Part shown: positions 1 through 33,501 of the stretch, in pieces
Position numbering within the stretch: position 1 is the first letter of the stretch
Layout of the letters: each line of letters begins with the position of its first letter
Source of the DNA: Verrucomicrobiota bacterium
GTDB taxonomy: Bacteria > Verrucomicrobiota > Verrucomicrobiia > Limisphaerales > UBA9464
Assembly (NCBI GenBank): GCA_016871615.1
Contig: VHCX01000037.1
Span: 1-33,501, forward strand
Length of the DNA: 33,501 nucleotides
Direction: 5' to 3'
Notes under the pieces: generated by a model
Database searches by the model: none
What the model saw: only the letters and a program-made list of their open reading frames with translations
Told to the model about the DNA's origin: nothing
Position numbers and translations under genes: made by a program

Positions 1-558
1 GCCCGGGTGCTCATCGACGAGGTGTACCTCGACGCGGCGGCGGTCCCGCCTCCCCCGACCGCGCACCGGGCCGACCCTCGCCTCGTCACCACCGGGAGCC
101 TGACCAAGGTCTACGGACTCAGCGGGCTGCGGTGCGGCTGGGTGGTGGCCGAGCCGTCGCTCATCGAGCGGATGTGGCGGCTCAACGACCTGCTGGGCGT
201 CATCCCGGCCCACAGCGCCGAGCGCCTGAGCCTCGTGGCGCTGCGCGAACTGCCCCGGCTGCGGGCCCGGTCGGCCGGCATCCTCGAACCCAACCGCGCC
301 GCGTGGAACGCCTTCCTGGCCGAGCGGGGCGACCTGCTGGACAGCCCTCCGCTGGCGGTGGGCACCGTGACCTTCCCCCGGCTGCGCCGCGGCTCGGTGG
401 AGGTGCTGTGCGATCGCCTGCGCGCCCTCGAGGCCACGGTCACGCCCGGCTCGTTCTTCAGCGAGCCCCAGGCCTTCCGCGTGGGCCTGGGCTGCAAGCC
501 CGAGATCTTCAGTGCGGGCCTGGAGCGACTGGGGACGGTCCTCGATTCGATGCGTTGA
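1..558 (+). CDS. Pyridoxal-phosphate-dependent class I/II aminotransferase, 5' end cut off by the window
   Basis: The reading frame is open from base 1 and stops with TGA at 556-558, so the N-terminal half lies outside the window. What remains is the second half of a fold-type I aminotransferase. A DEVY motif near codons 6-9 supplies the conserved Asp and Tyr that contact the cofactor ring. The segment SLTKVYGLSGLRCGW carries the Schiff-base lysine at codon 36 (bases 106-108), followed by the usual arginine-rich phosphate-binding stretch. The C-terminal small domain is shorter and less conserved than in AspC. The family transfers amino groups between amino acids and 2-oxo acids in the cytosol. 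HisC-like or CobD-like members share these motifs, so the substrate cannot be named. The gene converges with the response regulator on the other strand. Confidence 0.85.
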   Translation, partial: ARVLIDEVYLDAAAVPPPPTAHRADPRLVTTGSLTKVYGLSGLRCGWVVAEPSLIERMWRLNDLLGVIPAHSAERLSLVALRELPRLRARSAGILEPNRAAWNAFLAERGDLLDSPPLAVGTVTFPRLRRGSVEVLCDRLRALEATVTPGSFFSEPQAFRVGLGCKPEIFSAGLERLGTVLDSMR

Positions 559-559
559 G

Positions 560-609
560 GCACCGTCGGGGTCTCTGGCCCCCCGCCGGAACACCCCGGG
601 GCCCGGTGC
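560..609. terminator. GC-rich nested hairpin between convergent genes, possible bidirectional terminator
   Basis: GCACCG at 560-565 pairs with CGGTGC at 604-609. Inside this stem a CGGGG run faces a C-rich run. The element fills almost the whole 54-base gap between two genes that end facing each other. There is no convincing T-tract on either side, so the terminator role is inferred from position and pairing only. Confidence 0.35.
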
Positions 610-612
610 AGG

Positions 613-2049
613 TCAGCCCGGGCCGCCGCCCTTGGGTCCCAGCCGGTAGCGAAGGTAGTCGCGCGACACCCCCAGCCGACGGGCCGCGGCCGAGACGTTG
701 CCGCAGGACTGTTCGAGGGCCTGCCGGATGATGTGCAGGATGGCCGCCTCGAGATCGAAGCCCTGCTCCGGGAAGCGGAACCCGTCGTTCCACCAGGTGT
801 CCGACGGTCCGGGACCGGGGGCGAGCGCGATGGCCGGACCGGCGGCCGGGGCGACCTCGAGGTTCCCTCCACCGGCACCCAGCAGGGAGTCGAAATTCAG
901 CGCCTCGCCATCCTCGAACACCAGGGCGCGCTCGAGTTCATGGGCCAGCTCGCGGACGTTGCCGGGCCACCCGTAGCCCAGCAGCCGACGGCGGCCGGTC
1001 TCCGAGACGGGCCGGACCGGCAGCCGATGCCGCGCGGCGATGCCCTCCATCAGGGAGGCGGCCAAGGGCAGCAGGTCGCCCCCTCGTTCCCGCAGCGGCG
1101 GGATGGACAGTCGGAAGAGATCGAGCCGGTGCTGCAGGTCGGCCCGGAAGGCCCCTTGGGAAACCCGTTGGCGCAGGTTCTGGTTGGCCGCGGCGATGAC
1201 GCGGACATCCACGGCGATGTCCTTGGAACCACCGACCCGGCGGATGCGGTGGTCTTCCAGGACCGTCAGGAGCTTGGCCTGGATGGGCAGGGACAGGCTG
1301 GTCAGTTCATCGAGGAACAGCGTGCCGCCGTGGGCCGCCTCGAAGAGGCCGATGCGGGTGCTCCGGGCGTCGGTGAAGGCCCCCTTCTCGTGGCCGAACA
1401 GCTCCGACTCGGCCAGATGCTCCGGGATCGCCGAGCAGTTGATCTCCACCCACGGCCCGTCGGCGCGGGGACCCTCGCGGTGGATGGCCCGGGCGAGCGA
1501 GGTCTTGCCGGTTCCGGTCTCCCCCTCGATGAGCACCGGGGGCAGGTGGGTCTCCATCCGTCGATCGGCGGCGAGGATGCGCTCGATCTGGGTCTTGAGG
1601 CCCGCCAGGGCGGTGCCGAAGAAGTAGCCCGGGCTCCCGGAGCGCTGCTGCTCGGCCACGCGCCGGACCGCCCGCGCGGACCGGGCCCGGCGCAGGGTCA
1701 GCGCCAGCGCCTCGGGCTCGAAGGGCTTGGTCAGGTAGTCGAGCGCACCCAGTCGCATCGCCTCGACCGCGCCCGAGATCCCGCCCTCGGCCGTCATGAT
1801 GACCACGCCGGTGTGGGCCGGGACGGTCTTGTCGCGGAGCAGGTCCGGCCCGAGACCGTCGGGCAGGTTCACGTCCATCAGGGCGAAGTCGAAGGTCGCC
1901 GAGCCCAGCGCCCGCCGGGCCCCGGCCACCGAGTCGGCCGCGGTCACCTCGGCCCCCCAGCGCTCCAGGCTGCCGACGAGGTGGCGTCGCCACAGGGGCT
2001 CGTCTTCCAGGACCAGCACCGACAGACCCGTGAGCGCCTCGGATGTCAT
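613..2049 (-). CDS. NtrC-type sigma-54-dependent response regulator (receiver, AAA+, Fis-type HTH)
   Basis: The 478-residue protein has the classic three-part layout. Residues 9-120 form a receiver domain with acidic pocket E15/D16, phospho-acceptor D59 in MDVNLPDG, and the KPF lysine. The central AAA+ domain has Walker A GETGTGKT, Walker B TLFLDE, and a sigma-54 contact loop reading GAFTDA instead of the canonical GAFTGA. The C-terminus ends in a Fis-type helix-turn-helix (AARRLGVSRDYLRYRL). When phosphorylated, such proteins hydrolyse ATP to open sigma-54 RNA polymerase complexes. The ATG at 2049 was chosen because it lies eight residues before the first receiver strand; an in-frame upstream start at 2085 adds only a low-complexity tail. 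No histidine kinase is visible in the window. It sits 75 bases downstream of the DUF2165 gene on the same strand, so it may belong to the transport operon and control it. Confidence 0.93.
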   Translation of the reverse strand: MTSEALTGLSVLVLEDEPLWRRHLVGSLERWGAEVTAADSVAGARRALGSATFDFALMDVNLPDGLGPDLLRDKTVPAHTGVVIMTAEGGISGAVEAMRLGALDYLTKPFEPEALALTLRRARSARAVRRVAEQQRSGSPGYFFGTALAGLKTQIERILAADRRMETHLPPVLIEGETGTGKTSLARAIHREGPRADGPWVEINCSAIPEHLAESELFGHEKGAFTDARSTRIGLFEAAHGGTLFLDELTSLSLPIQAKLLTVLEDHRIRRVGGSKDIAVDVRVIAAANQNLRQRVSQGAFRADLQHRLDLFRLSIPPLRERGGDLLPLAASLMEGIAARHRLPVRPVSETGRRRLLGYGWPGNVRELAHELERALVFEDGEALNFDSLLGAGGGNLEVAPAAGPAIALAPGPGPSDTWWNDGFRFPEQGFDLEAAILHIIRQALEQSCGNVSAAARRLGVSRDYLRYRLGPKGGGPG

Positions 2050-2124
2050 GGCCCGATCAAAGCCCGAAGGCCCGCCGGAGCCCAAGCCCGAAGCACGGCG
2101 CCTGCGCGACCCATGCCCGGAAAC

Positions 2125-2661
2125 TCAGCCGACTGGACCGGCCGCCGGACCCGAGGGCGCCCCGGGATCGGTCAGGTCGCTGTCGGGGGTCTTCAGGAAG
2201 AGCAGGATCAGGCCGACGGAGGTGAACATGCGGGCGGCCGCGTTCTGGCCGTTCCAGATCTGCGACTGCCACATGAGGAACCACTCGGCACCGATCGCGA
2301 GGAATGCCCCGAACCAGAGCAGCAGATTGGCCGACAGGGCGCCGATGGCCACGGACTTGGCGGCGTTGAAGGCCGCAGCGCCCGCGGAGCGGGCCTTCCA
2401 GAGGCGGGCGGCGCCGACGGCGATGCCGAGTCCGCTCAAGCCTTCCCAGGCGATGATCACCCAGTAGAAGGCGTGGTGGATGGCGGTGCTGGTGATCGCG
2501 CGCCCCTTGAGCCGGTTGCCCGGGAACGTGGTGTCCATCGACAGCACGTGCTGCACGAAGTCGAAGTTGGAGCCGTAGTCGACGAGGTTGTTGAAGGCGA
2601 CCAGCGCCATGAACAGCGCGACGGCGGCGAGCAGGGCGATCTTGGAGAGGCGTTCGATCAT
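2125..2661 (-). CDS. DUF2165 family small integral membrane protein
   Basis: The 178-residue protein matches DUF2165 (COG5477) as I know the family. It opens MIERLSKIALLAAVALF with a first membrane helix, then has the family's NNLVDYGSNFDFVQHVLSMDTTFP segment, three further hydrophobic helices, and the C-terminal signature MWQSQIWNGQ followed by the last helix. The biochemical role of the family is unknown. Its ATG overlaps the stop codon of the upstream binding-protein gene as ATGA (2658-2661), so the two are probably translationally coupled. The coupling suggests, but does not prove, that it works with the transport proteins of this locus. The last 20 or so residues are a Pro/Gly/Ala tail of no recognised function. 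Confidence 0.85.
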   Translation of the reverse strand: MIERLSKIALLAAVALFMALVAFNNLVDYGSNFDFVQHVLSMDTTFPGNRLKGRAITSTAIHHAFYWVIIAWEGLSGLGIAVGAARLWKARSAGAAAFNAAKSVAIGALSANLLLWFGAFLAIGAEWFLMWQSQIWNGQNAAARMFTSVGLILLFLKTPDSDLTDPGAPSGPAAGPVG

Positions 2662-3680
2662 GGGGTCTTGGGGGCCGGGGCGGCCTTGGTGGGGAATTCG
2701 GAGGCCGGGTTGGACGGATTGCAGAACTCCCCGGTCCACGCCTGGGCGGGGTCGGAGGTTCCCCGGAGCACCCCCAGTTCCTTGAGGGTGCGGAACTGGA
2801 AGTCCCAGCGACCGGGGGCCATCCGCCCGGGGCCCTCGCCCTTGGACGGGTCGCCCCCGACGAAGGAGCCGTCCTTGAGGGCGCGGTGGCTGAAGTCCAT
2901 CTTGGCCGGGGTCAGCTCGGGATTGCGGCGGCGGATCTCGGCGTGCACGGCCGCGGGCTCCTCGAGGTATTCCCTCCAGCCGCGGATGCTGGCCTGCACA
3001 AAGGCGCGGACCCGCCCGGGATGCTCCTTCACGTAGTCGCGCCGGGTGAAGAACACCCGGTAGGGATCGAAGCCGCTGCCGCTGATGAGCAGCACCCGGG
3101 CCTTGGCCCCGGCCTCGGCCGCGAAGAACGGCTCGCTGGTGATGAAGCACATCTGGATGTAGTCCGGGTCGCGGAGGAAGGACCCGATGCTGAAGTTGTG
3201 GGCCCGCTCCTTCGTGGTCTTGAGGCCGTAGCGGCGGATCAGGTAGGGGAACCACGCCGTCCCCGGGGTGACGGCGACGGTGCGGCCCTCGAGGTCGGCG
3301 AAGGTCTTCACCGGCGAGGCGTCGTGGACCATCAGTCCCTGCGGGTCGTGCTGGAGGGTCGCCCCGACGGCGAGCACCGGGATGCCCCGGTCGTTGGCCA
3401 GCAGGACGTCGTCGGTGCTTCCCATGCCGAACTCGGCGGCCGTGGTGGCGATGCGCTGCACCGGGAAGGCGTTGGGACCCCCGGGCAGGATCTCCACGTC
3501 GAGCCCGCCCTCGCGGTAATACCCCTTCAGCAGGGCGTGGTAGAAGCCGCCGTGCTCGGGCTGGGGATACCAGTCGGTGATGAGCCGCACCTTCGGCGGC
3601 TCGGCGGCGCGCAGGGCCACCGGCAGCGCGACGAGCGCGCAGAGGCTCCAGACGAGGAGGGCGATGGGAGGAGGCAGCAC
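2658..3680 (-). CDS. NMT1/THI5-like ABC-transporter substrate-binding protein with Sec signal peptide
   Basis: The 340-residue protein starts at a GTG two bases after the preceding stop codon. A hydrophobic signal peptide (about residues 5-24, ending ALRAA) predicts export to the periplasm. The mature part begins with DWYPQPEHGGFYHA, the position where thiamine-precursor binding proteins such as ThiY carry DWFPNPDHA. It continues with the GGPN loop, HDPQGLMV, the central PVKTFADLEGRTVAV segment and the TSEPFFA strand typical of the NMT1/SsuA/TauA superfamily. Ligands in this group include hydroxymethylpyrimidine, riboflavin, taurine and nitrate; the one bound here is unknown. It shares many short segments with the binding protein at 5089-6246 (GFDPYRV, HDPQG, TSEP), so the two are paralogues. 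No permease is encoded beside it on this strand. Confidence 0.88.
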   Translation of the reverse strand: MLPPPIALLVWSLCALVALPVALRAAEPPKVRLITDWYPQPEHGGFYHALLKGYYREGGLDVEILPGGPNAFPVQRIATTAAEFGMGSTDDVLLANDRGIPVLAVGATLQHDPQGLMVHDASPVKTFADLEGRTVAVTPGTAWFPYLIRRYGLKTTKERAHNFSIGSFLRDPDYIQMCFITSEPFFAAEAGAKARVLLISGSGFDPYRVFFTRRDYVKEHPGRVRAFVQASIRGWREYLEEPAAVHAEIRRRNPELTPAKMDFSHRALKDGSFVGGDPSKGEGPGRMAPGRWDFQFRTLKELGVLRGTSDPAQAWTGEFCNPSNPASEFPTKAAPAPKTP

Positions 3681-3682
3681 GT

Positions 3683-5077
3683 TTATCGGAGGTTTGCGAG
3701 GGATCCCTTCACGCCGCCATCGTGGTGCCGGCGGGCCACCTTGCGGTGCCTGGCCAGAAGTTTCGGCAGGTCGACGCCGACCAGGTGCCCCTCACGCACG
3801 CGCACCCGGCCGTGCACGACCAGCGTGTCCACCTGGCGGGCATGGCAGAGCACCAGCCCGTGCACCGGGTCGTGGGCGCCGCTGCTGAAGAGGTCGTCGA
3901 GCGGGAAGACCGCCACGTCGGCGCATTTGCCGGGCTCGAGCGAACCGAGGTCGGCCTGCCGCCCGAGGTTGCGGGCGCCGTCCAGCGTGGCCATCTCGAG
4001 CACCTGCTCGGGCGTGACCGCCCCGGCACCGTGTACCACCCGGGTGAGCAGCAGGGCCAGCCGGGCCTCGGCGAGCAGGTGACCGGAGTCGTTCGAGGCC
4101 GAGCCGTCGACCCCGAGGCTCACCGGGCTGCCACCGCCACGCAGGTCGTTGACCCGGGCGACACCCGAGCCCAGGCGCATGTTCGAGCAGGGGCAGTGGG
4201 CGATGCCGGTGCGGGTGCGGGTGAGGTGGCGGACCTCGCGGTCGTTGAAGTGGATGCCATGGGCCAGCCAGACATCCTCGCCCTCCCAGCCGTGTCGGGC
4301 CATGTAGGAGAAGGGCCGGGATCCAAGCATCTTCACCGCATCGTGGTTCTCCGGGATGGTCTCGCCGCAGTGGGTGTGCAGGCGCACCCCGAGGGACCGG
4401 CCCAGCCGCGCCGACTGCCGGTAGTGCTCCCCGGAACACCCGAAGACGGTGCAGGGGGCGAAGGCGACCTGCGACATCGCCCCGGGACCCTTCTGATGGA
4501 ACCGGTCGTGCAGGCGCTGGCAGTCGCCCAGGATGGTGTCGAGGTCCTGGCAGGCCCAGTCGGGCATGATGTCGCTCGGCAGGTTCACCGAGCCCCGGCA
4601 GCCCACGTAGCGGATGCCCATCTCCGCGGCCGCCGCGAACCCGGCGTCGAGCATCCGGTCCGATCCGTCGCGCGGGAAGAGGTAGTGGTGGTCGCTGGTG
4701 AGGGTGCAGCCGCTGAGCATCAGCTCCGCGCAGGCCACCTGGGTGGCCACGTGCAGGTCATCCGGCCCGAAGCGCCTCCAGAGCGGCATGTGCCCGGCCA
4801 GCCAGGGCAGCAGCGGCAGGTTGGCGATGGGCCCGAAGGCTCGCGCCAGGTTCTGGAACATGTGGTGGTGCGTGTTGACCAGGCCGGGCAGCGCGATGCC
4901 GCCCCGGGCGTCGACCACCTCGGCCCCGGCGGGGCGGGGCGCCGGGCCGTCGCCGAGGGAACGCACCACGCCGTCCTCGGCCAGCAGCCAGGCGCGACCC
5001 CGGAGCACCCGGCGGCCAGGGTCCATCGTGACCAGGTGGCCGATGTTCTTCAGCAGGAGGCGCGTGGGCTGGGGCAT
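3683..5077 (-). CDS. 8-oxoguanine deaminase-like amidohydrolase (COG0402, TRZ/ATZ family)
   Basis: This 464-residue amidohydrolase-superfamily enzyme keeps all metal and catalytic landmarks. These are the HxH pair in NTHHH (about residues 70-72), the TSDHHYLFP segment, HTHCGE, the HGIHF histidine, and the metal aspartate in GVDGSASND. As I recall the family, TSDHHYLFP with VDGSASND is characteristic of 8-oxoguanine deaminases such as Pa0142, which convert 8-oxoguanine to urate and ammonia. Hydroxyatrazine and S-adenosylhomocysteine deaminases are the nearest alternatives. There is no signal peptide, so it is cytosolic. The ATG at 5077 was preferred over a TTG at 5092 because homologous sequence begins at QPTRLLLKN. 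It is sandwiched between two binding-protein genes with 2- and 11-base gaps, so it is almost certainly in one operon with them. Confidence 0.88.
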   Translation of the reverse strand: MPQPTRLLLKNIGHLVTMDPGRRVLRGRAWLLAEDGVVRSLGDGPAPRPAGAEVVDARGGIALPGLVNTHHHMFQNLARAFGPIANLPLLPWLAGHMPLWRRFGPDDLHVATQVACAELMLSGCTLTSDHHYLFPRDGSDRMLDAGFAAAAEMGIRYVGCRGSVNLPSDIMPDWACQDLDTILGDCQRLHDRFHQKGPGAMSQVAFAPCTVFGCSGEHYRQSARLGRSLGVRLHTHCGETIPENHDAVKMLGSRPFSYMARHGWEGEDVWLAHGIHFNDREVRHLTRTRTGIAHCPCSNMRLGSGVARVNDLRGGGSPVSLGVDGSASNDSGHLLAEARLALLLTRVVHGAGAVTPEQVLEMATLDGARNLGRQADLGSLEPGKCADVAVFPLDDLFSSGAHDPVHGLVLCHARQVDTLVVHGRVRVREGHLVGVDLPKLLARHRKVARRHHDGGVKGSLANLR

Positions 5078-5088
5078 GGTCCAAAGGG

Positions 5089-6246
5089 TCAACGTCCGGC
5101 GGCGGCCGCCGGGGCGGCGGGCAGCGGCGCATCGGTCCAGAACGGGGGCGGCAGGGCGGGATCGAGCCCCAGGGCCCGGGGCGTGAAGGCCGTGGAGACG
5201 ACCCGGTCGATCGGCGGCACCTGGCGGATCACGCCAAGGTCCTTGAGGATGTCCCCAAGCACCCGCCAGCGCTCCGGATCCACCGCGCCAAGCGACTCGC
5301 CCCGGGCCGGGTCACCCTCGGCGAGCCGGAGGCGCCGCATGGCCACGTAGCTGAACCGCATGCCCGCGTCCTCCATGGTCGGGGAAATGGAACGCAGGTG
5401 GTCGTGGATCGGCTGGGGGTTGCGGAAATACTCCTGCCAGCCCCGGTAGGCACCCCGGCTGAAGCGGGCCACCAGGTCGGGGTGCTTCTCCACGAGCTGG
5501 CGGTTGGCGATGATCACCCGGTAGGGGTCGAAACCCGACTCGCTGAGCTGCAGCACGCGGGAGCGGACGCCCTCCTTGAGCGCGTAGTAGGGCTCGCTGG
5601 TGGGATAGGCCTGGGTGATCCAGTCCGGGTCCCTGACAAAATTGGCCACGTTGCCGGTCACCGGACGGACGCGCAGGCGCTTCAGGTCGTATTTCTTCTG
5701 GAGGTAGAGCAGCCAGCTCGCGCCGATCTGCATGGCCAGATCCCGGTCCTCCAGGTCGGCGAAGCCCTTCACCGGCGACTCCTCGCGCACCATGATCCCC
5801 TGGGGATCGTGCTGGAAGTAGGCGTTGACGGCCACGACCGGAAGGCCGCGCTCGACGGCCACGAACACGGCGTCTCCCCGGACGATGCCCAGGCCGAACG
5901 GATCCAGCGCCACGCGCTTCTCGATCTCGGAATTCGGTCCACCCACCAGGACGCGCACCGCCACGCCCTCGGCTTTCCAGAGGCCCTGGCGGTCCGCCGC
6001 GTAATAGCCGCCATGCTCCGGCTCGGGCACCCAGTCGTGGATGAAGCTCAGGACCGGTGCGTCGGGCCCTCCGCCCGGGACGCCACCCGTTTCCCCTTGG
6101 GCCGCAGGCCCGCCCTTGGATTCCCCGGGGCCACAACCGGCCAGGAGGACGGGCAACAGGAGGAACAGGAGCCACACGGCCCGCGCCGAACGGAACACCC
6201 CTGGATCTAGCCCGGTCCGGAGGCGATGCGGGTGGAAGGCGGTCAT
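5089..6246 (-). CDS. NMT1/THI5-like substrate-binding lipoprotein
   Basis: The 385-residue protein has a basic N-terminus, a hydrophobic stretch (about residues 24-37) and a lipobox LLAGC, then a Gly/Pro-rich linker. This predicts a lipid-anchored periplasmic binding protein. The mature domain repeats the features of the neighbour at 2658-3680: DWVPEPEHGGYYAA, VGGPN, HDPQGIMV, SPVKGFADLEDR, TSEPYYA and GFDPYRV. It is the first gene of the leftward operon that continues into the deaminase, second binding protein and DUF2165 gene. It ends 11 bases before the deaminase ATG. Having two related binding proteins of different anchoring in one operon suggests related ligands or a soluble and membrane-bound pair serving one permease. 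The substrate is not known. Confidence 0.88.
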   Translation of the reverse strand: MTAFHPHRLRTGLDPGVFRSARAVWLLFLLLPVLLAGCGPGESKGGPAAQGETGGVPGGGPDAPVLSFIHDWVPEPEHGGYYAADRQGLWKAEGVAVRVLVGGPNSEIEKRVALDPFGLGIVRGDAVFVAVERGLPVVAVNAYFQHDPQGIMVREESPVKGFADLEDRDLAMQIGASWLLYLQKKYDLKRLRVRPVTGNVANFVRDPDWITQAYPTSEPYYALKEGVRSRVLQLSESGFDPYRVIIANRQLVEKHPDLVARFSRGAYRGWQEYFRNPQPIHDHLRSISPTMEDAGMRFSYVAMRRLRLAEGDPARGESLGAVDPERWRVLGDILKDLGVIRQVPPIDRVVSTAFTPRALGLDPALPPPFWTDAPLPAAPAAAAGR

Positions 6247-6499
6247 GGGCCGGTGGAGATCATGGGCCGGTGGGAGAGGGGGATCATCAGGCGACGTCGG
6301 ACTGAGGATTCAGGATCGGACACTCTTGGGGTTGGGAACGACCACGGTGTGGAACGCCTCCGAGTTTGAACGCCTTGGTGAACGCCTCGGCGGACGAACG
6401 CCTTCGGGGCGGAGCGACGACACGGGCGGGGAAGCCGGTCCCGGCAGGCGTCGCCGGACCTCACGGATCGTGCCGACCCGGCAGCCCGGCCACCCAAGG
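6247..6499. other. Intergenic region upstream of the binding-protein operon, no gene seen
   Basis: No reading frame here looks like protein. The stretch should hold the promoter of the leftward operon starting at 6246, but no clear sigma-70 pair or well-formed sigma-54 element was found. A partial GGCAC match near 6470 lacks the -12 GC. Short GAACGCCT units recur near 6352-6415. Confidence 0.5.
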
Positions 6500-6534
6500 G
6501 GACCCCCGGCCGCACACACCTCGGCCGGGGGTCC
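6500..6534 (-). terminator. Strong hairpin downstream of the TonB-dependent receptor gene
   Basis: GGACCCCCGGCCG at 6500-6512 is the exact reverse complement of CGGCCGGGGGTCC at 6522-6534, with a nine-base loop. The hairpin begins 19 bases after the receptor stop codon. There is no long U-tract after it in the leftward direction, so it could be a weakly intrinsic terminator or a 3' stabilising structure. Confidence 0.65.
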
Positions 6535-6552
6535 TTGCGCTCAGGAGGTCGG

Positions 6553-8988
6553 TCAGAACCGGAAACGGACCTGACCGCTGATCCGGAACGGTTGCTCCGG
6601 ATAAATCACGTCGTTGCCGGCGAAGCTCGGGTCGATGGAGGTCCAGTTGCGCTCGTCGGTGATGTTGAAGAAGTTGATCTGAACATCCCACTTGGGCTGC
6701 CGGTAGAACACGAACGCGTTGATCACGTACTGCGTCGGGATGCGCAGGCTGCCCTCCTGGTTCTGCCACTGCTCGCCGGTGAGCTGGGGCCCGAGGCTCG
6801 CGCCGAGCCCGTTGTCGAGCTGGTAGGTGACGTAGGAGTTGAACATCACCTGCGGCACGCTGGCGGCCCGGTTCTTGCCAAACCCGCGGGCCGGGGTGTT
6901 GGGTCCCTTGCTGTTGTAGTTGGGTGCGCCGGCCCCGGTGCCCGAGACGCCATCGACCAGGAAACCGACCGGATAGCCATCGCGGTAGTTGTAGGTCTGC
7001 TGGTAGCCGAAGTCGTCCTGCTCGGCGTTCTGGAACGTGAAGTTGGCGCTCGCGTTGAAGTTGCGGTTGGGCTGGTAGAACGACTCCAGCTCCATGCCCA
7101 TGGTCTCGATGCCGATCGGATTGCCGACGAGCTGCGGCGCCTGGCGGGTCTGCTGAAAGACCGAGCCGCTGACGAACACCTGGTTCTCGAAGAGGCTGGC
7201 CTTGGTGCCAAACTCGACGAGTTCGCTCTCGGTGGAGAGGGACTTCTCGAGCGAGCCCTTGCTGTTGCCGGTGGCGTTCACCCCGCCGAAGTTGGCGCTG
7301 CCCTGGATGGCGTTGACCACGTTGTAGGTGGCGTAGCTCGAGAGGACCGGCGTCCACTTGTAGATGCCGCTGATGAACACCGAGGTGTTGAAGACATCGG
7401 TGGAAACCCGGTAGTTGGACCCGGCGGCCTTGCCGACGTACTCCGGGCTCTTGGCCTGCGCCCCGATGAGGTCGCCGCGGCCGCCGGCGATGATCGAGAA
7501 CTTCTCGTGGAGCTTCATGTCCCACTGCGTGAAGAAGCCGCTCTGGGCGATCTCCGAGTTCTGGTCACCCGCGCCGAACCCGTTGGAGCCGTAGCCGGGG
7601 GCCCCGGGGACCAGCAGCGAACTGCCGCCGTAGGTGGTCACCAGCGGGGTGGGCGGGAGACGGAAGGTGGACGGGTGCTGGGTGACATCGTAGAGGAAGA
7701 ACGGCTCGACGGAGAAGTCCTGGTAGGACACCAGCGACTGGTAGCGCAGGTCGACGCCGCTGATGGTCTTGATCGGAAGCTCGTAGCCGCCCAAGGACGG
7801 GGTGACCTCGTAGTGCAGCTCCGAGCGGTTGTTGGCCATCCAGTTCTCCGGCACCCATTCGGTGTAGCCGTAGCCCGAGGCCTTCCGCGACTCCATGGTC
7901 TCGCCATAGGTGCGGTTGACGACCTTGCCATTGTCGTTGAGCTGGTAGGTGGCGATGAGCTGGGAGCTGAACTTCTTGCCCGCCGCGCTGTCGAACGGGG
8001 CGTTGATGGTCTGCCAGGGGTAGACCTTGACGCGGGTCGCCTTGGCCGTGTCGAGCAGGGCGAAGTTGGCGTTCTGGCCGAAGCGCCCGATGGAGGTCAG
8101 GGCGTCGCCGAAACGGTTGTTCGGCAGCACCGGGCCGGCGATGTAGGTCCAGTCGTCGATCAGCTCCTGGGTGACGCGGTTGATGCCGATGACCTCGTTG
8201 AAGCGCGAAGTGTAGAACTGGGCGTTCCAGTCGACGGTGAGCTTGTCGTTCGGGCGCCAGGTCAGGGCCGTGAAGATGTCCTGCGTGTTGTCCTTGACGT
8301 TCTGGTAGTAGCCCTCGGCCTCGCGACCCAGGTAGCTCACGCGGAAGGCGAGCTTGTCGTTGATCGGCCCGCCGAAGTCGAGCACCCACTCCGGGTTGAA
8401 GTAGCTCTGGCCTCCCGGCACGAAGCTGCCCCAGCGGCTGATGACCTCGCCGTGGAAGCTGTCGAAGTGCGGCAGCTTGGTCACGAAGTTGACGTAGCCG
8501 CCGGGACCCTGCCCCTGCGGACCGTATACCGCCGAGCCCGGGCCCTTGACGATATCCATCGCCTCGACGCCGTTGAAGGAGGCGAGCATCGAGTTGCGGC
8601 TGTAGATGGTGCGCTGGCCGTTCTGGTAGATCTCGGAGAGGTCACCGCGGATCACCGGCACGTTGGCCAGGCCATAGCGCGAGGGGGTGTAGACGCCCGG
8701 GGAGTACTGGTTGAAGTCGGTGGCGCGCGAGATCGCGCGGGCCTCCATCTGGGCCTTGGTCACCAGCGACACGGATCGCGGCGTGTCGATGATGCTGCGG
8801 TCGTCGCCCATGACCGATTCCACCGGTCGGGCCGTCGGCAGCACGGTCTCCTCGAGGGACAGGCCCTCGACGACCACCTTGTCGAGGGTGTTGGTGGAGC
8901 CCGGGGACTGCGCCAAGGCCGGCGTGGAGGACAAGGCGAGGGCGGCCAGCGATCCGATGCGGACCGGGAGCCAGAGGGAGGCATTCAT
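6553..8988 (-). CDS. TonB-dependent outer-membrane receptor
   Basis: The 811-residue protein has a cleavable signal peptide (about residues 1-26, ending PALAQ). A plug domain follows with IDTPRSVSLVT, the RG...IYQNGQ segment and VKGPGSAVYGPQGQGPGGYVN, all typical of siderophore-type receptors. The rest is a long beta-barrel rich in alternating aromatic strands. The final strand FRISGQVRFRF ends in phenylalanine, as needed for BAM-dependent insertion. TonB-dependent receptors import iron chelates, vitamin B12, sugars, nucleobase-like or other bulky solutes using TonB energy. The siderophore-like plug alone does not identify the ligand. It is transcribed away from the deaminase/oxidase/ABC operon and has a sigma-54 promoter candidate at 9183-9197, followed by a leader of about 180 bases. 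Its place between the two arms suggests it supplies the periplasmic binding proteins with substrate. Confidence 0.92.
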   Translation of the reverse strand: MNASLWLPVRIGSLAALALSSTPALAQSPGSTNTLDKVVVEGLSLEETVLPTARPVESVMGDDRSIIDTPRSVSLVTKAQMEARAISRATDFNQYSPGVYTPSRYGLANVPVIRGDLSEIYQNGQRTIYSRNSMLASFNGVEAMDIVKGPGSAVYGPQGQGPGGYVNFVTKLPHFDSFHGEVISRWGSFVPGGQSYFNPEWVLDFGGPINDKLAFRVSYLGREAEGYYQNVKDNTQDIFTALTWRPNDKLTVDWNAQFYTSRFNEVIGINRVTQELIDDWTYIAGPVLPNNRFGDALTSIGRFGQNANFALLDTAKATRVKVYPWQTINAPFDSAAGKKFSSQLIATYQLNDNGKVVNRTYGETMESRKASGYGYTEWVPENWMANNRSELHYEVTPSLGGYELPIKTISGVDLRYQSLVSYQDFSVEPFFLYDVTQHPSTFRLPPTPLVTTYGGSSLLVPGAPGYGSNGFGAGDQNSEIAQSGFFTQWDMKLHEKFSIIAGGRGDLIGAQAKSPEYVGKAAGSNYRVSTDVFNTSVFISGIYKWTPVLSSYATYNVVNAIQGSANFGGVNATGNSKGSLEKSLSTESELVEFGTKASLFENQVFVSGSVFQQTRQAPQLVGNPIGIETMGMELESFYQPNRNFNASANFTFQNAEQDDFGYQQTYNYRDGYPVGFLVDGVSGTGAGAPNYNSKGPNTPARGFGKNRAASVPQVMFNSYVTYQLDNGLGASLGPQLTGEQWQNQEGSLRIPTQYVINAFVFYRQPKWDVQINFFNITDERNWTSIDPSFAGNDVIYPEQPFRISGQVRFRF

Positions 8989-9101
8989 GGAGGCGATGGG
9001 GTTGGGTTGAAACCGCGGGTCGGGAGGGTTGGATGCGTTTTCTTCGGGGACTTGGCCCGACCTAGGGGAAGCTTCGGTCGCTAGGCGACTCTGAAAATTC
9101 C

Positions 9102-9161
9102 GTCAGGCGGGTCGGGTCGGTCCGTGTTGTTGGGTCAGGCGGGGTTGTCGGGTCAGGCGGG
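9102..9161. repeat. Three copies of a 10-bp direct repeat in the receptor leader
   Basis: GTCAGGCGGG occurs at 9102-9111, 9134-9143 and 9152-9161. In the leftward transcript the last two form a 17-base unit CCCGCCTGACCCRACAA repeated twice. It could be a cluster of binding sites for a regulator or an RNA-level element. No function is known. Confidence 0.6.
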
Positions 9162-9182
9162 TTTCTGCCATAGGCTCCAGAC

Positions 9183-9197
9183 GCATAGGTTGTGCCA
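9183..9197 (-). promoter_or_regulatory. Sigma-54 (-24/-12) promoter candidate for the TonB-dependent receptor
   Basis: Read leftward, the sequence is TGGCAC, then AACCT, then ATGC. The GG (-25/-24) and GC (-13/-12) pairs have exactly the 12-base register required by sigma-54 (consensus TGGCACG-N4-TTGC). TGGCAC is a full match, while the -12 box has ATGC for TTGC and the base after TGGCAC is A for G. Transcription would begin near 9171, 183 bases ahead of the receptor ATG. A sigma-54 activator is encoded in the same locus (613-2049), which raises the likelihood. Confidence 0.55.
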
Positions 9198-9465
9198 TCC
9201 GTCCGGATCCAGCCCCTTACCACCTGCCAACCGGTCTCCCCCAAGGCCGTCCGAGGCTCGGTTCCAAGGTCATCCCACCTTCAAAACGGCGTCCCAAGCC
9301 CACCGGAAGGCCGTCCTGCCCCCGGAAAAGCGGCCTTGCCCACATGGTGTTCACCATTCTCATGAATCGATTTCAAACTTTGGATCGAACCCCCGCGAAA
9401 TTTCCCGATCCGCTTCTGTCGCGAATTGCCCAGCCTGTTCACAGGCGATCCCGGAAATCGGTCCG
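9198..9465. other. Divergent control region between the receptor and the deaminase operon
   Basis: The whole interval between the two divergent starts (8989-9569) has no convincing gene. This part contains a lower-GC stretch around 9350-9415, where the rightward promoter is most likely, and a 6-bp inverted repeat ATGGTG-TT-CACCAT at 9344-9357 that could be an operator. No -35/-10 pair was confidently recognised. Confidence 0.4.
9344..9357. promoter_or_regulatory. Perfect short palindrome, operator candidate
   Basis: ATGGTG and CACCAT are exact reverse complements separated by TT. The site lies in the AT-richer part of the divergent intergenic region, about 215 bases ahead of the deaminase start. 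This size and placement suit a dimeric repressor or activator, but no regulator is assigned. Confidence 0.35.
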
Positions 9466-9500
9466 GTGCCCGATGCCGACGCCCCGGGCACGGGCATCGG
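9466..9500 (+). promoter_or_regulatory. Two mutually exclusive hairpins ahead of the deaminase gene
   Basis: GTGCCC (9466-9471) can pair with GGGCAC (9486-9491). Alternatively CCGATGCC (9470-9477) can pair with GGCATCGG (9493-9500). The stems share bases 9470-9471 and interleave, so only one can form at a time, as in an attenuator or small-molecule-sensing leader. The sequence is GC-rich and chance pairing is possible. Confidence 0.3.
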
Positions 9501-9569
9501 CGGAAGGATTTCGACCAGCAGCACCCTGGCCGGTGGGCTGGAACACCGTGTGCTGGACAGGGCTGGACG

Positions 9570-10202
9570 ATGACCCGACGCGCCCCCAAACCTACCCCGT
9601 CCCGCCGACCGGCCGGACGACCTGAATCCGCGGGGACGAACCGGCCCGAATCCGAAGGGGACCACGACCTGGCGCGGATGCAGGCGCTGGCAGCCTTCAC
9701 CCGGGCACGGCTCGGCACGCCCTCGCAATCGCCCTTCGGCTCCGCCGTCGTCGAGACCGCGACCGGCCGGCTGGTGGTCCGACGCCTGAATGCGGTCCGG
9801 CAGGAGAACGACCCTTCCAGCCATGCCGAGGTCCGGACCATGCGGGCCGCCTGCAAGCGCCTCGGCCGTCCCTCGCTGGCGGGACACACCCTCTACACCA
9901 CCTGCGAGCCCTGCCCCATGTGCATGGCCATGGCCTTGTGGGCCGGCGTCGACCGCGTCGTCTTCGGTGCCACCATCGACGACGCCGCACGGCATTGCGC
10001 CCAGATCCATGTCCCATCGGTCGAACTGACCCGGCGCTCGGACATGGACTGCGTCGTCTCCGGGCCGGTCGCCCGGGCCGAGTGCGTCGCGCTCTTCGAG
10101 GAGCCCCGCATGGCCGCCGCCATGGCCCTTTGGAAAAAATCGCGCAGGAACCCGCCGGCCGGCACCCCCGGGCTCGCCCCCCGCAAGCCCAAGGGCCCCT
10201 GA
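9570..10202 (+). CDS. Nucleobase/nucleoside deaminase of the cytidine-deaminase fold (guanine deaminase or TadA-like)
   Basis: The 210-residue protein contains the complete zinc-deaminase motif: HAEV (H85, with catalytic E87) and CEPCPMC (zinc ligands C115 and C118). The spacing and PCPMC form fit the guanine-deaminase/TadA group rather than plain cytidine deaminases. The N-terminal 35 residues and the C-terminal 30 are basic, Pro-rich extensions. A GuaD-type enzyme would convert guanine to xanthine; a TadA-type enzyme would edit tRNA-Arg. Its position at the head of an operon with an oxidase, creatininase homologue and ABC importer favours a catabolic nucleobase role. The ATG at 9570 was chosen from several in-frame options; ATG 9678 or starts upstream to 9426 are possible. 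Confidence 0.85.
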   Translation: MTRRAPKPTPSRRPAGRPESAGTNRPESEGDHDLARMQALAAFTRARLGTPSQSPFGSAVVETATGRLVVRRLNAVRQENDPSSHAEVRTMRAACKRLGRPSLAGHTLYTTCEPCPMCMAMALWAGVDRVVFGATIDDAARHCAQIHVPSVELTRRSDMDCVVSGPVARAECVALFEEPRMAAAMALWKKSRRNPPAGTPGLAPRKPKGP

Positions 10203-10229
10203 GTCGACCGCCCACCGAACCCGCCACCG

Positions 10230-10292
10230 TTCGCCCCGTTCACCCCCTTCACCCCCTTCACCCCCTTCGCCCCCTTCGCCCCCTTCGACGCC
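10230..10292 (+). repeat. Seven-unit 9-bp tandem repeat in the deaminase-oxidase spacer
   Basis: Bases 10230-10292 read as seven consecutive 9-mers. Three are TTCACCCCC and two are TTCGCCCCC, flanked by TTCGCCCCG and TTCGACGCC. The array ends five bases before the ATG of the oxidase, so it occupies the ribosome-binding region. It is pyrimidine-rich on the coding strand and leaves no Shine-Dalgarno sequence. Such arrays change copy number by slippage. Confidence 0.9.
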
Positions 10293-10297
10293 TTCCC

Positions 10298-11677
10298 ATG
10301 ACCTCCGCCGACCTCCACGACCTCGCCCGCATCCTGCCGCCTGAGCGCATCGTCACCTCCTCCGATCAGCTCGAGTCCCTCAGCCGCGACTTCTACTGGT
10401 ATTCGCCCGTGCTCAAGCGCGACCTGTCCGACCGCCTGGCCGAGGCGGTGGTCCAGCCGACCACCCGGGCCGAGGTCGTCGCGCTGGCCTCCTTCGCCCA
10501 TGGACGCCGGATCCCGATCACCCTGCGGGGGGCGGGCACGGGCAACTACGGCCAGTGCATTCCGACCCACGGCGGTCTGGTGATGGACCTCGCGGCCCTC
10601 GACACCATCCACTCGATCAGCCCCGATGGCGTCGCCCACTGCGATCCGGCCGCCCGCCTCGGGGCCATCGAGCGGGTGGCGCGCCAGTCCGGATGGGAGC
10701 TGCGCTGCTATCCCAGCACCTACGTGAAGGCCACGGTCGCCGGATTCTGCGCCGGCGGGTCGGGCGGTATCGGGAGCATCCAGTGGGGGGCCCTGCGTGA
10801 GAACGGCACGGTGCACGCCCTGAGCGTGCTCTCGCTGGAGGCCGAGCCGCGCGAGGTGCGCCTGGAGGGACGCGACATCTTCCAAGTCCTGCACGCCTGG
10901 GGCACCAACGGGATCATCCTCGGCGTCGAACTTCGGCTGGCCCCGCGGACCGACTGGGGCCAGGTCGCCGTGGCCTTCGACGGGTTCGCCTCCGCCTACG
11001 ATTTCTGCGAGGCGATCTCGCGCAACGACTCCTTCCGCAAGCGCCTGGCGACCGTGTTCGAGTGGCCGCTGCCCAGCTCCTTCACGCCCCTGCAGAAGTG
11101 GGTCCCCCAGGGCAAGGCCCTCTGCTTCTTCGAGGTGGCCGACGACCAGCTCCAGCGGCTGGCCGACGCGGCCCGGAACGCGGGCGGCGACCCGTGCTTC
11201 ATCGCCCCGTTCACCGAACCTCGACGCGGCGCCCAGCTGAGCGACTACACGTGGAACCACACCACGCTCTGGGCCCTTCGGCAGGACCCCTCGCTGACCT
11301 ACCTGCAGTGCGGTTTCTCGCCTACCGAGGCCCGGAGCCAGTTCCGGGCCCTCAAGGGGCGCTACGGCGGGGATTTCCTGCTGCACATCGAGTTCGTCCG
11401 TTCCGGCGGCGTGATCACCCCTGGGGCGATCCCGGTGGTGCGCTACACCGACGACGCCCGCCTGCAGGAGATGATCGACTTCTGCGGGGGCATCGGGGTG
11501 TCGGTGGCCAACCCGCACGTGAACTTCCTCGAGGGGTCGGGACGCTGGCGGCCCGACGACGCCAAGCGCCTGGCCAAGGAACGCTATGACCCGCTCGGCC
11601 TGCTGAACCCGGGCAAGATGCGCGACTTCAAGGCCGCCAACGAATCGTCCGAACCGGCCCGTGCCATGGCCGCCTAG
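10298..11677 (+). CDS. FAD-linked oxidase/dehydrogenase (PCMH-type FAD-binding domain)
   Basis: The 459-residue protein follows the GlcD/vanillyl-alcohol-oxidase layout. A PCMH FAD-binding domain has the pyrophosphate loop ITLRGAGTGNYGQ (about residues 75-87). A second FAD-contact region, AGFCAGGSGGIGSIQWG, lies near residues 148-164. The C-terminus is the usual YDPLGLLNPGKM. Such flavoenzymes oxidise hydroxyl or amino carbons of small molecules. The first glycine-rich loop has no clear covalent-FAD histidine. No substrate can be named; the neighbours suggest a step in heterocycle breakdown. The ATG at 10298 starts immediately after the 9-bp repeat array. The stop codon at 11675 lies inside a possible GTG-initiated extension of the next gene, so the two are closely coupled. 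Confidence 0.85.
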   Translation: MTSADLHDLARILPPERIVTSSDQLESLSRDFYWYSPVLKRDLSDRLAEAVVQPTTRAEVVALASFAHGRRIPITLRGAGTGNYGQCIPTHGGLVMDLAALDTIHSISPDGVAHCDPAARLGAIERVARQSGWELRCYPSTYVKATVAGFCAGGSGGIGSIQWGALRENGTVHALSVLSLEAEPREVRLEGRDIFQVLHAWGTNGIILGVELRLAPRTDWGQVAVAFDGFASAYDFCEAISRNDSFRKRLATVFEWPLPSSFTPLQKWVPQGKALCFFEVADDQLQRLADAARNAGGDPCFIAPFTEPRRGAQLSDYTWNHTTLWALRQDPSLTYLQCGFSPTEARSQFRALKGRYGGDFLLHIEFVRSGGVITPGAIPVVRYTDDARLQEMIDFCGGIGVSVANPHVNFLEGSGRWRPDDAKRLAKERYDPLGLLNPGKMRDFKAANESSEPARAMAA

Positions 11678-11711
11678 GGACGCCCGGCGACAACCCCGGC
11701 CGCCCGGCCCG

Positions 11712-12551
11712 ATGCCCGGGCCACCCAACCACGACCCAACGCCCCAAGACACCCCACCGCCCTTGAAGACCTGGATCCCGCCGGAACGCTTCCTGCCGTA
11801 CCTCACCTGGACGGACGTCGACGCGCTGCCCCGCGACCGGACGCTCCTGGTGCTGCCCACGGCCGCCATCGAGCAGCACGGGCACCATCTGCCGCTGGCG
11901 ACGGACACCCTGCTCAACAACCTGCTGCTGGGCCACGCCCTGCGGAAGCTGCCGAAGGAGCTGCCGGTCTATGCGCTGGCGCCGGTCCACTACGGCAAGA
12001 GCAACGAGCATGTCGGCTACCCGGGCACGCTGAGCCTGCACCGCGACACCTTCATGGCGGTGTTGCGCGACCTGGGGCGGAGCCTCAAGGCGGCGGGCTT
12101 CCAGAGGCTGGTGTTCTTCAACAGCCACGGCGGCAACCACTCCCTGCTCGACGTGATGGCCCGCGACCTGCGCGACGAACTGGGCCTGCGGACCTTCTGC
12201 CTCTACGGCGGCGGCCCGGCCGAGGGACTGTCCCCTCAGGAGGCCGCCTACGGGTTCCATGCCGGCGAGGTGGAGACGGCGCTGCTCCTGGCCGCCACGC
12301 CGGAGCTGGTCCGCACCGACCGCTACACGACCAACTACATCGCCCGGGTCGGCGACCCGGGGCTGCTGCGGCCGGAATTCGCCAGCGCCACCTTCTCGTG
12401 GCTGACGCGTGACATCGCCCCGAGCGGGGTGATGGGCGATCCGACGCCGGCGACCGCCGAGAACGGGCACCGCTGGTGCGAGGCGATGAGCGACCGCATC
12501 GCCCGGGCGCTGGGGGAGATGCACGACTTCCGCGAGATCCTCGACCGCTGA
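11712..12551 (+). CDS. Creatininase-family metal-dependent amidohydrolase
   Basis: The 279-residue protein has the family's metal-ligand set in order: E54, H56 and D65 in the segment IEQHGHHLPLATD, H139 in NSHGGN, and E186 in HAGEVETA. The family includes creatininase, the archaeal formamidopyrimidine deformylase ArfB and the mycofactocin peptidase MftE. All of these hydrolyse C-N bonds with two divalent metals. The protein appears cytosolic. The ATG at 11712 was preferred over a GTG at 11661 that overlaps the oxidase gene, because the first 18 residues from 11661 are low-complexity Pro/Arg. In this operon a cyclic-amide or formamide hydrolase role is plausible, but the substrate is not determined. 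Confidence 0.88.
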   Translation: MPGPPNHDPTPQDTPPPLKTWIPPERFLPYLTWTDVDALPRDRTLLVLPTAAIEQHGHHLPLATDTLLNNLLLGHALRKLPKELPVYALAPVHYGKSNEHVGYPGTLSLHRDTFMAVLRDLGRSLKAAGFQRLVFFNSHGGNHSLLDVMARDLRDELGLRTFCLYGGGPAEGLSPQEAAYGFHAGEVETALLLAATPELVRTDRYTTNYIARVGDPGLLRPEFASATFSWLTRDIAPSGVMGDPTPATAENGHRWCEAMSDRIARALGEMHDFREILDR

Positions 12552-12644
12552 GCGCGCGCTCCCGTGGCCAGACGCCCGCCATCCCCCGCCCCGTCCCCCG
12601 GCCGTCCGCGCACGCGCCGGGCCTTGACCCCACGCCGCGTCGAC

Positions 12645-14375
12645 ATGGGCTCGGGCGTCACCGTCGAGCGCGATGTGCGCCTGCGCCTGCCCGACGGCAC
12701 GGTGCTGGTGTCCGACCACTACCACCCGCCCGGTCCGGGACCCTTCCCGACGCTGCTGGTGCGCCAGCCGTACGGCCGCGCGGTGGCGACCACCGTGGTC
12801 TACGCCCAGCCCGTCTGGTTCGCCGCCCACGGCTACCGCGTCGTCATCCAGGACGTCCGGGGGCGTGGCGACAGCACGGGCCGGTTCTATCCGTTCCGCC
12901 ACGAGGGACCCGATGGCGCGGCGACCATCGAATGGCTGGCGGGACTGCCCGGCTCCGACGGGCGGGTCGGGATGTATGGATTCAGCTACCAGGGGCTCAC
13001 TCAGCTCCTGGCGGCGGCGGAGCGGCCGGCGGCCTTGCGCTGCATCGCCCCGGCCCAGAGCGCCGGCGACCTGCATTCCGGCTGGTTCTACCACCAGGGC
13101 GCCTACCGGCTGGCCTCCGGCGTGGGATGGGCCCTCCAGATGCTGCGCGGCGACGCGCGGAAACGGCGCCTCCGCGCGGCCAGTCGGGCCCTCGAGGAGG
13201 CCGTCCCACAGCTGACGTCGCTGCTGGCCGCCGCACCCGTCTCGAGGATCGCCTGCCTCACGGCCCGCGGGTTGCCATCCTACCACCGCGACTGGACCCG
13301 GCGCCGGGAACCGGGCGGCTGGTGGGCCCGGCACGACGTGTCCACGCGCCTGGACCGCATCGACGTGCCCGCACTCCACCTCTGGGGCTGGTTCGACACC
13401 TACCTCGACGGCAGCGAGCAGCTCTACCAGGGACTTCGCCGGGCCTCGGGCGCCCGGCAGTTCCTCGTGGCGGGCCCCTGGACCCACATCCCCTGGGGCC
13501 GGCGGGCGGGCGACGTCGACCATGGCCCGGAGGCGGTGCTGGACACCGACGCCCTGCTGCTGCGCTGGTTCAACCACTGGCTCAAGGATTCGGGCGAGTT
13601 CGATGGCGAGCCGGCCGTCCGGTCCTTCGCCCTCGGGGAGAACCGCTGGCACCGGCTCAGAAGCTGGCCCGGGGAGCCGGGCGGCGGGAAGGACGGCCCA
13701 CCGGGCCACCATTGGTTCCTCGACTCCGACGGCCGCGCCAATTCGAACCGGGGCGACGGCCGGCTCTCCGAGGCCGCCCCGGACGGACCCAGGCCACGGG
13801 ACGGCTTCGTCCACGAGCCGGAGGTGCCGGTCGCCTCGCCGGGCCCGGGAGGGGCACCGGGTCCGTATCTGCAGGACCGACAGGACTCCATGAACAACGT
13901 GCTGGCCTACACCAGCCCGCCCCTGATCTCGGCCGTGCGCGTCGCCGGCCGGCCGAGGGTGCGCCTGCACGCCACGAGCCGGACCCCGTCGGCGGACCTC
14001 GTCGCCAAGCTGGTCCGGGTGCTGGCCGACGGCCGCTCCTACAACGTCTGCCTCGGCATCGCCCGGTCGACATGGCTCTTCGGACCCGGCGGCCTGGTGC
14101 CCGACCGCATCCAATGCTGGGAGTTCGACCTCGAACCCACCCACTGCGTGTTCGCCCCGGGGGAGCGCCTGAGGCTCGTCGTCACCGGCAGCGCCTTCCC
14201 GCTCTACGATCGCAACCCGGGCTCGACGGTGCCGCCGGCCGAGGCCGATTCCTGGGACTGGGTGCAGAACCAGCAGCAGGTCGTCCACGACGCGGAGCAT
14301 CCCTCCAGCCTCTGGCTGCCGCCGGAGCCCCCGCCGGCGACGGCGGCGGCGACCCTTCGAGGACCCAGGCCATGA
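12645..14375 (+). CDS. CocE/NonD-family serine hydrolase (X-Pro dipeptidyl-peptidase S15 type)
   Basis: The 576-residue protein has the alpha/beta-hydrolase and C-terminal jelly-roll arrangement of CocE and glutaryl-7-ACA acylase. Key motifs are VIQDVRGRGDSTG, the nucleophile S114 in GFSYQG, D251 in WGWFDTYLDG, and H281 in GPWTHIPWG. The jelly-roll follows from about residue 420. Members cleave esters or amides. There is no signal peptide with this start. A GTG at 12564 would add 27 Arg/Pro-rich residues and lie 12 bases after the preceding stop, so it is a real alternative. Its stop overlaps the ATPase start (ATGA, 14372-14375). The substrate is unknown; with the creatininase homologue it may open or deacylate the imported compound. 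Confidence 0.88.
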   Translation: MGSGVTVERDVRLRLPDGTVLVSDHYHPPGPGPFPTLLVRQPYGRAVATTVVYAQPVWFAAHGYRVVIQDVRGRGDSTGRFYPFRHEGPDGAATIEWLAGLPGSDGRVGMYGFSYQGLTQLLAAAERPAALRCIAPAQSAGDLHSGWFYHQGAYRLASGVGWALQMLRGDARKRRLRAASRALEEAVPQLTSLLAAAPVSRIACLTARGLPSYHRDWTRRREPGGWWARHDVSTRLDRIDVPALHLWGWFDTYLDGSEQLYQGLRRASGARQFLVAGPWTHIPWGRRAGDVDHGPEAVLDTDALLLRWFNHWLKDSGEFDGEPAVRSFALGENRWHRLRSWPGEPGGGKDGPPGHHWFLDSDGRANSNRGDGRLSEAAPDGPRPRDGFVHEPEVPVASPGPGGAPGPYLQDRQDSMNNVLAYTSPPLISAVRVAGRPRVRLHATSRTPSADLVAKLVRVLADGRSYNVCLGIARSTWLFGPGGLVPDRIQCWEFDLEPTHCVFAPGERLRLVVTGSAFPLYDRNPGSTVPPAEADSWDWVQNQQQVVHDAEHPSSLWLPPEPPPATAAATLRGPRP

Positions 14376-15184
14376 ACCCCGCAGGACCGGCCGACCGGCC
14401 ACAGCCCCCCTACATCGTCGTGGACGGCGCGACCAAGCGGTGGTCCAACGGCGTGACGGTGCTCGACGGGATCGGCCTCCAGGTCGGACGCGGCGAGTTC
14501 CTCTCGCTCATCGGTCCGAGCGGCTGCGGGAAGTCCACCCTCCTGCGCCTCCTGGCGGGCCTCTCGCCGCTGAGCTCGGGCACGGTGAGGCTCGACGGCA
14601 TGGCGCCGGAGGCCGCCCGGGAGATCATGTCCTTCATCTTCCAGGACGCCACGCTGCTACCCTGGAGGACGGTGCGCTCGAACGTGGAGCTTGGACTCGA
14701 GCTGGCCGGGAACACCACGGCGGGGCAGCGCCGGGAGGCCGCCGAGGCGATGCTGCGGCTGGTCGGGCTCTCCGACGTCGCCGGGCTCTACCCGCGCCAG
14801 CTCAGCGGCGGGATGCGCATGCGGGTGTCGATTGCCCGGGCGCTGGCCACCCGGCCCGGGATCCTGCTGATGGACGAGCCCTTCGGCGCGCTCGACGAGA
14901 TGACCCGCGACCTGCTCAACGAGGAGCTGCTGCGGCTGCGGGAGAACGACCGGTTCACCACCTTCTTCGTGACCCACAGCGTCGCCGAGGCCGTCTTCCT
15001 CTCGACCCGGATCGTGGTGCTCCGGGCCAAGCCCGGCCGGATCGCCTGCGAGATCCCGGTGCCGTTCGGGTTCCCCCGCCGGGCCGAGCTGCGCAGCGCC
15101 CCGGAATACCTCCGCCTCGTGGGCGAGGTAGGCGCCGCGCTGCGCTCGGTCCAACAGCCCTCGACGACTCCCCACGCCCCATGA
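14372..15184 (+). CDS. ABC-importer ATPase, NitT/TauT family
   Basis: The 270-residue protein shows Walker A GPSGCGKST (residues 48-56), Q-loop FQDATLLPW, signature LSGGM, Walker B ILLMDEPFGALDE and the switch histidine in FVTHSVAEA. The Q-loop wording and the AEAVFLS region are typical of the SsuB/TauB/ThiZ group, which energises uptake of nitrate, sulfonates, taurine or pyrimidine precursors. It acts as a dimer on the cytosolic face with the permease at 15181-15972. ATGA overlaps with the genes on both sides show tight translational coupling. Confidence 0.95.
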   Translation: MNPAGPADRPQPPYIVVDGATKRWSNGVTVLDGIGLQVGRGEFLSLIGPSGCGKSTLLRLLAGLSPLSSGTVRLDGMAPEAAREIMSFIFQDATLLPWRTVRSNVELGLELAGNTTAGQRREAAEAMLRLVGLSDVAGLYPRQLSGGMRMRVSIARALATRPGILLMDEPFGALDEMTRDLLNEELLRLRENDRFTTFFVTHSVAEAVFLSTRIVVLRAKPGRIACEIPVPFGFPRRAELRSAPEYLRLVGEVGAALRSVQQPSTTPHAP

Positions 15185-15972
15185 AGAAGCTCCTCGCCCA
15201 GGCCGGATGGCCGCTGGCCGTGCTGGCGGCCGTGTTGACCGCCTGGCACCTCGGATGCCGCTGGTTCGCCATCCCCGCCTACGTGCTGCCGCCGCCGGGT
15301 GCGGTGGCCCGCGTGGTGATCGAGCGGCACGACAACCTCCTGGGCGCCTTCCGGATCACGGCCCTGGAGGCCGGTGGAGGCTACCTGCTCAGCATCGTCG
15401 CCGGCGTGTTGATCGCGATGTTCTTCGCCCGCAGCCCGCTGGTGAGGCGCTCGCTCTACCCCTACACCATCCTGCTCCAGACCGTGCCCATCGTGGCCAT
15501 CGCCCCGCTCATCCTCATGTGGTTCGGCTCCGGGCTGCGCAGCGTGATGCTGGTGGCCTTCGTGATCTGCCTCTTCCCCATCATCGCCAACACCACCCAG
15601 GGCCTGATCAGCGTGCCGCGGAACCTCATCGACCTCTTCGCCATGTCCAACGCCTCCCGGTGGTCGCAGCTGGTGAAGCTGCGCCTGCCACACGCCCTGC
15701 CGAGCCTCTTCGTGGGCCTGCGCATCTCCGCCGGCATCTCGGTGATCGGCGCGGTCACGGGCGAGCTCTTCGCCAGCTCCAACGCCGTCGGCGAGGGGGG
15801 GCTGGGCTATTCCATCACCTACGCCAACAGCCAGCTCCAGACCGACTACCTCTTCGCCCTGGTGCTGACGGCCAGCCTGCTGGGGTTCCTCTTCTTCTTC
15901 ACCGTCTCCGCGCTGGAATGGCTGTGCCTGCACCACTGGCACGAGTCGGCCATGCGCACCGACGCCGACTGA
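15181..15972 (+). CDS. ABC-importer permease, NitT/TauT family (BPD_transp_1)
   Basis: The 263-residue protein has six hydrophobic segments and the cytoplasmic EAA-type loop around NASRWSQLVKLRLPHALPSLFVGLRI, which docks to the ATPase. The conserved GELFASSNAVGEGGLGY segment follows, as in SsuC/ThiX. It overlaps the ATPase stop by four bases. It is the only permease gene in the window. It may therefore also serve the two binding proteins encoded in the divergent arm, but that is inference. Confidence 0.94.
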   Translation: MKKLLAQAGWPLAVLAAVLTAWHLGCRWFAIPAYVLPPPGAVARVVIERHDNLLGAFRITALEAGGGYLLSIVAGVLIAMFFARSPLVRRSLYPYTILLQTVPIVAIAPLILMWFGSGLRSVMLVAFVICLFPIIANTTQGLISVPRNLIDLFAMSNASRWSQLVKLRLPHALPSLFVGLRISAGISVIGAVTGELFASSNAVGEGGLGYSITYANSQLQTDYLFALVLTASLLGFLFFFTVSALEWLCLHHWHESAMRTDAD

Positions 15973-15990
15973 CCCCGGACCCGACCACCC

Positions 15991-17019
15991 ATGAACACCG
16001 CCCTCCCGACCCTCCCGACCCTCCGGATCCCCGAGCCGCGCCCCAGCCCGGCGTCCGGGGTCAGGCCCGCCCCGTGGATGCTGGCCCTGATGACACTGGC
16101 CCTGCTGGTCTCCCGGCTGGCGGCGTCCGAGCCGGTGCCCGTGAGCCTGCAGCTCGACTGGAAACCCACCGCCCAGTTCGGGGGCATCCTGCTGGCCCGC
16201 CATCGCGGTTGGTACCGAGAGGCCGGGATCGACCTGACCCTCCTGCCGATCCCCAAGGACGAGGGGGTCGTGAGCAACGTGGTCCGCCACGCCCGCTGGG
16301 TCGGATCCATCGAGAGCGGCGTGCTGCTGGAGGCGCGCTCCCGGGGGCTGCCGGTCAAGGCCATCGGGACGATGCTCCAGGGCACGCCCATGTGCCTCTT
16401 CAGCCTGAAGTCGGCCGGGATCCGCCGGATGCGGGACCTGGTCGGCAAGCGCATCGGCGTGCACGCCGACGGGGCCCAGGCCGTGAAGTATGTGCTGCGA
16501 CAGGCGGGGCTGGATCCCGCGAAGGTCCAGGTCGAGATCGTCGGGTACGACCTGACCCCGCTGCTCGACGGCCGGTACGCGGCCGTCCAGGGCTACTCGA
16601 TCGACGAGGGCGTCTCGCTGCGGCAGGCCGGGCACGACATCGACATCCTCCACCTGCACGACCACGGGTACGCCGCCTACGGGCAGGTCTACTTCACCAG
16701 CGAGGCGTTCCTCCGCTCCGACCCGGCGCTGCTGCGGCGGTTCCTCGAGGTCTCGCGGCGGGGGTGGGTCGCGGCGAGCGCCGAACCCGGGGCCGTGGCG
16801 GACCTCGTGGTCGCCGGCCTGCCGGGGGTCGACCGGGAACATCAGCGCGGGACGGCCGAGGCCCTCGTGCCGATGCTGACCCGGGAGAGCGGCCCCGGAA
16901 GCATCGGACGGATGAGCCGGACCACTTGGAAGCGGGCTGTCGACGACTTCAACCGGCTCCCGACGACCACACGCCGGCTGAAGGTCGACGAGGTCGCGAC
17001 GTTCCGGCTGCAACCATGA
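15991..17019 (+). CDS. NMT1/THI5-like substrate-binding protein of the ABC importer
   Basis: The 342-residue protein has an N-terminal hydrophobic export signal (about residues 29-44). The mature domain has QLDWKPTAQFGG, YREAGIDLTLLP, the GKRIGVHADG segment and FTSEAF, all characteristic of NMT1/THI5-like proteins. It is more distant from the paired binding proteins at 2658 and 5089 than those are from each other. The ATG at 15991 precedes an odd Pro-rich stretch partly encoded by a short CTCCCGACC repeat; an ATG at 16078 would give a conventional short signal peptide. It lies 18 bases after the permease gene and its stop overlaps the next start (ATGA, 17016-17019). The ligand is unknown. Confidence 0.9.
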   Translation: MNTALPTLPTLRIPEPRPSPASGVRPAPWMLALMTLALLVSRLAASEPVPVSLQLDWKPTAQFGGILLARHRGWYREAGIDLTLLPIPKDEGVVSNVVRHARWVGSIESGVLLEARSRGLPVKAIGTMLQGTPMCLFSLKSAGIRRMRDLVGKRIGVHADGAQAVKYVLRQAGLDPAKVQVEIVGYDLTPLLDGRYAAVQGYSIDEGVSLRQAGHDIDILHLHDHGYAAYGQVYFTSEAFLRSDPALLRRFLEVSRRGWVAASAEPGAVADLVVAGLPGVDREHQRGTAEALVPMLTRESGPGSIGRMSRTTWKRAVDDFNRLPTTTRRLKVDEVATFRLQP

Positions 17020-17822
17020 CGGTCCGGGTGCTGCACTTCTCCCCGGGCACGGCGACCGACCGCCACGACAGCCACCGGGCGGCCCTCGGATTCGTCCATG
17101 GCGTGGTCTCGGCCGCGGCGGAGCTCGCCTTGGACGCGGTGTGCCGGCTGGACTGGGCGCTGCCCGCGATCGACGAGGCCCCGAGGGTCCACGCGCTCCT
17201 CGAGGGGGCGGACCTCGTGGCCATCGCCACCCCCGTCCATGGGCAGGGATCACCCTGGTTCGTGCGCAAGTTCCTCGAGCAGACCCGCGGCCTCCAACTC
17301 TGGGGGATGCCCGCGACCGCCTTCGCCACCTCGGGCGGGACGCATACCGGCGGCGAGATGGCCCTGCTCGACACCTTCCGGTCGCTTCAGGGCTGCGGCG
17401 CGTGCACCTTCACCTTCGCGCAGAAGCTCACCGTGCTCCCGGTGCAGCAACGGCTGCGGCCGGATGGTGAATTCGACCCCGTGGACGTCTGGTTCCTCCG
17501 GCAGCTCGCCCGGACCTGCCTGGTGCAGTGGGCGGCCCGCAGCGACCGCGCCGCCGGTCGATCGGTCGCCCGCCGGCTCGGCGTGGACACGGCCTACTAC
17601 CTCGATTTCCCGGACGCGGCCCGGCTCGAGGCGGAGGCCGGTGCGTTGTGCCGATGGATGAACGAGCCCCTGTCCGACCCGGCCGGGGCCTACGGGCGCT
17701 GGTCGCATCGCCTCGGCTTCGATGCCCGGCCTCCGGAACCGCAAGGCCTGCCCTTTGCCGGGCTCTTCCCGGTGCCGCAGGCCGCCCGGCATCAGGGCGG
17801 CGAGGCGAACTGGGGCTCGTAG
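17016..17822 (+). CDS. Flavodoxin-like / NADPH-dependent FMN reductase-like protein
   Basis: The 268-residue protein begins with a flavodoxin-fold strand and phosphate-loop region (VLHFSPGTATDRHDSH). It continues with VAIATPVHGQGSPWFVRKFLEQT, equivalent to the FMN-isoalloxazine loop, then AFATSGGTHTGGEMALLDTF, very similar to WrbA-type and flavodoxin-family ends. After about residue 160 it has an extra C-terminal region not seen in minimal flavodoxins. It probably binds FMN in the cytosol and moves electrons. Being the last gene of the ABC operon, it may feed or recycle flavin for the FAD oxidase or reduce the imported compound. Its 3' end overlaps the convergent transglycosylase gene by 31 bases. 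Confidence 0.75.
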   Translation: MTVRVLHFSPGTATDRHDSHRAALGFVHGVVSAAAELALDAVCRLDWALPAIDEAPRVHALLEGADLVAIATPVHGQGSPWFVRKFLEQTRGLQLWGMPATAFATSGGTHTGGEMALLDTFRSLQGCGACTFTFAQKLTVLPVQQRLRPDGEFDPVDVWFLRQLARTCLVQWAARSDRAAGRSVARRLGVDTAYYLDFPDAARLEAEAGALCRWMNEPLSDPAGAYGRWSHRLGFDARPPEPQGLPFAGLFPVPQAARHQGGEANWGS

Positions 17823-18355
17823 CGGCGGCGGCGCTCGAGGATCTGCTCCACGTACTGCCGGGTGCCCGGAAAGGTCATGGCGGCCAGGAAGCGCACGCTG
17901 TTGGTACGGGCCTCCGGCGCATTGGTGGCGTTCATCCAGCGCAGGACGTTCCGGCGACCGGCGTTGTAGTCGGCCAGCGCGTAGGCCAGCGGGTTGTCCG
18001 TCGCCGCATAGCGGCGGAGCACCTTGGACAGGTAGTAGGAGCCGGCCATGAGGTTGGTCGAGGGATCGAGGGTGTGGTCGTGGTGGTAGCCGCGGAGCCG
18101 CTGGGCATCGGCCCACTCGCGGGCGGCGACCTCCGTCACCTGCATGAGGCCGATCTCCCCGGCCCGGCCCCGGACCGCCGGGTCGAAGCGGCTCTCCCTC
18201 CAGACCACCGCCTTCACCAACGAGGGCGGCAGGCGGTGGAGCCGGGCTGCGGCCAGGATCTCCGCGTCGAAGCGGTCCTCGTGGCGGGCCAGCCAGAACC
18301 AGGCGATGCCCGCCACGACGATCAGCAGCCCCAGGATGGCGACCCGGCGTCTCAT
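17792..18355 (-). CDS. Membrane-anchored lytic transglycosylase (SLT domain)
   Basis: The 187-residue protein has an N-terminal membrane helix (about residues 5-22) and then a compact soluble-lytic-transglycosylase domain. The catalytic glutamate is E54 in VWRESRFDP, with GEIGLMQVT, NLMAGSYYL and ALADYNAGRRNVLRW as the other family blocks. Such enzymes cleave peptidoglycan between MurNAc and GlcNAc to give 1,6-anhydro ends. The protein is about the size of MltE-like minimal enzymes. The ATG at 18355 gives a short basic n-region before the helix. The gene converges with and overlaps the flavodoxin-like gene by 31 bases. Confidence 0.9.
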   Translation of the reverse strand: MRRRVAILGLLIVVAGIAWFWLARHEDRFDAEILAAARLHRLPPSLVKAVVWRESRFDPAVRGRAGEIGLMQVTEVAAREWADAQRLRGYHHDHTLDPSTNLMAGSYYLSKVLRRYAATDNPLAYALADYNAGRRNVLRWMNATNAPEARTNSVRFLAAMTFPGTRQYVEQILERRRRYEPQFASPP

Positions 18356-18466
18356 GGCCTTGACAAGGCCCACCCTAGTGCGGCGCCACGGCCGACGGGA
18401 AGCACCCCTTGAAGCCCGGGACGCTTCGGGGGTTGCTCCGGCGGCGGTCCGCTCCAGTGTGGGGCC

Positions 18467-19117
18467 ATGAAGGAGGCGTACATCGCGGCCAAGGAACGGT
18501 GGGCCCGCAAGATGGCCGGCACGGCCCGACCGGAGACCCGCTCTCAGGACCGCCTGCCGCCGGGCCAGCGCCAGGTGCACAACTTCCCGGTCCTGGACCT
18601 CGGGGTCCGGCCCGAGGTGCCGCTGGATCGCTGGCGACTGCGCATCGGCGGCCAGGTCGAGAACCCGGTGACGCTCGACTGGAAGGCCTTCCTGGACCTG
18701 CCGCAGTTCACCGACACCAGCGACTTCCATTGCGTGACCACCTGGAGCCAGTTCGACATGGTGTGGCAGGGGGTGGCCTTCTTCACGCTGGCCGATCTGG
18801 TGCGTCCGAAGCCCGAGGCCACGCACGTGTTCTTCAAGGGGTACGACGGCTACTCGACCAACAACCCGATCGAGTCCTGCCTCGACGACGACGTGCTGGT
18901 GGCCCACCACTGGAATGGCCAGCCGCTGGCCGTCGAGCACGGGGGGCCGGCTCGGGTCATCCTGCCCAAGCGCTATGCGTGGAAGGGCTCGAAGTGGATC
19001 CGCGAGATCACCTTCCTTGACCGCGACATCCTCGGGTTCTGGGAGCTGCGCGGCTACTCAAACACGGCCGACCCCTGGACCGAGGACCGTTTTTCGGCGG
19101 GCGATCCAACCGACTGA
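18467..19117 (+). CDS. Sulfite-oxidase-like molybdopterin oxidoreductase, cytosolic type
   Basis: The 216-residue protein is the molybdopterin-binding domain of the sulfite oxidase/YedY (MsrP) superfamily. The probable molybdenum ligand is C89 in SDFHCVTTWS. The other landmarks are VHNFPVLD near the start, RWRLRIGG, and PKRYAWKGSKWIREITF near the end. It has no Tat signal and no dimerisation domain, unlike sulfite oxidase or periplasmic MsrP, so it is predicted to be cytosolic. No membrane partner such as MsrQ is adjacent. The substrate is unknown. It is transcribed away from the transglycosylase and has a short, possibly shared promoter region of about 110 bases upstream. Confidence 0.9.
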   Translation: MKEAYIAAKERWARKMAGTARPETRSQDRLPPGQRQVHNFPVLDLGVRPEVPLDRWRLRIGGQVENPVTLDWKAFLDLPQFTDTSDFHCVTTWSQFDMVWQGVAFFTLADLVRPKPEATHVFFKGYDGYSTNNPIESCLDDDVLVAHHWNGQPLAVEHGGPARVILPKRYAWKGSKWIREITFLDRDILGFWELRGYSNTADPWTEDRFSAGDPTD

Positions 19118-19203
19118 GGGCTAGGCCGCCTCCGGTCGAGGCCAGCACGCCAACTCTCCGCTTGTCACGTTTGTTACGCTTGTGTGACGATGCAGAGACA
19201 ACG

Positions 19204-19407
19204 ATGAAACTTTTGAACCAAGTCTTGGACAAGGTCGCCCTCAACCTGTTGATGGTCGGGCTGCTGTGCATGTTGGGCGGGCTCACCGCCGTGGGCGGAG
19301 GTATCTGGTGGGCTGGAGCCGGTTATGCGACCGCCGGGATGGCCTTGATGGGCGGAGGTGCCATGACTGCTCTCGTGGCCGCCTGTTGGATTCACCGGGA
19401 CCATTGA
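19204..19407 (+). CDS. Small two-helix membrane protein, unknown function
   Basis: The 67-residue frame starting at ATG 19204 encodes KLLNQVLDKVALN followed by a hydrophobic, Gly/Ala-rich region that could form two membrane helices, and ends CWIHRDH. Base composition and the clean hydrophobic pattern suggest it is translated, but I recognise no family. An upstream TTG at 19162 is less likely. It stands alone between the molybdoenzyme and a gene-free stretch. Confidence 0.5.
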   Translation: MKLLNQVLDKVALNLLMVGLLCMLGGLTAVGGGIWWAGAGYATAGMALMGGGAMTALVAACWIHRDH

Positions 19408-19835
19408 CCCGCGAGCCGGCTCCCCCGAGGTCTCTCCCCGACTGCCTCCCAGGGTCAGCCAGCGGATCCTCCGCCGGAGGGCGTCAGCAGAATACCATCC
19501 TCGAACGGGATCATCCCGAAATTGGTCACACCCGGCGATGGCCGCGGTTTCATGGCGGTCTGGATTGGCACACTCCCTTGGCAAACTCACTCCGGAGAGT
19601 GGGTGCAAAAAACGCCCGGTGGGCGGTCTGTGTTGGGCGGCCACCGGGATCTCCGGGTGGCTGCTGGCGAGTTGGCCTTGAATCAGGTCATCTCGGACAA
19701 TGGGGGTTTGGACAAAAAGGGCTTGGACAAAGAGGTCGTAGACGGGGAGGTCTTGGGCGGGTTCTCGGGGGGGAATGGAAGGTTTTGGACCGGATCGACC
19801 CAGACCAAAACCAGGACCAAAACGAAAACCAAAAT
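19408..19835. other. Gene-poor stretch between the small membrane protein and rplK
   Basis: No frame here resembles a protein family. A 110-codon open frame (19522-19854) ends in a Thr/Lys repeat encoded by ACCAAAA-like units and is judged non-coding. Short TTGGACAAA direct repeats occur near 19710-19731, and CCAAAACC-type repeats near 19804-19834. Read leftward it is G/T-rich sequence downstream of rplK, and it may be a decayed region at a rearrangement point. Confidence 0.45.
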
Positions 19836-19857
19836 CCTAAACCCTAAACCCTAAACC
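19836..19857. repeat. Three-unit 7-bp repeat CCTAAAC (telomere-like)
   Basis: CCTAAAC occurs three times in a row (19836-19856) plus one extra C. The unit is a rotation of the CCCTAAA plant-type telomere repeat, TTTAGGG on the other strand. It starts 15 bases beyond the rplK stop codon in the leftward transcript. With three copies in GC-rich bacterial DNA it is a local microsatellite, not a chromosome end. Confidence 0.85.
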
Positions 19858-19871
19858 AACCCGCGAGGCCT

Positions 19872-20297
19872 TCAGCCGACGATCTCGATGCCCATGTTCC
19901 GGGCGGTGCCGGCGATGGTGCGGAAGGCGGCCTCCTCGGTGTTGCAGTTCAGGTCATTGCCCTTGGCCTTGATGATCTCGAGGACCTGCTTGCGGGTCAC
20001 CTTGCCGACCTTGTCCTTGTTGGGGGTCTTGGAGCCCGAGGCGATGCCGGCGGCCTTCTTGAGCAGCACGGAAGCCGGGGGCGACTTGAGGACGAAGGTG
20101 AAGGACTTGTCCTGGTACACGGTGATGATCACCGGGATGACCAGACCGGGGCGGTCCTTGGTGGCGGCGTTGAACTCCTTGCAGAAGCCCATGATGTTGA
20201 TGCCCTGGGAGCCGAGCGCCGGACCCACCGGGGGCGCCGGGTTGGCCTGACCGCCGGGGATCTGCAGTTTGACGATGCCTGTGACTTTCTTTGCCAT
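19872..20297 (-). CDS. rplK: 50S ribosomal protein L11
   Basis: The 141-residue protein matches L11 along its whole length. The N-terminal domain has [24 protein letters not shown], the site that binds release and elongation factors and thiostrepton-type drugs. The C-terminal rRNA-binding domain includes [14 protein letters not shown]11 sits at the GTPase-associated centre of the 50S subunit. The ATG at 20297 gives the standard MAKKV start. It follows nusG by 48 bases in the usual order, but unusually no rplA, rplJ, rplL or rpoB follows. Confidence 0.99.
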
Positions 20298-20345
20298 GTT
20301 CTATCCAGTTGGTTTGCGGCGGTGTACGACGTCGCTTGAGAGGCA

Positions 20346-20894
20346 TCACGACTTCTCGACCTGCCAGTATTCGAGTTCGACGGGCGTCTTCCGCCCGAAG
20401 ATGTCCACGGTCACCTTGAGCTTGCCCTTGTCGGGCTCCAGCTCCTCGATGACGCCGGTGAAATTGAGGAACGGACCATCGTTGATCTTGACCGTCTCAC
20501 CCACGTCGAAGCTGACCTTCGGACGTTCGGTGTCCTCGCTGTCGGAAATCTGCGCCTTGATGGTGGCGATCTCGTCGTCGGTGACGGTCATCGGGCGCTC
20601 GCCGCCCACGAAGCCGATCACGCCCTGGATGTCCTTGATGAAGTACCAGGGCTTCTCCATGGGCCGCTTGCCATCGTCGAGCAGGGCCATGTCGATGTAG
20701 ACGTAGCCCGGATGCAGCTTGCGGTTGGTGACGGTCTTCTTGCCGCCCCGCACCTCGACGACCTTCTCCATCGGCAGGAGCACCTCCCGGATGTATTCCT
20801 CCATCTCGTCGGTCTTGATCCGGCGGTTGATGGTGTCCCGGACCTTCTGCTCCTGACCGGCGAGGGTGTGCAGGACAAACCACTGGGTGTTCAT
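20346..20894 (-). CDS. nusG: Transcription termination/antitermination factor NusG
   Basis: The 182-residue protein has the NGN domain opening [14 protein letters not shown] and containing [10 protein letters not shown], then a linker and a C-terminal KOW domain ([22 protein letters not shown]). It binds RNA polymerase and couples it to Rho or ribosomes. The start is the only reasonable ATG. It is located between secE and rplK as in most bacteria. The 74-base spacer to secE holds no recognised element. Confidence 0.98.
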
Positions 20895-20968
20895 GGACAG
20901 GGCGAGTTTCGGAAGACGGGTGGGGAAAACGGGAGAGTTCGAAAGAGGTGGCTAAGAGGCCGCAGGGA

Positions 20969-21235
20969 TCAGGACGGCTTGATGATGCGCTCCACAAAGA
21001 ACCCAACGATCGTGTCCGTTCCCATCGTAAAGACGCCCAGAAGGCCGATCACGACGAAGATCAGCACCGTGGACTGGATGAGCTCCTCACGGGACGGCCA
21101 GTTGCACTTCTTGAGCTCCTGCTGGGTGGCGGCCACGTAGGCGGCAAGGCGGGCCAGCTGCCCCTGCTTCCAGGCGAAGGCGAAGATCGCGCCGATGACG
21201 GCGAACCAGATCAGGAACGGAAGATAATCTTTCAC
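20969..21235 (-). CDS. secE: Preprotein translocase subunit SecE
   Basis: The 88-residue protein carries an extra N-terminal membrane helix (about residues 4-21), then the conserved amphipathic QQELKKCNWPSREELIQST region and the C-terminal helix that clamps SecY. It is an essential part of the SecYEG channel. The start is GTG at 21235, only seven bases from the 3' CCA of tRNA-Ser, and no later ATG would keep the first helix. The gene therefore lacks space for a conventional leader after tRNA processing. Confidence 0.96.
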   Translation of the reverse strand: MKDYLPFLIWFAVIGAIFAFAWKQGQLARLAAYVAATQQELKKCNWPSREELIQSTVLIFVVIGLLGVFTMGTDTIVGFFVERIIKPS

Positions 21236-21242
21236 AGTTTTT

Positions 21243-21332
21243 TGGCGGAGGGGGAGGGATTCGAACCCCCGGTGAGCGTCAGCCCACAGCGGTTTTCAAG
21301 ACCGCCGCATTAGACCACTCTGCCACCCCTCC
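21243..21332 (-). tRNA. tRNA-Ser (anticodon TGA)
   Basis: Reading leftward, acceptor GGAGGGG pairs with CCCCTCC, followed by discriminator G and an encoded CCA. The anticodon stem-loop is GCGGT-CTTGAAA-ACCGC with anticodon TGA. A long variable arm (GTGGGC...GCTCAC) marks class II serine tRNA, and the T-loop is TTCGAAT. It decodes UCA and probably other UCN codons. It sits seven bases from both tRNA-Trp and secE. Confidence 0.97.
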
Positions 21333-21339
21333 GGGAGGT

Positions 21340-21415
21340 TGGCAGGGCGTGAGGGACTCGAACCCCCAACCAACGGTTTTGGAGACCGCTACTCTACCAA
21401 TTGAGCTAACGCCCT
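21340..21415 (-). tRNA. tRNA-Trp (anticodon CCA)
   Basis: Acceptor AGGGCGT pairs with ACGCCCT, then G and an encoded CCA. The anticodon loop is CTCCAAA within CGGT/ACCG, and the D-arm (TTAGCTCAATTGGTAGAG) and T-arm (GGTTCGAGTCC) are standard. A tRNA-Trp between tuf and secE is a conserved bacterial arrangement. Confidence 0.97.
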
Positions 21416-21430
21416 GTTCACTGATACCGA

Positions 21431-21486
21431 ATTGCCGACAGTATATTACCGACAACGAATTACCGACAACGAATTACTGAGACCGA
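21431..21486. repeat. Four tandem 14-bp units between tuf and tRNA-Trp
   Basis: The units are ATTGCCGACAGTAT (21431), ATTACCGACAACGA (21445 and again at 21459) and ATTACTGAGACCGA (21473). They form most of the lower-GC part of the 152-base spacer between the tuf stop and the tRNA. They may reflect slippage. A role in termination or RNA processing is possible but unproven. Confidence 0.85.
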
Positions 21487-21567
21487 CCGATTCAAACACC
21501 GCCGACCTCGGGGGAAAGGACTCATTCACTCGGAACGATGCCCCACCCCCCTCGACCGGTTGAAACC

Positions 21568-22755
<1,188 letters not shown>

Positions 22756-22828
22756 GTGTCGTATCGTTTTCTGTTCTTCGTTTCTGAAATTCTCTTCCCG
22801 GGTCTCCACGGCGGGGTGACCGCCCGGA

Positions 22829-22904
22829 TGGAGCCCGCGATCGGGTTTGAACCGATGACCTCGTCCTTACCAAGGACGTGCTCTGCCAACTGAGCTACGC
22901 GGGC
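22829..22904 (-). tRNA. tRNA-Thr (anticodon GGT)
   Basis: Acceptor GCCCGCG pairs with CGCGGGC, followed by T and an encoded CCA. The anticodon stem-loop is GTCC-TTGGTAA-GGAC, giving GGT, and the D-arm and T-arm (GGTTCAAACCC) are regular. It ends 73 bases ahead of the tuf ATG and is the first gene after the predicted promoter. Confidence 0.97.
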
Positions 22905-23086
22905 ACTCTCCGGCCGCATCGCACCCCGGACCCCGACCCGCCAGCTGCCTCAGGACCCCGGGTCCCGCTGCGCGCCGCCGGATCTGCCGGTCGGTCGCCA
23001 TCTTTCGACGGCAAAAAGTCCGATCTCCGATCCGGTGAGGACCAGAAACCGAACACGGTGCATGCAACGCTTCGATTGAGCCGCAA
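22905..23086. other. Leader of the tRNA-Thr/tuf operon, no gene seen
   Basis: If transcription starts near 23080, about 175 bases precede tRNA-Thr. No coding frame or known leader motif was found. A short palindrome GGACCC-C-GGGTCC lies at 22952-22964. Between the promoter and the adk stop (23116-23200) there is only GC-rich sequence. Confidence 0.5.
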
Positions 23087-23115
23087 TGGATAGGAAACCC
23101 GGGGCGGGGTGTCAA
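23087..23115 (-). promoter_or_regulatory. Sigma-70-type promoter candidate for the tRNA-Thr/tuf/secE/nusG/rplK operon
   Basis: Read leftward, a perfect TTGACA (23115-23110) is followed by an exact 17-base spacer and TATCCA (23092-23087). The -10 box keeps TAT but is otherwise poor. The next stretch is richer in A/T than its surroundings. It is the best housekeeping promoter candidate in front of the informational operon. Confidence 0.5.
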
Positions 23116-23200
23116 CAGAGTTCTGGGGCCACCGCGAGGCCGCCGGCGCCCGGGCCCCCGGGGATCCCGGGCGCCGGGCGCAAAGCCTGTCCGGAACCTC

Positions 23201-23220
23201 AGAGCCTGTCGACAGGCTCT
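23201..23220. repeat. Perfect 20-bp palindrome touching the adk stop codon
   Basis: AGAGCCTGTC is followed directly by its reverse complement GACAGGCTCT. The last base is also the first of the TCA that reads as the adk stop. A partial AAAGCCTGTCC lies just before it at 23191. It may be a REP-like or terminator-related element; without a loop it would need partial melting to act as an RNA hairpin. Confidence 0.75.
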
Positions 23221-23843
23221 CAGGCGTTGAAGACCGTGCTGCCGTCGCTCACCGCCGGCTTCGGGATCCGGACGATCACCTTGAGGATGTCGGACAAGAC
23301 GAGGATCGGCTCCTGGGTGGAGTCGATCTGGTGGATCAGCTCGTCGGGGTAGCAATCGAGCACCGCACGGGTCTCCCGGCGGTAGGTCTCCAGGCGGTTG
23401 CGGATGGTCTCGACATTGGCGTCGTCGAGACGGTTCTCCTTCAGGGCGCGGCGCTGCAGGCGCACGATGAGCTTGTCCATCACCGGGCAGAAGAGGTTGA
23501 AGATGGCCTTGACCTCGAGGTGGTCGCGCATGATCTCGGCCTGTCGCGCGTTGCGGGGGATGCCGTCGAGCAGCAGCGTGTCGGCCTCGGGATTGAAGCG
23601 CCCGGTCGCCGCGAGGCCGTCCATGGTCTGCTTCCAGAGCTGGATGGTGGGCTCGTCGGGCACCAGCCGCCCGGTGGAGGCGTATTCGACGAAGACCCGG
23701 CCGAGCGGTGAGTCGACGCGGAGGTTCCGGAAGGCGTCGCCGCAGGAGAAGTGCACGAAGTTGGGGATCTGCCCGAGGATCTTGCCTTGGGTTCCCTTGC
23801 CCGCACCGGGGGCGCCGAAGAGGAGGATGGCCCGATATTTCAT
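23220..23843 (-). CDS. adk: Adenylate kinase family nucleoside monophosphate kinase, short-LID form
   Basis: The 207-residue protein has P-loop GAPGAGKGTQ (residues 10-19), the NMP-binding CGD...R region, and DGIPRNARQAE, where DGFPRT is usual. RLDDANVETIRNRLETY holds the C-terminal arginines. Between RRALKEN and RLDD the roughly 30-residue zinc or beta LID of typical bacterial Adk is missing, so this is the short form that resembles cytosolic AK1 or UMP/CMP kinase. The expected reaction is ATP + AMP to 2 ADP. It is the last of three leftward genes (hflX, membrane protein, adk) with a 35-base gap upstream. A different NMP specificity cannot be excluded. Confidence 0.87.
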   Translation of the reverse strand: MKYRAILLFGAPGAGKGTQGKILGQIPNFVHFSCGDAFRNLRVDSPLGRVFVEYASTGRLVPDEPTIQLWKQTMDGLAATGRFNPEADTLLLDGIPRNARQAEIMRDHLEVKAIFNLFCPVMDKLIVRLQRRALKENRLDDANVETIRNRLETYRRETRAVLDCYPDELIHQIDSTQEPILVLSDILKVIVRIPKPAVSDGSTVFNA

Positions 23844-23878
23844 CGAGGGGGGTGGGTCGGCCGGAGGCTTCCGGGGCC

Positions 23879-24823
23879 TCAGGCATTCCGGTCGCGCAGC
23901 TTCACCTCGAGCACCTGGGCGAACTCGACCGGGGTCTCCGCCCCGTCGGCCGCCTTGAGCACCAGGTCCGCGCCGCCGATGCGGGTGATGCGGGTGGCCA
24001 CCGTCACCCCGGCGGCGGTGGTCACCTCGAGCAACAGGTCCTTGTCGGCCTCGGAGGCCACGACCTTGAAGAACGAGGGGAACTGCGTCTCGAAGAATCG
24101 TCGGTTGAAGGTGGTCTCTCCCCGGCGGAACTGCCTCGGGAGCCCCTCGTTCGGCGCGGGCGCGTTGCGGGCGGCCGTGCTGGTGGAGCCCGGGGCGTGG
24201 GCGGCCGACGCCGCGGAGGACGCCCCCGGGGCGGGCACACTGAGCGACTGGGCCGCGACCGCCTCGTCGGTGGCGCTGACAACCTCCTCCTCCTCGCGCC
24301 GGGGCAGGGCCAAGAAGATCGCCGGCCCGATGACCGGGAGCACCGCCGAGAGGCCGCAGACCAGCGGCACCGGCTGCCAGCGGAACCGGGCGATCTCGAA
24401 GGCGGCGTAGAGGTTGGCCAAGTAGAGCAGGCCCAGCAGCATCATGCCGTTGGGGGTCGTCAGGGCCGCATACACCCCCTTGCCGGCGATGTCGGCCGGC
24501 GGCCGGGCCACGCGGTCGGGCTGGCGGACGTCGATCTTGCGCGCCTCGGCACGGGCGATTTCCTCGGCCGGGGGCTCCAGCAGCGGTTCCACGAACTTTC
24601 CGGCCCGCGGATGGCCGGCCAGGGCCTTGAGGGTGGCCTCGTCGAGCTTGGCCCAGTCGATGCGGGGCGAGAAGGTGCCGGTGCGCTGGCGCACGATGAG
24701 CCCGTCGGCGTCGGCGGCCGAGACCTCGCCATCGTACACGTCCCCGGTGATGGTCCGGAACTCCCCGCAGACCACCCGGGAAACCAAACACAACAGCACG
24801 GTCCACCAGCAGAAGAGGCGCAT
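23879..24823 (-). CDS. Membrane protein of unknown function with N-terminal signal
   Basis: The 314-residue protein begins with a signal-like segment (RLFCWWTVLLCLVSRVVCGE) and a small domain (FRTITGDVYDGEV...FSPRIDWAKL) that may lie outside the membrane. Two adjacent membrane helices follow around residues 134-180 (GMMLLGLLYLANLYAAFE and PLVCGLSAVLPVIGPAIFLAL). Then come an acidic Ser/Ala/Pro linker and a C-terminal domain beginning FRRGETTFNRRFFE. No named family is recognised, though the conserved-looking terminal domain suggests a real gene. The ATG at 24823 sits directly before the signal. It lies between hflX and adk in the same direction. Confidence 0.8.
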   Translation of the reverse strand: MRLFCWWTVLLCLVSRVVCGEFRTITGDVYDGEVSAADADGLIVRQRTGTFSPRIDWAKLDEATLKALAGHPRAGKFVEPLLEPPAEEIARAEARKIDVRQPDRVARPPADIAGKGVYAALTTPNGMMLLGLLYLANLYAAFEIARFRWQPVPLVCGLSAVLPVIGPAIFLALPRREEEEVVSATDEAVAAQSLSVPAPGASSAASAAHAPGSTSTAARNAPAPNEGLPRQFRRGETTFNRRFFETQFPSFFKVVASEADKDLLLEVTTAAGVTVATRITRIGGADLVLKAADGAETPVEFAQVLEVKLRDRNA

Positions 24824-24917
24824 GATGGTCGGGAGGTTGGCAAACCGTCCCGACGCGGGGAACCAAATTCCTGCGAACCCGGGCCTCAGGCGGCGGGACC
24901 GGGGCGCCCGGCGGCGC

Positions 24918-26213
24918 TCAATGGCCGTCGCGGGAGGCCACCAGATACCCGTCGAACTCGTGCCGGACATGCGGCGGCACCCGGGCACGGAACCGGGCCT
25001 CCGGCCCGGAGTAGTCCTGCTCGACCACCTGCGCCACCGCGTGGAGGCGGCTCATGGCCTTCTGGTCGTGGTGCGGGATGCGGATCTCCACGAGGTCGCG
25101 GATGGGCTTGAGCATGGCCCCCAGCTCGGCGAAGAACGCCTCGAAGCCGAGCTTCCTGCGGGCCGAGACCGCCACGGCCTTGGGAAACTGCTGGCAGTGC
25201 ATGGCCGCCAGCTCGGCAGCGCCGGCCTTGTCGGTCTTGTTGAAGACCATGAGCGTGGGCTTCTCCTGGGCCCCGATCTCGGCCAGCACGGCGTTGACCG
25301 CATCCATCTGCTGCGGGGCATTGGGATGGCTCGAGTCCACCACATGGATCAGGAGGTCGGCCTCAACGACCTCCTCCAGGGTGGCCTTGAAGGCCTCGAC
25401 CAGCCCGTGCGGGAGCTTGCGGATGAAGCCGACGGTGTCGCTGAGCAGCACGTTCTGGTTGGAGGGCAGCCGCAGCCGGCGCGTGGTCGGGTCGAGCGTG
25501 GCGAAGAGCATGTCCTCGGCCATGACCTCGGCCCCCGTCAGGGCGTTGAGCAGGGTGGACTTGCCGGCGTTGGTGTAGCCCACGATCGAGGCCAGCGGCC
25601 ACTGGTGGCGCTGGCGGCCCTCGCGCTGGGTGGAACGCTGCCGCCGCACGATCGTCAGCTCGGAGCGGATCTTCTCGATGCGCTCCTGCGTCTTGCGGCG
25701 ATCGGCCTCGAGCTGCGATTCGCCCTCGCCGCCGATGGAGCCGGTCGATCCGCGCTGGCGGGAAAGATGCGTCCAGTAGCGGGTGAGCCGCGGCATGAGA
25801 TACTGGAGCTGGGCCAGCTCGACCTGGAGCTTGCCCTCCCGGGTGCGGGCGCGCTGGGCGAAGATGTCGAGGATGAGGCCGGTGCGGTCGATGACCTTCG
25901 CGCCGAAGAGGCGCTCGAGGTTGCGGGCCTGTGCGCCGGAAAGCTCGTCGTCGAAGAGGACCGTGTCGGCGCCGGCGTCCCGGGCGGCCTTGGCGAACTC
26001 CTCGGCCTTGCCCGCACCGATGAAGGTGCCCGGATTCGGGGCCTCGAGGCGCTGCACCCCCTGGCCGACGACCTCGACCCCGGCGGTGGTGGCCAGTTCG
26101 GCGAGTTCGTCGAGGGAGTCGGCCACGTCCCAGGAGGAGTGGCTCCGCAGCTCGACCCCCACCAGGAAGGCGCGCTCGGACTTTTTGTCCACGGTGTCGA
26201 TGAGGGCTTTCAC
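24918..26213 (-). CDS. hflX: Ribosome-associated GTPase HflX
   Basis: The 431-residue protein has the HflX N-terminal domain (NPGTFIGAGKAEEF, FDDELSGAQARNLE), and the glycine-rich helical linker GSTGSIGGEGESQLE. A GTPase domain follows with P-loop GYTNAGKST (about 212-220), the FATLDPTTR switch I, DTVGFIRKLPHGLVEAF (G3) and NKTDK (G4). A short C-terminal domain ends the protein. HflX splits stalled or hibernating 70S ribosomes. A GTG start at 26213 was chosen because the conserved region begins a few residues later. It diverges from glgA with a 156-base gap. Confidence 0.95.
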   Translation of the reverse strand: MKALIDTVDKKSERAFLVGVELRSHSSWDVADSLDELAELATTAGVEVVGQGVQRLEAPNPGTFIGAGKAEEFAKAARDAGADTVLFDDELSGAQARNLERLFGAKVIDRTGLILDIFAQRARTREGKLQVELAQLQYLMPRLTRYWTHLSRQRGSTGSIGGEGESQLEADRRKTQERIEKIRSELTIVRRQRSTQREGRQRHQWPLASIVGYTNAGKSTLLNALTGAEVMAEDMLFATLDPTTRRLRLPSNQNVLLSDTVGFIRKLPHGLVEAFKATLEEVVEADLLIHVVDSSHPNAPQQMDAVNAVLAEIGAQEKPTLMVFNKTDKAGAAELAAMHCQQFPKAVAVSARRKLGFEAFFAELGAMLKPIRDLVEIRIPHHDQKAMSRLHAVAQVVEQDYSGPEARFRARVPPHVRHEFDGYLVASRDGH

Positions 26214-26369
26214 GAGGGATGGGGCACGGTCAGGACACCCTAGCAACGAGACGCGCTTCGGGCCACCCCCGCGATGCGCCCGCGGGCGCCGGTTCCAGGG
26301 CGGATGCCCGGATCCGGGAAACGACTTCGGCCTTGTTCGCCCCCACCGGGTGCGCCAAAGACTCTGGCC

Positions 26370-27836
26370 ATGCACGTGCTGCTGGCGACCAGTGAGCTCA
26401 ATCCCTACTCCAAGACCGGGGGGCTGGCCGACATGGTGGCGGCGCTGGCCAAGGGGCTGGCCGGTCCGGCCGGACGGGGCGTCCTGCGGATCTCGGTGGT
26501 CTCGCCGCTGTACCGCGGCGTGCTCGGGTCCCACTCGGGCATCGAACCGACGCCATGGCGGCCGGCGATCCGGATCGGGGACTCGCTGGTCGAGGGCCGG
26601 TTCCACCGGAAGGCCCTCCGGCCGAACCTCACGCACTGGTTCGTGGAGCAACCCGGATTCTACGACCGGGCCGGCCTCTACGCCGAGGCCCAGCGGGACT
26701 ACGCGGACAACGCGGCCCGGTTCCTCTTCCTCAGCCGGGCGGCCCTCGTGCTGGCCCGGCACCTGCCCGACCCCCCCCGGGTCGTCCACGCCCACGACTG
26801 GCAGACGGGCCTGGTGCCGCTCCTGGCCCGGCATGAACAGCTGCAAGGCGGCTGGACCCAGCCGCCGCGCATGGTGTTCACCATCCACAACCTGGCCTTC
26901 CAGGGGTCGTTCCCGCTGTCGAGCTGGGACCTCACGGGCCTGCCCGCCGACTGGCTCCATATCGAGAGCGCCCGGCATCACGACCGGGTTAACTTCCTCA
27001 AGGCCGGACTGACCCAGGCGCAGGCGATCACGACGGTGAGCCCGACCTACGCCCGGGAGATCCTGACCGCCGAGCACGGCTGCGGGCTCGAGGGCCTGCT
27101 GCTCAAGCGCTACAATGACCTGGGCGGGATCCTCAACGGCGTGGACACCGAGGAGTGGAACCCCGCCACCGACCCCGACCTGCCGGCCCGCTTCCACGCC
27201 GGAGACCTCTCGGGCAAGGCGGTGTGCAAGGCGGCGGTGCAGCGCGAGATGGGCCTGCCGCAGGATACGGCCGTGCCGCTCCTGGCCAACATCTCGCGCC
27301 TGACCGACCAGAAGGGCTCGGAACTCATCGCGTCGACGGTGCGGGCGCTGCTCAAGGCGGGGGAGGTCTTCCAGTTCGTCCAATTGGGCAGCGGTGAGCG
27401 GGCGCTCGAGAACGCCTTCCGGGACCTTGCCCGACGCTTCCCCGACCGGGTCGCAGCGCGGATCGGCTTCCACGCCGCGCTCTCGCACCGCATCGAGGCC
27501 GGGGCCGACTTCTACCTCATGCCCTCGCGCTTCGAGCCCTGCGGGCTCAACCAGCTCTACTCGCTGCGCTACGGGGCGGTCCCGGTGGTCCGGGCGACCG
27601 GCGGCCTGCAGGATTCGGTGGTCGATCCGCGCGAGAACGCCGCGCTGGCCACGGGCATCAAGTTCACCCCGTACACGGAGGCCGCGTTGCGCCACGCCGT
27701 CCTCAAGGCGCTGGCGCTGTGGAAGGACCCGGCCTGGTTGGGACACCTGCGCCACAATGGCATGACGGCCGACTTCTCGTGGGACCGCCAGGCGGCGGAG
27801 TACGTGGCGCTCTACGAGTCGGTCTGCCGGGAATAG
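26370..27836 (+). CDS. glgA: Glycogen synthase (ADP-glucose starch/glycogen glucosyltransferase)
   Basis: The 488-residue GT5 enzyme starts with the ADP-glucose-binding loop KTGGLADM (residues 15-22). HAHDWQTGLVPLL and FTIHNLAFQG follow, then ILNGVDTEEWNP, LANISRLTDQKG, and the C-terminal catalytic loop SRFEPCGLNQLYSLRYGAVPVVR. It extends alpha-1,4-glucan chains in the cytosol. The length is normal. No other glycogen genes lie beside it. Its last 25 bases overlap the convergent FO synthase gene. Confidence 0.97.
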   Translation: MHVLLATSELNPYSKTGGLADMVAALAKGLAGPAGRGVLRISVVSPLYRGVLGSHSGIEPTPWRPAIRIGDSLVEGRFHRKALRPNLTHWFVEQPGFYDRAGLYAEAQRDYADNAARFLFLSRAALVLARHLPDPPRVVHAHDWQTGLVPLLARHEQLQGGWTQPPRMVFTIHNLAFQGSFPLSSWDLTGLPADWLHIESARHHDRVNFLKAGLTQAQAITTVSPTYAREILTAEHGCGLEGLLLKRYNDLGGILNGVDTEEWNPATDPDLPARFHAGDLSGKAVCKAAVQREMGLPQDTAVPLLANISRLTDQKGSELIASTVRALLKAGEVFQFVQLGSGERALENAFRDLARRFPDRVAARIGFHAALSHRIEAGADFYLMPSRFEPCGLNQLYSLRYGAVPVVRATGGLQDSVVDPRENAALATGIKFTPYTEAALRHAVLKALALWKDPAWLGHLRHNGMTADFSWDRQAAEYVALYESVCRE

Positions 27837-30187
27837 GCCGGTAGCCGGGCGGACTCCGGGCCGGCCGCCGCCGCCGGGGAGGGAACTCCGCCAAGTCCTT
27901 CGGATGTGCCACCGACCAGCCCTTCGACCCGACTCCCGACCGGCCCCTGACCATACAGCGTCGTCCGGCGGCGCGGCACCCGACCGACCGAACGGATGGC
28001 CACCTCGATCTCCGCCGGGGTGAGGCTTTCGCCGAAGGGTCCGCCGCTCTCTCGGGTGATGCTCTCCTCGTACAGGGTGCCGCCGAAATCGTTGCAACCG
28101 CTCCGGAGCATGGCGGCCGCACGCTCCGGACCCAGCTTCACCCAACTGGTCTGGAGGTTGGGGATCTCCCGGCCCAGGAACAGGCGGGCCAGGGGGTACA
28201 GGCGCTCCACCCGGGCTTCGGCCGCCTCGGCGATGGCCGCCGGCTCGATGCCCGCCTCCCGCGCCAGTTCACGACCCAGCCGATTGCGATGGGGCATGAA
28301 GGCCAGGGGCACGAACTCGGTGAACCCACCGGTGCGCCGCTGGAGATCGCGGAGACGGCCCAGGTGCCGGACCAGGTCTTCCCAGGTTTCGCGATGCCCG
28401 AAGAGGACGGTCGCCGTGGAGCGGAGCCCCACCCGGTGGGCCGTCTCGATGATGGACTCCCACTCGGCGGCCCGCAGCTTGTCGGGCGACAGGCGGTCCC
28501 GCATGGCGTCGTCGAGGATCTCGGCGGCCGTGCCCGGGACCGATCCGAGGCCGGCCTCCCGCAGCCGCTCGAGCACTGCGCTAGCCTCCAGCCCGCTCTT
28601 GCGGCACAGCGAGTGGATTTCCATCGGTGAGTAGGCATGGAGGTGGACGCCGGGCAAGGCACGCTTCAGGGCTCGGAGGAGTTCCTCGTAGTAGTCCAGG
28701 CCGAGGTCCGGGTGGATGCCGCCTTGCAGGCAGACCTCGCTGACCCAGGGCGTCTGGAGCACGCGCTCGACCACCGCGCCGACGCTGCGCGTGTAGGCCT
28801 CGGGGTGGCCCGGCGGCCGGTAGAATCCGCAGAAGGAGCAATTCGTGGTGCAGACGTTGGTGAAGTTGGCGTTGCGGTTGACCACGTAGGTCACCTCGTC
28901 GCCGTGGAGCCGGAGGTTCAGGATGTCGGCCGCCTCGCGAATTTCCTCCTGCGCCCCACCATCGGCCTCGGCCAATCGCAGCGCGTCGTCGACCGACAGC
29001 GGCTCCTCGCGCAGGGCCTGGGACAACAGGTCGACCGGGCCGCGAGGGCGATGGGGCCGGGTGGAGCGCCCAGCGGACACCACCGGGAGAGGCTCCGGCG
29101 ATGAGACCTCCCGCACGGCCTTCCGGGAACCCGCACGTCGGTCTTCCACGCACCCCTCGGGCGTCCCGTCCGAGCCGGACCGCGATGGGCGATCGTCGGG
29201 TGAGCCGGCCCGAGCCTCCAACCCACGCTGACGGATCACCTCGGCGACGCGGGCCGAGATCCAGCCCTTCTCGATGAAGGGGTCGTACACCGGCCACCTG
29301 TGGCGCAATTCGAGGCCGTGGCGGCGGCAGGCCTCGGCATAGTGGGCGGGCGGAGCCCAGGGGTGGAGGGGATTGACCCAATCGCCGTCGGTGCTGATGC
29401 CACCCAGGTCGTCGATCCACGGCAGCAGCGCCTCCCAGTGCGGATGGATGTTGGGCGGAATCTGCACGGCCACCCCGGGCGCAACCCGGCGCCAGTGCTC
29501 GATGAGCTCGCGGTAGTCCTCGAGGGTCGGCGGCGGCGGCACCGGACGCAATCGGGACCCGTCATTGGGGATGAAGTTCTGGAGGATGATCTCCTGCAGG
29601 TGCCCGTGGCGTGCGTGGAGTTCGGCCAGGGCGTCGAGCGACCGGAACCGCGACGCCCGCGACTCGCCCAGGCCGATGAGGAGGCCGCTGGTGTAGGGCA
29701 CCCGCGCGCGGCCGGCGGCCTCGAGCGTGCGCAGGCGGCCCTTGGCCGATTTCTGTGGGGCGACCGTTCGGTTGAAGGCCTCGTCGATGTTCTCGAGCAT
29801 GAGGCCCATGGAGGCGTTGACCTCAGCCAACCGCTCGAAGTCGCCCTCCGACATGGCCCCGAGGTTGGTGTGCGGCAGGAGCCCCACCTCCAGCGCCCGT
29901 TCGCAGGCGTTGCGCACCAGCTCCACGAACCCGCCGAAGCCGCGCCCGGCGATCTCGGCCCGCAGGTGCGACAGCGAGTCCGACGCCTCGCCCGCCAGGA
30001 ACAGGATCTCGGTGGCCCCGCCCGCCCGGGCCTGGGCCAGGAGTGCTTCGATGCGCGCCTCGGGCATCAACCCCTCCCGATCCCGCCGGTACCCGCAGTA
30101 GGCGCAATCCCACGGACAATCCCGCGTGAGCGGAATCGTCAGCGACGGCGAAAAGGTCACAGCCCTCCGGATGTTCAAGACCCGCAC
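27812..30187 (-). CDS. fbiC: Bifunctional FO synthase, CofG-CofH fusion (FbiC type)
   Basis: The 791-residue protein contains two radical-SAM modules. The N-terminal one (about 10-330) has the iron-sulfur motif C24-x3-C28-x2-C31 and CofG features such as HTNLGAMSEGDFERL and ILQNFIPNDGSRL. The C-terminal one (about 390-740) has C446-x3-C450-x2-C453 and CofH features (CLQGGIHPDLGLDYYEELL, HAYSPMEI, SGCNDFGGTLYEESI). Together they join 5-amino-6-ribitylaminouracil and tyrosine into 7,8-didemethyl-8-hydroxy-5-deazariboflavin (FO), the deazaflavin of F420 and of some photolyases. The fused order is that of actinobacterial FbiC. The modules are joined by a Ser/Arg/Gly-rich linker, and the last 45 or so residues are low complexity. 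The start is GTG at 30187. The gene overlaps glgA tail to tail by 25 bases. Confidence 0.93.
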   Translation of the reverse strand: MRVLNIRRAVTFSPSLTIPLTRDCPWDCAYCGYRRDREGLMPEARIEALLAQARAGGATEILFLAGEASDSLSHLRAEIAGRGFGGFVELVRNACERALEVGLLPHTNLGAMSEGDFERLAEVNASMGLMLENIDEAFNRTVAPQKSAKGRLRTLEAAGRARVPYTSGLLIGLGESRASRFRSLDALAELHARHGHLQEIILQNFIPNDGSRLRPVPPPPTLEDYRELIEHWRRVAPGVAVQIPPNIHPHWEALLPWIDDLGGISTDGDWVNPLHPWAPPAHYAEACRRHGLELRHRWPVYDPFIEKGWISARVAEVIRQRGLEARAGSPDDRPSRSGSDGTPEGCVEDRRAGSRKAVREVSSPEPLPVVSAGRSTRPHRPRGPVDLLSQALREEPLSVDDALRLAEADGGAQEEIREAADILNLRLHGDEVTYVVNRNANFTNVCTTNCSFCGFYRPPGHPEAYTRSVGAVVERVLQTPWVSEVCLQGGIHPDLGLDYYEELLRALKRALPGVHLHAYSPMEIHSLCRKSGLEASAVLERLREAGLGSVPGTAAEILDDAMRDRLSPDKLRAAEWESIIETAHRVGLRSTATVLFGHRETWEDLVRHLGRLRDLQRRTGGFTEFVPLAFMPHRNRLGRELAREAGIEPAAIAEAAEARVERLYPLARLFLGREIPNLQTSWVKLGPERAAAMLRSGCNDFGGTLYEESITRESGGPFGESLTPAEIEVAIRSVGRVPRRRTTLYGQGPVGSRVEGLVGGTSEGLGGVPSPAAAAGPESARLPAYSRQTDS

Positions 30188-30630
30188 GCTACCCTGCAGT
30201 TCCCCTCATGCAATCTCCAAAGGGGTCGGTCCTCACTATTGACACAAACCGGCATTCGCCGAGGTGTTCCTCCGGATTTTCTGAGGCAACGAGGTGCATG
30301 GTGGCGCTCCGCGGGATCGATCCTGCGTCCGCAGGGAAGCTCGGGAAGACTCGGCCATGGCGCTTTGCGCCGGAAGTCAGGGTGTCCGCTTCCAGAGCGG
30401 GCTCCGGACCGATCCCGCCACGGTGGGATTTGGCCGGTTGCCGAGGCGACAGGGCTGGCGCTTGGGATGAGGCCTCGTTGAGGTTGCTTCGCGACACTCC
30501 GGTCCGTGACCATCACCAGGCTCATCATGTCGGCCGGTGGGAGGTCCCGCCTCGCAACCCCAATCACGGAACCACAACCACGACACGTCCGCAGGTTAGG
30601 TGTAACTTTGAGCTTCGGAAACCCCATGGA
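30188..30630. other. Intergenic region between divergent FO synthase and kinase genes
   Basis: No protein-like frame is seen on either strand. A TTGACA at 30239-30244 reading rightward has no matching -10 at 17 bases. The region should hold promoters for both divergent genes but none was identified with confidence. Confidence 0.45.
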
Positions 30631-30637
30631 GGAGGTG
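30631..30637 (+). promoter_or_regulatory. Shine-Dalgarno sequence that sets the kinase start
   Basis: GGAGGTG is a full anti-16S match, rare in this window. Two in-frame ATGs follow. The one at 30639 is only one base away, too close to use, while the one at 30645 has a seven-base spacing. The start at 30645 is therefore preferred. Confidence 0.7.
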
Positions 30638-30644
30638 AATGAAC

Positions 30645-32414
30645 ATGGAATCCCCGCCAGCCGCTTCATCGGATCCCTCATCGGCGCCCGCGTCGCGGAA
30701 TTGTCCGCGATGCCATTCCCCCATTCCCGAGCGGGCCCCGGGCGGCCTGTGCCCGCGCTGCCTCCTCGATGGCGCCAGCGCGCCGACCGACGCCGGACTC
30801 GGACCGCAGGCCTCGAGGACTCCAACGCTGGCCGAGATCGCGTCGGCCTTCCCGGACCTGGAGGTGCTCGGCCACCTTGGTTCGGGCGGGATGGGCTGCG
30901 TGTATCGGGTGCGGGAACGGGATTCGGGCAGGATCTCGGCCCTCAAGGTGCTGCCCCGGGAATTGGCCGCCGATCCGGCCTTCGTGGAACGCTTCGAGCG
31001 CGAGGCCCGCACGCTCGCGCGGGTGCGGCATCCCCACATCGTGGGCGTTCATGGGTTCGGGCAGGCCGGTGGGTTCTGCTTCCTGCTGATGGAGTTCGTG
31101 GACGGGGCCAACCTCCGCCAGGCGCTGCGATCGGGGCGCTTCACCCCGCATCAGGCGCTGGCGCTCATCCCGCCCCTGTGCGAGGCGTTGCAGGCCGCCC
31201 ACGCGCAGGGAGTGCTGCATCGGGACATCAAGCCGGAGAACTTGCTGCTCGACGCCGAGGGCCGGGTGAAGATCGCCGATTTCGGCATCGCGAAGCTGCT
31301 TGAGGACCCGGCCACGCCGTCGACCGGAGCCTACACGCTCACCCGCACCGGGGCCCGGGTCGGGACACCGCATTACATGGCCCCGGAGCAGGTGGAGACA
31401 CCCGAGCAGGTGGACCACCGGGCCGACATCTACTCGCTGGGGGTGGTCTTCTACGAGCTGCTCACCGGGGAGCTTCCCCTCGGCCGCTTCCCAGCCCCCT
31501 CGATCAAGGCCGGCCTCGATGCCCGCGTGGACGACATCGTCTTCCGGGCGCTGGCCAAGGAACGGGAGCTACGCCAGCAATCCGCCGATCAGGTGAAGGC
31601 GGAGGTCGAAGGGTTGGGTGGAACCGAACACGAGCAGCGGAACAAACCGTCGAAGCGAGTCCCGGTCTGGAGCCGCTTCGGCCCATGGACGAGATCCCGG
31701 GTTGTCGGGGCGGTCGCGGTCGCGCTCCTCGCGACATGGGCTCTACTGACCGTCACCGTCCGTTTCCTTCAGCAAAACAGGGCCCGCGCGAACCGGATCG
31801 CCGGAATCAACCGGCTCAAAACTCTCGGGATGGCCCTGAGGATCGCGGAGGTGGACGGAGTACCGGTGACAAACGATCGAGTCGCGTTTCCGGCAACAAC
31901 AACTAACCCCAAGAACGACAAATCCTTCTTGATCTTCCCATCTGGGGAGACGAACCCGGCGCCCGACGAGATGCTCGCCGTCTCTCCCCCGGATCCGAAC
32001 ACGAACGATCGATTAGTCCAAAATTATGACGGATCGGTCGAACAGCTGTCCGAAGCGCAATTCCGTGACCGCTTGAGCAGGGCCAGCCCGTCGATCCAGG
32101 CGGCTTGGGAGCGGTCGCAGATTCCGGAGTTCTCGCATCCGGATCTGGTGACGGATCCACGAACCGGGAAACCCTTCCTGATCTTTGCAACTAGGGCTAC
32201 GAACCCGGCCCCCGACGAGATGCTGGTGGTGTCTCCCCCAGATCCGCACACGAACCATCGATTGGTATTGCTTGGGGACGGATCGGTCCAGCCGCTGTCT
32301 GAAGCGAAATTCCAGGACCGCCTGAGCCGAGCCCACCCGTCGGTCCAGGCGGCTTGGGAACGGTTGCACCGAAGACCCGCCAATCCGTCGCCCCATCGAA
32401 GCACGACCCCATGA
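30645..32414 (+). CDS. Transmembrane Ser/Thr protein kinase with zinc ribbon and duplicated ectodomain
   Basis: The 589-residue protein begins with a zinc-ribbon-like segment (NCPRC...GLCPRCLLDG, about residues 18-45). A full Hanks-type kinase domain follows: GHLGSGGMGCVY loop, ATP lysine K101, HRDIKPENLLL (H192-D194), DFG at D212 and MAPEQ. A single membrane helix lies at about residues 353-374. Directly after it comes RANRIAGINRLKTLGMALRI, which resembles the start of verrucomicrobial pseudopilin heads. Two near-identical 66-residue repeats (427-492 and 510-575) follow, each with NPAPDEML, VSPPDP, DGSV and QAAWER. The kinase would face the cytosol and the repeats the periplasm. Its stop overlaps the start of the sigma-factor gene (ATGA), suggesting it signals to that factor. 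The ligand and target are unknown. Confidence 0.9.
   Translation: MESPPAASSDPSSAPASRNCPRCHSPIPERAPGGLCPRCLLDGASAPTDAGLGPQASRTPTLAEIASAFPDLEVLGHLGSGGMGCVYRVRERDSGRISALKVLPRELAADPAFVERFEREARTLARVRHPHIVGVHGFGQAGGFCFLLMEFVDGANLRQALRSGRFTPHQALALIPPLCEALQAAHAQGVLHRDIKPENLLLDAEGRVKIADFGIAKLLEDPATPSTGAYTLTRTGARVGTPHYMAPEQVETPEQVDHRADIYSLGVVFYELLTGELPLGRFPAPSIKAGLDARVDDIVFRALAKERELRQQSADQVKAEVEGLGGTEHEQRNKPSKRVPVWSRFGPWTRSRVVGAVAVALLATWALLTVTVRFLQQNRARANRIAGINRLKTLGMALRIAEVDGVPVTNDRVAFPATTTNPKNDKSFLIFPSGETNPAPDEMLAVSPPDPNTNDRLVQNYDGSVEQLSEAQFRDRLSRASPSIQAAWERSQIPEFSHPDLVTDPRTGKPFLIFATRATNPAPDEMLVVSPPDPHTNHRLVLLGDGSVQPLSEAKFQDRLSRAHPSVQAAWERLHRRPANPSPHRSTTP
31923..32369 (+). repeat. In-gene duplication in the kinase ectodomain (249-bp period)
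   Basis: Bases 31923-32120 and 32172-32369 (66 codons each) encode closely matching segments. Shared strings include FLIF, TNPAPDEML, VSPPDP.TN.RLV, DGSV, LSEA.F.DRLSRA.PS.QAAWER. The nucleotide match is also high, with the same codons in long runs, which suggests a fairly recent duplication or gene conversion. Confidence 0.9.
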
Positions 32415-33130
32415 CCGACTCTCGATCGCCCATCGCCGGCTTCGCCCCCACGCGCTGGTCGCTGGTGGCGCGAGCGCGGGGCACGACGGCGGAAGCCCGG
32501 ACGGCCTTGTCGGAACTGTGCGAGGCCTACTGGCGACCGGTGTTCGAGACGCTCCGGCGGTGGCATGGCACCGACGACGAGGCGCGCGAGTCGGCCCAGG
32601 AATTCTTCGCCCATGTGCTGGCCGGCGGCCGCCTTGCGGGGGCCGACCCGGCCCGCGGACGATTCCGCTCCTACTTGCTGGGCGCGCTCCGGCATTTCGA
32701 ATCGGACCTGCGTGAGCGGGCCTGCCGACTCAAGCGCGGCGGCGGCGTCGCAATCGCGTCGCTCTCCGAGGACGAAATCGCCGAGCCGGCCAGCCCAAGC
32801 CTCGACCCGATCCGCTTCGACCGGGAGTGGGCTTTCACGGTGGTCGATCGGGCCCTGATGGCGGTGGAGACCGACCTCCGGATGGCAGGCCGGTCGGCCC
32901 ACTTCGAGCGCCTGAAACCCGCGCTGGTCGGAGACGATCTTCCGTCGCCCTCGGACCTCGCCCGGGAACTCGGGCTCACCGAAGGCGCGCTGAAGGTGGC
33001 CATCCACCGCCTGAGGCGACGATTCCGGGAGGCGGTGCGGGCCGAGATCGGCCAGACCCTGTCCGAGGGCGACGATGTGCAGGAGGAGCTGCGCTACCTC
33101 ATCGAGGTGTTGGCTTCAACGGGAGGCTGA
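32411..33130 (+). CDS. ECF-like RNA polymerase sigma factor paired with the kinase
   Basis: The 239-residue protein opens with FAPTRWSLVARA, a start common in planctomycete and verrucomicrobial sigma-24-like proteins. It has a region-2-like segment (LSELCEAYWRPVFETLRRW...DEARESAQEFFAHVL) and a longer linker than usual. A region-4 helix-turn-helix (SDLARELGLTEGALKVAIHRLRRRF) follows, then a short C-terminal tail ending EELRYLIEVLAS. Such factors redirect RNA polymerase to a small regulon. The ATG lies inside the kinase stop (ATGA), so both proteins are likely made together. No anti-sigma gene is present, which fits kinase-controlled ECF factors. It converges with the photolyase gene, 37 bases away. 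Confidence 0.85.
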   Translation: MTDSRSPIAGFAPTRWSLVARARGTTAEARTALSELCEAYWRPVFETLRRWHGTDDEARESAQEFFAHVLAGGRLAGADPARGRFRSYLLGALRHFESDLRERACRLKRGGGVAIASLSEDEIAEPASPSLDPIRFDREWAFTVVDRALMAVETDLRMAGRSAHFERLKPALVGDDLPSPSDLARELGLTEGALKVAIHRLRRRFREAVRAEIGQTLSEGDDVQEELRYLIEVLASTGG

Positions 33131-33167
33131 ATCGAAACGAACTACTTCCGGGCCCATCCAAAGGGGT

Positions 33168-33501
33168 CTATTCGAAAAGTTCCTGCTGCACCGGACCGGG
33201 TTCCGGCTCGGGTCCGGGATCCGACGAGCCCCTCAACAGGCCCTCGCGGTACCGGGCCTCGGCGTCGGCACCCCGGAAGGTGTGGCCCTTGCGGCTGCCA
33301 TGGCGCACATACACCCGGCGCGACGCCTCACGGGCGGCTCCGCTGGACCGCACGCGGGCGATGCGCTCCTTGGCCTCCAACACCGCCCGACGCGGATCGA
33401 CCCTCGGGGCCGGATAGTCGACGCCGATCACGCACCCGGCGGCCTCCTGCTGCGAGCGGGTCATGCGCCACGGCTCGGCCAGGAAGGCGTCGGGCACGCC
33501 G
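33168..33501 (-). CDS. DNA photolyase/cryptochrome family protein, C-terminal fragment
   Basis: Only the last 110 or so codons are inside the window; the frame is open through the right edge. The fragment [30 protein letters not shown] is the hallmark C-terminal end of the FAD domain of class I-type photolyases and bacterial cryptochromes. It is followed by a helix and a RHGSRKG segment as in many bacterial members, and then a Pro/Glu-rich tail ending QQELFE. These enzymes use FADH- and blue light to repair cyclobutane dimers in DNA, or to signal. The antenna site lies outside the window. The stop is TAG at 33168-33170. An FO synthase gene 3 kb away suggests a deazaflavin antenna. Confidence 0.85.

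Follow-up and report, generated by a model that had tools for sequence, protein, structure and literature searches.

We identified, in a 33,501-base stretch of a Verrucomicrobiota genome (this whole stretch is called the window below), an intact gene in which CofG and CofH are fused into one protein, a probable FO synthase. We consider it likely that this gene makes FO, that no F420 is made, and that FO is the antenna of a photolyase, most likely the class I CPD photolyase encoded on another contig (C26) of the same genome. By homology (PMC8498797), the CofH half would start and the CofG half would finish the ring of FO (8-HDF). Instead of being converted to F420, FO would be bound as a light-harvesting antenna, most likely in the N-terminal pocket of the C26 enzyme, from which the energy of absorbed blue light would go to FAD and drive DNA repair. 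In the sister lineages, genus g7 and a second, subdivision-6-like group of Verrucomicrobiota, a further acceptor would probably be an iron-sulphur (FeS) photolyase with a SePhrB-like loop. The enzyme activity, the binding of the chromophore and the energy transfer are what we infer from sequence; FO as an antenna is established in cyanobacteria and algae (PMC8498797 and PMC9178010).

The probable FO synthase gene and its surroundings

The features of the locus are listed in Table 1. The CofG half scores 293.5 bits on its model (cut-off 213.35) over residues 11-318 of the open reading frame, and the CofH half 414.6 bits (cut-off 374.1; 395.5 bits in a second search) over residues 398-746, the latter scoring lower on MqnC (351.9) and MqnE (281.5), in both cases below the cut-offs of those models. 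Each half has one CX3CX2C motif, the pattern of radical-SAM enzymes. On the bifunctional CofGH model NF006687 the protein reaches 586.7 bits, below the full-length equivalog cut-off of 1018.

Table 1. Features of the window around the fused gene
Feature	Position	Strand	Basis
CofG-CofH fusion (FbiC architecture), putative FO synthase	27812..30187	-	791 aa ORF; profile matches and trees of the halves
CofG half	29234..30157	-	TIGR03550 match; CX3CX2C motif CPWDCAYC
CofH half	27950..28996	-	TIGR03551 match above cut-off; CX3CX2C motif CTTNCSFC
Ser/Thr protein kinase between FbiC and photolyase	30639..32414	+	PF00069
ECF-like sigma factor, overlapping the end of the kinase frame	32354..33130	+	TIGR02937, 28.4 bits, under cut-off 42.9
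Divergent photolyase/cryptochrome 'type B', last 110 residues	33168..33500	-	PF03441, 26.6 bits, just below cut-off 27
Glycogen/starch synthase (GlgA), FbiC neighbour	26274..27836	+	Profile match
HflX-type GTPase, FbiC neighbourhood	24918..26294	-	Profile match

The earlier note had described a fused CofG-CofH gene near a photolyase, with a kinase/sigma pair between them; these genes were correctly seen, and the gap from FbiC to the photolyase is 2,980 bases. The contig (C37) is 33,501 bases long and stops inside the type B photolyase, so the window holds only the 110 C-terminal residues of that protein, and its antenna domain lies outside the window. Another contig of the genome, C101, ends with the initial residues of such a photolyase, and another photolyase-like gene, F, lies before it; approximately 400 type B residues fall beyond the ends of C37 and C101. 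In a relative (genome G011, locus L049, on the same contig as L165) the order F, type B photolyase, sigma, kinase, FbiC, GlgA and HflX is found on one contig, with an intact type B gene at L049:3332-5032. GlgA and HflX adjoin FbiC in 12 of 19 family loci (L033-L051). FbiC and the neighbouring photolyase are not an operon, because two genes on the opposite strand stand between them. In genome G015 (L046:4564-5656), a fragment of F is followed by the end of the sigma gene joined to the start of the kinase beside FbiC, a pattern suggestive of an internal deletion or of faulty assembly.

Search for the F420 pathway

We looked for CofD (TIGR01819) in 42 genomes. These were 22 CofG-bearing genomes of the window's family (its own and 21 others, three of the 22 carrying a lone CofG that falls slightly short of the cut-off), 11 family genomes without CofG, five subdivision-6-like genomes, one planctomycete, and three other CofGH-bearing bacteria, from Anaerolineae, Polyangiaceae and Proteobacteria, which are the F420-type controls. 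Matches were found in three of the 42, exactly the three controls; none was detected in the window's own genome, which is 95.6% complete, or in any of the 22 CofG-bearing family genomes. The PF01996 search for CofE gave matches in three of 31 genomes, the same three controls, and none in the own genome or in the 22 CofG-bearing family genomes (0/22). For CofC (PF01983), four of 30 genomes had matches above the cut-off, namely two of the three controls and, as short partial matches, G014 and G038; there was no match in the own genome. This last search is insensitive and counts for little alone, because it missed one of the controls (G152). Among the family genomes covered by the CofE and CofC searches, 14 have a completeness of 90% or more and a contamination of 5% or less. 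FO would stay unconverted, as the enzymes turning it into F420 were not found, and the genome probably makes FO without F420. The earlier note had named cofC, cofD and cofE as the genes to look for; none of them was detected in the own genome, in support of FO without F420.

The class I photolyase and its putative antenna pocket

The own genome has at least four photolyase-family genes: a class I CPD photolyase (C26, L001), type B (divided between the window and C101), F (C101) and an FeS photolyase of the prokaryotic 6-4 type (C87). A PF00875 search of this genome detected the C26 gene plus only the stub on C101. The C26 gene is not linked to the FbiC contig. The best PDB sequence match of its product is the Anacystis photolyase 1owl (390.1 bits, versus 326.3 for the E. 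coli enzyme 1dnp), and its best NCBIfam model is the 8-HDF-type TIGR03556, on which its 462.5 bits remain under the cut-off of 884.6. Arg51, Ile41 and Leu55 are named in the 8-HDF pocket of the Synechococcus class I enzyme SePhrA (PMC9178010), and the C26 photolyase retains all three. In SePhrA the 8-HDF band lies at 439 nm (same paper). The earlier idea of FO as a photolyase antenna is thus supported through the pocket residues of C26, and the part of it that made the neighbouring photolyase the user is not.

Class I residues were read in 45 proteins, 43 from the family and two subdivision-6-like; two short fragments (G148 contig C32 and G008 contig C27) are left out of the count, and the letters are less sure for G023 and G028, whose genes are broken or cut. 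The strict pocket (Arg51, Ile or Leu at 41, Leu55) is present in 18 of 18 family class I proteins where the genome has both CofG and CofH, a category that includes genes cut by contig ends (e.g. G003, G014), and in six of 25 from family genomes without a complete FO synthase. Among same-order genomes without FO synthase, where 22 of 26 loci matched the reference, it is found in two of 22 class I proteins, and 17 of the 22 are without Arg51. Both subdivision-6-like proteins have it (2/2), these genomes having been chosen for CofGH, hence no test.

Eight FO-less genomes retain the strict pocket, and with Phe41 allowed, as in the Xenopus enzyme, the figure is 13 of 47. The family exceptions G010, G013, G039, G042 and G049 are 66 to 88% complete, and a sixth, G043, is 89% complete. 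The contig of G010 stops inside the kinase, exactly where FbiC would be expected, so that the absence of FbiC there may be an assembly gap. A clearer exception is G083, which is 93% complete and has the strict pocket without FO synthase.

Three genomes of genus g7 (G048, G044 and G036; loci L183, L184 and L185) carry a lone CofG of 321-379 aa and no CofH above the cut-off; their CofH-like matches, at 304 to 321 bits, are at a level also present in FO-less genomes. This lone CofG forms its own branch in the CofG tree. Position 55 of the class I photolyase is Ala or Phe in two of these genomes, and the third is without a PF00875 photolyase.

In plain numbers pocket and synthase are strongly associated, but part of this is due to kinship, and coevolution is unproven. 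An independent-pairs test was run on a tree whose only input was the FAD domains, to keep the pocket from shaping it (G045, G009 and G049 were too short and left out). It gave four pairs on supported branches and six on all branches, too few for a usable result and mostly without a difference (median p = 1). Fisher tests of pocket versus synthase (p from 4e-4 to 7e-8) are uncorrected and treat kin as independent, and they are not used as evidence.

The iron-sulphur photolyases

The FeS photolyase family was detected in 40 of 64 genomes, and 38 sequences from 37 genomes were scored, leaving out the G018 and G161 fragments and the second G156 copy. They fall into two kinds, one with Arg39, Tyr45 and Lys49, near the SePhrB pattern, versus one with Glu39. 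The Tyr45/Lys49 kind occurs in four family genomes, all four with FO synthase, and in the nine subdivision-6-like genomes read, which were picked for CofGH; a near case, with the loop HRRH, is G042 (70% complete, FO synthase not found). The Glu39 kind is represented by 12 sequences from FO-synthase genomes, all of genus g1, and by 12 from genomes without it. The FeS photolyase of G020, which reads HVWT by eye, falls outside the pattern. The pockets of the lone-CofG genomes and this split among the FeS photolyases point the same way as the pocket count.

The own FeS photolyase (L208, contig C87) has the loop HVWN with Glu39 and Arg49 and departs from R/Q-R-P/R-Y, the D loop of an FeS 6-4 photolyase of the 8-HDF type. 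The similar H-V-W-S loop may take a tricyclic cofactor, and its salt bridge speaks against 8-HDF (PMC9178010). Because it is of the Glu39 kind, the own FeS photolyase is less likely to be an FO user; it was ranked low on mixed evidence, this kind being found with and without FO synthase.

Distribution and origin of the fused gene

Of 145 relatives, 19 have CofG above the cut-off, and all 19 belong to the window's family; 95 genomes from other families of the order gave no such match. A scan of the phylum gave four of 288 genomes with a CofG match at E <= 1e-50, the own genome included; the other three (G323, G444 and G458) have a CofG of quite another type, at 462-473 bits, which may belong to a true F420 pathway. 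CofG of the window type was found in one family and in the subdivision-6-like group, which fits the under-noticed distribution that the earlier note had offered as one explanation.

In the CofG tree and in the CofH tree, a single clade (SH-aLRT 100 in each) unites the family's fused halves with the split genes found in the subdivision-6-like group. Cyanobacterial sequences form a separate clade in both, and the actinobacterial ones (two in the CofG tree, one of them fused; four in the CofH tree, three of them fused) lie among other bacteria. The trees come from short searches, were rooted by us on the sequences of other bacteria and have flagged long branches, three asgard sequences of the CofH tree landing on the opposite side of the root; we draw no conclusion on the deep branching. 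Most simply, neighbouring cofG and cofH genes would have merged within Verrucomicrobiota, the splitting of an older fused gene being a possible alternative. A recent import from Actinobacteria, the other explanation given before, is not supported, since each half groups with split cofG or cofH genes of other Verrucomicrobiota. Several public metagenome-assembled genomes named Akkermansia muciniphila, Blastochloris or Paceibacterota (L036, L039, L065, L057 and L063) have CofG and/or CofH inside the verrucomicrobial clades, and their names or bins may be wrong.

Alternative explanations

The neighbouring type B photolyase and the upstream protein F might themselves use FO, as parts of a functional gene cluster, which we regard as unlikely. 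The antenna pocket of the neighbouring photolyase had been put forward as a check, and it gave no clear support to this enzyme as the user: at the place of Arg51, 19 of the 20 type B proteins read (19 genomes) have His and one has Gln, their low identity to the reference making the alignment less certain (the window copy is without the position-51 region). The type B fold model (mean pLDDT 79.5, fair to good) agrees better with such a use, as it matches many photolyases, some of them solved with F0; class III, 6-4, cryptochrome and class I structures matched about equally. In G011 a single contig carries all of F, type B, sigma, kinase and FbiC, which also speaks for a cluster, but genes on the opposite strand separate FbiC from type B, and sigma adjoins type B in five of 20 loci (several stretches or contigs stop too soon to tell). 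G012 has FbiC with the kinase and sigma, and type B with F on another contig with neither kinase nor sigma in the 6.5 kb around them, while G008, G010, G013 and G039 have type B and no FO synthase was found in them. From this patchy linkage, the closeness of FbiC to a photolyase is weak evidence for function. F precedes type B by no more than 500 bases in 14 of 20 loci, some stretches ending too early. Protein F (L227:7390-8709 on C101; L049:2022-3332) begins with part of a photolyase FAD domain and ends with an alpha/beta domain, an order opposite to that of ordinary photolyases. Foldseek lists photolyases and universal stress proteins for it, which would suit a photolyase-related function, but at E-values of 0.039 or worse and probably via the C-terminal domain. 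With a weak model (mean pLDDT 54.3) and nothing at E <= 0.001, F was rejected as a candidate FO user.

The other explanations concern the fate of FO and the source of the gene. A role of FO as a free redox or signalling deazaflavin, or as a diffusible product for nearby algae or cyanobacteria, is very unlikely: FO readily crosses membranes (PMC8498797), and the lone-CofG genome G048 (92% complete) has no PF00875 or PF04244 match, but the photolyase pocket accompanies FO synthase in the counts, and G048, also lacking CofH above the cut-off, may for that reason make no FO. There is a slim chance that FO is a step to F420 or to a related redox cofactor through unrecognised enzymes or a partner organism. 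Poor detection of CofC by its profile, as in control G152, leaves some room for this; against it, CofD and CofE were undetected in all 22 CofG-bearing family genomes and present in all three controls. Acquisition of the fused gene from Actinobacteria by transfer is extremely improbable. Its domain order is that of the actinobacterial FbiC, and a spread of the actinobacterial fusion to other bacteria has been described (PMC8498797), but the fully supported verrucomicrobial clade holds split cofG/cofH pairs, with the two and four actinobacterial sequences elsewhere, and the score on the bifunctional CofGH model is little more than half the cut-off.

Comparison with known systems and significance

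As in Synechococcus elongatus, which has CofG and CofH with SePhrA and SePhrB (PMC9178010), a probable FO synthase occurs here with a class I CPD photolyase that has Arg51, Ile41 and Leu55. In the sister lineages an FeS photolyase has Tyr45 and Lys49, as SePhrB does (same source). Unlike in the cyanobacterial system, CofG and CofH are fused here, in another phylum and on a separate branch of both trees, and the FeS photolyase of this genome has the HVWN loop. With the FbiC of Actinobacteria and Proteobacteria, which belongs to the F420 pathway, the gene shares the CofG-CofH order and architecture; it differs in that no CofC, CofD or CofE was detected in its genome, in its clade, and in falling far under the CofGH cut-off. 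The nearest relatives of both halves are the split cofG-cofH pairs of the subdivision-6-like Verrucomicrobiota (L055-L073, L090), in which cofG and cofH are two adjacent genes, unlike the fusion in the window; in the five genomes of that group that were searched, CofD and CofE were undetected, as here. Protein F resembles the reverse-order Phr4/5, Phr6 and Phr7 of marine picocyanobacteria, which have the FAD domain first and another domain last, and its layout, upstream of type B, resembles that of Phr4/5-Phr6 in marine Synechococcus (PMC9426592). Phr4 and Phr6 have four cysteines for an Fe-S cluster (same paper), and no invariant set of four is seen in the alignment of F.

The use of FO as an antenna is of a kind already known, and the verrucomicrobial holder and the separate fusion were not seen in print among the matches listed. 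In the open-licence PMC literature no paper on FO synthase in Verrucomicrobia was among the matches listed; PMC8498797 has no word beginning 'Verrucomicrob', and the main text of PMC5673642, a study of freshwater verrucomicrobial genomes, has a single mention of photolyases and none of F420 or deazaflavin.

In a wider reading, Verrucomicrobiota would be another phylum besides Cyanobacteria that makes FO for light harvesting only, with its own CofG-CofH fusion and with FO fed to two photolyase classes, and loss of the synthase would lead to decay of the pocket, synthase and pocket evolving together; we hold the case for and against this to be evenly balanced. The source bacteria are close kin of lake and pond Verrucomicrobia. 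If the reading is true, FO-dependent photorepair would extend to bacteria known mainly from lake and pond metagenomes, the FbiC architecture would have a second origin, and finding a CofG-CofH fusion should then not count as a sign of F420. Because some of the related genomes in the family have the synthase and others lack it, the family allows a direct test of whether the antenna pocket depends on a supply of FO.
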